This document shows, in pieces, positions 1 to 64,000 of a DNA stretch of 64,000 nt. Position 1 is the first letter of the stretch. Every line of letters begins with the position of its first letter. The position numbers and the translations under genes were made by a program. The stretch is from Pararhodobacter aggregans. GTDB lineage: Bacteria; Pseudomonadota; Alphaproteobacteria; Rhodobacterales; Rhodobacteraceae. The notes below the pieces were generated by a model, which was given only the letters and a program-made list of their open reading frames with translations, was not told where the DNA came from and did no database searches. Location of the stretch: the NCBI RefSeq assembly GCF_003075525.1, contig NZ_QDDR01000004.1:124001-188000 (forward strand), in the 5' to 3' direction.

Positions 1-426
1 GAAATTCCCGGTCTCGATGGCCCGGGGCAGGGGATCCTGCCAGTTGGTCAAGAGGCCCGGCAGGTCGAACATCCGCCAGGCCAGCACCAGCAGCAGCGCC
101 GACAGCCCCAGCAGCACCAGATCCGACGCCATCCGCAGCCAGCGCGCGGCACGCGGCGACAGCATGTCGGCCAACAGCGTGACGCCCGGGTGCTGGCCGG
201 TACGGATCAGCATCGACTGGCCGACGAAGGCGGCGACGGTCATCAGCGCGACCAGCGCCTCGGCCGCCCAATAGAGCGAGCGGCCGCCGATGGTCAGGCC
301 GATGTTGACCAGCGTCAGGATCAGGATCGCCGCCATCAACGCCTGCAACAGGCGCCGCTCAAGCGCGAAGAGGCCGCGCGAGACCCGGGTGACCGGATGC
401 GGGCGGGTCGGGGACAGGGGGGGCAT
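1..426 (-). CDS. TRAP transporter small permease (DctQ), C-terminus cut by window edge
   Basis: This is the small four-helix subunit of a TRAP importer, which sits in the inner membrane and pairs with the large DctM permease. About 142 residues are visible. The start codon at 426 is followed by a short cytoplasmic tail and then hydrophobic segments (ALMAAILILTLVNIGLTI and LVALMTVAAFVG), with the family-typical MLIRTGQHPGVTLLADML stretch between helices. The reading frame stays open to base 1, so the end and presumably dctM lie outside. It follows dctP on the same strand with a 107-base gap that holds a hairpin. It is probably the fourth gene of the vanA-vanB-dctP-dctQ operon. The family call is firm; the substrate is unknown. 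Confidence 0.85.
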   Translation of the reverse strand, partial: MPPLSPTRPHPVTRVSRGLFALERRLLQALMAAILILTLVNIGLTIGGRSLYWAAEALVALMTVAAFVGQSMLIRTGQHPGVTLLADMLSPRAARWLRMASDLVLLGLSALLLVLAWRMFDLPGLLTNWQDPLPRAIETGNF

Positions 427-487
427 GCAGGGGCTCCGGGTGCTGGGCGACGCCGACTTCGGCGGATGCGCGCCGCTGGCAGGGAAG

Positions 488-516
488 GGGCGGGCCCGGT
501 CGCGCCGGAACCGCCC
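488..516 (-). other. Intercistronic hairpin between dctP and dctQ
   Basis: Arms GGGCGG and CCGCCC enclose an inner CCGG/CCGG pair with a two-base internal mismatch. It lies just after the binding-protein stop. No T-run follows, so it is more likely an mRNA 3'-end stabiliser or partial attenuator than a full terminator. Confidence 0.45.
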
Positions 517-533
517 GTGACCTTGGCCGGGGA

Positions 534-1529
534 TCACTCGGCGAAGCGAGCGGCCTCGGCCCTGAGGGCGGCGATGTCGCCGATGCCCTGGCCGAAGCTT
601 TCGTCCCAGGCGGCCTGCAGATCGGCGTAGTCCGCGGGCGCGACCTCGACGATGGTCAGGGCGCCCTCGGCCGCCAGCTGCCGGAAATGCGCGCGCGAGA
701 CGTCTTCCGCGGCCAGTGTCGCGTCGATCACGCCCCGGGCATAGGCGGCGCCGTGCTCGTCGAGCAGCGCGCGATCCTCTGCGGACAGACGTTGCAGGGT
801 GCGGGCCGAGACGATGACCACCGCCGGGAACATGCCCTGGTTCGACATCAGCAGCGTGCGCGCGTGATCGGCGATGTTGAGCACGCGGAAGATATCCAGA
901 TTGGTTTCCAGCGCGTCAACCTGCCCATTGGCGAAGGCGTCGTAGATCGCGGGCAGCGGCAGCGGCGTTGGCGCCGAACCGATCAGCTGGTTGAAGGCCA
1001 GGATCGCCGGGGACGCGGTGATCCGCACCCGGCGGCCCCGCAGATCGGCGGGCGATTGCGCGTCGAAGCTGGTCATCACCTGCGTCACCCCGGCCATGCC
1101 ATAGCCCAGCCCGTGCACGCCGACCCGGCTGTCGAGCAGCCCCATCAGGGCGCGCGGCGTCTCACCCTCGGTCAGGAAGCGGCCCGCCTGTTCGTTCGAG
1201 GCGACAAGCCCGGGCGCCAGCAAGAGGTTCATCTCGGGCACGCGGTTGGCCAGTTCCGAGACGGTGATGAGCATCATGTCCAGCGTGCCCGATTGCACCT
1301 GCCGCAGCATGTCGGCCTCGGTGCCCAGCTGGCCGGAATGGAAGACCTCGGTCTCGATCCGGCCCTCGGTCGCCTCGGTCAGCCCCTCGGCGAAGCGGAT
1401 CGTTTCCAGCGTCCAGGCCTGCTGCGGCGGCGTGACCACGCCGATGCGCAGGGTCTCGGCCCAGCCCGCGCCCGCCATCAGGACGCCAAGGCCTGCGGCC
1501 AAGGCGGCCGCCAATCTGGTCGTTGTCAT
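534..1529 (-). CDS. TRAP transporter substrate-binding protein (DctP family)
   Basis: Periplasmic receptor that delivers substrate to the TRAP permease. The 331-residue product is of normal family length and starts with a Sec signal peptide (MTTTRLAAALAAGLGVLMAG, ending near AGWAE). The mature domain has the DctP hallmarks: RIGVVTPPQQAWT, EVFHSGQLGTEADMLRQVQSG and LRGRRVRITASP. The start at 1529 has a strong GGGAGGAG ribosome site; the frame can be extended upstream, but only into the preceding gene. It lies 56 bases after the Rieske reductase gene on the same strand, so its ligand is probably the aromatic or methylated compound that the oxygenase attacks. That link is inference. Confidence 0.93.
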   Translation of the reverse strand: MTTTRLAAALAAGLGVLMAGAGWAETLRIGVVTPPQQAWTLETIRFAEGLTEATEGRIETEVFHSGQLGTEADMLRQVQSGTLDMMLITVSELANRVPEMNLLLAPGLVASNEQAGRFLTEGETPRALMGLLDSRVGVHGLGYGMAGVTQVMTSFDAQSPADLRGRRVRITASPAILAFNQLIGSAPTPLPLPAIYDAFANGQVDALETNLDIFRVLNIADHARTLLMSNQGMFPAVVIVSARTLQRLSAEDRALLDEHGAAYARGVIDATLAAEDVSRAHFRQLAAEGALTIVEVAPADYADLQAAWDESFGQGIGDIAALRAEAARFAE

Positions 1530-1585
1530 CGTGTTCTCCTCCCAAAAGAACGATGCTTGATTTCCCTGCGGGCGACGCTTTGTCG

Positions 1586-2557
1586 TCAGACCGAAGGGCC
1601 GTGTGAAATGGAATCGATGCGGATCTGCGCCGTGCCGCCCCTGAGGCGGGACACGCAGGCGCAGAGGGCGCCCTTGCGTCCCTGATCGCCCAGGAACACG
1701 TCGCGGTGGTCGATGTCGCCGTCGATCTCCTCGATTTCGACCTTGCACAGGCCGCATTCGCCGCGGCGGCAGTCGTACATCACCGGCTGGCCCGCCATCA
1801 GCAGCGCGTCGAGCAGCGACTGGTCGCGGCGCACCGTCACCTCGGCGCCGGTTTCGACCACGCGCACGCTGAAGGGCACAGACTCGCTGGCGCCGGAATT
1901 GGCGAAACTCTCATAGCGCAGCCGGGCGGGCGCGCGGCCCGCAGCGGCCCAGGCGGACTTAACGGCAGCCATCATCGGATAGGGGCCGCACATGTAGAGC
2001 TCGGTCTCGGGGTCGAGCGCGGCGACGAAGGCGCGGGCGTCCAGCAGACCCTGCGCGCTGTCGTCATGCAGCGTGAAGGACGCGCCGAATTCGGCCTCCA
2101 TCTCGGCGATCCAGGGCCCGCTGGCGCGGTCGCGGACGCAATAGTGCAGCGTGAAACCGCGGCCTGCGGCCTTCAGCGCCCGGGCCTGGGCGAGGATCGG
2201 CGTGATACCGATCCCGCCTGCGAGGAAGGCGTGCCGGGGCGCGGCGAAGGACAGCGGGAAATCGTTGCGCGCGGCCGAGATCCGGATCCGGTCGCCCGGC
2301 CGCAGCCGCCCCATGGCGCGCGAGCCGCCGCGGCTGTCGGGCAGCAACTTGACGGCGATGCGCAGGCTGCGGTCGGGGCCGATCGCGACATGCGAATAGG
2401 AGCGGACCTGCACACCGCCCTCCAGCGGCAGATGCACATCTATATGGCCGCCCGGCTCGAAAACGATCCCCTCGCCATGCGGCAGAAGGTCGATCTGGGC
2501 GACATCCGGGCATGGCCGGGCAGTGGCGACGATTGTCGCCTCAATGAGGTCAGACAT
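1586..2557 (-). CDS. Vanillate demethylase-type ferredoxin reductase (VanB-like)
   Basis: Electron-transfer partner of the Rieske oxygenase encoded just upstream: NAD(P)H to FMN to [2Fe-2S] to oxygenase. The 323-residue product has the phthalate dioxygenase reductase layout, with a flavin-binding barrel first (QVRSYSHVA is the flavin motif), then an NAD domain (FLAGGIGITPILAQ, LYMCGPYPMM) and a C-terminal plant-type [2Fe-2S] domain with cysteines in YDCRRGECGLCK and LCACVSR. The chosen ATG at 2557 is 16 bases after the oxygenase stop. VanB is the closest well-known type, but related reductases serve other demethylases, so the substrate stays open. Confidence 0.85.
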   Translation of the reverse strand: MSDLIEATIVATARPCPDVAQIDLLPHGEGIVFEPGGHIDVHLPLEGGVQVRSYSHVAIGPDRSLRIAVKLLPDSRGGSRAMGRLRPGDRIRISAARNDFPLSFAAPRHAFLAGGIGITPILAQARALKAAGRGFTLHYCVRDRASGPWIAEMEAEFGASFTLHDDSAQGLLDARAFVAALDPETELYMCGPYPMMAAVKSAWAAAGRAPARLRYESFANSGASESVPFSVRVVETGAEVTVRRDQSLLDALLMAGQPVMYDCRRGECGLCKVEIEEIDGDIDHRDVFLGDQGRKGALCACVSRLRGGTAQIRIDSISHGPSV

Positions 2558-2573
2558 AGGGAACTCCGTGCGC

Positions 2574-3629
2574 TCAGCCGACGGCCCGCAGCGACTGGCG
2601 CCGGGCGTCTTCCTCGTCGAGCATCTGCTGGTTGATGCGCCGCGCCCACATCGCGCCCGCATCGATGTTGAGGTTGTAGAAGGTCTTGTCGGGGTAAGCC
2701 TCCATCGCCCGCTGCTGCTGGGCGAGGATCTCCTCGTCCTGGCGGAACACGTGGCGCACCCCGTCGCGATGGGCATTGGTCGTGCTCTGGTTCGTCGTGT
2801 CGAAATTGCGCACGAAGGCCCAGAAATAATGGCAGGTGCTGTCGGTCTCGGGGGTGATGGTGTTGATGACCCAGGCGTTGCGCCCCTGCGAGCGGTCGCC
2901 TTCAGGCGCGCCGGTGCCGGTGGGGGCGACGCCGACGTCGATCTGGATCGTGCTGGGCGCGGTGAAATGGATGATCTGCCAGCGGTCGACCTTCGGCACG
3001 CCGGGCAGCTGCGCGGCCCAGAAGTTCGCCGGGATGGAATCGATCATCCAGCGCGTGACCGTCGCCTTGCGGTCCCCGTGCGAGACGTCGAAGGGCGCTT
3101 CCGCCACCGCCTCGTTGCCGATGGAACCGGCATGGACGAAGGTTTCATGCGTGAGGTCCATCAGGTTGTCGAGCACCAGCTGGAAATTGCACTGCGCATG
3201 GATATGGGTGCCGTCGCCCGCCCAGTCGGGATGGTCGAGGCGGCCCATGTCAGGGATCAGCGCCGGATCGGCCAGCTTGGGGTCGCCGGGCCAGATCCAG
3301 ACAAGGCGGTGGCGTTCCTCGACCGGGAAGGCGCGCACGCTGGCCGAGGGGTTGATCGTGTCCTGCGAGGGCATGTGAACGCAGCGCCCGCCGGGTTCGT
3401 ATTTCAGCCCGTGATAGGGGCAGACCACCGTGTCGCCGTCGAGCTGACCCTTCGACAGGGGCACCAGCCGGTGCCAGCAGACATCGGCCAGCGCCGCCAC
3501 CTTGCCCGCCCGGGTGCGGTAGAAAACGATGTCATGGCCGCAGACCTTGCGATGCGACAGCCTGCGCCCGGCCTCTTCCTGCCAGGCGAGGGCGTACCAG
3601 GCGTCTTGCGGAAACGGGGTATTCAGCAT
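2574..3629 (-). CDS. Rieske non-heme iron oxygenase, vanillate O-demethylase type (VanA-like)
   Basis: Oxygenase component of a two-part demethylase that removes a methyl group as formaldehyde, classically vanillate to protocatechuate. The 351-residue length matches VanA. The Rieske [2Fe-2S] ligands are Cys51, His53, Cys70 and His73 (CWH and CPYH). The mononuclear iron ligands are His161 and His166 in NLMDLTHETFVH, with Asp159 or Asp154 nearby. It is the first gene of a minus-strand operon with its reductase and a TRAP importer, and is divergent from a MarR gene with a palindromic operator between them. Fellow family members demethylate dicamba, toluenesulfonate or N-methyl compounds, so vanillate is only the best guess. 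Confidence 0.85.
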   Translation of the reverse strand: MLNTPFPQDAWYALAWQEEAGRRLSHRKVCGHDIVFYRTRAGKVAALADVCWHRLVPLSKGQLDGDTVVCPYHGLKYEPGGRCVHMPSQDTINPSASVRAFPVEERHRLVWIWPGDPKLADPALIPDMGRLDHPDWAGDGTHIHAQCNFQLVLDNLMDLTHETFVHAGSIGNEAVAEAPFDVSHGDRKATVTRWMIDSIPANFWAAQLPGVPKVDRWQIIHFTAPSTIQIDVGVAPTGTGAPEGDRSQGRNAWVINTITPETDSTCHYFWAFVRNFDTTNQSTTNAHRDGVRHVFRQDEEILAQQQRAMEAYPDKTFYNLNIDAGAMWARRINQQMLDEEDARRQSLRAVG

Positions 3630-3659
3630 CGGCAATCCTCCCTTTGCGATATGTGTAAC

Positions 3660-3680
3660 GTGAACATATATTATGTACAC
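3660..3680. promoter_or_regulatory. Probable MarR operator
   Basis: A near-perfect inverted repeat with arms GTGAACATA and TATGTACAC around a central TAT; one base pair is mismatched. It lies 31 bases upstream of the Rieske oxygenase start and between it and the divergent marR-like gene. The region is AT-rich against a GC-rich background, as expected for a promoter and a winged-helix operator. Confidence 0.65.
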
Positions 3681-3803
3681 GGTCAATATGCTTTCGATAC
3701 GGAAGTGGCGGCGGCCGGGCGACTGGCGATATGGCTGGACAGGATTCGAGGGAATCCGTAAGCGGGGACGGGTCGTCGGACAGCCATCCTGGAGGAGAAA
3801 GGC

Positions 3804-4262
3804 GTGAGCACGAATCTCTATGACCTTCCCGGTCACCGGATCCGGCGGGTCAACCAGATCATCGTTGCGCGCTTTACCGAACGGTGCCAGGCGACGGGCA
3901 TCACCCCGGTGCAATACGCGGCGATGATGGCGATCCGCCACGAGGGCGCGAATGACGCGACGCAGATCTCGGCGATGATCGGCTTTGACCGGGCGACGCT
4001 GGGCAGCGTGCTGGACCGGCTGGAAAAGCGCGGCCTGATCGTGCGCGGGGGCCATCCGACCGACAGGCGGGTCAAGGTGATTTCGCTGACGCCCGCCGGA
4101 CACCTGGCGCTGGACGAGGTGCATCCGCTGGTGCTGGCCAGCCAGGGCGATTTCATGTCGCTGCTCGAGCCCGATGAACAGGGGCAATTGATGCGGCTTC
4201 TGGACAAGATCATCCGCAAATCCGAGCATTTTTCGGGCCCTGCGGGCGACCCAGAGGCATAG
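3804..4262 (+). CDS. MarR-family transcriptional regulator
   Basis: A 152-residue winged-helix protein of normal MarR length. The recognition helix region is DATQISAMIGFDRATLGSVLDRLEKRGLIVRG, and the wing contains HPTDRRVKVISLTPAG. The GTG start at 3804 has a GGAGGAG site five bases before it. It is transcribed away from the Rieske demethylase operon with the palindrome at 3660-3680 in between, so it most likely represses that operon and itself until an aromatic ligand (such as vanillate, ferulate or a related acid) releases it. The ligand is inference; the family is clear. Confidence 0.9.
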   Translation: MSTNLYDLPGHRIRRVNQIIVARFTERCQATGITPVQYAAMMAIRHEGANDATQISAMIGFDRATLGSVLDRLEKRGLIVRGGHPTDRRVKVISLTPAGHLALDEVHPLVLASQGDFMSLLEPDEQGQLMRLLDKIIRKSEHFSGPAGDPEA

Positions 4263-4430
4263 GGCCGCCGCCTCTCGTCGCGAAGGCGGGTTCCTGTCGC
4301 TCCGGCCAATCGCCTGAACCGGTGGGCTATCGACCGCGTGCCGGGTTGTGACCGGGCGGTGCGGGGTGCTACCGATGCCTGCGGCCCGGCCCCCGGTCGG
4401 ATCGAGCGACGGCAGCGAAAGGCGTTGGAC

Positions 4431-5159
4431 ATGGCGAAATCTCCGGCGACCGGCCCGCGGAGCCGCGACAAGGGGCAGAAAGCCGCGCCCGAATTGTCCA
4501 AGACCCAGATCGTGGAGACCGCGCTGCGGCTGATCGACGAGGAGGGATTGCAGGGCTTCTCGGTCCGCAGCGTCGCCAAGGCGCTCGGCTGCTATCCCAC
4601 AGCGATCTACTGGTACACGCCAAGCCGCCATTTCCTGATCGCCGAGATCGTCACGATCATCCTGCGCGACGTGGTCCCCACCGCCGATCTCGGGTGGCAG
4701 GACTGGCTGCGCGCGCTCTTCACCCGCTACCGGACCGCGATCGCCCGTCACCCCAACGCCGCCCCGCTGATCGGCGTGAACCTCGTCTCGAACGCCTCGG
4801 TCGATGTCGATCTGCTGGAGGGGTTGCTGGCCAAGCTCCACGAGGCGGGGTTCCGGGACGAGGGCCTGATCGACGCCTATAACGCGGTTGTCGGTGCCAT
4901 GGTCGGCTTCACCACGCAGGAATTTGCCATGGAGCCGCCCGATGCCGACGACCTTCAGGGCTATCTGACCGGCTTTCCCGCCAAGATCGACGCCGCCCGC
5001 CATCCGATGCTCGCGCGGATGGCGGGGCCGATGATGGGTCGGTCCTTCATCCTGCGCTGGCAGAACGGCGCAACCCGGCCGATGGACGGCGCCTTCGCGC
5101 TTTATGTCGACGCTTTCGTTGCGGGGCTCGAAGCCCTCCTCCGTCGCGCTGAGCGCTGA
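4431..5159 (+). CDS. TetR-family transcriptional regulator
   Basis: A 242-residue TetR-type repressor. The N-terminal helix-turn-helix is at about residues 35-70 (FSVRSVAKALGCYPTAIYWYTPSR), followed by an all-helical ligand domain. The ATG at 4431 is preferred over an in-frame upstream start because the homologous fold begins here; the upstream region is proline-rich and low in support. It lies directly upstream of the operator array at 5238-5294 and the aminotransferase-TRAP-hydrolase operon, which it probably controls. It is clearly related to the TetR protein at 17375-18121, sharing the layout of the ligand domain (for example AAPLIG..L.SN and GFTTQEFA against APLLG..LKSN and GFVTMEFA). 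Confidence 0.88.
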   Translation: MAKSPATGPRSRDKGQKAAPELSKTQIVETALRLIDEEGLQGFSVRSVAKALGCYPTAIYWYTPSRHFLIAEIVTIILRDVVPTADLGWQDWLRALFTRYRTAIARHPNAAPLIGVNLVSNASVDVDLLEGLLAKLHEAGFRDEGLIDAYNAVVGAMVGFTTQEFAMEPPDADDLQGYLTGFPAKIDAARHPMLARMAGPMMGRSFILRWQNGATRPMDGAFALYVDAFVAGLEALLRRAER

Positions 5160-5237
5160 AATTCCCTGATTTGCACCGGGTTTCCCACCCGGTCCGCCTC
5201 AAGCCGCCGCTCCTCAGAGAGCCGTGGCCGGGATTTC

Positions 5238-5294
5238 TTGTCCGCCGTACAATATTTCTTGTACGGCGGACAATGATCATTGTACGGTGAACAA
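5238..5294. promoter_or_regulatory. Three-copy 15-bp operator array, exact 21-bp period
   Basis: Three 15-base sites start at 5238, 5259 and 5280. The first (TTGTCCGCCGTACAA) is the exact reverse complement of the second (TTGTACGGCGGACAA). The third (TTGTACGGTGAACAA) differs from the second at two positions. The spacers are six bases each, so the period is 21 bases, two turns of DNA, placing all three on one face. It is between the tetR gene and the aminotransferase start at 5353. Each site is itself a near-palindrome, as TetR operators are. TetR binding here is inferred. Confidence 0.75.
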
Positions 5295-5352
5295 GAGAGG
5301 TGATTCCAGCGCGCCTGCCGCGCCCCGCCGCAAGAGACAGAAGGACCATGCC

Positions 5353-6723
5353 ATGACCGCCACCGAGAGCCCCTTTTCCGAACGCGGCGGCCCGATTCAG
5401 GTCTTCTATGCACCGCTCGATGCGACGCGGCGGCCGATGATCTCGCATGCCGAGGGGATCTACATGTGGGACACCGCCGGCAAGCGCTATCTCGACGCGA
5501 CCTCGGGCCCTGTGGTCAGCAACATCGGGCACGGCAACAAGGCGGTGCTGGCGGCGATGGCGGAACAGGCGGGCAAGGTCTGCTACGCCTCGCGCGCGCT
5601 TTTCGAGAACGAGGCGAACATCGCCCTGGCCGAGCGCGTGGCCGGGCTGGCCGGGCCGGGGTTCGAGCGGGTCTTCGTCGTCTCGGGCGGGTCCGAGGCG
5701 ACCGAGGCCGCGATCAAGCTCGCCCGCCAATACGCCGTGGCGAAGGGCGAGGCCGGGCGCTGGAAGGTGCTGGCCCGCAACCCGGGCTATCATGGCGCGA
5801 CGCTGGGCGCGGCCGCCGTCACCGGCGACCCCGAGACGGATGCGGTCTTCGAGCCGGTGATGCGGATCATGCCCCGGGTGCCGGCGCCCTTCACCTATCG
5901 CACGCCGGGCAACATCGACGCCGACACCCATGCCCGCGACTGCGCGCAGGCGCTGGAGACGGCGATCCTTGAGGAAGGGCCCGACAGCGTTCTGGCCTTC
6001 ATCATGGAACCCGTGGGCGGGCTTGCCACCGGCGCGCTGGTGGCGCCGGATCATTATTACACTGCCGTGCGCGAGATCTGCACGCGCCATGGCGTCCTTC
6101 TGATCTTCGACGAGGTGATGAGCGGCGCAGGACGCACCGGCCGGTTTCTGGCGGCCGAACACTGGCCCGATGCGCGCCCGGATATGGTGACACTGGCCAA
6201 GGGCGTGGCTGCTGGCTACACGCCACTCGGCATGGTGCTGGCCTCGCGCGGGATGGTGCAGACGGTGGTTGACGCCGGTGGCTTCATGCATGGCCACACC
6301 TACAGCGCCAACCCCCTCTCCTGCGCCATCGGCGATGCGGTGCTGCGCGAGGTGATGGAGAACGACCTGATCGGCAATGCCGCGCGGATGGGCGCCCTTC
6401 TGGGCGAACGGCTGCAGGCGCTCGCGGCGCAATCGGGCATTGTCGGCGACGTGCGGGGCCTCGGCCTGCTGCGCGCCATCGAGATCGTCGCCGACAAGAC
6501 GACCAAGACCCCGTTCCCGCCGTCGCGGAAGACCATCGCCCGCATCGTGCAGATCGGGCTTGAAAAGGGGCTGTTGCTCTATTCGCGCAGCACCGCGGGC
6601 GGGCGCTATGGCGAATGGCTGATGATGACGCCGCCGCTGACCCTGACCGAGCCGCAGCTCGACGAGATGATGGCGCTCCTGACCGAGGTCCTGAGCACCT
6701 TCGAGGCCGAGGCACGCGGCTGA
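5353..6723 (+). CDS. Class III PLP-dependent aminotransferase
   Basis: Omega-type aminotransferase of 456 residues, a usual length for the class. It shows the cofactor-binding VSGGSEATEAAIKLARQY segment, the FDEVMSGAGRTG motif with the pyridine-binding aspartate, and the Schiff-base lysine in DMVTLAKGVAAGY. The ATG at 5353 was chosen because the residues upstream are encoded by the operator array. It heads an operon with a TRAP importer and an M20 amidohydrolase, suggesting use of an imported amine or N-acylated amino compound: the hydrolase frees the amine, this enzyme removes the amino group. The exact amino donor cannot be read from sequence. Confidence 0.9.
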   Translation: MTATESPFSERGGPIQVFYAPLDATRRPMISHAEGIYMWDTAGKRYLDATSGPVVSNIGHGNKAVLAAMAEQAGKVCYASRALFENEANIALAERVAGLAGPGFERVFVVSGGSEATEAAIKLARQYAVAKGEAGRWKVLARNPGYHGATLGAAAVTGDPETDAVFEPVMRIMPRVPAPFTYRTPGNIDADTHARDCAQALETAILEEGPDSVLAFIMEPVGGLATGALVAPDHYYTAVREICTRHGVLLIFDEVMSGAGRTGRFLAAEHWPDARPDMVTLAKGVAAGYTPLGMVLASRGMVQTVVDAGGFMHGHTYSANPLSCAIGDAVLREVMENDLIGNAARMGALLGERLQALAAQSGIVGDVRGLGLLRAIEIVADKTTKTPFPPSRKTIARIVQIGLEKGLLLYSRSTAGGRYGEWLMMTPPLTLTEPQLDEMMALLTEVLSTFEAEARG

Positions 6724-6749
6724 GCAAGCACCGCGTGCCACCCAAAGGA

Positions 6750-6766
6750 CGCCCGGACAACGGGCG
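6750..6766 (+). other. Small intercistronic hairpin before dctP
   Basis: Arms CGCCCG and CGGGCG around GACAA, between the aminotransferase stop and the dctP start. It is short, with no T-run. It could protect the 5' end of a processed dctP message; weak evidence. Confidence 0.3.
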
Positions 6767-6804
6767 CCACCCCTGACCGACACCCACCAACAAGGGATGA
6801 TCCC

Positions 6805-7812
6805 ATGACCAAGCCTCTTTCGTTCCGGTCCCTCGCCGCGGCGGGCGCGATCCTGTCCTGCGCCGCCCCGGCGATGGCCGACTCGCTGCGCTTCTCGCAT
6901 TTCCTGCCGCCGGGCCATTACTTCGACAACGACGTCCGCGCCTGGGGCGAGGCGCTGGCCGAGGCCTCGGGCGGCGAGCTGACGTTGCAGGTCTTCCCCG
7001 CCGGCCAGATGGGCGCACCCGCCGATCACTACGCCATGGCCCGTGACGGGATCGTCGATGTGGCCTGGGTCAATTTCGGCTACACGCCCGGCGCCTTCCC
7101 CATCGCCGACCTGATCGACCTGCCCTATTCGCTGGAGGTCGACCGCGCCGCGGCCTCGACCGCGGTGCACAATTGGTACAGCGCCTATGCCGCGCAAGAG
7201 ATGCCGGACGTGCATTTCTGCCTCGCCCATGTCGGCGCGCCGGGCGCGCTGCATTCGGCCCAGCCCATCGCGCTGCCCTCGGATGTGGCGGGCCTGCAGG
7301 TCCGCCCGGCCAGCGGCGCCATGGCACGCTTCATCGCCGATCTGGGGGGGTCCGCGGTGCAGGTGCCCGCGACCGAGGCCCGCCAGGCCATCGAGCGCGG
7401 CATCGCCAATGCAATCACCTTCCCCTGGGGCTCGATCGACTTCTTCGGCATCTCGGACGCCGTGCCCTATCACATCGCCGACACGCTCTATTTCGTGGGC
7501 GCGGGCATCGTCATCAACAAGGCCCGCTACGAGAGCCTCTCGCCCGAGATGCGGGCGGCACTGGACAGCGTCTGCACGGCGGAATGGGCGGTCAACGTCG
7601 GCGCCAGCTGGGTCGAATTCGAGGATGCCGGCCGTCAGGTGCTGGCCGACATGGGCCACACGATCCACGACCTGACCCCCTTGGAACTGGCGGCCTGGCA
7701 CGAGGCCGCGCAGCCCTCCTATGACCGCTGGGCGGCGGCGATGACGGCAGCGGGGCTCGATCCCGTGGCGATCCGCGCCGAGCTGGACGCGGCGGTCGCG
7801 GCGGCGCAGTGA
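6805..7812 (+). CDS. TRAP transporter substrate-binding protein (DctP family)
   Basis: Periplasmic receptor of 335 residues. The signal peptide is MTKPLSFRSLAAAGAILSCA with cleavage near PAMA/DS, followed by the DctP core (LRFSHFLPPGHYFDNDV, LTLQVFPAGQMGAPADHYAM, VDVAWVNFGYTPG). The ATG at 6805 follows an AAGGGATG-type ribosome site. It is the second gene of the operon and its stop overlaps the dctQ start by one base. The neighbouring aminotransferase and M20 hydrolase suggest an amino or N-acylamino substrate, by inference only. Confidence 0.93.
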   Translation: MTKPLSFRSLAAAGAILSCAAPAMADSLRFSHFLPPGHYFDNDVRAWGEALAEASGGELTLQVFPAGQMGAPADHYAMARDGIVDVAWVNFGYTPGAFPIADLIDLPYSLEVDRAAASTAVHNWYSAYAAQEMPDVHFCLAHVGAPGALHSAQPIALPSDVAGLQVRPASGAMARFIADLGGSAVQVPATEARQAIERGIANAITFPWGSIDFFGISDAVPYHIADTLYFVGAGIVINKARYESLSPEMRAALDSVCTAEWAVNVGASWVEFEDAGRQVLADMGHTIHDLTPLELAAWHEAAQPSYDRWAAAMTAAGLDPVAIRAELDAAVAAAQ

Positions 7813-8276
7813 TGGACCGCTTCCTGCGCGCGGTCGAGGTCGCGGCCAGCCTCATGCTGGGGGTGGTCACGCTGATTACCTTCGTCAACGTGGTGCTGCG
7901 CTACGGGTTCAACAGCGCGCTGATGGACAGTTTCGACCTGACGCGCATGGCGCAGGGTCTGGCGCTGGCCTGGGGTATCGCGGTGGCTACCCACCGGCGC
8001 GAGCACATCACCATCGACGGGCTCTGGGGCCTGATGGGACCGCGCGGCAAGCGGATGATGGACGCGGTCGCGCGTCTCATCACCGCGCTCTTCCTGCTGG
8101 GCCTGACGCTGGCCATGGCGCAGCGCGCGGCGCGCAACATGGCGGGCAACCTGTCCACGGCCGAGCTGGGCCTGCAGATCTGGGGCTTTCACGCGGCGAT
8201 GACTCTGGGCATCGCGCTGGCGGGTGTCGCCGCCCTTCTGGGCCTCCGGTCGCAGCGCAAGCGGCCGGTTGCCTGA
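7812..8276 (+). CDS. TRAP transporter small permease (DctQ)
   Basis: Four-helix inner-membrane subunit of 154 residues. Helices are visible at VAASLMLGVVTLITFVNVVL, GLALAWGIAVA, LITALFLLGLTLAMA and AMTLGIALAGVAALLGL, with the usual conserved THRREHITID segment between helices 2 and 3. The ATG at 7812 overlaps the dctP stop by one base, which implies translational coupling; an in-frame GTG one codon earlier is the alternative. It pairs with the dctM at 8328. Confidence 0.92.
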   Translation: MDRFLRAVEVAASLMLGVVTLITFVNVVLRYGFNSALMDSFDLTRMAQGLALAWGIAVATHRREHITIDGLWGLMGPRGKRMMDAVARLITALFLLGLTLAMAQRAARNMAGNLSTAELGLQIWGFHAAMTLGIALAGVAALLGLRSQRKRPVA

Positions 8277-8283
8277 CGCCTTC

Positions 8284-8307
8284 CGCCGCCCCGACCCGGG
8301 GGCGGCG
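8284..8307 (+). other. Strong hairpin between dctQ and dctM
   Basis: Perfect nine-base arms CGCCGCCCC and GGGGCGGCG around the loop GACCCG, inside the 51-base gap between dctQ and dctM. No T-run follows. It may lower dctM expression or protect the upstream message, giving more receptor than permease. Confidence 0.55.
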
Positions 8308-8327
8308 CTTCGCTTTCTCAAGGAACG

Positions 8328-9623
8328 ATGATGTCGCAGACCGAGATCGCCCTTTCCGGCTTCGCCCTGCTGGTGGTGCTTCTGCTGATCCGGGTGCCGG
8401 TCGGCGTGGCCATGGCGATTGCCGGTGTCGCCGGGTTCTCGCTGGTGGTGGGTATCGACCCCGCGATCAGCATGCTGAGCCAGGTCGCCTTCAATTCGCT
8501 GACCGCCTATGAATTCTCCATCATTCCGATGTTCATCCTGATGGGCACCTTCGCCGCCCGCAGCGACCTCAGCCTGGAGATGTTCCGCGCCAGCCAGGCC
8601 TGGCTGGGGCGCTTCCGGGGCGGAATGGCCTATTCGGCGCTGGTCGCCTCGGCCGGGTTCGCCGCGGTCAACGGCTCATCTATGGCGACGGCGGCGACCA
8701 TGACCCGCGTGGCCCTGCCGGAGATGGAGCGCAACGGCTACGACAGCGGGCTGGCGGCGGGCGTCATCGCCGCGGGCGGCACGCTGGGCATCATGATCCC
8801 GCCCTCGGCCGTCTTCGCGCTCTACGGCTTCATCACCCAGCAGGATGTGGCCGACCTGTTCATGGCCGGGATCCTGCCGGGGTTGCTGGGGCTCGCGCTC
8901 TATGCCTCGGTCATCGTGCTCTATACCCTCGTCCGGCCCGCCAGCCTGCCCGAGGCCGAGGGCAGCAGCTGGGGCCAGAAACTGCGGGCGCTGCGCAGCG
9001 TCTGGGCCATCGCGCTGCTCTTCGCGCTCATCATCGGCGGCATCTATGGCGGGATCTTCACCGTGACCGAGGCCGCCGGGATCGGTGCCTTCGGCGCCTG
9101 GCTGATCGGGGTGCTGCGCGGGCGGCTGGGGCTGCGGACGACGCTCGCCTGCCTCGCCGAGGCGCTGGCGATGAGTGCGGCGATCTTCACGCTGGTGATC
9201 GGCGCGCTGACCTTCGGCTATTTCCTGACCGTGACCGGCACCACCACCGCGCTGATCGGCTGGTTGGCCAACCAACCCGTCGGCCCCTACGGCGTGCTGA
9301 CGCTGATCCTGCTGGGCTATCTGATCCTTGGCGCGGTGATGGACGAACTCGCCATCACGCTGCTCACACTGCCCATCGTCTTTCCGGTCATCGTCTCGCT
9401 GGGGTTCGATCCGATCTGGTTCGGGGTGATCTTCGTGATGACCGTGACGCTGGGCGTGAACACGCCCCCCATCGGCATGAATGTCTTCGTCATCAACTCG
9501 ATGGCGCGTCATATCGGGCTGGGGCGGATCTACCGCGCCGTCATGCCCTTCGTCGGCGTCGATCTGCTGCGCCTGTTGCTGCTGGTGCTGTTCCCCGCCC
9601 TCTCTCTCTGGCTCGTTTCCTGA
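8328..9623 (+). CDS. TRAP transporter large permease (DctM)
   Basis: Large membrane subunit of 431 residues with about twelve helices, forming the translocation channel. Typical DctM features are RVPVGVAMAIAGVAGF at the N-terminus, GGTLGIMIPPSAVFALYG and MDELAITLLTLPIVFP in the helical-hairpin regions, and LGVNTPPIGMNVFVI near the end. Two adjacent ATG codons at 8328 and 8331 could serve as start, preceded by AAGGAA. It is part of the aminotransferase-dctPQM-hydrolase operon; the next gene begins 16 bases downstream. Confidence 0.95.
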   Translation: MMSQTEIALSGFALLVVLLLIRVPVGVAMAIAGVAGFSLVVGIDPAISMLSQVAFNSLTAYEFSIIPMFILMGTFAARSDLSLEMFRASQAWLGRFRGGMAYSALVASAGFAAVNGSSMATAATMTRVALPEMERNGYDSGLAAGVIAAGGTLGIMIPPSAVFALYGFITQQDVADLFMAGILPGLLGLALYASVIVLYTLVRPASLPEAEGSSWGQKLRALRSVWAIALLFALIIGGIYGGIFTVTEAAGIGAFGAWLIGVLRGRLGLRTTLACLAEALAMSAAIFTLVIGALTFGYFLTVTGTTTALIGWLANQPVGPYGVLTLILLGYLILGAVMDELAITLLTLPIVFPVIVSLGFDPIWFGVIFVMTVTLGVNTPPIGMNVFVINSMARHIGLGRIYRAVMPFVGVDLLRLLLLVLFPALSLWLVS

Positions 9624-9639
9624 CACCCGAGGTTCCGCC

Positions 9640-10932
9640 ATGTCGCCTTCCCTTCCCGAAACCCTGACCGAGCGCCTCGACCGCCGCGCCGACGAGATTT
9701 TCGCGCGGATGATCGCCTGGCGGCGGGACTTCCACGCCCATCCCGAACTGGGCAATCAGGAAGTCCGCACCGCGGGCATCGTCGCCGATCACCTCGAACG
9801 GCTGGGTTTCGATGAGGTGCGGCGCAATCTTGGCGGCAGCACCGGGGTGATCGGCATCCTGAAGGGCGGCCAGCCCGGCCCCTGCGTGGCGCTCCGCGCG
9901 GATATGGACGCGCTCCCTGTCCGCGAGGCGACGGGGCTCGACTTCGCCTCGGTCAAGACCGGGGTCTGGGGTGGCGAGACGGTGCCGGTCATGCATGCCT
10001 GCGGCCATGATGCGCATACGGCGGTGCAGATGGCGGTGGCCGAGATCCTGGCCGCCGAGCGCGACGCGCTGAGGGGCAGCGTGATGCTGGTCTTCCAGCC
10101 CGCCGAGGAAGGCCCGGCGCCGGATTGGCAGGGGCTGTCGGGCGCCGCGCGGCTGGTGGCGGACGGCGAATTCGACGACCCGACGCCCGACGCCTTCTTC
10201 TGCTTCCACGTCCTGCAGGACGAACGCCCCGGCACGGCGGGCGAGATACGGGTGCATGAGGGCGACGGCACCTATGCGATGAACCTGCTGCGGATCAGGA
10301 TCCACGGGCGGGGCGGCCACGGCGCCTTTCCCTGGCGCACCGTCGATCCGCTGCTGATCGGGGCGCAGATCCTGACCGCCCTGCAGGCGATCCCGGCCAA
10401 GAACGTCAACGTCAACGAGAATGACGTCACCCTGTCGATCGGCATCTTCAAGGGCGGCACCAAGTTCAACGTGATCCCCGAAACCGCCGAGATGGAAGGC
10501 GCGCTGCGCTTCACCGATCCCGCCACCGGCGCCTATCTGGAAAGCCGGGTCGAGGCCGTCTGCCGCGGCATCGCCGAGGCGGCGGGCGGGCGGGCCGAGG
10601 TCGATTGGTACATGCGCGTGCCGCTGGTGCGCAACGATCCGGCGCTGGTGCGGCGGATGCGGCCCTCGCTCGACCGTGCGGCCCCGGTGGATAGGCCGGT
10701 GGTCGAGGTCGAGAACTGCTTTCTGGACGATGTGTCGAACTTCGCGGCCATCGCGCCCTTGATGTTCTTCACCGTGGGCGTGGGTCTGGACGAGGACGAC
10801 GCCGCGCGGTCGGGCTTCCACCACGAGCCGACCTTCCGGGTCAACGAGGCGGGGCTGAAGACCGCGCTCAGGGCGATGGTCAACGTCACCTTCGATTACG
10901 CCGAGGCGTCGCTGAAGAACGACCCGGGCTGA
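9640..10932 (+). CDS. M20 family amidohydrolase (hippurate/N-acyl amino acid hydrolase type)
   Basis: Zinc or manganese hydrolase of 430 residues that cleaves the amide bond of N-acyl amino acids. It shows the family start FHAHPELGNQEVRTA, the ligand segments RADMDALPV and MHACGHDAHTA, and FQPAEEGP with the catalytic and bridging glutamates. The ATG at 9640 lies 16 bases after dctM. It is the last gene of the tetR-linked operon, ending two bases before a convergent gene. With a class III aminotransferase and a TRAP importer it makes a plausible import-hydrolyse-transaminate unit for an acylated amine. Confidence 0.9.
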   Translation: MSPSLPETLTERLDRRADEIFARMIAWRRDFHAHPELGNQEVRTAGIVADHLERLGFDEVRRNLGGSTGVIGILKGGQPGPCVALRADMDALPVREATGLDFASVKTGVWGGETVPVMHACGHDAHTAVQMAVAEILAAERDALRGSVMLVFQPAEEGPAPDWQGLSGAARLVADGEFDDPTPDAFFCFHVLQDERPGTAGEIRVHEGDGTYAMNLLRIRIHGRGGHGAFPWRTVDPLLIGAQILTALQAIPAKNVNVNENDVTLSIGIFKGGTKFNVIPETAEMEGALRFTDPATGAYLESRVEAVCRGIAEAAGGRAEVDWYMRVPLVRNDPALVRRMRPSLDRAAPVDRPVVEVENCFLDDVSNFAAIAPLMFFTVGVGLDEDDAARSGFHHEPTFRVNEAGLKTALRAMVNVTFDYAEASLKNDPG

Positions 10933-10934
10933 GT

Positions 10935-11981
10935 TCAGACCAAGGTCAACAGCCGGGCCGGATTGTCGATCAGGATGCGGTCGACCTCGGCCTGGTCGAA
11001 GCCCCGGCGCAGCATCAGCGGCACGACATTGGCAAATATGTGCTGGAAGCCATGGCCGCCGAAGCGTTCCAGCCGCCCCTTGGTGCAGACGTCATGGCTG
11101 ATAAGAACCTGATCCAGATGCCCGCGGTCCGCCAGTTTTCGCAGCCAGCGGATCCGGGTCGCGTCATTGGGCAGGTCGATGTCGGGATTGGGCCAGTAAT
11201 AGCTCGTCTCCCAGCCGAAGAGGTCATATTCCAGCACCGCGCCGGTATCGGCCAGACGAAAGAGCGTGTCCTCGTCAAAGATCGTCCGGTCGATATGGCT
11301 GAGGATCAGGCGGTCCATCCGGCCGCCCCGAGCCGCCACGAAATCCGCGACCTCCTGCGGCTGGTCGGCATCGCGCCCGGGATGGACATTGAGCGCGGCG
11401 CCGGTGGCCTGCTGCGCGACGATGGCGGCTTCCATCACCTTCTTCTCGCGCTCGGTCCAGGGTGACTGGCAGCCGATCTCGCCGATGATCCCCGCCTTGA
11501 CGTCGGTGCCCCAGGCGCCGACCAGCACCTGATCGGTGATCTGGGCAATCAGCTGATCGACGCTCATCCCGGCGGTTTCGGCCAGCTGGTATTGCTCGAC
11601 ATAATGACCGGCGCCCATGACGATGGGCACGCCGGTTTCCTCGGCCATCCGGCGCAGCAGCAGGGGACGCGGCCCCAGCCCGCCCACGGTCAGATCGACC
11701 ACCGCGCCGCCGCCCGCCCGCGCCATCTCCTCGATTTCGTCCCGGACCACGGCGAAATCGTCGATGCGGTAATTGTCGGTGAAATGCCCCTGGCCATAGC
11801 GGGCGCGGAAGCAGTTGCAGAGGTCGACGGCCGCGTCGGTCACGCCCTCGGGCAGGGTCTCGCCCCGGAAGGCGGGCGGATTGAGGTCGATGAAAAGATG
11901 CTCATGCATCAAGGTCGCGCCCAGCGTTGCGGGGTCGATCAGGCCGGTGACGCTTTGCACCTTGCCGCGGCGGTCGGTCAT
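10935..11981 (-). CDS. Phosphotriesterase-family zinc hydrolase
   Basis: Amidohydrolase-superfamily TIM barrel of 348 residues. The binuclear metal site is recognisable: HEH near the N-terminus (LMHEHLFIDL), the probable carbamylated lysine in TDVKAGIIGEIG, histidines in ALNVHPGRD and LILSHIDRT, and the aspartate in LISHDVC. Family members act as lactonases, resiniferatoxin-binding-like hydrolases or phosphotriesterases; within a D-amino-acid operon a lactonase or N-acyl hydrolase role is more likely than organophosphate cleavage. Its start overlaps the CobW gene stop by four bases, so it is co-translated as the last gene of the operon. Confidence 0.88.
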   Translation of the reverse strand: MTDRRGKVQSVTGLIDPATLGATLMHEHLFIDLNPPAFRGETLPEGVTDAAVDLCNCFRARYGQGHFTDNYRIDDFAVVRDEIEEMARAGGGAVVDLTVGGLGPRPLLLRRMAEETGVPIVMGAGHYVEQYQLAETAGMSVDQLIAQITDQVLVGAWGTDVKAGIIGEIGCQSPWTEREKKVMEAAIVAQQATGAALNVHPGRDADQPQEVADFVAARGGRMDRLILSHIDRTIFDEDTLFRLADTGAVLEYDLFGWETSYYWPNPDIDLPNDATRIRWLRKLADRGHLDQVLISHDVCTKGRLERFGGHGFQHIFANVVPLMLRRGFDQAEVDRILIDNPARLLTLV

Positions 11982-12895
11982 GCCTCTTGCCTTTCCACGA
12001 GATCTGAAAGCCGGGCGCGGGCGGCCTCGGGGTCGAAGGCGGCGCGGTCGCCGATCAGGACCAGCCGGCAACCCGGGTCCCGCCCGGTCGCGGGCTCGAA
12101 GGTCGCCCGGCGACCCACCATCTGGAAAAGCACCGGCGCCCCCGGCCGTTCCACCAGCGAGACGAAGCCCTTGGCCCGATAGAGCGCGGGGGCGAGCGTC
12201 TCCATCAGCCGCTGGAAGCCGGTGAAGGGCAGGGATCCCCCGCTGACCCATTCCAGCGCGACAAAGCGCGCGGCGTCCTGGATCGGCGCGCCCTCGACGG
12301 GTGACGGGGCTTTGCCCTGACCGGAGAACAGCAGATCCACCGGCAGGGCGTCGCGCGCGTCGAAACTGCGCAGCCGGAATTCCGCGCCGAGCCGCAGCAT
12401 CAGCGCTGATAGGTCGGCATCGCCCGCCTTGCCCAGGATCGCGAAGTCGGATCCCCTTAGCTGCGCCCGCCAGACCGGATCGTCAAAGCGCGCCGGTGTC
12501 TCGGCCAGATCCTCGACATCGACGATGGAGAGCGTGCAATCGAGCCGCACATCCGCCCAGAGGACCGGATCCGACAGGGTCTGCACGATGCCGCGCGGGT
12601 CCGAAACGCCCGAGGCCTCGATGACGATGGCCTCGGGCTCGTGCTCCAGCACCTGCTTCAGTGCGCGCAGCAGATCGCCCTGCAGGCTGCAACAGATACA
12701 GCCGTTTTCAAGGCCGATCACCGTATCGACCTGCCCTTCGATCATCGCCACATCAATGTTGATCGCCCCGAAATCGTTGACGATGGCGGCGATGCGCCGC
12801 TCGCCGCTGCTGAGAAGGCGGTTGATGAAAGTGGTCTTGCCCGCCCCCAGAAAGCCCGTGACGACCAGGACGGGGACGGGCGCGCTGTTGGTCAT
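11978..12895 (-). CDS. CobW/P47K family GTPase, probable metallochaperone
   Basis: G3E-class GTPase of 305 residues. The Walker A loop is GFLGAGKTT (residues 14-22), the metal-binding motif is GCICC (Cys66, Cys68, Cys69), and the GTPase core contains IEASGVSDPRG. COG0523 members hand zinc or other metals to client enzymes. Here it is wedged between two metal-dependent hydrolases, overlapping each by four bases: the D-aminoacylase-like gene upstream and the phosphotriesterase-family gene downstream. That arrangement suggests a dedicated chaperone for one or both. The C-terminal domain (SGGSLPFTGFQRLMETLAP) is the usual CobW-C type. Confidence 0.88.
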   Translation of the reverse strand: MTNSAPVPVLVVTGFLGAGKTTFINRLLSSGERRIAAIVNDFGAINIDVAMIEGQVDTVIGLENGCICCSLQGDLLRALKQVLEHEPEAIVIEASGVSDPRGIVQTLSDPVLWADVRLDCTLSIVDVEDLAETPARFDDPVWRAQLRGSDFAILGKAGDADLSALMLRLGAEFRLRSFDARDALPVDLLFSGQGKAPSPVEGAPIQDAARFVALEWVSGGSLPFTGFQRLMETLAPALYRAKGFVSLVERPGAPVLFQMVGRRATFEPATGRDPGCRLVLIGDRAAFDPEAARARLSDLVERQEA

Positions 12896-14403
12896 TGCGG
12901 CAGACCCCGGCCGAGGATCGCGCGCCCCGGTGCGGCGCTCTCGATCAGCGCGCCGTCCCGGATGACCGCGGTGCCGTTGACGATCACGTGGCGCATCCCC
13001 TCGGCGGGGCGGTTCATCGCCCGGAAGGTCGCCCGATCGCGCAGGCCGGCAAGGTCGAAGACCACGAGATCAGCGTCACAGCCGGGCTGTATGCGGCCCT
13101 TGCGCCGCATGGCGGGCGCGGCACCCTCGATCACGCGGGTCGGGATCAGCGTGCATTTGGCCAGCGCCTCCATCAGGTCGATCTTGCCACGCTCGCGCAC
13201 GTAATCGCCGATGAAGCGGGTGAAGGTGCCCGACGAGCGCGGATGCGACACGGCCTTTTCCGGCAGCGGCCAGGCCTCGCCCTCGTAAAGCGAACCGTCC
13301 GGCATGACCCAGGGCAGCGCGTCCGAGGCGATGGCGCCGCCGGGATAGAGCACCGACACGTCGAGAAGCCGCTGATGGCCCGCGTCATTCTCGGTATCAA
13401 GGAAGTGCCACAGGATGATGTCGCCCGAATCCCGCTCGGCCGCTTCGCGGACCGCCTCGGCATCGGCAAAACGCTCGCCCGTGCGCAGCAATTCCACCCG
13501 GTCATAAGGCGAGCCGGTGCGGCCGGTGAAGTCGGGCTGCTGCAGGAAACCCGCGCTGACCACGGTCGAGCCGGTGCCATAGGGATAGGCCTCGACCGTG
13601 ATCGGCAGGCCCTGGGCCTGAGCGCGTTGCAGCACCTGGACCGCGCGTTCGATATCGAGCAGCGAGGTCGAATTCAGGTGGCAGACATGCATATGCGCGC
13701 CGGTCGCGCCCGCCAGACCGATGATCTGCACATAGCTGTCCACCGAACTCGCCGGGTCGATGTTCGAGGCATTGGCGATATGGGTGAAGGTCACGCTGCC
13801 CGCCTCGGCCGCCAGATCGCAGACCAGCGTGAGTTCCTTGATGCCCGCGCCGGGGGCGTAGCCGTTGGGAATGCCGATGCCGATGGCGCCCTCGTCCATC
13901 GCAGCACGCAGGCGGGCGACGATCCGCTCGGCCTGGGCATCGCTGGCGGCATCGACCGACCAGCGGCGGTCGTTCGCGCCCTGTCCCATGCCGATCATGG
14001 ACGAGACGGTGGCGTCCGGCGGCAGGCCGATCATCGCCTCCTGCCGGGCAAAGAGCCAGGCGGCCGAGGTGCCGTAATTGCACAGCCGCCGCCGGTCGGC
14101 CTGAGCCGCGTACCAGCCAGCGACCGGCAGCGCGCCGACCTCCAGTTCCAGCGCCGTGGTCACGCCGTCGAAGGCCTGCATCCGGTCGGCAGCCAGCGAC
14201 TGGCCATGGGCGTGGATGTCGACGAAACCCGGGGCGACGATCAGGCCGGTTGCGTCGATCTCCTCCTCCCCCGGGGCCAGGGCGTCACCGATGGCAGCGA
14301 TCTGGCCGCCCCGCAGCCCGACATCGGTGATCCGGTCAAGACCGGTTTCCGGGTCGATGACCCGCCCGCCGCGGATGACGCAATCGAAGGCGGCGGCGCT
14401 CAC
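12892..14403 (-). CDS. N-acyl-D-amino acid deacylase family amidohydrolase
   Basis: Amidohydrolase of 503 residues with the D-aminoacylase layout: a beta-sandwich start (FDCVIRGGRVIDPETGLDRI), then the metal site VAPGFVDIHAHGQ, a further FTHIANAS / HMHVCHLNST pair of histidines and a C-terminal GCDADLVVFDL. It would release a D-amino acid from an N-acyl-D-amino acid. D-aminoacylases usually read HTHDD at the first site; HAHGQ here marks a divergent subgroup. It overlaps the upstream aminotransferase gene and the downstream CobW gene by four bases each. The neighbouring DadA-like oxidase and RidA support a D-amino-acid role. Confidence 0.85.
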   Translation of the reverse strand: MSAAAFDCVIRGGRVIDPETGLDRITDVGLRGGQIAAIGDALAPGEEEIDATGLIVAPGFVDIHAHGQSLAADRMQAFDGVTTALELEVGALPVAGWYAAQADRRRLCNYGTSAAWLFARQEAMIGLPPDATVSSMIGMGQGANDRRWSVDAASDAQAERIVARLRAAMDEGAIGIGIPNGYAPGAGIKELTLVCDLAAEAGSVTFTHIANASNIDPASSVDSYVQIIGLAGATGAHMHVCHLNSTSLLDIERAVQVLQRAQAQGLPITVEAYPYGTGSTVVSAGFLQQPDFTGRTGSPYDRVELLRTGERFADAEAVREAAERDSGDIILWHFLDTENDAGHQRLLDVSVLYPGGAIASDALPWVMPDGSLYEGEAWPLPEKAVSHPRSSGTFTRFIGDYVRERGKIDLMEALAKCTLIPTRVIEGAAPAMRRKGRIQPGCDADLVVFDLAGLRDRATFRAMNRPAEGMRHVIVNGTAVIRDGALIESAAPGRAILGRGLPQ

Positions 14404-15701
14404 AATCCGACGCCTTGTTCCAGCGCCGCCATGAAGCCCGCCAGCTCGGCCTCCCCGACCGGGAAGGACAGCGCCATGAGGCCCCGCGCCGCGAAATAAT
14501 AGCCCCGCTCCTGCATCGTCAGATGCAGGAGTGCGAGCAGCTTCTGATCCACCTCGCGACCCATCCCGCTGTCGGGGTGGATGTTCATGATCGCCCCCAT
14601 GCCGCTGATGCGGAACGGCAGGCCGCGCGCGACGAAGATCTCTGCCAGGGCGGCGCGCAGGGTTTCGCCGCGGGTGTAGAGCGCGTCCAGAGCCTCGGCC
14701 GTCAGATAGGTGTCGATCGCCGCCACCCCGGCCGCCATGGTCAGGCTGTTGTTGTTGAAGGTGCCCGCATGGGGCAGGGCACCGGGGCGCGAGGGATCGA
14801 AATGGTCCATGATCCCGGCCCGGCCGCCGAAGGCGCCGAAGGCCAGACCGCCGCCGAAGAATTTGCCGACCGTGGTCATGTCGGGAATGATGCCGAGCCG
14901 CCCCTGTGCGCCGCCGACGCCCATGCGCGCCGTCTGCACCTCGTCGAAGATCAGGAAGGCGCCGTGCCGGGTCGTCAGGTCGCGCAGCGCCTGCAGAAAG
15001 GCCGGGTCGCCCGGAATGCAGCCGCCCGCGCCCAGCATCGGCTCGACCAGCACGCAGGCGATCTGCGCGCCGCAGGCCTGGAACTCGGCCTCGGCAGCGG
15101 CGATGTCGTTATAGGGCAGGCAGGCGTAGTCGAAGGGCACGTTGACCGGCGAGCCACCGCCCGCGAAGGTCATGAACCCGCCGTGGTAGCCGCCGGTGAA
15201 GACGACGACCTTGTCGCGCCCGGTCACGCACCGGGCGGCGGTCACGGCCATGAGATTGGCCTCGGTGCCGGAATTGGCAAAGCGCACCCGGTCCATCGAG
15301 GGAAAGCGCGCGCAGAGGCGTTCGGCCAGCGCCACCTCGTAGGGCGTGTGCGATGACAGGTTGATGCCGCGCGCATGGGCCTCAGCCAGTGCCTGCGCCA
15401 GCACCGGCGAGGAATGGCCGAAGATGCCCGCGGTGAATTCGCCCAGAAGGTCAACATAATCGTGGCCATCCACGTCCCGGATGCGGCATCCCGCGCCGCT
15501 TTCGATACAAAGCGGGAAAGGGTCGGACCAGAGAGACGAGCGGGTGTTGCCGCCGGGAAGCACCTGCCGGGCGCGGTGGAGCGCTGCGGCGCTGCCGGGG
15601 TTGCGCGCGACATAGGCGGCGCGGGCGGAGGCATAGGCGGCGTCGACGCGGGCCGGGTCAAGCCGGTTCGTCGGCTTGGGGGAGACAAGAGGCTGTGTCA
15701 T
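14400..15701 (-). CDS. Class III aminotransferase, glutamate-1-semialdehyde aminomutase-like
   Basis: PLP enzyme of 433 residues. The N-terminal half resembles glutamate-1-semialdehyde 2,1-aminomutase (ARQVLPGGNTRSSLW, FANSGTEANLMAV, GGYHGGFM), the aspartate is in IFDEVQTARMG, and the Schiff-base lysine is in TTVGKFFGGGLAFGAFGGR. A second, non-biosynthetic copy placed in a D-amino-acid operon points to a catabolic aminotransferase or aminomutase rather than haem synthesis. The ATG at 15701 has an AAGGATC ribosome site. It ends with a four-base overlap into the deacylase gene. Confidence 0.87.
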   Translation of the reverse strand: MTQPLVSPKPTNRLDPARVDAAYASARAAYVARNPGSAAALHRARQVLPGGNTRSSLWSDPFPLCIESGAGCRIRDVDGHDYVDLLGEFTAGIFGHSSPVLAQALAEAHARGINLSSHTPYEVALAERLCARFPSMDRVRFANSGTEANLMAVTAARCVTGRDKVVVFTGGYHGGFMTFAGGGSPVNVPFDYACLPYNDIAAAEAEFQACGAQIACVLVEPMLGAGGCIPGDPAFLQALRDLTTRHGAFLIFDEVQTARMGVGGAQGRLGIIPDMTTVGKFFGGGLAFGAFGGRAGIMDHFDPSRPGALPHAGTFNNNSLTMAAGVAAIDTYLTAEALDALYTRGETLRAALAEIFVARGLPFRISGMGAIMNIHPDSGMGREVDQKLLALLHLTMQERGYYFAARGLMALSFPVGEAELAGFMAALEQGVGL

Positions 15702-15718
15702 CTGACGATCCTTTACCT

Positions 15719-16954
15719 TCAGGCAAGCTGCGTGGCCGGGGCCAGCGCGTCGTGGAGCGGTGTTCTGGCGCCGGTCATGACCTCGGTCAGCAGCGCGGCG
15801 GTGGTCGGGCCCAGGGTGAATCCCTGATGGCCGTGGCCGAAATTGACCCAGAGCCCGTTCTGGCCGGGCACGGGGCCCACCATCGGCAGCATGCCGGGCA
15901 GGCAGGGGCGGGTTCCGAACCAGGGCGGGGTCCCGGTGCGCGGACCCAGGTCGATCAGATCGCCGACCTGCCGTTCGGCACGGGTCAGCTGCCGGGGATT
16001 GGCGGGCGAGTCATGCGCCACCAGCGCCGCGCCGGTGGTCATCCGCAGCCCGTCCCGCATGGCCGAAAACACGACGCCGTTGTCGGTATCGAGGAACGGG
16101 CGGCGCGGCCTCAGGGGCGCGTCGTAATGGGCGTGATAGCCGCGCTTGAGCACCATCGGCACGCGCAGCCCGAAGCGGTGCAGCGCGGCGCCGGTCCAGG
16201 GGCCGAGGCAGAGGACGGTCTGCGCCGCCTCGATGACCCCCTCCGGCCCGTTCACCCTCCAGCCCGAGCCGGTCGCCGCAAGGCTGCCCGCATCGGCAAG
16301 GACGACACGCCCGCCCCGCCGCTCGAAGAGATCGGCATAGGCCCGGGTCAACGCCCCGGGATCGGACGCGCTCCAGCTGCCGGTGTAATGCACGACCCCG
16401 GCCGGGGTCGCCCTGAGCGCGGGTTCCTCACGCCGCCAGTCCTCGCCGCCAAGGATGCGGGAGGTGACGCCATAGGTGTCGGCCAGCCGGCCCGCATTCG
16501 CGGCCTCGGCGTCGAAGGCGGCGGGGTTGCGAAACACCAGCGCCAGCCCCTCGCGGCTGATCAGGTTCTCGCTGCCCGAGGCGTCGATCAGCGGGGCGTG
16601 GTCGACGGTCGCCCGGCCGGTGAGCTGCGCATAGACCGCCGCCGCCTCGGCATGGCGCGCGGGGGCCGAGGCCCGCCAGTAGCGCCAGAGGGCCGGCGCC
16701 ATGCTTGTCACGCCCGCGGGCGACCAGACCAGGTCGTTCGACAGGCCCATCCCATAGCGCAGCAACTGGCCCGGCGCGCGGGGCATGGCATAGGGTTCGG
16801 CGGCCTCGACCTGGATCACCCCGGCGTTGCCGAAGCTGGTCTCGCGCCCCGGCGCTTTCCGGTCGGCCAGCGTGACCGCGTGGCCCTGCGCCTGCAGCGC
16901 CAGCGCGGTGGCGACCCCCACCATCCCGGCGCCAAGCACCAATGTCTCGGACAT
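15719..16954 (-). CDS. FAD-dependent D-amino acid dehydrogenase-like oxidoreductase (DadA type)
   Basis: DAO-fold flavoprotein of 411 residues, oxidising a D-amino acid to the imino acid and passing electrons to the membrane. The FAD dinucleotide motif is at the very start (LVLGAGMVGVATALALQAQG), with a family-typical C-terminal segment RPCLPGMLPMVGPVPGQNGLWVNFGHGHQGFTLGP split here as RPCLPGMLPMVGPVPG and GHGHQGFTLGP. The ATG at 16954 follows AAAGGA. It is transcribed between ridA and the aminotransferase gene. RidA hydrolyses the imine product, so the pair is functionally matched. Confidence 0.88.
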   Translation of the reverse strand: MSETLVLGAGMVGVATALALQAQGHAVTLADRKAPGRETSFGNAGVIQVEAAEPYAMPRAPGQLLRYGMGLSNDLVWSPAGVTSMAPALWRYWRASAPARHAEAAAVYAQLTGRATVDHAPLIDASGSENLISREGLALVFRNPAAFDAEAANAGRLADTYGVTSRILGGEDWRREEPALRATPAGVVHYTGSWSASDPGALTRAYADLFERRGGRVVLADAGSLAATGSGWRVNGPEGVIEAAQTVLCLGPWTGAALHRFGLRVPMVLKRGYHAHYDAPLRPRRPFLDTDNGVVFSAMRDGLRMTTGAALVAHDSPANPRQLTRAERQVGDLIDLGPRTGTPPWFGTRPCLPGMLPMVGPVPGQNGLWVNFGHGHQGFTLGPTTAALLTEVMTGARTPLHDALAPATQLA

Positions 16955-16998
16955 GACGTGTCCTTTCGGCGTGACCGCCGCGCCCGGGGCGCGCCGGG

Positions 16999-17343
16999 TC
17001 AGGCTTCGGCGATGACGGTGATTTCGACCTTGGCGTCGATCATCAGATCGGTGCGGACGGTCGTGCGAACGGGCAGGGGATCGGAGAAGGCGCTGCCATA
17101 GACCGCGTTGAACTCGGCGAAATCAGCGGCATCGGTCAGGTAGCAGGTGCAGGACACGACATTGGCCAGGCCCAGGCCTTCGCCTTCCAGCGTCGCCTTG
17201 ATCCGGTTCAGGCAATTGCGGGTCTGTGCCGCGATCCCGGCCGGCAGGCTGCCGTCGGCGTCGAAGCCCAGTTCGCCCGAGAGGTACACGGTCGAGCCGA
17301 TACGGCGGACCTTGGAGAAGGGCAGTTTGGGAAGCTGAGTCAT
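16999..17343 (-). CDS. RidA-family imine/enamine deaminase
   Basis: A 114-residue trimer-forming YjgF/YER057c/UK114 protein. Family features are VYLSGELGFDADGSLP near residue 20, the conserved cysteine region VVSCTCYLTDAADFAEFN, and RTTVRTDLMIDAKVEITVIA at the end with the substrate-binding arginine. It converts reactive imines from amino acid oxidation into keto acids and ammonia. It is first after the tetR gene on this strand and directly upstream of the DadA-like gene, whose product makes such imines. Confidence 0.92.
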   Translation of the reverse strand: MTQLPKLPFSKVRRIGSTVYLSGELGFDADGSLPAGIAAQTRNCLNRIKATLEGEGLGLANVVSCTCYLTDAADFAEFNAVYGSAFSDPLPVRTTVRTDLMIDAKVEITVIAEA

Positions 17344-17374
17344 GGGAGACCTTTCAGTTCAGGGTTGGGTCGGT

Positions 17375-18121
17375 TCAGGGGTTGGGGGATTGCCTCGGCG
17401 CGCGCGCCGAGAGGCCTTCGATCAGCAGATCGAGCAGAAAGTCAAAGCTGCTGGCGTAAGAGACGTGTTTGCCGTTCTCCCAGCGCAGAACGAAGATCCG
17501 GTTCATGAAATCGGGCAGTACGGCATGGGTGAAGGGGAAGCGGTCGGCGTCGATCTCGGCCACGCGCCGGGCAAAGAGGGCCTCCCATTCGTTGGCCTTG
17601 TCATCGGGGGCCGGTGCGAATTCCATCGTCACGAAGCCGCAGAGGCCGCCGATCAGCGCGTTGAACGCATCGCGCAGGGCGGAACCGCGATAACCCGCGT
17701 CATGCAGCGCGGTCAGCACCGCCTCGACCAGGGCGAGGTTGGCGACGCCGTTCGATTTCAGCTGCGCCCCGAGCAGGGGGGCGACATTGGCGTGGTCGCT
17801 GACGGCATCGCGGTAGGACAGGAACACCGTCCGCAGCCGGTCCTGCCAGGGCTTGTCGCGTGGCAGGCTCTGGCTGACCGCGGCGGTGAACCGCGCGGCG
17901 ATCTCGCCGAACAGGTCCTCCTTGGTGCCGCCCACGTGCCAGTAGATGTTGTTCGGCGACACTCCCAGCGCCCGCGCCAACTCGCGCATCGAGAAGGCAT
18001 GCAGGCCCTTCTCGTCGATCTGCGCGATGGCGACATCGACGATCCGTTCCTTGGTCAGTCCGACCGAGGCGGCGCGCCCGCGCAGCCTGCCGTTCTTACT
18101 CTGTGCTGTTGCGTCGCTCAT
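17375..18121 (-). CDS. TetR-family transcriptional regulator
   Basis: A 248-residue repressor with its helix-turn-helix near residues 36-60 (HAFSMRELARALGVSPNNIYWHVGG) and a helical ligand domain. I take the ATG at 18121; a GTG at 18127 and a TTG at 18139 are in frame and the GGGGTGGAG sequence directly before the ATG makes the choice uncertain. It is 31 bases upstream of ridA on the same strand and divergent from the TRAP genes at 18289, so it probably governs both. It is a paralogue of the TetR protein at 4431-5159, and both sit beside a TRAP importer and an aminotransferase. Confidence 0.87.
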   Translation of the reverse strand: MSDATAQSKNGRLRGRAASVGLTKERIVDVAIAQIDEKGLHAFSMRELARALGVSPNNIYWHVGGTKEDLFGEIAARFTAAVSQSLPRDKPWQDRLRTVFLSYRDAVSDHANVAPLLGAQLKSNGVANLALVEAVLTALHDAGYRGSALRDAFNALIGGLCGFVTMEFAPAPDDKANEWEALFARRVAEIDADRFPFTHAVLPDFMNRIFVLRWENGKHVSYASSFDFLLDLLIEGLSARAPRQSPNP

Positions 18122-18288
18122 CTCCACCCCGATGCACAATTACTGGGCATTTTCGAATTATTTCTTGCCAAGGGGCGCTTTCTCCATTCAGTTATAGAAC
18201 ACTGTGCAATTGAAAGATCAACAGAACTCGACACCCGCCGGCGCGATTTTTTCGTCAGCGCCGCCCAAGCAAAACGATAGGGAGCCAA
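18122..18288. promoter_or_regulatory. Divergent promoter region between tetR and TRAP operon
   Basis: An AT-rich 167-base gap. It contains the near-palindrome GTTATAGAAC at about 18193-18202 and ATGCACAATTACTG / CACTGTGCAATTG partial repeats around it, which are candidate TetR sites. The copies are imperfect and unlike the clean array at 5238. A ribosome site GGGAG precedes the GTG start of dctM at 18289. Confidence 0.35.
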
Positions 18289-19575
18289 GTGGCCGCACTT
18301 CCGATCCTTCTTTTGTCGACCGCCCTCCTGTTCGGAGGCGCGGTGCTGGCGCATCTGATCGGGGCCGCTTCGGTCCTGTCCTTCTTCGCCGCTGACCGGG
18401 CGCGGTTCCTGGCCGCAGCGCCCCAGCGCATCATCGCCCATATCGACCTGTTCTCGATCATGTCGATGCCGCTCTTCATCCTTGCGGGCGAGATCATGAA
18501 CCGCGCCGGCGTGACCCGGGCGCTGATCGACCTGGCGATGGCGCTCATGGCGCGGCTCAAAGGGGGGCTGGGGCATGTGAACATCCTGACGTCGGTCTTC
18601 TTCGCGGGCATTTCGGGTTCTGCCATGGCCGATGCCGCCTCGGTATCAAACACGCTGGTCCCGGCCATGCGCAAGGCGGGCTATACCTCCAGCTATGCCG
18701 GGGCCATCACCGCGGCCTCGTCGGTGATCGGGCCGATCATCCCGCCCTCGATCATCATGATCTTCTACGGCGCGCTGATGAACACCTCGGTGGCGGCGCT
18801 GTTCATCGCCGGGATCGTGCCCGGGCTGGTGATGGCCGCCGCGCTGTTCGGCGCGAATGCCTGGATGGCGCATCGCCACAACCACCCCACGGGTGAGCGG
18901 GTGCCCCCGCGCGAGATCCTGCGCCGCTTCGTCTATGCCCTGCCGGCGACGGTCATTCCGGTCATCATCCTGTCCGGCATCGTCTTCGGCATCATGACCC
19001 CGACCGAGGCGGCGGGCGTGGCGGTCTGCTGCGCCATCCTCGCGGGCGTGATCTATGGCCAGATGTCGCTCCGCAAGCTGATCGAAAGCCTTGAGCGGAC
19101 CGCGGTGCTGTCGGGCTCGATCTTCATCCTGCTGTCGGCGGTGGCGATCTTCGGCTATCTCGCCGGGCTCGAACAGATCCCGTCGCGGCTGGCCGAACAA
19201 CTGATCGGACTGGGCTTTGACGGCTGGAAATATCTGCTGCTGCTGAACCTCGTGTTCCTGGTGGCGGGCATGTTCCTCGAGGTGCCGGTGGCGCTGGCGC
19301 TGCTGGTGCCGCTGCTGGTGCCCACCGGGATCGAGATGGGGGCGGATCCGGTGCATCTGGGCATCGTCATCATCGTAAACCTGACGCTGGGGATCGTCAC
19401 GCCGCCCTTCGGCGCCGCCCTGCTGGTCGTCTCGGCGGTGTCGGGCACGCCTTACTGGTCGATCGCCCGGGCGGCTGCGCCCTTCTTGCTGGTGCAGCTG
19501 GGCGTGCTGATGCTGCTGACCTTCGTGCCCGAGATCAGCCTGTTCCTGCCGCGCCTCTCCGGCTTCGTGAATTGA
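18289..19575 (+). CDS. TRAP transporter large permease (DctM)
   Basis: A 428-residue large permease with the usual helix pattern, including MSMPLFILAGEIMNRAG, SSVIGPIIPPSIIMIFYG, and LTLGIVTPPFGAALLVV at the C-terminal hairpin. It begins with GTG at 18289 after GGGAG. The gene order here is M-Q-P, opposite to the TRAP set at 6805-9623. It is divergent from the tetR-ridA-dadA operon, so it may import the D-amino acid or N-acyl-D-amino acid consumed there. That assignment rests on position alone. Confidence 0.94.
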   Translation: MAALPILLLSTALLFGGAVLAHLIGAASVLSFFAADRARFLAAAPQRIIAHIDLFSIMSMPLFILAGEIMNRAGVTRALIDLAMALMARLKGGLGHVNILTSVFFAGISGSAMADAASVSNTLVPAMRKAGYTSSYAGAITAASSVIGPIIPPSIIMIFYGALMNTSVAALFIAGIVPGLVMAAALFGANAWMAHRHNHPTGERVPPREILRRFVYALPATVIPVIILSGIVFGIMTPTEAAGVAVCCAILAGVIYGQMSLRKLIESLERTAVLSGSIFILLSAVAIFGYLAGLEQIPSRLAEQLIGLGFDGWKYLLLLNLVFLVAGMFLEVPVALALLVPLLVPTGIEMGADPVHLGIVIIVNLTLGIVTPPFGAALLVVSAVSGTPYWSIARAAAPFLLVQLGVLMLLTFVPEISLFLPRLSGFVN

Positions 19576-19585
19576 GGGTCCGACC

Positions 19586-20152
19586 ATGAACACCGTGCTC
19601 GCTTCCGATTCCCTCCTCGCTCGTCTGGCCGACCGCGTCTACGCCGTGTCCGAAGCGGTGAACTGGCTGGCCCGACGGGCCGCAGGCCTCTTCTTCCTGG
19701 GCATGCTGGCGACGATGATGCTGCAGGTCATCGCCCGCTACGCCTTTGCCGCCCCGCCCTTCTGGACCGAGGAGCTGGCGCGCTGGCTCATGGTCTGGGG
19801 CGGGCTGCTGGGGGCGTCCTGCGCCTTTCACACCCATGCCGACCCGGCGATGGTGCATCCCCCCGTCGGCGTGACCTGGCGGCTGAAGCTGCAGGCGGTC
19901 TCGCGCTTCATCGCCTCGTGGCTCTTCTTCCTGCCGGTGCTGTGGTTCACCTATCCGTTCTTCCTGCGCCAGATCGGCCGCACCTCGGAGGGGCTGGAAG
20001 TCTCCACCGCCTGGATGGCCGCGGCGCTTCCGGTCGCCCTGATCCTGATCCTGTTCCATGGCGTCGCGGGATTGGGCGCCCTGGTGTCGCCCCGCGTGCT
20101 CGCCCGCGAAACCGACTACGCCACCCAATTCTCTTCTCACACCACGGAGTAA
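19586..20152 (+). CDS. TRAP transporter small permease (DctQ)
   Basis: A 188-residue small permease, slightly longer than average because of its extended N-terminus. Helices are visible at GLFFLGMLATMMLQVIA, LMVWGGLLGASCAF, SWLFFLPVLWFTYPFFL and MAAALPVALILILFHGVAG. The loop carries the typical ARYAFAAPPFWTEELARW segment. It sits 10 bases after dctM and three bases before dctP. Confidence 0.92.
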   Translation: MNTVLASDSLLARLADRVYAVSEAVNWLARRAAGLFFLGMLATMMLQVIARYAFAAPPFWTEELARWLMVWGGLLGASCAFHTHADPAMVHPPVGVTWRLKLQAVSRFIASWLFFLPVLWFTYPFFLRQIGRTSEGLEVSTAWMAAALPVALILILFHGVAGLGALVSPRVLARETDYATQFSSHTTE

Positions 20153-20155
20153 CGC

Positions 20156-21151
20156 ATGACCCTTGCCTTCCGCCCCCTCTCTGCCGCTGCGCTGGCCCTT
20201 GTCCTGGCCGCCCCGGTTCACGCCCAATCCGTCGCCATCGCCCTGGATTCCACCCCGGACCGCGAGACGCAGGGCAGCTATCGCTACGTCGATACCCTGG
20301 TCTCGACCCTGCGCGACATGGGCTGGGAGACCGAACTCTTCCCCCGCGACGCGATCGGCGGCGAGGACGAGCGTCTGGACCAGATCCGGGCCGGGATCCT
20401 CGACATGTCGATGTCGAACTACGCCGTGACCTATCAGTTCGTGCCCGAAATGCGGGTCATGCAGCTGCCCTATACCTTCGCCAACTCGCGCCACGTCTTC
20501 GATTTCTTCACCGAAAGCGACTACCTCGACAGCGTGAACGAGCAGCTGGCGGCCGAAGGCATGCATGTGCTGGCCATCGTGCCCACGGGCGGCATGCTGG
20601 GCATCTTCAACAACCAGAAGGAAGTCCGCTCGGTCAGCGACATGCAGGGCCTGCGGATGCGCGCGCTCGATGCCAACCAGCTGGAAATGTTCCGCATGAT
20701 GGGCGCCGACGGCGTGGTGATCCCGTTCTCGGAGGTGCCGAACGCGCTGCAGACCGGCATCGCCAACGGCTACGTCAACGCCTCGGTGGTGCCGCTGGCC
20801 TTCGGTCAGGGTGATCTGTTCACCAACTTCACCGATGCCCGCGTCATCATCTCGGCCCGGGTCGCGCTGGCCTCGACCGCCTGGTGGGAGGCGCTCTCGG
20901 ACGAGCAGCGCGCCCAGGTCGAGGAAGCCTCGCTCACCGCGTTGCAGGATGTCTTCGACTGGGTCGATGTCACGCAGGAGCAATCGCTGGAGGCGCTTGA
21001 TGCCGCCGGGATCGCCGTCTACCGGCCGACCGACGAAGAGCTTGCGACGTTCCGCGAGGCGACGGCCGATATGGCCGATCTGCTCGAGGGCGTTGACGCC
21101 GCCCGGATCGCGGAACTCCGCGCCATGGTCGCCGAGCATCAGCCGGAATAA
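20156..21151 (+). CDS. TRAP transporter substrate-binding protein (DctP family)
   Basis: A 331-residue periplasmic receptor. The signal peptide (PLSAAALALVLAAPVHAQS) ends near VHA/QS. The core shows MGWETELFPRDAIGGEDERL, a divergent form of the receptor's first lobe, and DMQGLRMRALDANQ, the usual ligand-arginine region (DMxGLKxR). The start has a GGAG site in the dctQ tail. The gene ends just before a rho-independent terminator at 21178, which closes the M-Q-P operon. Confidence 0.92.
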   Translation: MTLAFRPLSAAALALVLAAPVHAQSVAIALDSTPDRETQGSYRYVDTLVSTLRDMGWETELFPRDAIGGEDERLDQIRAGILDMSMSNYAVTYQFVPEMRVMQLPYTFANSRHVFDFFTESDYLDSVNEQLAAEGMHVLAIVPTGGMLGIFNNQKEVRSVSDMQGLRMRALDANQLEMFRMMGADGVVIPFSEVPNALQTGIANGYVNASVVPLAFGQGDLFTNFTDARVIISARVALASTAWWEALSDEQRAQVEEASLTALQDVFDWVDVTQEQSLEALDAAGIAVYRPTDEELATFREATADMADLLEGVDAARIAELRAMVAEHQPE

Positions 21152-21177
21152 TCCCGGACGCATCCAGAAGAGAGGCA

Positions 21178-21204
21178 GGGCGCCGTCAACCGGCGCCCTT
21201 TCTT
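21178..21204 (+). terminator. Rho-independent terminator after TRAP MQP operon
   Basis: Stem GGGCGCCG / CGGCGCCC with a short TCAAC loop, followed by TTTCTTC. It is 27 bases after the dctP stop and before the convergent amidase gene. This is one of the few hairpins here with a T-rich tail on its coding strand. Confidence 0.8.
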
Positions 21205-21226
21205 CATGGACGGGGCAGGGGGGGCG

Positions 21227-22732
21227 TCAGAAGCTCAGGAAACCCGGGGCTTCCGACAGCGGCCTGGCGGCCTTGAGAGCCGCCAGATCGGGGGCTTTCG
21301 ACGCAAGATCCGGGATCGTGCTGACAATCGCCTCGATCTCGGCCGCGACCGCCAGCACCGCGCGGTCGGCATTGCGCCGCCCGACGATCTGCAAGCCGAA
21401 AGGCATGCCGTTGGCATCGAACCCGCAAGGCACGGTGATCGACGGATGCCCCGCCAGGGTCGAGGCATAGGCCAGTGCCAGCCAGTGGTAATAGCTTTGC
21501 GTCGCCACCCCGTCGATCTCGGCCGGGTAGAGTTCATGCCAGTCGCGGGGGCTGACCGTGACGGCCGGCGACAGGATCACGTCCCAATCCTGGAACCAGG
21601 CCTGCCAACGGTGGTAATAGGCGGTCTGGTCGGTGAAGGCGGCGGCGAAATCGTCGGCGCCATAGCCGCGCCCCTCGATCACGTTGTCGCGCACGTTGGG
21701 GCCGATCTTGTCGGGGTGGTTGTCGAAACGTGCGCCATGGGTCGACACGAACAGCAGCCCGCGCAGCACGGCGAAGATGCGGTCCGCACCCGAGCAATCG
21801 GGCGAGGCCTCGTCAACCCGGCCCATGAAGGGCGCGAGCGCCGCCAGTACCTTGCGGAACTGGTCGCGCACGATGCCTTCGGTCGGGGTGAAGCCGAAAT
21901 CCTCGGTCGTGGCGATGCGCAGGCCGGTCAGGTCGACCGGCGGCAGGTCCGCAAAGCCGCTGGCGTCCCAGGCGGTGCGCCCGCCGACCACGGCGGTGAA
22001 GGGATCGCGACCGTCGGGGCGCGAGATGACCGACAGCATGAGCCCCGCGTCAGCCACGGTGCGCGCCATCGGACCCGCGCTCGACAGCGGCACCAGCCCG
22101 ATGCCGCGGGTGTCGCCCGGCACCACGCCGGGGCTGGGGCGGAACCCCACCACGCCGCAATAGGCCGCAGGGTTCCGCAGCGAGCCGCCGGTGTCCGAGC
22201 CGGTGGCGAGGGGCGCATAGCCGCAGGCCAGCGCCACTGCCGAGCCGCCCGAGGATCCGGCGCAGCTGCGGGTCAGGTCATAGGGATTGGCAGTCGCGCC
22301 ATAGACGCGGTTGCGGGTGTTGCCGCCCGCGCTCCATTCGGGATTGTTGGTCTTGCCCATCGGGATCGCCCCCGCACCGCGCATGGCCGCGACCAGGGCA
22401 TCGTCCTTGGTGGCAATGTTGTTCACGAACAATTCCGACCCGAAGGTCGTGGGCAGGCCCTTCACGTCGAGCATGTCCTTCACGCCGAAGGGCAGGCCGT
22501 GCAGCGGACCCAGGGCCTCGCCCCGCGCCTGTGCCTCGTCAGCGGCGAGCGCCGCGGCCTGCACCCCGTCGAAATCGCGCGCGACCAGCGCGTTGACCGC
22601 GTGATCCACGTCCTGCACCCGCGCGATGCAGGCTTCGGCCAGCTCCCGTGCGCTCAGCGTCCTGCGCGCGATGGCCCGCCGGGCCTCGGTCGCGGAAAGA
22701 TCGGCGGGATTGCTGGCGTCTGGTTTCTTCAT
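21227..22732 (-). CDS. Amidase signature family enzyme
   Basis: Ser-cisSer-Lys amide hydrolase of 501 residues. With the MKK start at 22732 the catalytic residues fall at Lys85 (PFGVKDML), cis-Ser160 (AGSSGGS) and nucleophile Ser184 (GSDTGGSLRNPA). This ATG has GGAG seven bases upstream; an ATG four codons earlier lacks one. It is divergent from the gntR gene at 22977 with a palindromic site between them, and is convergent with the TRAP MQP operon. The substrate is unknown, as family members cleave fatty amides, aryl amides, and acetamide-like compounds. Confidence 0.92.
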   Translation of the reverse strand: MKKPDASNPADLSATEARRAIARRTLSARELAEACIARVQDVDHAVNALVARDFDGVQAAALAADEAQARGEALGPLHGLPFGVKDMLDVKGLPTTFGSELFVNNIATKDDALVAAMRGAGAIPMGKTNNPEWSAGGNTRNRVYGATANPYDLTRSCAGSSGGSAVALACGYAPLATGSDTGGSLRNPAAYCGVVGFRPSPGVVPGDTRGIGLVPLSSAGPMARTVADAGLMLSVISRPDGRDPFTAVVGGRTAWDASGFADLPPVDLTGLRIATTEDFGFTPTEGIVRDQFRKVLAALAPFMGRVDEASPDCSGADRIFAVLRGLLFVSTHGARFDNHPDKIGPNVRDNVIEGRGYGADDFAAAFTDQTAYYHRWQAWFQDWDVILSPAVTVSPRDWHELYPAEIDGVATQSYYHWLALAYASTLAGHPSITVPCGFDANGMPFGLQIVGRRNADRAVLAVAAEIEAIVSTIPDLASKAPDLAALKAARPLSEAPGFLSF

Positions 22733-22923
22733 CTGTCGCTCCATGACTTCGCCTCAGGGAGGCGGGCGCACCCTTCCGCCAGGCGGCATCCGGCATCGGA
22801 ACCTCGGGTGACATTTCGACCGCGATCCGGCTCCGGATTGCCTGTCCGCAGGCCAAGGGACCTGTATCCGCTGGCGAAGGCGAACAAGGACTTCTAGCAA
22901 GAATTGCACTCTGTGCAAGCGAT

Positions 22924-22935
22924 ATTGTATACAAT
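22924..22935. promoter_or_regulatory. Probable GntR/FCD operator
   Basis: Perfect 12-base palindrome ATTGTATACAAT, 42 bases upstream of the gntR start. Its core TTGTATACAA fits the GT-N-AC type recognised by FadR-subgroup regulators. It lies in the amidase-gntR divergent region, so it probably controls both. Confidence 0.65.
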
Positions 22936-22976
22936 AATCTGGGCAGCGCTGCGCGTTTTTCAGGCAGGAAGAAAAG

Positions 22977-23648
22977 ATGGTGCGCGATCACGTCGACCAT
23001 ATCGAGACGACGCTTCAGGACGCCATCCTCGACGGGCGTTACGCCGATGGCGAGCGGTTGGACGAGACGCGGCTGGCGGAGCAATTCGGCGTCTCGCGCA
23101 CCCCGGTGCGGGAGGCTCTGCGCCGCCTTGCCGCCACCGGGCTGGCGCGCCAGCATGCCAATCGGGGGACTTTTGTCCGGCAACCCGGGCCGCTCGACCT
23201 GTACGAGATGTTCCAGGTCATGGCCCGGCTCGAAGCCTTCTGTGCCGAACTGGCCTGCGCCCGGGTCGCGCCGTCGGCCATCGCCGCCCTGCGCGCGCTG
23301 AACGACGCCTGCGCCGCCGCGGCGACCCAGGGGGATGTCGACCGCTACTATGGCGCGAACGAGGCTTTCCACCAGCGGATCTATGCGGAAAGCGGCAACG
23401 ACTTTCTGGCCGAGACCTGTCAGACCCTGCAAAGGCGGCTGCGCCCCTATCGGCGGACGCAGCTGCGGACGCCGGGGCGGCTGGCGCAATCGCTGGCCGA
23501 ACACGCGCAGGTCATTGATGCCATCGAGGCGCGCCAGCCCCGGAAGGCCAGCGCGCTGTTGCGGGATCATGTGTCCGTGCAAGGCGAGCGGTTTCACCGC
23601 CTGATGAGCCATTGGCGCGCGCGCGAGGGACAGGGCGCTTCCGGCTGA
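22977..23648 (+). CDS. GntR-family regulator, FCD (FadR) subgroup
   Basis: A 223-residue regulator: an N-terminal winged helix (GERLDETRLAEQFGVSRTPVREALRRLAATG) and a C-terminal helical FCD domain with metal or ligand contacts in YYGANEAFHQRIYAESGN and LAEHAQVIDAIEARQPRKAS. The ATG at 22977 follows GGAAG. It is divergent from the amidase gene, which it most likely controls through the palindrome at 22924-22935. It converges with the TAXI-TRAP operon, 32 bases stop to stop. Confidence 0.9.
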   Translation: MVRDHVDHIETTLQDAILDGRYADGERLDETRLAEQFGVSRTPVREALRRLAATGLARQHANRGTFVRQPGPLDLYEMFQVMARLEAFCAELACARVAPSAIAALRALNDACAAAATQGDVDRYYGANEAFHQRIYAESGNDFLAETCQTLQRRLRPYRRTQLRTPGRLAQSLAEHAQVIDAIEARQPRKASALLRDHVSVQGERFHRLMSHWRAREGQGASG

Positions 23649-23680
23649 GGGGCGGACCGCAGCCCGCTCCTCACGCGGGC

Positions 23681-25576
23681 TCACAAGGCGATGGCGCGCT
23701 CCTGGGCGATGCCGCGGCGGGCCAGAACATAGACGCAGACCACCATCGCCCAGCCGCAGCCAAAGCCCACGCCCCACGGCAGCGAGCCCGTAGGCGCGAT
23801 GACCGCGACCAGCCCTGCGGCGCCGATGAGGACCCGCGCCAGAGGCCCGAGCGAGCGGCCGCACCAGCCGGCAAAGGCGATGGCCCAGAGCGTGGTCGAG
23901 GCGAGCATCGCGGCGGCCCCGGCGGCGATCTGGGGCGCCGTGCCCTCCCACAGGATCGCCGGGTCGAAGACGAAACTGAAGGGCACGAAGAAGGCCACAA
24001 GGCTGAGGCCGAAGGCGGACCAGCTGGTCTTCATCACCGGCGCATCGCCCACCGCTGCGGCCGCGAAGGAGGCCAGCGCCACCGGCGGTGTCACCATCGA
24101 CAGCACGCAATAGTAGAAGATGAAGAAATGCGCGGCCAGCGGCTCGACACCCAGGTTCTGGATCGCCGGCACGAAGAGGACCGCGCCGATGATATAGGCG
24201 GCGACCGTCGGCAGCCCCATGCCCATGATGATGCAGCCGACCATGGCCAGCGCCAGCGACAGGAAGATGGACCCCTCGGCCAGCGTGACCAGCGAACCCG
24301 CGAACTTGAGCGCCAGGTTCGATTGCACGGCGACCGCGATCACCAGACCGATCGAGGCGATGGGCACGGCAACCTCGGCCGCCTGCCGCGGGGCCTCGCG
24401 CAGGCCCTCGACCAGTGCCGACCAGCCGATCCAGGTGTTGCGGCGCAGGAAGGGCACGATGAAGCAGCTGACCGAGGCGATGACGGCGGAATAGGCCGCC
24501 GAATAGCCCCAGACCAGCGCGCCGATCAGGATCAGGGGCGGCAGCAGCAGATGCAGGCGCGGCAGGATCGGATCGACGGCCGCAACCTCGGCCGCGGTCA
24601 TGGCCCGCACATTGTCGCGCCGGGCCGTCAGGTCGACGACCAGCAGCAGCGCCAGATAGAAGGCGACCGCCGGGATCAGCCCCGCCAGCGCGACCCGCGC
24701 ATAGGGGACGTTCAACATCTCGGCCATGATGAAGGCGGCAACGCCCATGATCGGCGGCATCAGCTGCCCGCCGGTCGAGGCGATGGCCTCGATCCCCGCG
24801 GCACGGTGGCCGGGGACGCCGGTGCGCTTCATCAGCGGGATGGTCAGGACGCCGGTCGAGACGACATTGGCCACCGCCGAGCCCGAGATCGAGCCCATCA
24901 GCGACGACGAGATGACGGCGGCCTTGGCCGTGCCGCCCGTTGCGCGGCCGGCAATGCGGATCGCCAGGTCGATGAACAGCTGCCCACCCCCCGCCGCCGC
25001 GTAGAAAGCGCCGAACAGGATGAAATAGAAGATGAAATTGACCGAGGTCGAGGTGGTGATGCCCAGCACCCCGGCCGTGGTCATGGTCGAAATCTCGATG
25101 GCGGCATCGAGGCCGAAGCCGCGGAACGACAGCCAGCCGGGCAGCAGGTTGCCCCAGAAGGCATAGGCGATGAACACCGCCAGCACGCCGACCAGGATCA
25201 TCCCCACCGCACGGCGCGCGCCCTCCAGCAGCAGCGCCACCAGCACCACCCCGGCCCAGAGGTCACGGTCGAAGACCGGCGAGACATTCTCCATCCGCGT
25301 GGTCAGGCGCTGGAAATCCAGCAGGTAATAGGCGCCGACCCCCAGCGTGGCGAGGATCAGCAGCCCGTCGATGGCGCGGCGCGCCCAGAGGGGCAGGGCC
25401 GGGGCGTTCAGGGGCTTGGTCAGGAAAAGCAGGACAAGCGCGAAGGTCAGATGGACCGGGCGTTCGAACAGGGGCTGTTGCGGGGTGAGCAGGATCCAGG
25501 CCTGAAAGGCCACGAAGGCCAGGCCGATCACGAAGGCCGGCGACAGAAGGGTCTTGCGAAACGCAGGGGCGGGCAT
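23681..25576 (-). CDS. TRAP transporter fused permease (4TM/12TM, DctQM fusion)
   Basis: Single 631-residue permease joining small and large TRAP subunits, as is usual in TAXI-type systems. The N-terminal quarter has the small-subunit helices (FVIGLAFVAFQAWILL, LTFALVLLFLT). The large part has GSISGSAVANVVSTGVLTIP, STGGQLMPPIMGVAAFI, IGLVIAVAVQSNLALKF and MGLPTVAAYIIGAVLFVPAI, all family marks. The ATG at 25576 has a GAGGAGGAG site. It is third in the dapA-taxi-permease operon, separated from the receptor gene by a strong hairpin. Confidence 0.94.
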   Translation of the reverse strand: MPAPAFRKTLLSPAFVIGLAFVAFQAWILLTPQQPLFERPVHLTFALVLLFLTKPLNAPALPLWARRAIDGLLILATLGVGAYYLLDFQRLTTRMENVSPVFDRDLWAGVVLVALLLEGARRAVGMILVGVLAVFIAYAFWGNLLPGWLSFRGFGLDAAIEISTMTTAGVLGITTSTSVNFIFYFILFGAFYAAAGGGQLFIDLAIRIAGRATGGTAKAAVISSSLMGSISGSAVANVVSTGVLTIPLMKRTGVPGHRAAGIEAIASTGGQLMPPIMGVAAFIMAEMLNVPYARVALAGLIPAVAFYLALLLVVDLTARRDNVRAMTAAEVAAVDPILPRLHLLLPPLILIGALVWGYSAAYSAVIASVSCFIVPFLRRNTWIGWSALVEGLREAPRQAAEVAVPIASIGLVIAVAVQSNLALKFAGSLVTLAEGSIFLSLALAMVGCIIMGMGLPTVAAYIIGAVLFVPAIQNLGVEPLAAHFFIFYYCVLSMVTPPVALASFAAAAVGDAPVMKTSWSAFGLSLVAFFVPFSFVFDPAILWEGTAPQIAAGAAAMLASTTLWAIAFAGWCGRSLGPLARVLIGAAGLVAVIAPTGSLPWGVGFGCGWAMVVCVYVLARRGIAQERAIAL

Positions 25577-25618
25577 CGGGGTCTCCTCCTCGGGACCGGG
25601 ACGACGGAACGGACGGAC

Positions 25619-25644
25619 GGGGCCTGCGCCGGAACGCAGGCCCC
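25619..25644 (-). other. Strong hairpin between TAXI receptor and fused permease genes
   Basis: Perfect ten-base arms GGGGCCTGCG and CGCAGGCCCC around CCGGAA, 10 bases past the receptor stop (minus strand). No T-run. It probably stabilises the receptor message or reduces read-through to the permease. Confidence 0.6.
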
Positions 25645-25653
25645 GGGGCAGGA

Positions 25654-26655
25654 TTACTGGATCCAGCCGCGTTCGCGGTAATACCGCTCGGCACCCGGAT
25701 GCAGCGGGATGCCGACATTCTCGGGGCGCCAGGCGTTTTCGGGCACGAAGGCGCGCCAGGCGGCATGCGCCTCGCCCATGGCGGCGGCGTTCTCGATCAC
25801 GGTGCGGGTGATCTGATAGGCGGTCTCGTCCGGCACCGAGGCATTGGCGATCAGCACCGTGCCCAGGTTCGCCCCGACGGTCGGCGCCTCCTGCCCCTCG
25901 AACCAGGGACCGAAGGTCCCGACGCCGAGGCCGTTGGCGGACAGTACCTCCATCGCCGCCTGGGGAATGTCGATGAAGCGCATCCCGGCGGTCAGCGTCA
26001 CCTCGGTGATGGTCGGATGGCCGCGCACGATGGTGTCGATGTAGATGTCCGCATCGCCGTTGCGCAGGATGTCGGGGATCTGCGGCGTGTCCACCTGCAC
26101 GATGTCGCCGCCATTCGCGCGAATTTCCTCGGCGTTGGTGCCGAGCGCCTGCAGGATCATCTCGGCCGCCGGAACGGCGCTGGAGCCTGCGGGCTTCAGC
26201 AGGATGCGGACCGGCTGGTCCGAGGCCAGGATCGCGGCCAGATCGGTGGTGCCGCGCGCCTCCAGGAAGGCCTGACGCGCCATGACGCCGATGTAGACAT
26301 CGTTGAGCCCGCCGACGAGCGCGCGGATATCGGGGGCCGAGGCGCCCTCGTAGACCGGCGCGCCCTCCATCGCCCAGACGGCGGTGGCGGTGTTGGACAG
26401 GGCGATTTCCGCCCGGCCGGCCTGTACGACCATCGGGTTGGCGACGCCGCCGCCCCGGGCCACCACCTCGACGGTATTGGCGCCGAGAATGGGCTCGATC
26501 ATCTGCTCCAGCGTGGCGGCGAAGACATACCACGAGGTCCCCTCGCGCATGGCGCCGATGCGGATCTCCTGCGCCGGGGCGACGGTGGCGCTGACGGCCA
26601 GTGCCGCCGCGCCGAAGGCCGCTTGGCGCAGCGCATTCGTGATGGTTTGAAACAT
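25654..26655 (-). CDS. TAXI family TRAP solute receptor
   Basis: A 333-residue periplasmic receptor of the TAXI type, which pairs with fused TRAP permeases. The signal peptide runs to about residue 29 (AAFGAAALAVSATVAPAQ). The mature protein starts EIRIGAMREGTSWYVFAATL and has VEVVARGGGVANPMVVQAGRAEIALSN, typical of TAXI receptors, and MRFIDIPQAAMEVL near the C-lobe. The ATG at 26655 follows GGGAGGAG. The gene is flanked on both sides by strong hairpins (26682-26706 and 25619-25644), suggesting higher expression than its neighbours. Confidence 0.93.
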   Translation of the reverse strand: MFQTITNALRQAAFGAAALAVSATVAPAQEIRIGAMREGTSWYVFAATLEQMIEPILGANTVEVVARGGGVANPMVVQAGRAEIALSNTATAVWAMEGAPVYEGASAPDIRALVGGLNDVYIGVMARQAFLEARGTTDLAAILASDQPVRILLKPAGSSAVPAAEMILQALGTNAEEIRANGGDIVQVDTPQIPDILRNGDADIYIDTIVRGHPTITEVTLTAGMRFIDIPQAAMEVLSANGLGVGTFGPWFEGQEAPTVGANLGTVLIANASVPDETAYQITRTVIENAAAMGEAHAAWRAFVPENAWRPENVGIPLHPGAERYYRERGWIQ

Positions 26656-26681
26656 GGTCTCTCCTCCCAGTTCAAAGGGTA

Positions 26682-26706
26682 TGCCCCCGCGACCGGCGCG
26701 GGGGCA
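26682..26706 (-). other. Strong hairpin between dapA-like and TAXI receptor genes
   Basis: Perfect ten-base arms TGCCCCCGCG and CGCGGGGGCA with loop ACCGG, in the 56-base gap after the dapA-like stop on the minus strand. No T-run follows. It may protect the downstream receptor mRNA after processing. Confidence 0.6.
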
Positions 26707-26711
26707 ATGTC

Positions 26712-27653
26712 TCATTCGGCGGCGAGAAGGTTCTCGACCCGGCCGATGCCCGCGGCGTCGAAGGCGGCGAAGATCTCGGCCTCGGCCGCAGCGCCCAGGT
26801 TCTTCAGCGGCTCGCGGATCGTGGCGTGATCCAGCACGCCGCGCTTCACCAGACCCAGCTTCAGCGCGACCGTACCCTCCATGTGCGAGCCACGGTGATA
26901 GACCGCGCGCGTCACCGGCAGCAGGCGCTCGAAGATGGCGCGGGCGGTCGGGTAATCCTGCGCCTTGCCGGCCTTGATCAGGTCGATCAGCAGTTCGGGC
27001 GCGATGTTGCCGTAGCCGACCAGCAGGCCGTCCACGTCGAACATGGTCGGCAGCAACCATTCGTCATGGCAGGACAGGACCTGCAGGTCGGGCTGCGCGG
27101 CCTTCAGCTGCGGGATCTCGACATACCAGCGCTTCATGTTGCGCACGCCGTTCTTGGTGGCGACGACGCCCGGCTGCGCGGCGATGGCGAGCTGGGTGTC
27201 GAGGTCATAGCTGGCCTTGGTCGCGTCGGGGTACTGGAACAGGATTTCCTGCAGGCCCGAGGCCTCCCAGATCGCCTTGTAGCGGTCTTGCGGCGCGCCT
27301 TTCTGGAAGCCGAAACGCAGCCAGCCGTGGTTCGGATAGACCAGGGCGCCGGTGGCACCCGCATCCTTGCACTTGCGGGCCTCTTCGGCGGCGACCTTGG
27401 TGCCTTCGCCGGTGATGCCGGCGATGATCGGAATATCAACGGCATCGGCATAGGCGCGGATCAGGTCCAGGCGTTCGCCCTCGGTCAGGAAGGTGCCTTC
27501 GCCCGCATGGCCCAGGATCACCAGCGAGGTGACATCCTCGAACGAGGCCAGCCATTTGGCGATGCGCACATTGGCGTCGAAATCGACATCGCCGTTTTTC
27601 TTGAAGGCGGTGACGGGGGCCGGGCTGAGGCCGCGCAGGTTCATCGGTTTCAT
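26712..27653 (-). CDS. DapA/N-acetylneuraminate lyase superfamily aldolase or dehydratase
   Basis: Class I TIM-barrel enzyme of 313 residues that forms a Schiff base with a keto acid. The lysine is Lys167 (GVVATKNGV) and the partner tyrosine Tyr141 (FQYPD). The substrate-loop motif GHAGEGTFLTEGER replaces the GTTGE of dihydrodipicolinate synthase, so it is not the lysine enzyme. More likely it is a catabolic keto-sugar or keto-acid lyase. The ATG at 27653 has a GGAGAG site. It is the first gene of the TAXI-TRAP operon, divergent from a LacI regulator, which supports a sugar-acid substrate. Confidence 0.87.
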   Translation of the reverse strand: MKPMNLRGLSPAPVTAFKKNGDVDFDANVRIAKWLASFEDVTSLVILGHAGEGTFLTEGERLDLIRAYADAVDIPIIAGITGEGTKVAAEEARKCKDAGATGALVYPNHGWLRFGFQKGAPQDRYKAIWEASGLQEILFQYPDATKASYDLDTQLAIAAQPGVVATKNGVRNMKRWYVEIPQLKAAQPDLQVLSCHDEWLLPTMFDVDGLLVGYGNIAPELLIDLIKAGKAQDYPTARAIFERLLPVTRAVYHRGSHMEGTVALKLGLVKRGVLDHATIREPLKNLGAAAEAEIFAAFDAAGIGRVENLLAAE

Positions 27654-27681
27654 GGTGCTCTCCTGGATAAGTATCGTTTGC

Positions 27682-27693
27682 GGGAACGTTCCC
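27682..27693. promoter_or_regulatory. LacI-type operator, copy 1
   Basis: Perfect palindrome GGGAACGTTCCC, 28 bases upstream of the dapA-like start. It is identical to the copy at 27750-27761; shared flanks extend the match to CGGGAACGTTCCCAT. The centre CG palindrome is what LacI/PurR-type hinge helices prefer. Confidence 0.75.
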
Positions 27694-27749
27694 ATCGGCG
27701 GGTGAGTTTTTTGCTTGCTGCGGTCAGGCCGGTGTGTGAGAACGATAGC

Positions 27750-27761
27750 GGGAACGTTCCC
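27750..27761. promoter_or_regulatory. LacI-type operator, copy 2
   Basis: Second perfect GGGAACGTTCCC, 68 bases centre to centre from copy 1 and 88 bases before the lacI-type start. The pair could support repression of both divergent promoters, possibly with looping. The spacing is about six and a half turns, so the two sites are not on the same face. Confidence 0.75.
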
Positions 27762-27848
27762 ATTTACGGCCGGCCCCCGGCACTCGTCAACCAAAAAAAT
27801 GACAGTGCCGAACCGGGGGGCTACAAGGACAAAGGACAGGAGGGCGCG

Positions 27849-28871
27849 GTGGCCAACGACCTATCAGACAGAAAGACCAGCGGCCGGGTGACGATCCTCG
27901 ACGTCGCCGCGGCCGCGGGCGTGTCGAAATCGACGGTCTCGCGCATCCTGGATGAACGCCTGCCGCGCGCCAGCAATCCAACGGCGGACCGGGTCCGTCA
28001 GGTGGCAGCGGACCTCGGCTATGTCCGCGACGTGAGTGCCGCGAACCTGCGGCGCGGAACCTCGCTGACGCTGGGGGTGATCGTGCCGCGCCTGACCGAT
28101 ACCGTGATGGCGATGCTCTACGAAAGCCTCGCCCGCGCCTGTTCCCGCCGGGGCCGCTCCGCCATCGTCGCCACCACCGACGACCGGCCCGAAGCCGTGC
28201 GGGCCGCGGCCGATTCGCTTTTCAACCGCGGGGTCGACGGGCTGGTGCTGGCCACCACCCGCACCGACGACGATTTCGCCTCGGAACTGCGCGACCGCGG
28301 GATCCCCTTCGTGCTGGCGCTGCGCGGCGACGGCCATTCCGCCGCCTCGCTGGGCGACGACGATCTGGGCGGCTGGCTGGCCACGCGGCACCTGATCGAC
28401 CTGGGCCACCGGCGCATCGCCCTGATCGCCGGGCCGGAACATGCCTCGAATGCGCTTGGCCGGGTCGAGGGCTACCGGCGGGCCATGGCCGAGGCCGGTC
28501 TGCCGGTCGATCCCTCCTGGGTCGTGCCCTCGGCCTTCAGCATCGAGGGCGGGGCGGAGGCGGTGCAGGGCATCCTGAAACTCGACCCGCGACCAACGGC
28601 GATATTTGCGGTGAACGACAATACCGCCATCGGCGCGATGTCGGTCATCCAGCGAGCCGGGCTGAACATCCCCAGCGACATCTCGCTGGTCGGCTACAAC
28701 GACATTCCGCTCGTCTCGCATCTGTCGACGCCCCTGACCACGGTCCGCGTCCCCTTCGACCAGATCGCAACCGGCGCGCTGGAGCTGTTGCTGGCCGGCA
28801 GCACCGACGAACAGCGCATCGCCACGCCGACGCTGATCCCCCGGGCAACCAGCGCGGCGCCGGGGCGCTAA
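27849..28871 (+). CDS. LacI-family transcriptional regulator
   Basis: A 340-residue repressor. The N-terminal helix-turn-helix and hinge are at residues 14-65 (TILDVAAAAGVSKSTVSRIL, ADLGYVRDVSAANLRRG), followed by a periplasmic-binding-protein-like ligand domain (LTLGVIVPRLTD, GVDGLVLATTRTDD, AIFAVNDNTAIGAM, ISLVGYNDIPL). The GTG start at 27849 is preceded by AGGAGGG. It is divergent from the dapA-TAXI-TRAP operon, with two identical palindromes in the shared promoter region, so autoregulation plus control of that operon is likely. Confidence 0.93.
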   Translation: MANDLSDRKTSGRVTILDVAAAAGVSKSTVSRILDERLPRASNPTADRVRQVAADLGYVRDVSAANLRRGTSLTLGVIVPRLTDTVMAMLYESLARACSRRGRSAIVATTDDRPEAVRAAADSLFNRGVDGLVLATTRTDDDFASELRDRGIPFVLALRGDGHSAASLGDDDLGGWLATRHLIDLGHRRIALIAGPEHASNALGRVEGYRRAMAEAGLPVDPSWVVPSAFSIEGGAEAVQGILKLDPRPTAIFAVNDNTAIGAMSVIQRAGLNIPSDISLVGYNDIPLVSHLSTPLTTVRVPFDQIATGALELLLAGSTDEQRIATPTLIPRATSAAPGR

Positions 28872-29177
28872 GCGCGGGCGGAGGGCATTCCGTCTCCGTC
28901 GATGACGTCAACTATGACTTGGCGCGAGCTTCCGAATCTTGGGGCGGGAGCGCCGGGCGGCATACCAACTCCATCTCAACCGCAATGATCTCGGGACGCT
29001 CGGCAGGGCGTCCGACCGGGTTTTCCGGCTGGCCAGCCTGTGATCGCACCAGGATTTTCGGGAAAAGTGCTTGAAAGACAGGCGCTTGTAGAACTGTATC
29101 GCAAACATCAAAACTGTATGCAATTTTTCTTTACAGAATGCAAAATGCTGGTCTAGCGTACCGAGACAGGAGAAATC
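28872..29177. promoter_or_regulatory. Intergenic region with direct repeats ahead of gntR
   Basis: I see no supported gene in this 306-base gap. The last 90 bases are AT-rich and contain the direct repeat AACTGTAT at 29092-29099 and 29112-29119, a 20-base step, each followed by (C)GCAA. These are candidate half-sites for the GntR regulator at 29178. The first 200 bases look like non-coding GC-rich sequence, possibly decayed coding DNA. Confidence 0.4.
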
Positions 29178-29858
29178 ATGCCTCATACTCTGCGCCAGAA
29201 GATCGCCGACCTTGTACTGAACGGGGAACTGAAGCCGGGCGACCGCCTCGACGAACTGTCCCTCGCGGATCGTTTCGGCGTGTCCCGGACCCCGATACGC
29301 GAGGCCATCAGACAGCTTGGCGCCTCGGGCCTGATCGAGATCCGGCCGCGCCGCTCGGCGGTGGTGCGCAGCTTCGACCGGACCGAACTCAGCGAAGCCT
29401 TCGAGGCGATGGGCGAGATCGAGGCGCTCTGCGCCTCGCTCGCCGCCGTGCGCATGAACGAGGCCGAGCGGCTCAAGCTGCGCGCGCTCATGGCCGCCTC
29501 GCAGGATGTCAGCGCCCGCAACGACCGGCCCGCAGCGCTGGAGCTGGACTTCGAATTCCACGGCCAGCTGCACGACGGCGCCCGCAACCGGATGCTCAAG
29601 ACGGTGGCCGAGGAAACGCGGCTCAGGATCACGCCCTACAGTGCCGCGCTCTACATGATGGAAGGCTACAACGCCGATCTCGAGCGTCCGCATTCGCAGC
29701 ATGCGGCCATCGCCGACGCCGTCCTTGCTGGCAATGGCGAGGGCGCCGCGCGGCTGATGCGTGAGCATATCGCGCAATCGCTGATCTCGCTCCAGCAATT
29801 CTTTGCCGACACGCAATCGCGGTCGGATGCTCCCAAAGTGAAAGGCGACGCCAGGTGA
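29178..29858 (+). CDS. GntR-family regulator, FCD (FadR) subgroup
   Basis: A 226-residue regulator with an N-terminal winged helix (DRLDELSLADRFGVSRTPIREAIRQLGASG) and a C-terminal FCD domain (LDFEFHGQLHDGARNRML and HAAIADAVLAGNGEGAARLMREHI carry the likely metal ligands). The ATG at 29178 follows AGGAG. Its stop overlaps the GTG start of the gamma-glutamyltransferase gene by four bases. It is therefore the first gene of a seven-gene operon and its likely regulator, acting through the repeats just upstream. Confidence 0.9.
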   Translation: MPHTLRQKIADLVLNGELKPGDRLDELSLADRFGVSRTPIREAIRQLGASGLIEIRPRRSAVVRSFDRTELSEAFEAMGEIEALCASLAAVRMNEAERLKLRALMAASQDVSARNDRPAALELDFEFHGQLHDGARNRMLKTVAEETRLRITPYSAALYMMEGYNADLERPHSQHAAIADAVLAGNGEGAARLMREHIAQSLISLQQFFADTQSRSDAPKVKGDAR

Positions 29859-31447
29859 CACATTCGTTTCAAGGGCCCGGGCGCGCGCCGATGTACGCGA
29901 CCGAGGCGATGTGCGCGACCTCGCATCCCGCCGCCGCCCGTGTCGCGCTGGCCATGCTGGGGCAGGGGGGGAATGCCGTCGATGCGGCGGTGGCCGGGGC
30001 CGTGGTGCTGGGCTTTTGCGAACCGGCGATGTGCGGGCTGGGCGGCGATGTCTTCGCGCTGATCCATGATGCGAAGACCGGGGAAAGCCGGGGGCTGAAC
30101 GGCACCGGACGGGCGCCCGCCGCGCTGCATGCGGGCGATCTACGGGCGCAGGGCCTGACCGCGGTCAGCCTTGATTCGGTGCATGCGGTGACCGTGCCGG
30201 GCGCGGTCGACGCCTTCGACCGGCTGATCGCGACCGAGGGGCGGCTGGATCTGGCGACGGTCCTCGCGCCCGCCATCGCGGTGGCCGAGCGCGGCGTGCC
30301 CACCCATCGCCGCACCGCCATCGACGGGGCGACTTTCGCTGGGCGGCTCAAAGGCGCCGGGCGGCAGCATTTCATGCGGGAGGGGCGCAGCCTCCGCGAG
30401 GGCGAGATCTTCGCCGCCCCCGGTCAGGCCGAGGCCCTGCGCCTGATCGCCCGCGAGGGCGCCCGCGCCTTCTACGAAGGGCCGGTGATGGAGGATATCC
30501 TGGCCACGCTGCGGGCCGAGGGCGGGTTGCACAGCGCCGAGGATTTCGCGCGGACCGCTGCCACGCCGGTCACGCCGATCCGACGGGCCTATCGCGGCCA
30601 TGATCTGGTGGAATTGCCGCCGAACGGGCAGGGGGCCACCGCGCTGCTGCTGGCCGGACTGCTGGAGCGGTTCGATATCGCCAGCCTGAACCCGCGGGGC
30701 GCCGAGCGCGTCCATCTGGAGGCCGAGGCGACGCGCCTTGCCTACAGCGCCCGCAACCGCTTCATCGGTGACCCGGGCGAGGGGGAGTTGAACCTCGACG
30801 GGATGCTGTCCGACGCCGCCATCGACGAGATCGCCGCCCATATCGACCCCAAACGCGCCGGCAAGACCCTGCCGCCCCGTTTCGAGGCGCTGCACAAGGA
30901 CACGGTCTATATCACCGTGGTCGATGCCGAGGGGCTCTGCGTCTCGCTGATCTATTCGCTGTTCTGGCCCTACGGATCGGGCTTTGCCTCGGAACGCTTC
31001 GGCATCCCGCTGCACAACCGCGGCGCCGGTTTCACCCTGGCCGAAGGCCATGTGAACGAGCTGATCGGCGGCAAGCGGCCGCTGCACACGCTCTTGCCCG
31101 GCCTGCTGGAGGTTCCGGGCACCTATGCCATGCCCTTCGGCGTGATGGGCGGGGCCTATCAGGCGACGGGCCACGCGCATTTCGTCTCGAATCTCGTGGA
31201 TTACGGGATGGACGTGCAGGCCGCCATCGACGGGCCGCGCAGTTTCCTCGACATCACCTCGGGCAAGCTGGAACTGGAGAGCACCTTTGACGAGGGCGTC
31301 GCGGCCCGGCTGGTCGAGATGGGCCATGACGTGACCCGCGCGCGGGTCGGCATGGGCGGGGCGCAGGCCATCCGCCGGGACGCCGCGACGGGGCTGCTGA
31401 CCGGCGGCAGCGATCCGCGCAAAGACGGTCTGGCCCTGGGGATCTGA
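29855..31447 (+). CDS. Gamma-glutamyltransferase family protein, no signal peptide
   Basis: N-terminal nucleophile hydrolase of 530 residues. The autoprocessing threonine is Thr350 (HKDTVYITVVD, corresponding to TTHxSVVD in known enzymes), splitting the chain into about 349- and 181-residue subunits. Other family marks are GGNAVDAAVA near residue 40, MCGLGGD at 59-65 and GGAYQATGHAHFVSNLVDYG. There is no signal peptide, so it acts in the cytoplasm on an imported compound, unlike periplasmic glutathione-degrading GGT. The second threonine and histidine of the classical motif are replaced by V and Y, fitting the cephalosporin-acylase-like or gamma-glutamylamide subgroup. The GTG start at 29855 overlaps gntR. 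Confidence 0.9.
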   Translation: MTHSFQGPGRAPMYATEAMCATSHPAAARVALAMLGQGGNAVDAAVAGAVVLGFCEPAMCGLGGDVFALIHDAKTGESRGLNGTGRAPAALHAGDLRAQGLTAVSLDSVHAVTVPGAVDAFDRLIATEGRLDLATVLAPAIAVAERGVPTHRRTAIDGATFAGRLKGAGRQHFMREGRSLREGEIFAAPGQAEALRLIAREGARAFYEGPVMEDILATLRAEGGLHSAEDFARTAATPVTPIRRAYRGHDLVELPPNGQGATALLLAGLLERFDIASLNPRGAERVHLEAEATRLAYSARNRFIGDPGEGELNLDGMLSDAAIDEIAAHIDPKRAGKTLPPRFEALHKDTVYITVVDAEGLCVSLIYSLFWPYGSGFASERFGIPLHNRGAGFTLAEGHVNELIGGKRPLHTLLPGLLEVPGTYAMPFGVMGGAYQATGHAHFVSNLVDYGMDVQAAIDGPRSFLDITSGKLELESTFDEGVAARLVEMGHDVTRARVGMGGAQAIRRDAATGLLTGGSDPRKDGLALGI

Positions 31448-31448
31448 C

Positions 31449-31961
31449 ATGACCGCGCAGCCCCGCAGAACCGAGATGAAAGTCAGCTTTTCCGGGGTGC
31501 TGCGCGGTCTCGCCGCCCTCGCCGTCGTCGCCCTTCTGATGGCGCAGATCGTGATCGTCGCGCTGCGCTACGTCTTCTCCCTGGGCGCGCCCTGGGCCAC
31601 GGACCTGCTGACCTATCTGTTCTTCTTCATCGTCTCGCTGCCGCTGGTGGGCGTGATCCTGCGCAACGAAAGCGTCCGGGTGGACGTGTTCAGCGGCCGC
31701 TTCCCGCCGCGGCTGAACCGGATCATCGACCGGGTCGCCCTGCTGGGCCTCTTGTTCCCGGCGACGGCCTGGGCTGCGTGGAACGCGGTGCCGATGGTGC
31801 GGACCTCGTGGCGGGTGCTGGAGGGGTCGCCGACGCTGGGCGGCCTGCCGGGCCTCTTCCTGCTCAAGACGGTGACGGCCCTGATTTTCGCCGCACTCGC
31901 GCTGGTCGCGTTGATCGTCGGCCTGCGGCCGCGCCTTTACGGAAAGGGTGACAAGACATGA
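31449..31961 (+). CDS. TRAP transporter small permease (DctQ)
   Basis: A 170-residue four-helix subunit. Helices are at GLAALAVVALLMAQIVIVAL, LTYLFFFIVSLPLVGVIL, VALLGLLFPATAWAAW and FLLKTVTALIFAALALVALI. The conserved loop is RNESVRVDVFSGRFPPRL. It starts one base after the gamma-glutamyltransferase stop and overlaps dctM by four bases. Confidence 0.92.
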   Translation: MTAQPRRTEMKVSFSGVLRGLAALAVVALLMAQIVIVALRYVFSLGAPWATDLLTYLFFFIVSLPLVGVILRNESVRVDVFSGRFPPRLNRIIDRVALLGLLFPATAWAAWNAVPMVRTSWRVLEGSPTLGGLPGLFLLKTVTALIFAALALVALIVGLRPRLYGKGDKT

Positions 31962-33514
31962 GCGATGCGCTCCTTGCCCTTCTGGGCGTGCTGCTGCTCG
32001 GCGGCATCCTGTCCGGTGCGCCGGTCGGCTTCGTCTTGCTCGGTGTGCCGACGCTGGTGGCCCTCCTCGGCGCGTCGCTCGGCGTCTTCGACCTCGGCTT
32101 TCTCTCGGCCTTTCCGTCGCGGGCCTTCGGCATCCTGACCAACGACGTTTTCCTCTCGGTGCCGCTTTTCGTGCTGATGGGCGGGCTGATGGAGCGTTCC
32201 AACATCGCCAAGCGCATGATGCTGACGGCGGGCGCGCTGTTCGGCAAGCGCGAGGGCGGCATGGCCTATGCCGTCGTGATCGTCGGCGCGCTGCTCGCGG
32301 CCTCGACCGGGGTGATCGGCGCCACGATCTTCATGCTGGGCCTGATCGCCATGCCCGCCATGCTGCAGGCCGGATATTCGAAATCGCTGGCGTCCGGCGT
32401 CATCTGCGCCTCGGGCTCGCTGGGGCAGATCATCCCGCCGTCGATCCTGCTGATCCTGCTGACCGATCAGGTCTCCTCGGCCTATCAGGCCGGACGGCGC
32501 TCGGCCGGGGAATGGGCGGTGCAGCCGGTCTCGGTCGGCGATCTCTTTGCGGGGGCCTTCATTCCCGGGCTGATGCTGGTCGGGCTTTACCTCCTCTATA
32601 TCCTTGTCACCTCGCTCCGCCGACCCGAAAGCTGCCCGCCGGTGATCCCGCGCGACGAGCTGGGTAACCAGACCCGTCCCGACCTTGCCGAAGTGACCTA
32701 TTCGCTGGTCATGCCGCTTCTCCTGATCCTGATCGTGCTGGGCTCGATCCTGGGCGGGATCGCCACCGCCACGGAAAGCGCCGCCCTTGGCGCGGCCGGG
32801 GCGCTGGTCATGACGGCGATGGACCGCGACGGCGTGCCACGCTGGCGGCGGGCGCTCATGGTCGCGGTGCTGCCCGCGGCGCTGGCTCTGGTGCTGGTCA
32901 AGGCGATGGGCGGGGCCCAGGCCTCGCCGCTGGCGGCCGGGATCGGGACGGTGGCGCTGGTCATGCTCTGCCTCGGCACACTGGCCGCGCTGGTGCAGGA
33001 ATTCCGCCGCGGCGGGCTGTGGGACGTGACGCTGAGCACCGCGAGCATGGTCTCCATGCTGACGCTCATCGTGCTGGGCGCGACCATGCTGTCGCTGGTC
33101 TTCCGGGGCCTGCACGGCGAGGCGATGGTCGAGGACTTCCTGCATGGCCTGCCGGGCGGCAGCATGACTGCGGTACTGGTGGTCATGGCGATCATCTTCG
33201 CCCTCGGCTTCGTCATCGAATACGTCGAGATCATCTTCATCGTCGTGCCGATCGCCGGCCCGCCCCTGATGGCCGCAGGCGTCGACCCGGTGTGGTTCGC
33301 CATCCTCATCAGCCTGAACCTGCAGATCAGCTTCCTCACGCCGCCCTTCGGCTACGCGCTGTTCTACTTCCGCCGCGTCGCGCCGCCGACCGTGCAAACC
33401 ATCGACATCTACAGGGGGATCGTGCCGTTCATCCTCTTGCAGATGGTCGCGCTGGCCATCGTCTACCTGGTCCCCGACCTCGCGACATGGCTGCCCCGCG
33501 CCCTCTACCACTGA
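31958..33514 (+). CDS. TRAP transporter large permease (DctM), long form
   Basis: A 518-residue permease, about 90 residues longer than the other two DctM proteins here, with the extra length in a loop and additional helices between residues 180 and 340 (for example after YQAGRRSAGEWAVQPVSVGDLF). This matches the group used by TauT-like or carboxylate TRAP systems with long DctM. Family marks include IICASGSLGQIIPPSILLIL and LNLQISFLTPPFGYALFYF. Gene order is Q-M-P. Confidence 0.94.
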   Translation: MSDALLALLGVLLLGGILSGAPVGFVLLGVPTLVALLGASLGVFDLGFLSAFPSRAFGILTNDVFLSVPLFVLMGGLMERSNIAKRMMLTAGALFGKREGGMAYAVVIVGALLAASTGVIGATIFMLGLIAMPAMLQAGYSKSLASGVICASGSLGQIIPPSILLILLTDQVSSAYQAGRRSAGEWAVQPVSVGDLFAGAFIPGLMLVGLYLLYILVTSLRRPESCPPVIPRDELGNQTRPDLAEVTYSLVMPLLLILIVLGSILGGIATATESAALGAAGALVMTAMDRDGVPRWRRALMVAVLPAALALVLVKAMGGAQASPLAAGIGTVALVMLCLGTLAALVQEFRRGGLWDVTLSTASMVSMLTLIVLGATMLSLVFRGLHGEAMVEDFLHGLPGGSMTAVLVVMAIIFALGFVIEYVEIIFIVVPIAGPPLMAAGVDPVWFAILISLNLQISFLTPPFGYALFYFRRVAPPTVQTIDIYRGIVPFILLQMVALAIVYLVPDLATWLPRALYH

Positions 33515-33543
33515 GCGGCCCAACCAACAGGGATCATACCATA

Positions 33544-34623
33544 ATGAAAAGAAGAACCTTCCTCACCACTGCCGCCGTTTCGCCCGTGGCCCTCGCCGCG
33601 CCCGGCATCGCCCGCGCCCAGGCGCAGCACAACTGGAAACTGGTGACCTCGGTGCCGCGCGGCCTGCCCGGTCCCGGCGCCTCGGCTCAACGCTGGGCCG
33701 AGCGCATCACCCGGATCTCCGAGGGGGCGATCAACGTCCAGGTGTTCGGCGCGGGCGAGCTGGTCGCGCCCTTCGCCACGCAGGAAGCGGTGGAGAGCGG
33801 CACGGCCGAGGCCTATCACGGCTCGGGCACCTGGTTTTCGGGGCGCGACATCGCGCATGCCTTCTTCACCGCCGCGCCCTTCGGCCTGACCTATGACGAG
33901 ATGCACGCCTGGATGTATTTCGGCGGCGGGCAGCAGCTGCTGGATGAATTCACCAACACCCGCGGCCTGAAGATCTTCATCGGCGGCGGCTCGGGCCTGC
34001 AGACCGCCGGCTGGTTCAAGCGCGAGATCACCTCGCTCGACGATCTGAGGGGCCTGAACTTCCGCGCCGCCGGGCTTTACGGCGAGGTGCTGCGCAAGCT
34101 GGGGGTCAACCCGACCTCGATCCCGCCGGGCGACATTTTCGCCGCGCTGCAGGCGGGGACGCTCGACGGGGCCGAATGGGTGGGGCCGTCCAATGACCTC
34201 GCGTTCGGGCTGCAGAACGTGGCGGGCTACATGTACGCCCCCTCGCCGGTCGAGGTCTATGGCGGCATCGAGTTCGGCATCGGCATGGCGGCCTGGGAGG
34301 CGCTGACCGACAGCCAGCGGCTGATGGTCGAGACGGTGACCGAGGCCGAGGCCAACCGATCCTCGGCCGACACCTTCCACGCCAACCTCGCGGCCTATGA
34401 GGTGCTGCGCTCGAACCCCGATCTGACCATCGGTGATTTCCCCGACGATGTCTGGGCCGGGATCGAGACCGCCTGTGCCGAGGTGATCGAAGAAGTGAAG
34501 GAAACCAGCGACTTCCACCGCCGCTTCGTCGAGGCCTATTACAGCTACGTCCGCCAGGCGACCACCTACAAGCAATATTACGACACCGGCTTCATGGTGC
34601 GCCGCCAGAACTTCTTCCTGTGA
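33544..34623 (+). CDS. TRAP transporter substrate-binding protein (DctP family), Tat signal
   Basis: A 359-residue receptor whose signal (MKRRTFLTTAAVSPVALAA, cleaved near ARA/QA) has the twin-arginine RRTFL pattern, so it is likely exported folded by Tat. The core has NVQVFGAGELVAPFATQEAV, LRGLNFRAAGLYGEVLRKLG and DGAEWVGPSNDLAFGLQ, resembling receptors for keto acids and carboxylates (TakP group). It closes the Q-M-P set and is followed by a hairpin at 34630-34660. The ATG is at 33544. Confidence 0.93.
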   Translation: MKRRTFLTTAAVSPVALAAPGIARAQAQHNWKLVTSVPRGLPGPGASAQRWAERITRISEGAINVQVFGAGELVAPFATQEAVESGTAEAYHGSGTWFSGRDIAHAFFTAAPFGLTYDEMHAWMYFGGGQQLLDEFTNTRGLKIFIGGGSGLQTAGWFKREITSLDDLRGLNFRAAGLYGEVLRKLGVNPTSIPPGDIFAALQAGTLDGAEWVGPSNDLAFGLQNVAGYMYAPSPVEVYGGIEFGIGMAAWEALTDSQRLMVETVTEAEANRSSADTFHANLAAYEVLRSNPDLTIGDFPDDVWAGIETACAEVIEEVKETSDFHRRFVEAYYSYVRQATTYKQYYDTGFMVRRQNFFL

Positions 34624-34629
34624 CGAGAC

Positions 34630-34660
34630 GCGCGGACCCAGCCCCGGGCCGGGTCCGCGC
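34630..34660 (+). other. Strong hairpin between dctP and TauE-like gene
   Basis: Perfect ten-base arms GCGCGGACCC and GGGTCCGCGC around an 11-base loop, just past the dctP stop. There is no T-run. It probably stabilises the receptor message or attenuates transcription into the exporter gene. Confidence 0.6.
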
Positions 34661-34675
34661 CATAAGGACGCCGTC

Positions 34676-35497
34676 ATGACCCTCGATCCCGCGCTGCTTG
34701 TCCGGTTGTTCCTGCTGCTGCTGGCAATCGGCGCCCTGGCTGGGCTCCTCGCGGGGCTGCTGGGGGTCGGCGGCGGCATCGTGCTGGTGCCGGCCTTCCA
34801 CTACAGCTTCACGCTGCTGGGCTTTGCCAGCGATGCCTTGATGCAGATCTGCATTGCCACCTCGCTGGCCACGATCGTCGTCACCTCGGCCCGGTCGCTG
34901 CAGGCCCATGACAAGCGCGGGGCGGTCGACTGGGCGATCCTGAAACGCTGGGCGCCGGGGATCGTCATCGGCGCAGCGATTGCCGTCGTCGTGGCGGCGC
35001 AGCTGCGTTCCGGCACCTTGCAGGCGATCTTCGGCGGGTTGGCCCTGATCGTCGGCCTCTACATGACCTTCGGCCGCGCAAGCTGGCAGATCGCCCCGCA
35101 GATGCCCGGCGGCGCGGTCAGGGCCGCCGCCGCGCCCCTGATCGGGTTCCTGTCGGTGCTGATGGGGATCGGCGGAGGCTCCTTCGGCGTGCCCTTCATG
35201 ACGCTGCACGGGGTCGCCATCCACCGGGCGGTGGCGACGGCGGCGGGTTTCGGCCTGCTGATCGCCGTGCCCTCGGTCATCGGTTTCGCCTTCCTGCCGG
35301 TGGCGGTCCATCCGCCCCTGACGCAGGGCGCGATCAACATCCCGACCTTCCTCGTCATCGTGTCGATGACGCTTCTGACCGCGCCCCTCGGCGCGCGGCT
35401 GGCCCATGCGACGCGGCCCGTGCTGCTGAAACGGGTGTTCGGCGCCTTCCTGACCCTTGTCGCGCTGACCATGCTGCGCCGCGCGCTGGGGTTCTGA
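34676..35497 (+). CDS. TauE/SafE family membrane permease
   Basis: A 273-residue integral membrane protein with about eight helices. Two copies of the family repeat are visible: LLAGLLGVGGGIVLVPAF near residue 25 and LMGIGGGSFGVPFMTLHG near residue 160. TauE/SafE proteins export sulfite, sulfoacetate or organic anions. It lies between the TRAP receptor and an amidase gene in the gamma-glutamyltransferase operon. It may export an anionic by-product of the imported compound; a sulfur-containing substrate would fit but is not shown. Confidence 0.9.
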   Translation: MTLDPALLVRLFLLLLAIGALAGLLAGLLGVGGGIVLVPAFHYSFTLLGFASDALMQICIATSLATIVVTSARSLQAHDKRGAVDWAILKRWAPGIVIGAAIAVVVAAQLRSGTLQAIFGGLALIVGLYMTFGRASWQIAPQMPGGAVRAAAAPLIGFLSVLMGIGGGSFGVPFMTLHGVAIHRAVATAAGFGLLIAVPSVIGFAFLPVAVHPPLTQGAINIPTFLVIVSMTLLTAPLGARLAHATRPVLLKRVFGAFLTLVALTMLRRALGF

Positions 35498-35516
35498 CAG
35501 CTTTGAGGCAGAGACC

Positions 35517-36959
35517 ATGACCGACGAGACCCTCTATTCCGGCCCCGAGCTTTGCGCCCTGAGCGCGGTCGACGTGGTGGACCTGTTGCGCCGCGGCGAG
35601 GTCTCGCCCGAGGAGTTGATCGCGGCGGCCGAGACGCGGCACGCCCAGACCGACCCGGCGATCAACGCCATGCCGACCACCTGCTTCGACCGCGCCCGCG
35701 CGGCCGCCCGCGCGCTGCATGCGCCCGACGATACGCGCGGCGCGCTGCATGGCCTGCCGGTCGGGATCAAGGACCTGTCCGCGGTTCACGGCGTCCGTAC
35801 CACCTGGGGCACCCCGGCGCTGGCCGATTACCGGCCCGAAAAGTCGGATCCCCTGGTCGAGCGGATCGAAGCGCGCGGCGGTCTGGTGATCGGCAAGACC
35901 AACACGCCGGAATTCGGCGCCGGCGCCAACACCTTCAACGCCATCTTCGGCGCCACCCGCAACCCGCATGACACGCGCCTCAACCCGGCGGGCTCGTCGG
36001 GCGGAGCGGCGGCGGGGCTGGCGGTGGGCCAGACCTGGCTGAGCCACGGCTCGGACCACGGCGGCAGCCTGCGCACCCCGGGGGCCTATTGCGGCGTCGT
36101 CGGCCTGCGGCCCAGCCCCGGCCTGGTCGCGGGCGGGCCCGCGCAGGCGGGCTACATCACCGAGGGCGTGCAGGGCCCGATGGCGCGCTCGGTCACCGAT
36201 CTGGCCCTGTTCCTCGACACGATGAGCGGCTTCGATCCGCGCTATCCGATCTCGTATCCGGCCGATCCCGTGCCCTATCGGAACGCCGTCACCCGGGCCG
36301 ATCCTGCCGGCCTGCGCATCGGCTATCTGCCCGACCTCGCGGGCGAAAGCGCCGTCGATCCTGACATGCGCGCCCATATCGACGGGGTGATGACGCGGAT
36401 GGAAGGGGCAGGGGCCAGGGTCGAGGCGGTGACGCCTGACCTCTCGGGCATGCGCCGCGCCTATTACGTGCAGCGCGGGCTGCTCTGGGCCACGCTCATG
36501 CGCGACATCGACCCTGAGGTCCGGGCGGGGTTCAAGCCGACGCTCGAGGGCAATGTGCAGGACGGGCTGGCGCTGAGCATCGACGACATCATCGACGCCC
36601 AGCTGATCCGGTCGCGGCTTTACGATGCGGTGCAGGCGGTCTTTGCCCATGTCGACGTGCTGGCCTGTCCTGTCGTCGGCACGATGCCGCACCCGGTCGA
36701 GGAGGAATGGGTGCACCGGATCGACGGCAAGGAGCTGAGTTTCTACATGGATTGGCTGGATTGCGGGTTTCTGGCCACGGCGCTGGGTCTGCCCGCGATG
36801 TCTGTGCCGGTCGGCCGCAACCCCGCGGGGATCCCGGTCGGGCTGCAACTGATCGGCAAGCCGCGGGGCGAAGCGGGTCTCCTTTCGGCGGCGCGCGGGG
36901 TCGAGATGGTTTTCGGCGGCCCGTTGCCGGTGCTCGACCCGGTCGTGCGCCACAGATAG
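35517..36959 (+). CDS. Amidase signature family enzyme
   Basis: Ser-cisSer-Lys amide hydrolase of 480 residues. Catalytic residues are Lys85 (PVGIKDLS), cis-Ser160 (AGSSGGAA) and Ser184 (GSDHGGSLRTPG), the same positions as in the amidase at 21227-22732, although the rest differs. It is the last gene of the gntR-ggt-TRAP operon. It probably cleaves an amide after or in parallel with the gamma-glutamyl enzyme. A weak hairpin follows. Confidence 0.92.
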   Translation: MTDETLYSGPELCALSAVDVVDLLRRGEVSPEELIAAAETRHAQTDPAINAMPTTCFDRARAAARALHAPDDTRGALHGLPVGIKDLSAVHGVRTTWGTPALADYRPEKSDPLVERIEARGGLVIGKTNTPEFGAGANTFNAIFGATRNPHDTRLNPAGSSGGAAAGLAVGQTWLSHGSDHGGSLRTPGAYCGVVGLRPSPGLVAGGPAQAGYITEGVQGPMARSVTDLALFLDTMSGFDPRYPISYPADPVPYRNAVTRADPAGLRIGYLPDLAGESAVDPDMRAHIDGVMTRMEGAGARVEAVTPDLSGMRRAYYVQRGLLWATLMRDIDPEVRAGFKPTLEGNVQDGLALSIDDIIDAQLIRSRLYDAVQAVFAHVDVLACPVVGTMPHPVEEEWVHRIDGKELSFYMDWLDCGFLATALGLPAMSVPVGRNPAGIPVGLQLIGKPRGEAGLLSAARGVEMVFGGPLPVLDPVVRHR

Positions 36960-36969
36960 CAGCGTAGTG

Positions 36970-36994
36970 GCAAGGGGTCTGAGCTTGCCCTTGC
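36970..36994 (+). terminator. Weak terminator-like hairpin after amidase
   Basis: Arms GCAAGGG and CCCTTGC with an 11-base loop, 10 bases past the amidase stop. There is no T-run, so termination strength is doubtful. Confidence 0.35.
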
Positions 36995-37009
36995 AGGATA
37001 CATAACACC

Positions 37010-37545
37010 GATTATCAGCCTTATGGCTAGTTGCATGGGATAGCGTCCGTGAGTCTCGAGCAGTAGCGCGAATGACAATGTTCGTCATCCCGACCAAGCT
37101 CATCAAACTCCAGTAGGTCCAGCACAGGACCAGAGGAGGCAAACCCCGCCCTGCCGCCTTGAACCAACTGGGTTGGTCCGCGAGGGTCACGAAAGGAGTC
37201 CGGCTACTTCGCAAGAGTCGGAGGGTGCATTCTCGAGCAAGCCCGGCCCCCCCCCAAGCCAGACAACGCCGCCCGCGCCGGACCATGTCGGCACAAGACC
37301 AAGGGAGGACACAGCGTTGAAGTTGGCCCAGTTGAAGGCGAAGAGCCCTGTCAGTGTCAGCTTGATGAGATACCAGAAGAAGCTGGCGCATCCATCCTGC
37401 GGAACCGGAAGGCCATGTTGATGCAAACGCCGATAAGCGAAAGCGTGACGATCAACAGAGCGACAGTGCCGGTATTGCTCGCCACAGCCCCGAACGGGGA
37501 TTCGGCGGCATCAGGCAGGAAGCCGTCGGCAGTTTCGACCATCCA
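37010..37545 (-). pseudogene. Degenerate membrane-protein gene, unrecognised
   Basis: No intact gene fits this stretch, but on the minus strand several hydrophobic fragments appear in different frames: ASNTGTVALLIVTLSLIGVC near 37460-37520, FFWYLIKLTLTGLFAFNWAN near 37320-37390, and LVLCWTYWSLMSLVGMTNIV near 37080-37140. Their order suggests one decayed multi-helix protein with frameshifts. I cannot name the family. The base composition is lower in GC than in neighbouring genes, and a run of ten C residues is present near 37250. It lies next to a transposase remnant, so this is a decay or insertion zone. Confidence 0.3.
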
Positions 37546-37660
37546 TCTGACGATGCTCCTTACCGGTTGCCTTGCGCTTCGGATGCCCCCTCCTGTGTGG
37601 CGATGATGACCTCACCACCCCGGCACCTTGCGATGCCGTCGGCCGGGGGTATCCATCACA

Positions 37661-37744
37661 TCAAGCCTGGATCGCGGCGTCGGTGAGGATCGGCTGACGC
37701 CCGCGCTTGCCCGTCGGCGCCGCCAGCCATTGCGTCGCCGGATC
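37661..37744 (-). pseudogene. IS5-family transposase N-terminal remnant
   Basis: The translated minus strand reads DPATQWLAAPTGKRGRQPI and then LTDAAIQA before a stop. This closely resembles the N-terminal segment of IS5-family transposases (WxAxPTGKRGRQ..YSDAAIQ). Only about 27 codons are recognisable; the catalytic part is absent. It marks an old insertion or recombination point between the amidase operon and the hut region. Confidence 0.5.
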
Positions 37745-37794
37745 TGCGCAACAAAGCGCATTTGGATCCCCGACAGAGCCGAAGGAACGGGCGC

Positions 37795-39150
37795 TCACTC
37801 GTTCATCAACTGCCAGACTGCCACACGGTAGCGCGAGAAGACCGCGTCCCTGTCGACATGCCGGCCTCCGCTCACCCGGTGCCGACCGGCCGACCAGACA
37901 TCGGTCACCACGTTGTCTTTGGCCGCGAAGCCGAGACCATCGAGGATCCTGTCCGCCGGCAGGGCACAAAGCGCCGGGCATTGACTGTCGATCGCCACGA
38001 GATCGGCCAGTCTGCCAGTCTCGATGACCCCCGCATCGCGCGCCAGCGCCTGCGCCCCGCCCCGCGCGGCGGTGGTGTAGAGGTATGCGCCGACCGAGCC
38101 TGCGCCCGGGATCATCACGTTGCGGCTCGTGTCGCGCAGGCGCTGGGAATATTCCAGCGTGCGCAACTCTTCCGTGAGCGAGATATTGACGTTCGAATCC
38201 GATCCGATGCCGAACCGCCCCCCGGCCGCCGCATAATCGGGGCCGTTGAACGGCCCGTCGCCCAGATTGGCCTCGGTGATCGGGCACAGACCGGCCACGG
38301 CGCCGGTCCGGGCCATGGCGCCGGTTTCCGCCTGCGTCATGTGCGTGGCGTGGATCAGGCACCAGCGTTCGTCGACGGATTGATGATCCAGAAGCCATGC
38401 AACCGGTCTGGCGCCAAGCCAGGCCTCGATGTCGCGCACTTCCTGCGGCTGTTCGGCGATGTGGATGTGAATGGGCCCCTGCCCATGCGCCGCCACGACC
38501 CGCGCCAGATCGTCGGGACAGGTAGCGCGCAGCGAATGGGGCGCGATGCCGATGCGTGCGTCCGGCGGCAGCTCGCGCAGGGATGATGCCGCGCGCTCCG
38601 TCAACTGCGCGAAACGGTCGACATCATTGCCGAAACGCCGCTGCCCGGCGGTCAGCGCGGCCTGCCCCGCCCCGCCATAGGTATAGAGAACTGGCAGATG
38701 GGTCAGGCCGATCCCCGTCTGCGCGGCTGCGGCGAAGATCCGGTCTGACAATTCAGCGATGTTGTCATAGGGCGTCCCGCCCGGCTGATGGTGGACATAG
38801 TGGAACTCTCCCACGCCGGCGAAACCCGCCTCCAGCATCTCGACGTAAACCTGGGCGGCGATCGCTTCGAGCTGGTCGGGGGTCATGCGATCCATGAACC
38901 GGTACATGAGGTCGCGCCAGGTCCAGAAACTGTCTCGGCCCTGTTGCCGGAATTCGGTCATCCCCGCCATGGCGCGCTGAAATGCATGGCTGTGCAGGTT
39001 GCTCAGAGACGGCAGCAGGGTGTCGACGCAGGTGTCGCCCGCCTGCGGACCGACATCCGCCTGCAAGTTCGTGATGATCCCGGCATCGACGGCCAGGCGG
39101 ACATTGACGGCCCAGCCATCGGCCAAGAGAGCCTGTTTTGCATGAATCAC
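37795..39150 (-). CDS. hutF: Formimidoylglutamate deiminase (HutF)
   Basis: Zinc amidohydrolase of 451 residues that turns N-formimino-L-glutamate into N-formyl-L-glutamate and ammonia. The metal site is His53/His55 ([12 protein letters not shown]), with APHSLRA and GIGSDSNVN carrying the further histidine and aspartate. [13 protein letters not shown] is typical of HutF. I choose GTG at 39150 because GGAGG lies seven bases before it; an ATG 13 codons upstream would run through the operator. It is divergent from hutI-H-G-U. Its presence with hutG defines the five-step histidine route that ends in formate and glutamate. Confidence 0.94.
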
Positions 39151-39175
39151 GGCCTTACCTCCAAGCTTATATCTT

Positions 39176-39191
39176 TTATGTATAGACATAT
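39176..39191. promoter_or_regulatory. HutC-type operator in the hutF/hutI promoter
   Basis: TTATGTATAGACATAT holds the inverted repeat ATGT-ATAG-ACAT and the TGTATAGACA core known for HutC boxes in other proteobacteria. It is 25 bases from the hutF start and 46 bases from the hutI start, in the middle of the divergent promoter. The site at 52147-52162 differs from it at only three positions. Confidence 0.75.
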
Positions 39192-39237
39192 AATCGGGGC
39201 GGCGCTAGGAGAAAAGCAGAATATGGAGGGAACCCGG

Positions 39238-40446
39238 ATGCCTGACGCGAGTCAGCTGATGACCAATCTGACCGCCGTCACGCTGACCGGCGACGCCCCC
39301 TATGGCCTGATCGACGATGCGGCCATCGCCATCGCGGACCGCCGGATCGCCTGGGTCGGCAAGCGCGCCGATCTGCCGCGGGATCTGACGTCGCTCGACG
39401 CTGTTGACATGGGCGGGCGACTGGTCACGCCGGGGCTGATCGACTGTCACACGCATCTGGTCCATGGCGGCAACCGCGCGGTCGAGTTCGAGATGCGGCT
39501 GAACGGCGCCAGCTACGAAGAGATCGCTCGCGCGGGCGGCGGCATCGTTTCGACCGTTCGCGCGACGCGGCAGGCCAGCGAGGATACGCTGCTGCGCGAG
39601 GCCCTGCGCCGCGCCGATGCGCTGCTCGCGGAAGGGGTCACCACGCTTGAAATCAAGTCAGGCTACGGGCTCGATATCGAAACCGAGCTGCGGATGCTGC
39701 GGGTCGCGCGGGCGGTCATGGCGAACCGGCCGGTACGGGTGAAGACGTCGTTCCTGGGGGCCCATGCCGTTCCGGCCGAGTACAAGGACCGCGCCGACGC
39801 CTATATCGACGAGGTCTGCATTCCCGCCTTGCGTGCCGCCCATGCCCAAGGGCTGGTGGATGCGGTCGACGGGTTCTGCGAGGGCATCGCCTTTTCCCCC
39901 GTGCAGATCGCCCGCGTCTTCGACGTCGCACAAGAACTGGGACTGCCCGTCAAGCTGCACGCCGAACAGCTGTCGAACCTCGGCGGTGCGGCCATGGCGG
40001 CGAGATACGGCGCGCTGTCAGCCGATCACATCGAATATTTGGATGAAGCGGGCGTGGCCGCGATGGCAAAAGCCGGAACGGTGGCCGTGCTGCTGCCAGG
40101 CGCCTTCTACACGCTGCGTGAAACCCAGAGGCCGCCGGTTCAGGCCCTGCGCGACGGCGGCGTGAGGATTGCGCTCGCGTCCGATGCCAACCCTGGCTCG
40201 TCTCCGCTGACCTCGCTGCTGCTGACCATGAACATGGGCTGCACCCTGTTCCGCCTGACGCCTGAAGAGGCGCTGCGCGGGGTGACGACCAATGCCGCCT
40301 GCGCCCTGGGCCTGTCCGATGTGGGCAGCATCGCGCCTGACCAGCGCGCCGAGCTGGCCGTGTGGGATGTCGAGCACCCGGCAGAGCTGTCCTACCGCAT
40401 CGGCTTCAATCCTCTGCATTCGCGCATTTTCGGAGAAATCGCATGA
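39238..40446 (+). CDS. hutI: Imidazolonepropionase (HutI)
   Basis: Amidohydrolase of 402 residues that opens 4-imidazolone-5-propionate to N-formimino-L-glutamate. The metal site is [19 protein letters not shown] near residue 70, with [12 protein letters not shown] (third histidine) and [10 protein letters not shown] (aspartate). [15 protein letters not shown] is another family mark. The ATG at 39238 is preceded by GGAGGG. It overlaps hutH by four bases. Confidence 0.96.
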
Positions 40447-41981
40447 CGTCCCTGACCCTGACACCCGGCGCCGCCACCTTGGCCGACCTTGCCCGCATCT
40501 ATCGGGAAGAGGCGGCCGTCACGCTGGACCCGGCCTGCCACCCGACTATCGCACAAGCGGCAGCCCACATCGACGCTGCCGCCAAGGGAGAGGCCGCCGT
40601 CTACGGCGTCAATACGGGCTTTGGCAAACTCGCCTCGGTCAAGATTGCGGCGGAGGACACCGCGACCCTGCAACGCAACCTCATCCTGTCCCATTGCTGC
40701 GGCGTCGGCGATCCGATCTCGCGCCGCCATTCCCGGCTGATGATGGCACTCAAGCTGTTGTCGCTGGGGCGCGGGGCCTCAGGCGTGCGGCTGGAGCTCA
40801 TCACGCTGATTGAGCAGATGCTGGCTCGCGGCGTGACGCCGGTGATCCCGGTGCAGGGGTCGGTCGGGGCCTCGGGCGATCTGGCCCCGCTGGCGCATAT
40901 GGCCGCTGTCATGATGGGCCATGCCGAAGCAGAGTACGAGGGCGAAACGCTGCCGGGCGCCGAGGCCCTTGCCCGCGCCGGACTGAAGCCGGTCGAGCTG
41001 GGCGCCAAGGAGGGGCTCGCGCTTATCAACGGCACGCAGTTCTCGACCGCCTTCGCGCTGGCCGGCTTGTTCGATGCATGGCAGGCGATGCAGGCGGCGC
41101 TTGTGACCTCGGCCCTGTCGACTGATGCGATCATGGGCTCGACCGCGCCCTTGCAGCCGGAAATCCACGCCCTGCGCGGCCATCCGGGCCAGATCGAGGC
41201 GGCGGCGACGATGCGCGCGCTGCTCGACGCCAGCGAGATCCGCGAGAGCCACCGCGACGGCGACACCCGCGTGCAGGACCCCTATTGCATCCGCTGCCAG
41301 CCGCAAGTGACCGGCGCAGCGATGGACATGCTGCGCATGGCCGGCCGCACGCTTCAGATCGAGGCGAACGCCGCGACCGACAACCCGCTGGTGCTGAGCG
41401 AGGCGGGGCTGATCGTCTCGGGCGGGAATTTCCATGCCGAACCCGTAGGCTTTGCCGCCGACATGATCGCCCTTGCCGTGGCCGAGATCGGCGCCATTGC
41501 CCAGCGTCGCGTCGCGCTGATCGTCGACCCGACGCTGAGCTTCGACCTGCCACCGTTCCTCACCCCCAATCCCGGGCTGAATTCGGGCCTGATGATCGCC
41601 GAGGTGACCAGTGCGGCGCTGATGAGCGAGAACAAGCATCTCGCCAATCCCTGCGTGACGGATTCGACGCCGACCTCCGCCAATCAGGAAGACCATGTGA
41701 GCATGGCCGCCCATGGGGCGGTCCGGCTGGGACGCATGGTGACCAATCTCGAACGGATCCTCGGGGTGGAGTTGCTCTGCGCCGGCCAGGGGATCGAGTT
41801 CCGCGCCCCCCTCAAAACCAGTGCGCCGCTGGCTTCGGCGCTGGCCCATCTGCGCCAAACCGTACCGTCGGTGGTCGAGGATCGCTACATGGCCCCCGAC
41901 CTGGAGCGCGCGGCAACGCTGGTCCGCAGCGGTGCCCTGATTTCGGCCACCGGGCTGAAAATGCCGGAACTGAGCGCATGA
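40443..41981 (+). CDS. hutH: Histidine ammonia-lyase (HutH)
   Basis: Converts L-histidine to urocanate and ammonia. The 512-residue length fits the family. The Ala143-Ser144-Gly145 triad ([14 protein letters not shown]) self-cyclises to the MIO cofactor. [11 protein letters not shown] near residue 54 and the family segment [12 protein letters not shown] are present. The ATG at 40443 overlaps the hutI stop by four bases, and the stop overlaps hutG by four bases, so the operon is tightly coupled. Confidence 0.97.
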
Positions 41982-42778
41982 ACCCTGTCGAGATCACCCG
42001 CGGCAAGGGCCCGGTCGTTCTGGGATTGCCGCATACCGGAACCTGGCTGCCGGACGATGTCAGCGCCCGGCTGAACGAATGCGGGCGCGGGCTCGACGAT
42101 ACCGACTGGCACATCCATACCCTTTATGAGGGGTTGCTGCCGGGGGCGAGCACGGTGCGCGCCACCTTCCATCGCTACGTGATCGACGCCAATCGCGACC
42201 CGTCGGGGCAAAGCCTCTACCCCGGGCAGAACACAACGGGCCTCGTGCCGCTGACCGCTTTCGACGGGCGGCCGATCTGGGAGCGCGAACCCACGCCCGA
42301 CGAGGTCGAGGCAAGGCGGGTCCGCTATCACGCGGCCTATCACGCCGCCCTGGAGGCCGAGATGGAGAGGGTCCGCGCCGAGCACGGGGTCGCGATCCTC
42401 TATGATTGCCATTCGATCCGCAGCCACATTCCCTTCCTGTTCGACGGTATCCTGCCGGATTTCAACATCGGCACCAATGGCGGCGAGAGCTGCGATCCCG
42501 CCATCGAGGCGGCCGTGCAGGGGATCTGCGCGCGCGCCGATGGCTACAGCTCGGTGCTCAACGGACGTTTCAAGGGCGGCTGGACCACGCGGCATTATGG
42601 CCGTCCGACTGAAGGCTATCACGCCATCCAGATGGAACTGGCGCAATCCACCCACCTGACGGCCGAGGCCGCGCCCTGGACGCTTGACGCAGCCAAGGCC
42701 GAAGCGCTGCGCGCGCCCCTCGCCGAGATCCTGACAACACTGGCCGATCTGGCCCCGACCCTTGGAGGCAAACGATGA
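41978..42778 (+). CDS. hutG: N-formylglutamate deformylase (HutG)
   Basis: Zinc hydrolase of 266 residues that cleaves N-formyl-L-glutamate to glutamate and formate, the last step of the route. Family features are [13 protein letters not shown] near residue 14, [37 protein letters not shown] and [15 protein letters not shown]. The start overlaps hutH and the end overlaps hutU by four bases each. It is the deformylase type, not the Mn-dependent formiminoglutamase also called HutG. Confidence 0.96.
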
Positions 42779-44439
42779 CCAATCCCCGCCACAACATCCG
42801 CGACGTCTATCCCGATACCGGGACCGAGATCACCGCGAAAAGCTGGCTGACCGAGGCGCCGATGCGGATGCTGATGAACAACCTGCATCCCGACGTGGCC
42901 GAGAACCCGCACGAGCTGGTCGTCTATGGCGGCATCGGGCGCGCCGCCAGGACCTGGCAGGATTTCGACACCATCGTCGCCAGCCTGAAAGAGCTGGAAG
43001 ACGACCAGACCCTGCTGGTGCAATCCGGCAAGCCCGTGGGCGTCTTCCGCACTCACAAGGACGCGCCGAGGGTGCTGATCGCCAATTCCAACCTTGTGCC
43101 GCACTGGGCTAACTGGAAGCATTTCAACGAGTTGGACAAGAAGGGGCTGGCCATGTACGGCCAGATGACCGCCGGGTCGTGGATCTATATCGGCTCGCAG
43201 GGGATCGTTCAGGGCACCTATGAAACCTTCGTCGAGGCCGGGCGCCAGCATTATGACGGCAAACTGACCGGGCGCTGGATCCTGACCGGCGGTCTTGGCG
43301 GCATGGGCGGCGCGCAGCCGCTGGCAGCCGTCATGGCGGGGGCCTGCTGCCTTGCGGTCGAATGCGACGAAACCCGCGCCGATTTCCGCCTGCGCACCCG
43401 CTATGTCGACGAGAAGACCCATTCGATCGACGAGGCCCTCGACATGATCGACCGCTGGACCAAGGCGGGCGAGGCGAAATCCGTGGCGCTGATCGGCAAC
43501 GCGGCGGATGTGTTCCCCGAACTGGTCAGGCGCGGCGTGCGCCCCGATATCGTCACCGACCAGACTTCGGCCCATGATCCGGTCCACGGCTATCTGCCGC
43601 AGGGCTGGACCGTCGCCGAGTGGCGCGAGAAGCAGCAAAGCGATCCGGACGCGGTAGAAAAGGCCGCGCGCGCTTCGATGAAGGTGCATGTCGCCGCAAT
43701 GGTGGATTTCTGGAACGCCGGCGTGCCGACGCTGGATTACGGCAACAACATCCGCCAGGTGGCGCTGGAAGAGGGGCTGGAAGACGCCTTTGCCTTCCCC
43801 GGCTTCGTGCCCGCCTATATCCGCCCGCTGTTCTGCCGCGGGATCGGACCGTTTCGCTGGGCGGCTCTGTCGGGCGACCCCGAGGACATCTACAAGACCG
43901 ACGCCAAGGTGAAAGAGCTGGTGGATGACCCGCATCTGCACAACTGGCTCGACATGGCGCGCGAGCGGATCAGCTTCCAGGGGCTGCCGGCGCGGATCTG
44001 CTGGGTGGGACTGGGTGTGCGGCACAAGCTGGGTCTCGCCTTCAACGAGATGGTGCGCAACGGCGAGCTGAAGGCCCCGGTGGTGATCGGCCGCGATCAC
44101 CTCGACAGCGGCTCGGTCGCCTCGCCCAACCGCGAGACCGAGGCGATGAAGGACGGCTCTGATGCCGTGTCCGACTGGCCGCTCCTGAACGCGCTGCTCA
44201 ACACCGCGTCGGGCGCGACCTGGGTGTCGCTGCACCATGGCGGCGGGGTCGGGATGGGCTTTTCCCAGCACTCCGGCATGGTGATCTGCTGCGACGGGTC
44301 CGAGGATGCCGACCGGCGGCTGGCCAATGTCCTGTGGAACGATCCGGCTACCGGCGTCATGCGCCACGCCGATGCGGGCTACGACATCGCGAAGGATTGC
44401 GCGCGCGAACACGGGCTGAACCTGCCAGGCATCCTCTGA
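42775..44439 (+). CDS. hutU: Urocanate hydratase (HutU)
   Basis: NAD-dependent enzyme of 554 residues converting urocanate to imidazolonepropionate. The NAD-binding region is [19 protein letters not shown] near residue 175, followed by [17 protein letters not shown] and [19 protein letters not shown]. The length is the family norm. It is the last gene of the hutI-H-G-U run and is followed by a strong hairpin shared with the convergent hutC. Confidence 0.97.
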
Positions 44440-44446
44440 ATTCCGG

Positions 44447-44479
44447 TGACATGCCGCGGCGCCCCGCCGCGGCATGTCA
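44447..44479. terminator. Bidirectional hairpin between hutU and hutC
   Basis: Perfect 14-base arms TGACATGCCGCGGC and GCCGCGGCATGTCA around GCCCC. It includes the hutC stop codon. No T-run on either side, so it may act as a roadblock or mRNA end stabiliser as much as a terminator. Confidence 0.6.
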
Positions 44480-45172
44480 GTATTTCGTCGTCATCCTGTG
44501 GCCCCGCCGATAGGTCAGCCGGACCAGCGTCACCGCCGCTTCCCGCAGCCATGTCGTACGCTCGGTGCGAAACAGTGCATTCCCGGCGAAGCATCCCATG
44601 TGATCGGCAATATCCTGTGTCGCCTCCACCGCCGAGAAACTGATCTCGGCATTCGAAAACGGCACTTCTGCCAGCAGCCATTCGTTCGGTCCGCTCTTGG
44701 TGAAATCCGCCTTCAGGACTGATGGGACGACCTCGGGATTGATCCAGCGCTCTTCGTGCTGATACGGGAGTCCATCCGCCCAATGCATACAGACCACGCG
44801 AACGACCTGCTGGCCCGCCTTCAGGGCGAGCCGCCCGAGCAACCAGTCGGGAACATCCAGAACCGACCGGTCGATCAGCGCATAGCGGTACTCTGCCCGC
44901 TGTGCCTCGATCTCTTCGCGCACGATGGGAATCGCAAAGCGCGCCTGACGGATCGGCGCCTTGCGCACCCGCGTACCGGCCTTGCGCTTGCGCTCGACGA
45001 TGCCTTCCTCTGCCAATTCGCGCATCGCCCGATTGACCGTGGCGCGCGCGCAGCAATATTTTTCGGCAAGGTCCATTTCGTTCGGCATCAAGGTGCCGGG
45101 CGCCATGACACCGCGCGCAATCTGATCCAGAAGATCCGCTTTGACATCCTTGTAGGTCACGGTCATTGGCAT
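44477..45172 (-). CDS. hutC: Histidine utilisation repressor (HutC, GntR/UTRA)
   Basis: A 231-residue GntR regulator of the HutC subgroup. The winged helix is MPNEMDLAEKYCCARATVNRAMRELAEEGIVERKRKAGTRV (in part ARATVNRAMRELAEEG), and the UTRA ligand domain contains YRYALIDRSVLDVP and CMHWADGLPYQHEERWINP. Known HutC binds urocanate and then releases the hut operators. It is divergent from the ABC importer genes with a candidate operator between them, so it likely controls those as well as hut. The ATG at 45172 could be replaced by one two codons inside. Confidence 0.93.
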   Translation of the reverse strand: MPMTVTYKDVKADLLDQIARGVMAPGTLMPNEMDLAEKYCCARATVNRAMRELAEEGIVERKRKAGTRVRKAPIRQARFAIPIVREEIEAQRAEYRYALIDRSVLDVPDWLLGRLALKAGQQVVRVVCMHWADGLPYQHEERWINPEVVPSVLKADFTKSGPNEWLLAEVPFSNAEISFSAVEATQDIADHMGCFAGNALFRTERTTWLREAAVTLVRLTYRRGHRMTTKY

Positions 45173-45270
45173 CGCCCCTTTGTTACTTCAGCCAATCTAA
45201 CCAATAGACCAACCCAGCTATCCGAACTTCGGGTATACAGTCGCGTGTAAACCTCGATAATGGTATACAT

Positions 45271-45284
45271 AATGTAATAACATT
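45271..45284. promoter_or_regulatory. HutC-type operator in the hutC/ABC promoter
   Basis: Perfect inverted repeat AATGT-AATA-ACATT, of the same ATGT-N4-ACAT form as the hutF/hutI site. It overlaps the promoter of the ABC permease gene, 20 bases before its TTG start. GGTATACA sequences at 45233 and 45262 lie nearby and may be further half-sites. Confidence 0.6.
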
Positions 45285-45303
45285 AGACAATAGGACCGAA
45301 CCC

Positions 45304-46260
45304 TTGTCGCCCATTCTCAAGATCACCCTGTCTCGGCTTGCCATGGGAATCCTCACGCTTGTGATCGTGAGCGTGCTGATTTTCTCGGCCATCGAACTCT
45401 TGCCCGGGGACATCGCGACGGAAACACTCGGCCAATCCGCAACCGAGGAAACCATCGCCGCATTCCGGGAGCGTTTCAATCTGAACGGCCCGGTTCACAT
45501 GCGCTATTTCGAGTGGCTGGCAAGCGCGGTTCAGGGAGATTTCGGTGTCTCGCTGTCGAACCAGCGTCCGATCTCGGAACTGATCGCGCAACGCGCAGGC
45601 AACACCTTCTTCCTGGCCGCCTATGCCGCGCTGATCGCGGTGCCGATCGCCATCGTCCTTGGGATGCTGGCGGCGCTCTATCGCAATTCGGCGTTCGACA
45701 AGGCGGTCTCGGGCGCCACGCTCGCGGCGATTTCCTTCCCCGAGTTCTTTGTCGCCTACATTCTCGTGCTGCTGTTCTCGGTCACCTTCGGCTGGTTCCC
45801 CAGCCTTGCCAACGTCGATGCCGGCACCGGGTTTGTCGAGCGGCTCTATCGCACCTTCCTGCCCGCGCTGACCCTGACGCTGATCGTGGTGGCGCACATG
45901 ATGCGGATGACCCGTGCGGCGATCATCAACCTGCTGGCCCTGCCCTATGTCGAGATGGCCCATCTCAAGGGGATGCGGCGCTGGCGGGTCATCGCGATCC
46001 ACGCGCTGCCGAATGCCATCGCCCCGATCATCAACGTCGTGGCGCTGAACCTTGCCTATCTGGTCGTGGGGGTTGTGCTGGTCGAAGTGGTCTTCGTCTA
46101 TCCGGGGCTCGGGCAGCTACTGGTGGACGCGGTGTCCAACCGGGATGTGCCGGTCGTGCAGGCCGCCTGCCTGATCTTCGCCGCCACCTACATTCTTCTG
46201 AACATCGCTGCGGACATCCTGTCGATCATCGCCAATCCCCGCCTGCTGCATCCGAGGTAA
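45304..46260 (+). CDS. ABC transporter permease (DppB/OppB family)
   Basis: Inner-membrane permease of 318 residues with six helices. Family marks are the N-terminal FSAIELLPGDIATETLGQ segment and the EAA-type cytoplasmic loop PYVEMAHLKGMRRWRVIAIHALPNAIAP (in part AHLKGMRRWRVIAIHALPNA). It starts with TTG at 45304 after AGGA. It is first of three ABC genes, divergent from hutC. The likely substrate is a histidine-related peptide or imidazole compound, inferred from context. Confidence 0.92.
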   Translation: MSPILKITLSRLAMGILTLVIVSVLIFSAIELLPGDIATETLGQSATEETIAAFRERFNLNGPVHMRYFEWLASAVQGDFGVSLSNQRPISELIAQRAGNTFFLAAYAALIAVPIAIVLGMLAALYRNSAFDKAVSGATLAAISFPEFFVAYILVLLFSVTFGWFPSLANVDAGTGFVERLYRTFLPALTLTLIVVAHMMRMTRAAIINLLALPYVEMAHLKGMRRWRVIAIHALPNAIAPIINVVALNLAYLVVGVVLVEVVFVYPGLGQLLVDAVSNRDVPVVQAACLIFAATYILLNIAADILSIIANPRLLHPR

Positions 46261-46266
46261 TCGCCG

Positions 46267-47124
46267 ATGACGCCCTTTCTCAGAAAACTCGGCGCGGCGC
46301 CGGTCTCGGCCTGGTTCGGCATCGTCATCGTGACGCTGATCGCGCTGACGGCCATTTTCGCCCCGGTTCTTGCCCCCTTCCCCGAATTCGAGGTCGTGGG
46401 CCCGCAATACAGTCCCTGGGCCGCGCCGCATTACCTGGGGACCGACGCCCTCGGGCGGGACGTGCTGTCGCGCCTGATCTACGGCGCACGCAATACGGTG
46501 GGGATTGCCCTGTTGACGACCGCTCTCGCCTTTCTGATCGGGGCGAGTTTCGGCCTCTTGGCGGCGACGCTGGGCGGCTGGTTCGACATGGTCGCCAGCC
46601 GGGCGGTCGATGTGCTGATGGCCATTCCGTCGCTGATCTTCGCCCTTCTGATCCTGACGATCACCGGCACCTCGGTCCTGTCGCTGATCCTTGTCATCGC
46701 CGTGTTGGACAGCACCCGGGTCTACCGTCTGTCCCGCGCCGTCGCGCAGGGCATCCTGACGATGGATTATGTCGAGGTCGCGCGGATGCGCGGCGAAGGG
46801 TTGTTCTGGATCATCCGCCGCGAGGTTCTGCCGAATTCGTCCGCCCCGCTGATCGCCGAATTCGGGCTGCGCTTCTGCTTTGTCTTCCTGTTCATCTCGG
46901 CGCTCTCGTTCCTCGGGCTGGGGCTGCAACCGCCGATCGCGGATTGGGGCGCAATGGTCCGTGAAAGCGCCCGGCTCATCTCGTTCGCCGATTTCTCGAC
47001 TTGGCAGACCGCCACCTTCGGGCTTGCCCCGCTCTTGCCCGCGGGCGCCATCGCCCTGCTGACGGTGTCCGTAAACCTGATCGTCGACTGGGTGCTTCAC
47101 CTGGCCAGCGGCCTGGAGGATTAA
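46267..47124 (+). CDS. ABC transporter permease (DppC/OppC family)
   Basis: A 285-residue partner permease. The N-terminal segment HYLGTDALGRDVLSRLIYGA is a DppC hallmark, and the coupling loop is MDYVEVARMRGEGLFWIIRREVLPN (in part VEVARMRGEGLFWIIRREVL). FLGLGLQPPIADWGAMV is the conserved C-terminal family segment. It begins six bases after the first permease gene and ends three bases before the ATPase gene. Confidence 0.93.
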   Translation: MTPFLRKLGAAPVSAWFGIVIVTLIALTAIFAPVLAPFPEFEVVGPQYSPWAAPHYLGTDALGRDVLSRLIYGARNTVGIALLTTALAFLIGASFGLLAATLGGWFDMVASRAVDVLMAIPSLIFALLILTITGTSVLSLILVIAVLDSTRVYRLSRAVAQGILTMDYVEVARMRGEGLFWIIRREVLPNSSAPLIAEFGLRFCFVFLFISALSFLGLGLQPPIADWGAMVRESARLISFADFSTWQTATFGLAPLLPAGAIALLTVSVNLIVDWVLHLASGLED

Positions 47125-47127
47125 CGC

Positions 47128-48753
47128 ATGACTGACACGTCCGACCTTTTGCTGGATATTCGCGATCTCGTCATCGAGGGCCGGTCAGGCGGCACCTGGC
47201 AACCCATTGTCAAGGGCATCGACCTGACGCTGAAACGCGGCGAGATCCTTGGTCTCATCGGCGAAAGCGGCGCCGGGAAATCGACCCTGGGCCTGGCCGC
47301 CATGGGCTATGCCAAGTCGGGCTGCCGTATCGCCGGAGGGTCGATCAAGCTCGCCGGCGAGGAACTTGTCGGGGCCCCGGCCGAGACCCTGCGCCACCTG
47401 CGCGGCAAGCGCGTAGCCTATGTGGCGCAATCGGCGGCGGCGGCCTTCAATCCCGCCTATCGGCTGATCCGGCAATACAGCGAGGCCCCGGTCAAACATG
47501 GCGTCATGTCGCGACAAGAGGCCGAGCGCGACGCCGTGCAGCTGTACCGCGAGATGCAGCTGCCAAACCCCGAAGAGATCGGCTTTCGCTATCCGCACCA
47601 GGTGTCGGGCGGGCAGTTGCAGCGGGCGATGACGGCGATGGCCATGGCCTGCCGTCCCGACCTCATCATCTTCGATGAGCCCACAACCGCGCTGGACGTG
47701 ACCACCCAGATCGAGGTGTTGGCCGCAATCCGCAAGGTCGTGCGCGAGCACAAGACCGCGGCGATCTACATCACCCACGATCTGGCCGTGGTCGCGCAGA
47801 TGGCCGACCGGATCAAGGTCCTGCTCAAGGGCGACGAGATCGAAGAGGCGGAGACGCGGCAGATGCTGGCCCATCCGCGCGAAGATTACACCAAGTCGCT
47901 CTGGGCGGTGCGCGAATTCCGCCGCGCGCCACGGGCACCGGACGACACCGGCAAGCCGATCCTGACGCTTCAGGATGTCGACGCCTCGTATGGCACCCTT
48001 CAGGTGCTCGACGGGATCAACCTGAGCGTCAACCGTGGCCAGACCATGGCCGTTGTCGGCGAAAGCGGATCGGGAAAGTCGACGTTGGCACGGGTTATCA
48101 TGGGTCTGTTGCCGCCCGACAAGGGCAGCGTTCGCCTGGACGGAAAGACGCTGTCGCCGCTCAACCGCCATCGCGACAAGGGCGTGCAGCGCCGGGTCCA
48201 GATGATCCATCAGATGGCCGATACCGCGCTCAACCCCAAGCACCGCATCCGCGAGGTTCTGGGCCGGCCGCTCGAATTCTTCCTCGGCATGAAGGGCGCG
48301 GCCAAGGAAGCGCGCATCCGCGAGCTTCTGACGATGATCGAACTCGACCCCGATACGTTCATCGACCGGCTGCCCTCGGAATTGTCAGGCGGTCAGAAAC
48401 AGCGGGTGTGCATTGCCCGGGCGCTTGCGGCCGAGCCCGATTTCATCATCTGCGACGAGGTGACGTCGGCGCTGGACCAGATCGTCGCCGAAGGCATCCT
48501 GCGGCTTCTGGACCGGCTGCAACGCGAGATGGGGCTGACCTATCTGTTCATCACCCACGATCTGGCGACGGTGCGGTCGATCGCGGATTGGGTGGTGGTG
48601 ATGCAAAAGGGGCAGATCGTCGAACAGGGCGCCAAGGATCAGGTCTTCCAGCCCCCTCACCACCCCTATACCGAACTGCTGCTGTCCTCGGTCCCCGAGA
48701 TGGACACGGAATGGCTGGACAGGGTGCTGAACGACAGACGCGCGGCCGGATAA
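47128..48753 (+). CDS. ABC transporter dual ATP-binding protein (DppD-DppF fusion)
   Basis: A 541-residue protein with two complete ATPase domains. Domain 1 has Walker [11 protein letters not shown] near residue 49, signature VSGGQLQR and Walker [12 protein letters not shown]. Domain 2 has [10 protein letters not shown] near residue 311, LSGGQKQR and [11 protein letters not shown]. Both end with ITHDLA. Walker B of domain 2 has CDEV instead of the usual CDEP, a mild change. It powers the adjacent permeases; the cognate receptor is probably the protein at 52205-53764. Confidence 0.94.
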
Positions 48754-48789
48754 CGACCGCGCGCCTGCGCATCCCGGAAATCCGGTTCT

Positions 48790-49980
48790 TCAGATGTCAA
48801 GCACGACGCGGCCTTCGGGCCGCGCGCAGCAGATCAGCACTTGGCCTTGGGGCGGGGTCTCCAGAGGCTCTTCGACATAGGACACGATGCCCTCGACCAG
48901 CGTGCAGCGGCAGGTGTTGCAGATGCCCGACCGGCACGAGAAATCCGGCTCCAGCCCGGCGCCCTCGGCCAGCTCCAGGATTGTGCGCACATCGTCGCCC
49001 ATGGTAGCCGTCACGCCCGATGTCGCGAAATGGACCGTATTCCGGCCACCAGAGCCTGTACCGGCGCGGTTGCCGGGATTGTCGCTCGCCTTTGGCACAA
49101 GCGTTTCGGGAACAGCCCAGGCTTCGGGGTCGGTCAGGTTCACCAGCGCCGCAATCGCCTTTGGCGCCTGCGACGCGGCCTTGGACGCAGATGCGGGCTG
49201 CGCCGCCAACTTCTCCAGCGGGCTGGCCGTGCCGAAGAACTCATAGGCGATGCGGCCCCGGTCGACGCCAAGCGTGGTCAGCACGCGATACATCGCTACC
49301 ATGAAGCCGGTCGGCCCGCACATGTAGACCTCGTAATCGTCCAGCGGCAGATGCGCCTGCAACAGGGCCTTGTCGATCACCCCCTCGGTGTTGAAACGGG
49401 CCTCTGCGCGGTCCCTCTCGGTCGGGGTGCGATGGGTGACATGCAGCGTGATCCGGCCATCGGTTGCGTCCGCCAGCGCTTTCAGCTCGGCACCAAGCGC
49501 CTGAACATCGCCGTTTTCGCAGGCATGGAAGATCCAGACGCGGCGCTTCGAGCGCGCAAGGACCTTTGCCATCGCCAGCAGGGGCGTGATCCCGATCCCG
49601 CCGGCCAGCAGCAGAACGGGACGCGCGCTGTCCTGATCCAGCACAAAGGCGCCGCGCGGCGGCGCGATGTCCAGCACCTCGCCTTCACCCACATGGTCAT
49701 GCAGCCAGCACGAACCGACCCCCTCCGGGATCTCCGTGCCGTCCGGGGCGCCTTCGCGCTTGACCGAGATCCGGTGGAACGCGTCCTGCTGCACGTCGCC
49801 GGACAGCGAATAGGTCCTCAGAACAGACCCCTCGCCGCTGGGGACCCGAAAGGTCAGGTATTGCCCCGGCAGGGCCTGCCAGAGCGGACCGCCGTCAACC
49901 GGCGTCAGGTGGAACGAGGTGACGACATCGCTTTCGCGCACCTTCGCGGCGACGCGAAACCGGCGGAACGCATCGGCCAT
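48790..49980 (-). CDS. Flavin reductase-ferredoxin fusion, electron donor for the Rieske oxygenase
   Basis: A 396-residue reductase. Residues 1-240 form an FNR-type FAD/NAD(P)H module (RTYSLSG, LLLAGGIGITPLLAMAK, YMCGPTGFMVAM). A 60-residue Ala/Pro-rich linker follows. The last 90 residues are a plant-type ferredoxin with Cys349, Cys354, Cys357 and a fourth cysteine at 384 or 385. Its ATG is one base past the Rieske oxygenase stop, so the two are translationally coupled. The layout resembles reductases of carnitine, betaine and caffeine Rieske demethylases more than VanB, which has the same modules with a short linker. Confidence 0.9.
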   Translation of the reverse strand: MADAFRRFRVAAKVRESDVVTSFHLTPVDGGPLWQALPGQYLTFRVPSGEGSVLRTYSLSGDVQQDAFHRISVKREGAPDGTEIPEGVGSCWLHDHVGEGEVLDIAPPRGAFVLDQDSARPVLLLAGGIGITPLLAMAKVLARSKRRVWIFHACENGDVQALGAELKALADATDGRITLHVTHRTPTERDRAEARFNTEGVIDKALLQAHLPLDDYEVYMCGPTGFMVAMYRVLTTLGVDRGRIAYEFFGTASPLEKLAAQPASASKAASQAPKAIAALVNLTDPEAWAVPETLVPKASDNPGNRAGTGSGGRNTVHFATSGVTATMGDDVRTILELAEGAGLEPDFSCRSGICNTCRCTLVEGIVSYVEEPLETPPQGQVLICCARPEGRVVLDI

Positions 49981-49981
49981 G

Positions 49982-51022
49982 TCACGCGTCCATCTTGGCG
50001 TCGACCATCCGCTCTTCGGCGATCATCGCCTCAAGCTGGCGACGGAAGCGAAGCTGGCCCGCATCGATGCTCAGGTCGATATGCGGCGATTGCTTGTTGG
50101 TCATGCCGAGCTGGACCTCTTGCAGGACGGCGCGGTCCTCCTCGAAGGCGTGACGCACGTCTTCGGCCATCATCTTCGACAGGCCCTCATCGTCCGGGCG
50201 GACATTGCGCAGCTGGAACCAGTAATAGCGCGTCTCGGCCTCGGTGACCGGCGTCATGAAATTGTAGCTGTCCATCACGAAGGTCTTTTCATGCAGCGGC
50301 CCGTCCGGCCCGCCGGTTCCTGCCGGGGTAAAGACCGCGCGGATCAGTGCGTGCGAGGGATAGCGCACCTCGTAATGCTGCAGCCGATCGCAATTGCCTT
50401 CGAATTCGACCACCTTCTTGTAGAAGGGCGCCGGCTCGTGATCCATCATCCAGCGGTGGACGATGATGCCGTTCTCGGTCTTGGTGACACGCAGCGGCGT
50501 GTCCTTGGTGGCCGGCGCAGCAAACGAGCTTTGGTGCACCCAGGCCACGTGACTGGGATCGAGCAGGTTGTCGCACATCAACAGGTAATTGCACTGTAGT
50601 TCCATCGCATCACCGGCATTGATCCCCCATTCGGGGCTGTCGAAATTCGGGATGTCGATGATTTCCTCGGGATCGGCCATGGCGGCATTGCCCATCCAGA
50701 TCCACACCAGGCCGTATTTCTCGTGCACCGGATAGGGGCGCACCTTGGCCGCCGAGGGGATCCGCCCGCCACCGGGCGCCCAGACACACTGGCCGGCGCA
50801 ATCGAAGGTCAGCCCATGATAGCCACATTCGACCGTGTTGCCCTTGATCCGGCCCTTGGACAACGGCAACTTGCGGTGCGGGCAGGCGTCCTCAAGCGCG
50901 ATGACCTCGCCCTCTTCGGTGCGGAAGACGCAAATCTGCTCGTTCAGAACCTTGATCTGCTTCAGGTCCCGAGTGACCTCGGAACTCCAGGCAGCGACAT
51001 ACCAGGCATTGCGTAAGAACAT
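49982..51022 (-). CDS. Rieske non-heme iron oxygenase, VanA/demethylase type, within the hut region
   Basis: A 346-residue oxygenase. Rieske ligands are Cys47, His49, Cys66 and His69 (CPH and CGYH). Mononuclear iron ligands are His158, His163 and an aspartate (Asp151 or Asp155) in CDNLLDPSHVAWVH. The ATG at 51022 has GAGG upstream; the frame extends 16 codons further without a ribosome site. It is a different enzyme from the one at 2574-3629. Its position between hutC and hutD, with a HutC-type site in its promoter, suggests N-demethylation of a methylated histidine or related compound. Caffeine N-demethylases are a precedent for Rieske attack on ring N-methyl groups. Confidence 0.87.
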   Translation of the reverse strand: MFLRNAWYVAAWSSEVTRDLKQIKVLNEQICVFRTEEGEVIALEDACPHRKLPLSKGRIKGNTVECGYHGLTFDCAGQCVWAPGGGRIPSAAKVRPYPVHEKYGLVWIWMGNAAMADPEEIIDIPNFDSPEWGINAGDAMELQCNYLLMCDNLLDPSHVAWVHQSSFAAPATKDTPLRVTKTENGIIVHRWMMDHEPAPFYKKVVEFEGNCDRLQHYEVRYPSHALIRAVFTPAGTGGPDGPLHEKTFVMDSYNFMTPVTEAETRYYWFQLRNVRPDDEGLSKMMAEDVRHAFEEDRAVLQEVQLGMTNKQSPHIDLSIDAGQLRFRRQLEAMIAEERMVDAKMDA

Positions 51023-51056
51023 TGGCGACCTCGTGAGTTGCTTGGCGTTATTCGCA

Positions 51057-51070
51057 ATATGTCTGAACAT
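51057..51070. promoter_or_regulatory. HutC-type site upstream of the Rieske gene
   Basis: Contains ATGT-CTGA-ACAT, 37 bases upstream of the Rieske start. Read on the minus strand it ends in AGACATAT, identical to the ends of the sites at 39176 and 52147. Confidence 0.55.
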
Positions 51071-51105
51071 TCCTCCGTTAACAGGCAGAAATGGGCGCTA
51101 ATACT

Positions 51106-52032
51106 TTAGATATTCTGCTCGTCGGTCGCATAATTCCGGCTGGTCGCCATCAGCCAGTTCAGGAATTCGCGGGCTTTCGGCTGGTTCAGTGTCGTATCGC
51201 CCCAGCAGACAAAATACGGTTCCGGCATCGGCAGGTTGTCTTGGGACAGCCGCACCAGCCGTCCAAGATCCAGATCGAAGCGAGAGAACGAGCGTTGCGC
51301 CAGGACGACGCCCTGGCCGCCTGCCGCGGCCTCGATCGCGCTGCTGGACAAAGAATGCACCGCGACCGGCTTGAAGGTCGCGTCGCGAATGCCATTTGCC
51401 GCGAACCAGTCGGCCCAGCGAGGCACCGAACTGTAGGCCGGGCCCCAGTCGATTTCGATCAGCGGCAGGCGAAGCAGCCCCTCGGCTGTGCGCGCCTCGG
51501 GATGCCGCTTGAGAAACCCGGGCGAGCAGGCCGGAAAGCTGTGATCGGTGAACAGGACCCGGGCATGGGGGAACCGCTGCGCGATGCTGCCATAGGTCAG
51601 GCGGAACATGTCGTTCGTCAGGTTCGGGTCGGGTTCGAGATGCGTTGCTTCAAGCCTCAAGGGCATGTCGTTCAGATGGGCCTGGATATCGTGCAATAGC
51701 GGATTCAGCCATTTCAGAAGAAGCGTCGGCAGCCCCGAGACCTTCAGATCCGCCCCCATCTTCGTGCGCAGCACGAGGGTATGGGCCATGCGCAGGCGGT
51801 CGAAACCCTCGGCAATCAGCTTGTGATAGGTCAGCGCCTCGTTCGACAGCGCGGCGCGGCGCCCATCCTTGTTGATCAGCTTCATGGACAGGTGCTCTTC
51901 CAGCACCTTGAGCTGCTGGCTGATCGCGCCCGAGGTCACGCCCAGTTCCTGGGCGGCGCCGGTGACGGAACCGAGACGCCCGAAGGCTTCAAAAGCCTGC
52001 AAGGCGCGCAAGGGGGGCAAGTAGGATTTCAC
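51106..52032 (-). CDS. LysR-family transcriptional regulator
   Basis: A 308-residue activator with an N-terminal helix-turn-helix (SVTGAAQELGVTSGAISQQLKVLEEHLSMKL) and a GcvA-like effector domain (LKVSGLPTLLLKWLNPLL, LTYGSIAQRFPHARVLFTDH). I take GTG at 52032, which has GGGGAAGG at proper distance; GTG at 52038 is the alternative. It is upstream of the Rieske-reductase pair on the same strand and divergent from the ABC receptor gene. It may sense the pathway substrate while HutC senses urocanate. Confidence 0.9.
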   Translation of the reverse strand: MKSYLPPLRALQAFEAFGRLGSVTGAAQELGVTSGAISQQLKVLEEHLSMKLINKDGRRAALSNEALTYHKLIAEGFDRLRMAHTLVLRTKMGADLKVSGLPTLLLKWLNPLLHDIQAHLNDMPLRLEATHLEPDPNLTNDMFRLTYGSIAQRFPHARVLFTDHSFPACSPGFLKRHPEARTAEGLLRLPLIEIDWGPAYSSVPRWADWFAANGIRDATFKPVAVHSLSSSAIEAAAGGQGVVLAQRSFSRFDLDLGRLVRLSQDNLPMPEPYFVCWGDTTLNQPKAREFLNWLMATSRNYATDEQNI

Positions 52033-52146
52033 GATCACCTTCCCCGAATGGCTCGGACCCCGAATCGATCAGGCCCCTGTTTAGCTGCGCTACACAGTAT
52101 CGCAGGAATATTGAGTTGTCCCGACCTTATGTCACCACTTACGATA

Positions 52147-52162
52147 TTATGAACAGACATAT
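52147..52162. promoter_or_regulatory. HutC-type site upstream of the ABC receptor gene
   Basis: TTATGAACAGACATAT, 42 bases before the receptor start. It matches the hutF/hutI box at 13 of 16 positions in the same orientation. The inverted repeat is ATGA-ACAG-ACAT, one base off the perfect form. Confidence 0.6.
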
Positions 52163-52204
52163 TAACAAACAACAACCCCAAACCGTCTCTGCAGGGAGAG
52201 ATCC

Positions 52205-53764
52205 ATGACCATATCCACCAATCGGCGTGCATTGCTTCAGAGCGCGGCGGCCTTTGGCACGCTTGGCGTTCTCGGTCTCTACGGCCAGCCCTTGAAGGCT
52301 CAATCCGCCCCGCGACAGGGTGGCACTTTCCGCCTAGCGATCAATGACTTCGACAGCGGCGAGACGCTGGATCCGCAGGTCAACGAAAGCAAATTCATGC
52401 AGAATCTGCAATACCAGATCCGCAACGCGCTGATTGAAGTCGGCCCCGGCGGCGTGATGGTGCCCGAATTGGCGACGGAATGGTCAAGTAATGCCGATTC
52501 GACGGTCTGGACCTTCAAGCTGCGCCAGGGGGTCGAGTTTTCCAACGGTCAGCCCTTCGTCGCCGAGGACGCAGTGTTCTCGCTGAACCTGCATCGCGGC
52601 GAGCAGAGCATCTCGGTCATCAAGTCGCTGATGGCGGGCGTGACCGACATTCAGGCCACCGGCCCGCACGAGATGACCATCACCCTGTCGAGCCCGAACA
52701 GCGGCTTCCCCGCCGTGCTGACCATGGCTGCGACGGTGATTGTCCCGGCCAATACGACGAATTTCGACGAGGGCATCGGCACCGGCGGGTACATCCTTGA
52801 AAGCTACGAGCCCGGCGTGCGGGCGCGGGTGGTAAAGAACCCGAACTACTGGAAAGAGGGCCGCGCCCACTTCGAGGCAGTCGAAACGCTGGCCATACGC
52901 GACGTGAACGCCCGCACCACGGCGCTGCGCACCGGCGAGGTGGATGCGATCAACGCCGTCGACGCCACCACCGCGCCGCTGATCCGGGCACTGCCCGGGA
53001 TCGACCTGATCCAGGTGCAGGGCAAGATGCATTATTGCTTTAGCATGAACACCGCCGAGACCCCCTATCAGGATCCGGATGTGCGCCTGGCGATGAAGCT
53101 CGCAATCGACCGCGAGGACATGGTCAGCAAGATCCTCGGCGGCTTCGGCTCGGTGGCCAATGACCAGCCGATCTCAAGCGCCTATCCCTACCACAACCCG
53201 AACCTGCCGCAGCACAGCTACGACCCGGAACAGGCCCGCGCCCTGATGCAGAGGGCCGGCGTTGCAGATCACCGGCACGTCCTGCACGTCTCGGAAACGC
53301 CCTTCGCCGGGGCGGTGGACGCAGCCCAGCTCTTCAGCCAGCACGCCGCAGCGGCAGGGATCACCATCGAGGTCGCGCGCGAGCCCGAGGACGGCTACTG
53401 GTCGAACATCTGGGGCAAGACGCCGTTCTTCGCCTCGCGCTGGTCGGGTCGTGCGAACGAGGACCTGATGCTGACCCAGGCCTATTCGCGCGCCAGCCTG
53501 GGAAGCTGGAATGCGACGCACTGGGACAATGACGCCTTCAACACTGCACTCATCGCCGCGCGCGGCGAGCAGGACGAAGCGCGCCGGCGCGAGCTGTACT
53601 GGGAATGCCAACGCCTCATCTACGAGGACGGCGGCATGATCGCCCCGATCTGGGCCGATATCCTCGATGCGAAATCGAGCAGTGTCGCCACGGGCGACGA
53701 GATCGCCAGCGATTGGGATATGGACGGCAACCGCGCGTCCGAGCGTTGGTGGTTCGCCGCCTGA
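52205..53764 (+). CDS. ABC transporter substrate-binding protein (SBP family 5), Tat signal
   Basis: A 519-residue peptide/nickel-type receptor. The signal has NRRALLQSAAAFGTLGVLGL, a twin-arginine pattern. The core has QGGTFRLAINDFDSGETLDP, WTFKLRQGVEFSNGQPFVAEDAV and DPDVRLAMKLAIDREDMV, all SBP_bac_5 marks. It is separated from its likely permeases and ATPase at 45304-48753 by the reductase, oxygenase and LysR genes, so the importer is split around the oxygenase. A hairpin at 53772-53799 follows. Ligand: unknown, but it probably is a histidine-related compound given its HutC-type promoter site. Confidence 0.92.
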   Translation: MTISTNRRALLQSAAAFGTLGVLGLYGQPLKAQSAPRQGGTFRLAINDFDSGETLDPQVNESKFMQNLQYQIRNALIEVGPGGVMVPELATEWSSNADSTVWTFKLRQGVEFSNGQPFVAEDAVFSLNLHRGEQSISVIKSLMAGVTDIQATGPHEMTITLSSPNSGFPAVLTMAATVIVPANTTNFDEGIGTGGYILESYEPGVRARVVKNPNYWKEGRAHFEAVETLAIRDVNARTTALRTGEVDAINAVDATTAPLIRALPGIDLIQVQGKMHYCFSMNTAETPYQDPDVRLAMKLAIDREDMVSKILGGFGSVANDQPISSAYPYHNPNLPQHSYDPEQARALMQRAGVADHRHVLHVSETPFAGAVDAAQLFSQHAAAAGITIEVAREPEDGYWSNIWGKTPFFASRWSGRANEDLMLTQAYSRASLGSWNATHWDNDAFNTALIAARGEQDEARRRELYWECQRLIYEDGGMIAPIWADILDAKSSSVATGDEIASDWDMDGNRASERWWFAA

Positions 53765-53771
53765 TCCCGAT

Positions 53772-53799
53772 TGGCGGGCCGCCGCTTCCCGGCCCGCCA
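53772..53799 (+). other. Strong hairpin between ABC receptor and FAD oxidase genes
   Basis: Perfect nine-base arms TGGCGGGCC and GGCCCGCCA around a 10-base loop, eight bases past the receptor stop. No T-run follows. It likely lets receptor mRNA exceed that of the downstream enzymes. Confidence 0.6.
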
Positions 53800-53819
53800 C
53801 CCCATCCCCACGAGGCCCC

Positions 53820-55205
53820 ATGACACATCATACCAGCCCGCTCGAAACTGTTCTCTCTGCCCTTTCACCGATTTTCGGCGACCGGCTGTCGACAGAGCGG
53901 GCAATCCGCGACCAGCACACGGCCGTGGAAAGCTGGCTGACACCGGCCGCACCCGACGCCGTCGTCATGGTCAACAGTACCGACGAGGTATCCGCGGTCC
54001 TGAGGCTGTGCCACGCGCACGGCGTTCCCGTTGTGCCGTTCGGCGCGGGATCGTCCATGGAAGGTCAGGTAAACGCGCCGCATGGCGGGATCAGTCTCGA
54101 TCTTTCGCCCATGGACAAGCTGTTGTCCCTCAATGCCGAGGATATGGATTGCACGGTGCAATGCGGCGCCGTGCGCCAGCGTCTGAACGAGGATCTGCGC
54201 GCCTCGGGCCTGTTCTTCCCAGTGGATCTGGGCGCACATGCCACGCTGGGGGGCATGGCCGCGACCCGCGCCTCGGGCACGACGACCGTGCGGTACGGCT
54301 CGATGCGCGAGCTTGTGCTGGGTCTGACCGTGGTGCTGCCGGATGGCCGCATCATCAAGACCGGGGGACGGGCGCGCAAATCCTCGGCCGGTTACGACCT
54401 GACGCATCTCTTCGTCGGCGCCGAGGGCACGCTGGGCGTCATCACCGAACTCACCCTTCGGCTGGCGGGTATCCCCGAGGCCAGCAGCACCCTCATGTGC
54501 AGTTTCGACGATATCGGCGCGGCCACCGCTGCGGTGGTGACGGCCCTGCAATTCGGCCTGTGCCTGAACCGGATCGAGCTGGCGGACGCGGTGCAGATGG
54601 CCGCGATCAACGCCTATGGCAAGTCCGACCTGCCCGAAGCGCCGACGCTCTGGATCGAACTGGCCGGGTCAGGGGCGACCGTGGCCCATGATTCCGGGAT
54701 ACTGCAAGACCTGGTCCGGGATGCAGGCGCGACAGGGATAGAGCAGGCCAGCGATCCCGAGGCGGCATCCGCGCTTTGGCGTGTCCGGCACTCTGCGCTC
54801 TATGCCTCGCGCGCCCTGCGGCCCGGCATCAAAGGGCTGTCGACCGATGTCTGCGTCCCGGTCTCCGCCCTGCCCGCCTGCATCGAAGGGATCGGCAAGG
54901 TGGTGGAGACCACGTCGCTCAAGGCGCCGCTGATCGGGCATGTGGGCGACGGCAATTTCCACATGGTCCTGCTGTTCGATCCCGAGAACCCCGAGGAAAC
55001 CGCCGAAGGGCGCCGCATCAACTCGGCCCTGATCGAGCTGGCGCTGTCTCTGGGCGGGACCTCGACGGGCGAACACGGGGTCGGGCTGGGCAAGAAGGCC
55101 TATATGGAGGCCGAACACGGCACCGCGCTGGACCTGATGCGCCAGCTCAAGCGCTGCATCGACCCTGCAAACATCATGAACCCCGGCAAGATCTTCGATC
55201 TTTGA
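53820..55205 (+). CDS. FAD-linked oxidase, D-lactate dehydrogenase (cytochrome) type
   Basis: A 461-residue flavoprotein of the GlcD/DLD family, oxidising a D-2-hydroxy acid to the 2-keto acid with electrons passed to the respiratory chain. The FAD domain has VVPFGAGSSMEGQVN near residue 78 and GYDLTHLFVGAEGTLGVITE; the C-terminal cap has HVGDGNFHMVLLFDP and GEHGVGLGKK, which carry the metal and substrate residues. The ATG at 53820 lies 17 bases before a full FAD domain begins and follows GAGG. Next to a HisC-like aminotransferase it suggests oxidation of imidazolelactate to imidazolepyruvate. That reaction is a proposal. Confidence 0.9.
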   Translation: MTHHTSPLETVLSALSPIFGDRLSTERAIRDQHTAVESWLTPAAPDAVVMVNSTDEVSAVLRLCHAHGVPVVPFGAGSSMEGQVNAPHGGISLDLSPMDKLLSLNAEDMDCTVQCGAVRQRLNEDLRASGLFFPVDLGAHATLGGMAATRASGTTTVRYGSMRELVLGLTVVLPDGRIIKTGGRARKSSAGYDLTHLFVGAEGTLGVITELTLRLAGIPEASSTLMCSFDDIGAATAAVVTALQFGLCLNRIELADAVQMAAINAYGKSDLPEAPTLWIELAGSGATVAHDSGILQDLVRDAGATGIEQASDPEAASALWRVRHSALYASRALRPGIKGLSTDVCVPVSALPACIEGIGKVVETTSLKAPLIGHVGDGNFHMVLLFDPENPEETAEGRRINSALIELALSLGGTSTGEHGVGLGKKAYMEAEHGTALDLMRQLKRCIDPANIMNPGKIFDL

Positions 55206-55221
55206 CCAAAGGACCCCCCCG

Positions 55222-56331
55222 ATGAAATCCGACCTGATCCGTCCCGAAATCGCGGCGCTGCCGACCTATAATGCCGGGCTTGCGCTGGACCGGTTCCGCG
55301 CGCGCTACGGCATCGACTGTCTGGCCAAGCTCGACAGCAACGAGAATCCCGCAGGCCCTTGCCCCGGTGTCGTGGACGCGATCCGTGACGAGGCCGCCGG
55401 CATCGCGCGCTATCCCGATGCCGGCAACGGCGCGCTGCGCGAAGACCTTGCCGCCGCGACCGGCTCGACCACGGACCGCCTTATCATCGGCAACGGCTCC
55501 GAAGACCTGATCGGCGCCGTCTTCCGCACGGTGCTGCGCCCCGGCGATCATGTCGTCACGATCTGCCCCAGCTTCGGGCTGCACGAATTCGGCGCACTGG
55601 CCTCGGGTGCGCATGTCACCAAGGTGCCGTTCAACGCCGACTGGAGCTTTCCGGTCGAGGGCATGATCCGCGCCATGGCGGCCGAGGCGCCGCGCGTGCT
55701 GATGTTCTCGTCGCCCAGCAATCCCGCGGGTCCGGCGATCTCGGCGGACGAGTTCGACACGCTGCTGACGGCCACGCCGCCCGACACGCTTGTCGTGTTC
55801 GACGAAGCCTATCTCGAATATCTCGATCCCGCCGCGCGGTTCGATGCGATGGCGCGGCTGGAAGCCGGGCCCAATCCCTGGCTGATCCTGCGCACCTTCT
55901 CGAAGGCGTATGGCCTGGCCGGGATCCGCGTCGGCTATGGCATCGCCTGCGATCCCGATCTGGCCGCGCAGATGATGAAGGCGCGCAACCCGTTCGGCGT
56001 CAACGCGCTGGCAGTGGCCGCCGCGCGGGCCGCGCTGCGCGATGCGGACCATCTGGCGCATTCGGTGACGCGGGCGGCCGAGGGGCGGGTCCAGCTGGCC
56101 CGGCATCTGTCCCAAGCCGGGTTCGCCTGCGCGCCAAGCCAGACCAATTTCGTCTTCTTCGACACCGGCCGGACCGCCACAGACTTTGCCGAGGCGCTTC
56201 GCCACAAGGGGGTGCTCATCAAGCCGTGGCTGGAGGAGCCCTATACACGCTGGGCCCGCGTGACGATCGGCACGGAAGAAGAGAACCGGCATTTTCTGGC
56301 GGCTGTGGAAGCCATCCACTGCCCCGCCTGA
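55222..56331 (+). CDS. HisC-like PLP aminotransferase (class I/II)
   Basis: A 369-residue enzyme of the histidinol-phosphate aminotransferase family. LDSNENPAGPCP near residue 38 is the usual N-terminal mark, FDEAYLEY carries the cofactor aspartate and tyrosine, and Lys228 (RTFSKAYGLAGIRVGYG) forms the Schiff base. It is located in a catabolic island rather than with his genes. HisC relatives also transaminate histidine and aromatic amino acids, so imidazolepyruvate to histidine is a fitting role. It follows the oxidase gene by 16 bases and converges with hutD. Confidence 0.9.
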   Translation: MKSDLIRPEIAALPTYNAGLALDRFRARYGIDCLAKLDSNENPAGPCPGVVDAIRDEAAGIARYPDAGNGALREDLAAATGSTTDRLIIGNGSEDLIGAVFRTVLRPGDHVVTICPSFGLHEFGALASGAHVTKVPFNADWSFPVEGMIRAMAAEAPRVLMFSSPSNPAGPAISADEFDTLLTATPPDTLVVFDEAYLEYLDPAARFDAMARLEAGPNPWLILRTFSKAYGLAGIRVGYGIACDPDLAAQMMKARNPFGVNALAVAAARAALRDADHLAHSVTRAAEGRVQLARHLSQAGFACAPSQTNFVFFDTGRTATDFAEALRHKGVLIKPWLEEPYTRWARVTIGTEEENRHFLAAVEAIHCPA

Positions 56332-56338
56332 CCGGTTC

Positions 56339-56362
56339 CGGCCCGCCCGTTCCGGCGGGCCG
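56339..56362. terminator. Bidirectional hairpin between HisC-like gene and hutD
   Basis: Arms CGGCCCGCC and GGCGGGCCG around CGTTCC, between two convergent stop codons. There is no clear T-run. Confidence 0.55.
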
Positions 56363-56366
56363 CGCT

Positions 56367-56897
56367 TCAGCCTAGCCGCACGATCACGCAGAGCGCCTTG
56401 GGCCCGACGGTGATCGTGCCCCCCTGCCCCAGCGCGAAGGCGCCGGTCGGGAGCGATGTCTCTCCCACCACGACCTGCCCCCGATGGCACAGGATGCCGG
56501 TCTGCCCCCGGCCGGCATCGAGCTGCGCGGGGCCTTCGATCACCTCGACCGAGGGCGAGATCGCCCTGGGGTCGTAGATCAGGTTCAGGTCTCGCACCGG
56601 CCCGTTGACCATGCGGCTGTCCACCGGCGTCTCGCCCGAGAATGCCAGCGGGCGGAACGGCCGCGCCGCCAGAACGCCGTCGGGCGTGTGCAGGTCCAGC
56701 CCGTCGCCGTCGATCACCGTCAGAATCCGCGCGAGCCCTTCGAAGACCGAGAACGGGCCATCCTTCGACACTTCGGCGATGCTGATCCGCCACCGCCATG
56801 GTTCGGCGCCCTCGTCGCGCAGAACTTCATGCGTGACCCCGCCCCCGTTCTTCCAGGGGGTCGTCGTGAAGTTTTCGGGCGTGACGATATGGTACAT
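56367..56897 (-). CDS. hutD: HutD family protein
   Basis: A 176-residue two-cupin protein. TTPWKNGGGVTHEV near residue 12, WRWRISIAEVSKDGPFS and the LTVIDGDGLDLH strand are typical HutD segments. HutD is a non-enzymatic hut-linked protein thought to limit urocanate or formiminoglutamate effects on hut expression. Its presence at the far end of the island, 12 kb from hutU, is strong evidence that the genes between belong to histidine metabolism. It follows the sulfatase gene on the same strand by 96 bases. Confidence 0.9.
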   Translation of the reverse strand: MYHIVTPENFTTTPWKNGGGVTHEVLRDEGAEPWRWRISIAEVSKDGPFSVFEGLARILTVIDGDGLDLHTPDGVLAARPFRPLAFSGETPVDSRMVNGPVRDLNLIYDPRAISPSVEVIEGPAQLDAGRGQTGILCHRGQVVVGETSLPTGAFALGQGGTITVGPKALCVIVRLG

Positions 56898-56993
56898 GGT
56901 CTTTCGCTCTCTGTCAGGACTTGCTCTGCCCTCAGATCCGGGCAGAAATCGGGATGTGTCTGATGCCGCCGCCTGCGGGTACGGGTGCAGCGC

Positions 56994-58424
56994 TCAGGTC
57001 TTGGGCGGGGGAGTCGCCGACGGCGCGCCCATGGACGCCGCAGCCTCGCGCCCGCCATAGCCCGCGATCATTGCATCCTGATCGGCAAAGGCGAGGTCAT
57101 TCGTCGCGCCCGGATCACAGGTCGCGTAAAGATGCGCATAGAGCGCGGCCAGGACCGCCGCACAGGCCGGGTCTGCGGCGCGATTGGTGGTTTCCTCGGG
57201 GTCGGCATGAAGGTCGAACAGCTCCGGCTCGAACCCGTGGTAGTGGATCAGCTTCCAGCCTCCCTTGCGCAGCATGAACGCGCCAGAGACCGCCCCAACC
57301 GCGTGATATTCCGAAAACACCACGCGGTCCGGATCCGTCCCGCGCGCGGCGATGTCGAGCAGGCTCTCGCCGGGACGGTCGCCGTCCAGCGTTGCGCCGA
57401 AATGGTCGATGATGGTCTGCGAGACGTCCAGCAGGCTCACCGGCGTCGCGCAGGTGCCGGGCGCGATGCCGGGGCCCGCGACGATCAGCGGCACGGCTAC
57501 CGATTCCTCGTACATGTTGCCCTTGCCCCAAAGGCCACGCGCCCCGACATTGTCGCCGTGGTCCGAGCTGTAGATTACCGTCGTGTTCTCAAGCTGCCCG
57601 CTGGCCTCGAGCGCATCCATCAACTGCCCGATATTGTCATCAAGGAAAGTGCACAGCGCGAAATAGCAAGCCGCGGCCAGCTTGCGCTCGTCATGGTCCC
57701 TGAAGCCATTGTCGGCGATCATCGCGGCGGCCTGCTTCTGCAGCCATGGATGGTTCTCGAACCCGTCCATGGTGTGCAGCTTGAATGGCGGCAGATCGTT
57801 CAGAGGATACAGGTCCAGATATTCCTGCGGCACGATCAGCGGAAAATGCGGCGCGACAAGGCCCACGTACAGGCACCACGGGTCAGGCCGCCGGGCCGCG
57901 TCCTTCAACCAGTCCTCGGTCCGGCTGACCACGGCCCTGTCATAGCGCGTATAGGGGCTGTCGCCCGGGCCGATATAGCTGCCCAGCATTCGCGTATCCG
58001 TACGCACGCGCTCTTCCTCTCGACGCAGGGACCCCCAGACCATGCCGACCCCGTCGGCCACCTGCATCGGGATATGTTCGACATCGAATCCGGCCGGGTC
58101 CTCGTTGCTGCGGTAATGCAGCTTGCCGATGGATTCGACGCGGATGCCCTTGTCCTGCAGCGCATGGCCCCAGCCGCGCGGCTGGCCGCAATAGGGCATC
58201 GCGTTGTCCCACAGCCGGATGTCATGCACATAGCGCCCGCTTGCAAACGCAGCCCGGGCGGGCACGCAGATCGGACAGGGCGTATAGGCATCGGTGAAGC
58301 GGATCCCCCGCGACGCCAGCTTGTCGAGGTTGGGGGTCTTCACCAGCGGATGACCAGCGCAGGACAGCGCCCGCGACTGGTGTTCGTCGGACAGGATAAC
58401 GAGCAGGTTCCCCGGGAAGGTCAT
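56994..58424 (-). CDS. Sulfatase (alkaline phosphatase superfamily, choline-sulfatase/arylsulfatase type)
   Basis: A 476-residue sulfate-ester hydrolase. The formylglycine site is Cys53 in CVPARAAFASG (C-x-P-x-R). Metal ligands are Asp13 in ILSDEH and the later YSSDHGDNVGARGLWGKG motif. It lacks a signal peptide, so it would act in the cytoplasm, as choline sulfatase does. Its start overlaps the stop of the preceding marR-like frame (ATGA), which shows that the two were a co-translated pair. The substrate is unassigned. Confidence 0.92.
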   Translation of the reverse strand: MTFPGNLLVILSDEHQSRALSCAGHPLVKTPNLDKLASRGIRFTDAYTPCPICVPARAAFASGRYVHDIRLWDNAMPYCGQPRGWGHALQDKGIRVESIGKLHYRSNEDPAGFDVEHIPMQVADGVGMVWGSLRREEERVRTDTRMLGSYIGPGDSPYTRYDRAVVSRTEDWLKDAARRPDPWCLYVGLVAPHFPLIVPQEYLDLYPLNDLPPFKLHTMDGFENHPWLQKQAAAMIADNGFRDHDERKLAAACYFALCTFLDDNIGQLMDALEASGQLENTTVIYSSDHGDNVGARGLWGKGNMYEESVAVPLIVAGPGIAPGTCATPVSLLDVSQTIIDHFGATLDGDRPGESLLDIAARGTDPDRVVFSEYHAVGAVSGAFMLRKGGWKLIHYHGFEPELFDLHADPEETTNRAADPACAAVLAALYAHLYATCDPGATNDLAFADQDAMIAGYGGREAAASMGAPSATPPPKT

Positions 58425-58914
58425 TCGTCATCTCCCTTTGAGAAATTGGTGAACTCGTCGGCGCGGCCGAGTTCGGAAAGCGCGGAGCGGATGGGTTTGA
58501 GGTCCTCGGGCACGAGCGACCGCAGGACCAGATCGGTGCGCGCATCGAGAACAGGCACCAACTGGTCCAGCACCGCGCGCACGGCTTCGGTCAGCGACAA
58601 TTGTAGCTGGCGGCCACCTCGGGATGGGCGGATACCGCCCGCAACCCGCGCGCGCGCAACTGGTTGACCGCCTTGAAATACTGGCTCTTGCCGAAAGCAA
58701 TGCGCTTGCGCAGGGCGGTCAATCCGTCGGGCGCTTCCAGGCCCATCGTCCGGATGACCCGCCATTGCAGCAACATCAGGTCGCTGTGACGGGCGACAAG
58801 GGCGCGCCCCTTCGCGTCGATCTTCAGCGACAGGTGATGGATGACAAGGCTCAGCGAGAGCTCCTGGCGGAAGCCGTCCGGTTGCGCGTCGGGATGGATT
58901 TTTTTCTGCGGCAT
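58421..58914 (-). pseudogene. MarR-family regulator with a frameshift
   Basis: From ATG 58914 the protein MPQKKIHPDAQPDGFRQELS... encodes the MarR N-terminal helices and recognition region (LTALRKRIAFGKSQYFKAVNQL) but stops at 58591, after HPEVAASYNCR. The rest of the wing and C-terminal helices (LSLTEAVRAVLDQLVPVLDA...) continue in another frame and end with a stop that overlaps the sulfatase ATG. One base change near 58600-58625 would restore a 163-residue protein. Either a true pseudogene or a base error; a seven-A run near the start is also a slippage candidate. It would have regulated the sulfatase gene. Confidence 0.7.
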
Positions 58915-58951
58915 TTTCGGCCCTTCGTCCCCCAATCTCTTCGACGATTTT

Positions 58952-58967
58952 GGTGGACACGTCAACC
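58952..58967. promoter_or_regulatory. Candidate MarR operator
   Basis: GGTGGACACGTCAACC is a near-perfect palindrome with one mismatched pair, 38 bases upstream of the marR-like start. The ten bases CACGTCAACC recur at 59100-59109. Confidence 0.4.
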
Positions 58968-60015
58968 TTTTTGCGCCGAGAGAGCCGTAAAGCTGCCTTC
59001 GCAGGGAGGGGCGAAGCTGCGGCCCGACGTTGAGGGCCGCATCGCCAAACATGGGCACCCGTCAATTGATTGGAGGATGCGGAATCCGTGGGTGTTTCGC
59101 ACGTCAACCGCGTGACCGGCCCCAGCCGATCCGATACGTCGCGGCCCGTGCAGGCCCAGATCCCGACAATCCACCCAAACCCGCTTCGGCAGGCCACGGC
59201 AGGCTTGGGCCCGCCGGTCCTGTCCCTGCGTCCGTTCCGAGAGTGCCGCCATGCGCGACCTTCCCGATCCCTCCCGCAGCCCTGCCACTCCGCGCGGCCG
59301 GATCGCGCAGTCGACCAGCGTCGCCCGTTGCCTGCCGGTACTCTTGGCCGACGGTCGCGGCCCGCGCCGGGTTCGGGCGGATGATGCTGCCCGCGCAATA
59401 CCGCCCGCTGGAACTGGCCTCGCATGTCCGCCGCCACTGGGGACGAAGCTGGACCCGAGGGCTGACGGTCGCGGATGGGGCATGCTGCGCGCCGAGGGCT
59501 ATTGCGGCACCACTGATTGCCTGCGAGCCAACGCTCCGCTGATTGAGACCATCGCGCCCGGGCATCTGGCTGGGAACCATGCTGACGCGCAAGTTACCGA
59601 TGCTGGAGCGGGTCGCATTGGACAACAAGATGACGCGGATCGTCTGGGCCCAGATGGCCCGCGGTGGCGTCTGCCAGTCTCCGACCGTGGCGGCAAAAGT
59701 CGGCCTCCGGTCTTGCTCATGACGCTCCATCCTACGCAGGAGCTGGAGCCTCCGGCAAATCCGGCGCGGTTCAGAAAGGCCCGGCTGTGCGACAGCTTGA
59801 TAGGTGCCATCTGGAGCTTCGTGCGCTCGCCTCCGAGAACGGCGGAATCCCCACTCCAGTTGAACGGGAAAGCCTCCCCCGGCGAGATCAGCATGCCGCT
59901 GCTTCCGCGCCGTGGCGAGGCTGAGCTTTCTCGTTGCCGGAAAGCTGTCTCCGCGGAAGGAAAATTCCCTGGGAGCCCCGGCTGCGGTAGGAAGTGCAAA
60001 CTCTGGAGGAACCCC
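58968..60015. other. Gene-poor region with insertion-sequence remains
   Basis: No intact gene is supported in these 1,048 bases. All long frames here are GC-driven and lack family features, apart from the IS110-like fragment listed separately. The last 20 bases contain the GGAGGA ribosome site for the GTG start at 60016. Confidence 0.55.
59549..59720 (+). pseudogene. IS110-family transposase C-terminal remnant
   Basis: The plus-strand translation reads GIWLGTMLTRKLPMLERVAL, then DNKMTRIVWAQMARGGVCQS. This resembles the C-terminal end of IS110 transposases (WLxxLLxRKPxxVxxVALANKxARIxWAxMxRG). A stop precedes it in frame, and the catalytic parts are missing. It marks an old insertion next to the M28-like gene. 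Confidence 0.5.
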
Positions 60016-61200
60016 GTGCCGATTGATCAGCTAACCCGCGACCTCGAGCGTCATGCGAGTTTCGGCGAGAAATACACAGGCAGTCCGGGGGATCTGGCGA
60101 CCGCTGACTGGATCGCGGGCGAGCTTTCCTTGGCCGGCTACCAGATCCAACGGCAGGAGATTCCGCTCCCCTGCAATCGAGTGAGCCAGTTGAGCCTGTC
60201 CGACACCGGGCTGACACTGTTTGCTCAGCCGAACATGGTGGCCGACAAGGTCATCGCCCCCTTGTGCGTGGTGCATGACGTGGCCCAAGCCTCCCGAGCT
60301 GCTGGCGTCATCGCGGTATTGGCCCTGCCCTATGCTCGATACTCGACCCTCTGGCTGCCCCCGATCGCGACGTGGATCGACGCCGCGACGCGGGCGGGGG
60401 CGAAGGCGATCATCATCCTCCCGACCGGCCCGTCGGGCGACATCGTGGGCCTCAACACCTGGGCCGACCGGCCGTTTGCAGATGTTCCGCTGGTGATCGG
60501 ACGGCCGGACGAACTGGCACGCTATCTGGCGCTTGAGGGGCAGGAAGTCACCTTGACGCTCCTTGGCGGGGTTGACGCCGTCGTCAGTCCGAACATTCTG
60601 GCCGTCCGCCGGGCGGGACCGCGTTGGATCGCGCTCTCGACCCCGCGCACAGGGTTCTTCACCTGCCTGACCGAACGGGGCTCCGGCACGGCCGCCTTCT
60701 TGGCCATGGCCAGAATGTTGCCTGCCCGCTATCCGGATCATTCGCTGTTCGTGATGAACACCACGGGCCACGAACTCGCCTTCGCGGGGACGCATGTCGC
60801 CATGGACAGCGCCCCTGCCCCGGATGCGACGGATCTGTGGGTCCATATCGGCGCGACGCTTGCGGCGAATGACCATCAGGAAACCCGAAACGGTGTCATG
60901 CTGCGACACGCCGACCCGAACCGCCTGCTGATGGCGACACCGACGATGACCGAGGCCTGCCGCGGCGCCTTTGCCGGGTTGAGCGGGTTGGAGGACCCTC
61001 GCCCGGTGATCTCTGGCGCGGGGGAATTGTCGTCAATCTGCGATCTGGGCTATCGAGATGCTTTCGCAGTGCTCGGCCAGTCGCGGTGGTTTCACACGCC
61101 GCAGGACACGCTCGACAAGCTTGATCCTGAGCTGCTGCGCCCTGTCATCACGGCGCATCTGGCAGCGCTGGACATGGCGCTACGCGCTCACCACAGGTGA
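60016..61200 (+). CDS. M28-like/PA-domain protein lacking usual metal ligands
   Basis: A 394-residue protein with the M28 aminopeptidase layout: an N-terminal segment (FGEKYTGSPGDLATADWIAGEL), a protease-associated-type insert (VIAPLCVVHDVAQASRAAGVIAV) and a core domain. The core positions that normally carry zinc ligands differ: ALSTPRTGFFTCLTERGSGTA lacks the usual HxD and DN, and NTTGHELAF replaces the EE pair. So it may be an inactive relative or bind metal otherwise. GTG 60016 follows GGAGGA. It converges with the tctAB fusion, with 13 bases of overlap. Function not assigned. Confidence 0.7.
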   Translation: MPIDQLTRDLERHASFGEKYTGSPGDLATADWIAGELSLAGYQIQRQEIPLPCNRVSQLSLSDTGLTLFAQPNMVADKVIAPLCVVHDVAQASRAAGVIAVLALPYARYSTLWLPPIATWIDAATRAGAKAIIILPTGPSGDIVGLNTWADRPFADVPLVIGRPDELARYLALEGQEVTLTLLGGVDAVVSPNILAVRRAGPRWIALSTPRTGFFTCLTERGSGTAAFLAMARMLPARYPDHSLFVMNTTGHELAFAGTHVAMDSAPAPDATDLWVHIGATLAANDHQETRNGVMLRHADPNRLLMATPTMTEACRGAFAGLSGLEDPRPVISGAGELSSICDLGYRDAFAVLGQSRWFHTPQDTLDKLDPELLRPVITAHLAALDMALRAHHR

Positions 61201-63137
61201 GCGCGCAGGAAACGGACGTTGAGGACATCGGCATAGACGAAGTACAACAGGGCCAGCGTGCCCAGTGCATACAGCGCCACCGCCCAATACGGGCGCACCC
61301 GGCCGACGAACAGAAGATAAGCCAGCACGAAGGCCACCATGGCCGCCATCTGGCCGATCCACCACGCGGACAAAACCATCGCCAAGAGCAGACCAAAGAA
61401 GACCAAGGTCCGCAAAGGCGCCTCAATGATTGGTCCCCGGTAGCCACCCGCCACGCCGCGCCGAAGATCGCTCACCGTCGTGAAAGCGAAGATGCAAGTG
61501 CCCGAGACGGTGACGATCAACGGCATCGTCCGTGCATAGAGCGACCAGTCCAGCGCCTGGACCAGCGCCCAGACGAACAGCGCCAGCATCGCGGCCCCAA
61601 AAGCCGCGGATAGCCAGGGATTGCGCATGGCACCTTCTTGCGCCGGATTGTCGGAAACCGCCTTGGCCGTCCGCAGCGCACTCCAGGTGGCATAGATCAG
61701 GAACAGGATCACGCAGGCGGCAAGCAGCAGCGTCTGGGGTCGCGACAGGAAGTCGGGCAGCGCATAGGACTGGATCGCCAGCACCGCGGATTGCTCCATG
61801 ATCTTGCCGAGGACGAACCCCAGAACCAAGGGCGGTCGCGGCCAGCCCGCCTGCCCCATCAGCCAGCCGACCACGCCGAAGCCGAGCAGCATGTACCAGC
61901 TCATCAGGTCAGCCGCGAAGAGCCATGCCCCCATGAACAGGAAGATCAGCACGGCCGGGACGATCAGGTGACCTGATATGAAGGCCGCTCGCGCGAATTG
62001 ACGGCCCCAGAGCATCAGCAGGCCCGCCGCCAGCAGATTTGCGATGACGATGGTCCAGATCATGCTGACCGTAAGGTCCAGATGCTCTGTCATCATCATC
62101 CGGCCTGGGGTCAGTCCATGGATCAGCAGCGCGCCAAGCAGGATCGCCATCGCGCCCGTGCCGGGAATGCCCAGCACCAGGGTCGGGATGAGGGCGGCGC
62201 CGACCACGGCATTGTTGGTGGATTCCGGCGCGATCACGCCGCGGATGTCCCCCTTACCGAATTGCGACTTGTCCTTGGCGGATTGCACGGCGTGGCCGTA
62301 GGCGATCCAGTCCGCCACGGCATTGCCGATGCCCGGCAGCATGCCGATATAGGTGCCCAGAAGCGCGCAGCGCAGCGCCAGCCAGCGGTGCCGAAAGGCG
62401 TCCTTGATCCCGTCGAGAAGGCCACCTCCCTCGGCCTGCCCCCGCGGCACGGATGAGATCGAGCTGTCGCGCAGCGACAGTCGCAGCATCTCGGCAATTC
62501 CGAACAATCCCAGCACCACGGGCACCAGCGGCACCCCATCCATCAGAGACACCTCGCCGAACCAGTAACGCGGCGTCGGGCTCGAGACGGGAAAACCGAC
62601 CTGCGACAGCAAGAGGCCGATCGCCGCCGCGCCGAGACCCTTGGCCAGGGACGCGCCCGAGACCGATCCCACCATCAGCAGCCCCAACAGGGCCAGCAGG
62701 AAGAAATCGGGAGTGCCCAGCATCATGATGATCGGCATCGCCAGCGGCAGGAAAAGCAACAGCATCAACCCGCCGAAGACACCGCCGAAGGCCGAAACGG
62801 TATAGGCCGCTCCCAGCGCGCGCTCGGCGTGGCCCTTCTGTGCCAGCGGATAGCCGTCAAGCACCGTGGATTGCGAACCCGCCGTTCCGGGCGTTCCCAG
62901 CAGCACCGAGGACAAGGTGTCTGCCGTCGTGATCGGCGCGAACATCCCCAGCAGCAAGGCAAAGGCCTGCGCGGGTTCCATGCTGAAGGTGAAGGGCAGG
63001 ATCAGCACAAGGCCGGTGACACCGCCGAGACCGGGCACCGCGCCGAGCCAGATACCCAGAAGAACGCCCCCGACCAGATAGAGGGGCGTCGGCCATTGAA
63101 CGATCAGGGCAAAGCCCGCGAGAATGCTCTCAATCAC
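61188..63137 (-). CDS. Tripartite tricarboxylate transporter permease, TctA-TctB fusion
   Basis: A 649-residue membrane protein. Residues 1-490 are a TctA-type large permease (GAVPGLGGVTGLVLILPFTF, LLGTPGTAGSQSTVLDGYP, GMLPGIGNAVADWIAYG, PTLVLGIPGTGAMAILLGA). Residues 500-649 add four helices like the small TctB subunit (LYARTMPLIVTVSGTCIF, WIGQMAAMVAFVLAYLLF), normally a separate 150-residue protein. The GTG start at 63137 follows AAGGA. It is downstream of the partial TctC receptor gene on the same strand. Substrate is likely a carboxylate or related compound. Confidence 0.9.
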   Translation of the reverse strand: MIESILAGFALIVQWPTPLYLVGGVLLGIWLGAVPGLGGVTGLVLILPFTFSMEPAQAFALLLGMFAPITTADTLSSVLLGTPGTAGSQSTVLDGYPLAQKGHAERALGAAYTVSAFGGVFGGLMLLLFLPLAMPIIMMLGTPDFFLLALLGLLMVGSVSGASLAKGLGAAAIGLLLSQVGFPVSSPTPRYWFGEVSLMDGVPLVPVVLGLFGIAEMLRLSLRDSSISSVPRGQAEGGGLLDGIKDAFRHRWLALRCALLGTYIGMLPGIGNAVADWIAYGHAVQSAKDKSQFGKGDIRGVIAPESTNNAVVGAALIPTLVLGIPGTGAMAILLGALLIHGLTPGRMMMTEHLDLTVSMIWTIVIANLLAAGLLMLWGRQFARAAFISGHLIVPAVLIFLFMGAWLFAADLMSWYMLLGFGVVGWLMGQAGWPRPPLVLGFVLGKIMEQSAVLAIQSYALPDFLSRPQTLLLAACVILFLIYATWSALRTAKAVSDNPAQEGAMRNPWLSAAFGAAMLALFVWALVQALDWSLYARTMPLIVTVSGTCIFAFTTVSDLRRGVAGGYRGPIIEAPLRTLVFFGLLLAMVLSAWWIGQMAAMVAFVLAYLLFVGRVRPYWAVALYALGTLALLYFVYADVLNVRFLRAHLW

Positions 63138-63190
63138 GATGTTTGTCCTTGGAACGAGAGTGGGGCATCGCCTGTCGGGTCCCCTTGGAC

Positions 63191-64000
63191 CTAGCGCGCA
63201 TAGCGGTCGATGAAGCCGCGCATCGTCTCCAGAATCTCGGGCGAGACATTCCGGACCTCGTCGACGATCGCAATGGCCTCGTCACGCAGGACGGGCTCGG
63301 GGGCGGTTCCCAGAACAGGGGTGATCGCGCCGATGTAATCCGGGTCCTCGACCATCTCGGCATAGGCGTCGGCAAGGCTTTGCAGGATCTCCTCCGGGGT
63401 TCCCGGAGGCGCCGCAAACAGCCAGGCAAGCCCGTCCGAGGTCCGCGTCAGGTAGCGCAGCAGATCATAGGCCGGGCCAGCAGGCGCACCGCCCAGATGG
63501 GCGACATGGAAGTCATGGAAAGTCGGCACGCCCTCCAGAGCGGGACTTGTCGCCTCTCCCCCGTCGATCGGTTGACCCCAATAATAGAGCGGCAGGCTTT
63601 CCCCGGTTTCAACCATCTCGGGAACCACGGTCGTCAGGTAGTTCGACACCGTCCCCGTCCGCAGGTCGACTTCACCACGGCGCATTGCGGCCAGGACATC
63701 GGATCCGCCGGTATGCCCGCCGATATAGGCGTTCTCGATGCCGAGAAGGTCGAGCGAGGCTGCGGTTCGGATATCTGTCGACACATTGGGCGCGATCCCC
63801 CCGCTGCGAATGGAGGGCAGGGCGAGAAACTCCTCGGCGCTTGCCGCAGAGCCGGTGCTTGTCTCGGTCCGGACATGGGTGACCCATTGCGTTGCGAGGC
63901 CGCCCAGAATGCCCATCTCATGAAACGGTACGCGCAGGGCTTCGGGGTCCAGAACCCGGGTCGATCCCCCCCATGCGAGCCAGCCCAGGGTCAGGCCGTC
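63191..64000 (-). CDS. TctC/Bug-type tripartite transporter receptor, N-terminus outside window
   Basis: About 269 residues of a periplasmic receptor, open to the last base so its signal peptide and start lie outside. Visible marks are RVPFHEMGILGGLATQWVTH, VSTDIRTAASLDLLGIENAY and EEILQSLADAYAEMVEDPDY near the C-terminus, which fit the Bug/TctC family. It is 53 bases upstream of the TctAB fusion gene. The partner and distance make the transporter call firm; the exact substrate is unknown. Confidence 0.82.
   Translation of the reverse strand, partial: DGLTLGWLAWGGSTRVLDPEALRVPFHEMGILGGLATQWVTHVRTETSTGSAASAEEFLALPSIRSGGIAPNVSTDIRTAASLDLLGIENAYIGGHTGGSDVLAAMRRGEVDLRTGTVSNYLTTVVPEMVETGESLPLYYWGQPIDGGEATSPALEGVPTFHDFHVAHLGGAPAGPAYDLLRYLTRTSDGLAWLFAAPPGTPEEILQSLADAYAEMVEDPDYIGAITPVLGTAPEPVLRDEAIAIVDEVRNVSPEILETMRGFIDRYAR

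Follow-up and report, generated by a model that had tools for sequence, protein, structure and literature searches.

Three near-palindromic sites in a candidate TetR operator region upstream of an aminotransferase gene in Pararhodobacter aggregans

Genes and near-palindromic sites at the locus

The stretch of P. aggregans DNA analysed here, referred to as the window, is 64,000 nucleotides (64 kb) long. Three 15-bp near-palindromes form an intergenic array that separates a tetR-family gene from a class III aminotransferase gene (Table 1). The original prediction, made from the sequence of the window, had placed these sites 21 bp apart from start to start with 6-bp spacers, and the coordinates were confirmed. 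It had also described the outer two sites as a mirrored pair, which held in part: sites 1 and 3 mirror each other at only 13 of 15 positions, and it is site 2 that mirrors site 1 exactly (15/15). In direct orientation, site 3 repeats site 2 at 13/15 positions. Sites 1 and 2 each have 6 of 7 palindromic pairs and site 3 has 5 of 7.

Table 1. Features of the locus, with positions numbered from the first letter of the window.
Feature	Position	Strand	Remarks
MarR protein	3804-4262		upstream of tetR
TetR-family regulator (TetR_N + TetR_C_1)	4431..5159	+	proposed repressor of the array; Pfam, fold model
Putative operator site 1	5238..5252	.	TTGTCCGCCGTACAA; exact reverse complement of site 2; counterpart in 6/7 loci including the window
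Putative operator site 2 (middle)	5259..5273	.	TTGTACGGCGGACAA; least conserved; counterpart in 4/7 loci including the window
Putative operator site 3	5280..5294	.	TTGTACGGTGAACAA; counterpart in 6/7 loci including the window
GTGATTCC box	5300..5307	+	directly after site 3 in 6/7 orthologous loci including the window; once in the 64-kb window
Class III aminotransferase	5353..6723	+	first gene of the proposed regulated operon
TRAP solute-binding protein DctP	6805..7812	+	downstream in 5/6 loci (including the window) with downstream DNA covered
TRAP small permease DctQ	7809..8276	+	name from position and synteny
TRAP large permease DctM	8328..9623	+	name from position and synteny
M20-family amidohydrolase	9640..10932	+	end of conserved block

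The TetR-family protein carries an N-terminal helix-turn-helix (PF00440, TetR_N; 27.8 bits, cut-off 24) and a C-terminal ligand/dimer domain (PF02909, TetR_C_1; 30.5 bits, cut-off 21). Its predicted model (mean pLDDT 74) matched chains of ActR, class D/H TetR and BioQ, with TM-scores by query length of 0.51-0.60 among the 50 matches listed. The best sequence matches among solved structures were to M. smegmatis BioQ (5yek, 5yej and 5xs9); 5yej and 5xs9 carry the name BioQ in the fold-search result. The segment CYPTAIYWYTPSR of the DNA-binding domain was invariant across six aligned TetR orthologs.

The pattern TTGT-N7-ACAA occurred three times in the window, each time in the array, whereas 100 dinucleotide shuffles gave 0.13 on average and never more than 2. 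Exact matches to TTGTNCGNNGNACAA in the organism's own genome (5.08 Mb, 32 contigs) were confined to the array sites. That the near-palindromes arose by chance, or lie in DNA kept for a hairpin or promoter element, would agree with the AT-richness of the array (GC 0.457 versus 0.669), which it shares with many promoters, and with the result for a looser single-site pattern allowing up to 2 mismatches, which was not significant over the window (15 matches versus 8.4 expected; 6/100 shuffles reached 15). Such an origin was nevertheless given next to no probability, as the window contained one set of three similar near-palindromes at equal spacing, against 0/100 shuffles, and sites stand at the same position in the seven orthologous loci described below. 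The threshold for the triple was 5/7 pairs, relaxed after a 6/7 version gave none in the window, because site 3 has five pairs.

No sigma-70 consensus promoter was detected in positions 5150-5370. By eye, TACAAT, which closes site 1, and TTGTAC within site 3 might act as promoter hexamers; no conserved partner hexamer was seen in the ortholog alignment, and therefore no promoter was placed. The GTGATTCC box may be a promoter or leader element. The box is missing at that position in the single-site locus of P. marinus.

Site number and spacing in orthologous loci

The close relatives are records named Pararhodobacter, one Rhodobacter and one Proteobacteria MAG. An ortholog of the TetR protein was found in 6/18 genus genomes (69-100% identity), and the same six carried an ortholog of the aminotransferase (87-100% identity; the next best listed was 54%). 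Seven orthologous loci were compared, counting the window; the seventh, L033, comes from outside the six genomes. The order tetR-aminotransferase was kept in 7/7 loci, and each has one site or more in the gap between these genes. Lone matches to the exact single-site pattern also occurred elsewhere, including in genus genomes without this TetR.

The layout of 21+21 bp was found in only 2/7 loci (the window and L030). Two further loci have three sites at 23+21 bp (L033 and L025), two have a pair of sites at 44 bp and nothing that scores as a middle site (L031 and L034), and P. marinus (L032) has one site only, at 6781-6795, which could be assigned neither to site 1 nor to site 3. A period of 21 bp over three sites is therefore not conserved among the orthologs, and the idea that the strict array is a functional need was not upheld. 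Because the layout varies in this way, the strict phasing was taken to be a local elaboration. In the TetR tree the two pairs of three-site loci fall apart, and a correct tree would imply repeated gain or loss of the third site; the inner forks are weakly supported (81-88% ultrafast bootstrap).

The regular array is unusual, as the original prediction had stated. The 21-bp two-site pattern, with at most 1 mismatch, was found in 1/290 family genomes, the window's own (the genome of L030 was outside this sample). With at most 2 mismatches it was found in 6/385 class genomes, and a reversed-pattern control gave 4; the five other class genomes were set aside as being at about the control level. 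Searches of the open-access literature for TetR together with TTGTAC/GTACAA or TTGTTCA/TGAACAA gave no relevant title among the matches listed, and those for TetR with three operator sites, three palindromes or three inverted repeats, or with a same-face spacing of 21 bp found nothing.

One reading of the regularity, which we regard as possible and somewhat short of even odds, is that cooperative, switch-like repression requires three sites in phase, which align the TetR dimers along one helical face as the original prediction had suggested. It is consistent with the exact 21+21 bp of the window and L030, with a spacing of 21 bp between sites 2 and 3 in 4/4 three-site loci, and with the inner half-sites GTACAA (site 1) and TTGTAC (site 3), which are identical in 6/6 multi-site loci, the variants lying in the outer halves. 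Multi-dimer binding is also known for QacR, CgmR, RolR and EthR (PMC9210681), MAB_4384 (PMC5895659) and DarR (PMC10636190), and the array spacing appears compatible with cooperative multi-dimer TetR operators such as those of QacR and EthR. The 23+21 bp, 44 bp and single-site loci all speak against a need for phasing, as does the scarcity of close pairs near distant TetR homologs, where two sites scoring at least 12 within 60 bp of each other were found in 1/18 loci (L019), 26 bp apart. At 10.5 bp per turn, sites 21 or 42 bp apart share a helical phase, and a spacing of 23 or 44 bp turns them out of it by about 70 degrees. The latter spacings occur in natural orthologs, so strict phase is not a conserved need; same-face cooperative binding at the array is plausible.

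A second reading, also held tentatively, is that small duplications of a 21-bp operator unit produced the regularity as a side effect, the extra sites raising occupancy without helical-face cooperativity. A repeat search found a 21-nt direct repeat that includes flanking sequence (86% identity), site number ranges from one to three among the loci, and the separation of the three-site pairs in the tree would imply recurrent gains or losses. This fits less well with the outer sites, which are 42 or 44 bp apart in 6/7 loci, and with the core of site 2, which is an inverted copy of site 1 (15/15) rather than a direct one (12/15), an orientation not given by simple tandem duplication.

The genes around the tetR-aminotransferase pair differ among the loci. 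TRAP and M20 genes lie downstream of the aminotransferase in the window, L030, L031/L016, L033 and L034, and were not found beside the P. marinus aminotransferase; in L025 the DNA downstream was too short to judge. By tblastn at E 1e-15, genes for MarR and Rieske proteins upstream of tetR were confined to the window and its nearest relative (L022/L030), a comparison in which the upstream DNA of L025 spans just 1.5 kb. The closeness of the MarR gene, upstream of the array in those two loci, raised the possibility that another regulator of this kind binds the sites. This is very unlikely, and MarR was rejected as the array binder on the basis of synteny: at E 1e-15 the gene was not found in the other orthologous loci, yet each of the seven has at least one site.

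Autoregulation is common in the TetR family. Elsewhere near tetR in the window no site scoring at least 12 was found, the two genes lie in tandem, and the arrangement of an autoregulated tet-type switch was not seen; with no site upstream of tetR, autoregulation is not visible there. A further site was found 169 bp upstream of tetR in L033 (at 5832) and L025 (at 1332), which suggests autoregulation in those loci and not in the window.

Sites near distant TetR homologs

Fourteen ortholog sites, none of them from the window, were used to build a symmetric weight matrix, which was applied to 14 loci of TetR homologs from plasmids and other genomes (~37-47% identity) and to four more found by profile. 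The plasmid homologs were 8 (H1, H2, H5, H6, H7, H11, H12 and H13) of the best 20 of 189 matching records; near-duplicates of the Phaeobacter and Vibrio plasmids and those of about 27-32% identity were left out. A site scoring at least 14, outside tetR and within 1.5 kb of it, was found in 13 of these 18 distant loci (L018, L019, L020, L075-L080 and L082-L085) and in 0/23 controls (Fisher p ~5e-7). The cut-off of 14 was chosen after the controls had been seen, and at a score of at least 12, 2/23 controls pass. The controls comprised 15 pieces of the window and 8 loci of distant aminotransferase homologs. Eight other loci (L004-L007, L046, L047, L049 and L052) scored 8.1-18.3, with 3/8 at 14 or above, and were not counted among the controls, having been retrieved with the motif itself.

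The loci without such a site were L017, L021, L026, L073 and L074; L021 ends 75 bp past tetR and so says nothing about that side. A further six homolog loci, not part of the count, all scored below 14, and with them the result was 13/24. These were four orthologs of a second TetR of the window, from within the genus (L015, L027, L028 and L029; best scores 10.0-12.9), and two remote Pseudofrankia loci (L035 and L036; best scores 1.4 and 5.6). Compared with shuffles of the same locus, 10/14 loci tested reached p 0.05, including L074 by way of a site inside tetR. A matching site was thus found near tetR in homologs held out from the matrix and, at the cut-off of 14, in none of the controls, and TTGTWC-N3-GWACAA appears to be the operator of a TetR subfamily. 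The recurrence of the motif near distant TetR homologs is a further point against MarR as its binder.

Several other observations were made at these loci. The Phaeobacter locus L074 has a site of score 19.4, 3.5 kb from tetR, inside an annotated class III aminotransferase gene; this operator-like site lies 42 bp before an in-frame ATG at 8324 (region 8201-8324). The annotated start of that gene is probably too far upstream, with the ATG at 8324 as the likely true start. A Paraburkholderia graminis plasmid (L075) has three near-perfect sites of score 25, at 1066, 3627 and 5871, all of them intergenic: one precedes a class III aminotransferase gene, another a porin gene, and the third lies between genes for an aryldialkylphosphatase and a 3-keto-5-aminohexanoate cleavage enzyme. 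These three sites likely mark a small regulon.

A stretch resembling TATGTATATAYC lies beside the sites of L077 (2708), L078 (2645), L079 (2716) and L085 (3384, where it is inverted), and may belong to a promoter that they share. Three of these four are rhizobial plasmid loci, and in them the site is upstream of an aminotransferase-tetR pair. The second TetR of the window belongs to the same subfamily (17399-18109, minus strand, 39% identity) and has a near-palindrome, TAGAACACTGTGCAA, upstream at 18195-18209; an identical or almost identical site is found next to its orthologs in L027, L028 and L029.

Proposed regulation and comparison with known systems

The best explanation for these results, with a probability of roughly 0.85, is that the sites are operators of the adjacent TetR repressor and control the aminotransferase-TRAP transporter-M20 hydrolase operon. 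The original assignment of the sites to the neighbouring TetR is well supported at the sequence level by synteny, by co-occurrence and by the sites beside distant homologs. We infer binding, repression, an inducer and any cooperativity as follows. Family biology would predict one TetR homodimer per 15-bp site, which is in line with the statement on ~15-bp operators in PMC9210681, and up to three dimers could then cover ~57 bp ahead of the aminotransferase gene. The bound dimers would block access of RNA polymerase to the aminotransferase-DctPQM-M20 operon until a pathway metabolite bound TetR and released it from the operators; a natural guess for the inducer is a substrate or product of the aminotransferase/M20 pathway.

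The basic operator appears to be common to a subfamily of TetR_C_1 type that spans alpha-, beta- and gammaproteobacteria, where it mostly occurs as isolated sites. The genus appears to have multiplied it to two or three, with the exact 21-bp period so far in P. aggregans and its nearest relative only. Taken together, the comparisons point to a real TetR operator region that was kept across the orthologous loci, with a three-site layout that is lineage-specific.

TTGTWC-N3-GWACAA is a candidate operator for a TetR subfamily whose members often lie close to aminotransferase genes in several classes of proteobacteria and for which the open-access motif searches gave no described operator. Orthologous promoters with one, two or three operator copies at 21, 23 or 44 bp also form a natural experiment, and the series could show how operator number and helical phase shape repression.

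According to PMC9210681, most TetR regulators have operators of ~15 bp bound by one homodimer, and QacR, CgmR, RolR and EthR have longer operators that take more dimers. The operators of QacR, CgmR and RolR are 28-32 bp long and bind two dimers each (PMC9210681). The likeness to the array lies in the TetR family and in operators that take a pair of dimers; the array differs in that its sites are separate, with 6-bp spacers. EthR of M. tuberculosis binds as a homo-octamer to a 55-bp operator with long direct repeats (PMC9210681). There, as predicted here from the sites, several TetR-family dimers occupy ~55 bp of DNA, but in place of long direct repeats the array has three distinct 15-bp palindromes that recur every 21 bp.

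The actinobacterial BioQ operator was predicted as TGAAC-N3-GTTCA, and in C. glutamicum is TGAAC-N3-GTTAC. Like the array sites, BioQ operators have 5-bp half-sites round a 3-bp centre and are of the single-dimer type. The array differs in its half-site (TGTWC, not TGAAC), in its regulon, and in its occurrence in one to three copies.

A bolder interpretation, which we consider rather unlikely, is that the array is the TetR-family counterpart of a three-operator cooperative switch, built in one genus from a single-operator ancestor, perhaps twice. The species would then form a series of one, two and three sites on the same operon, in which the phased form responds more sharply than the unphased. 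The right operator of phage lambda, OR1-OR2-OR3, has three near-palindromic sites with short spacers before a promoter. As an analogy only, it resembles the array in having three sites of similar size with short spacers, and it differs in its protein family, its divergent promoters and its slightly longer spacing.
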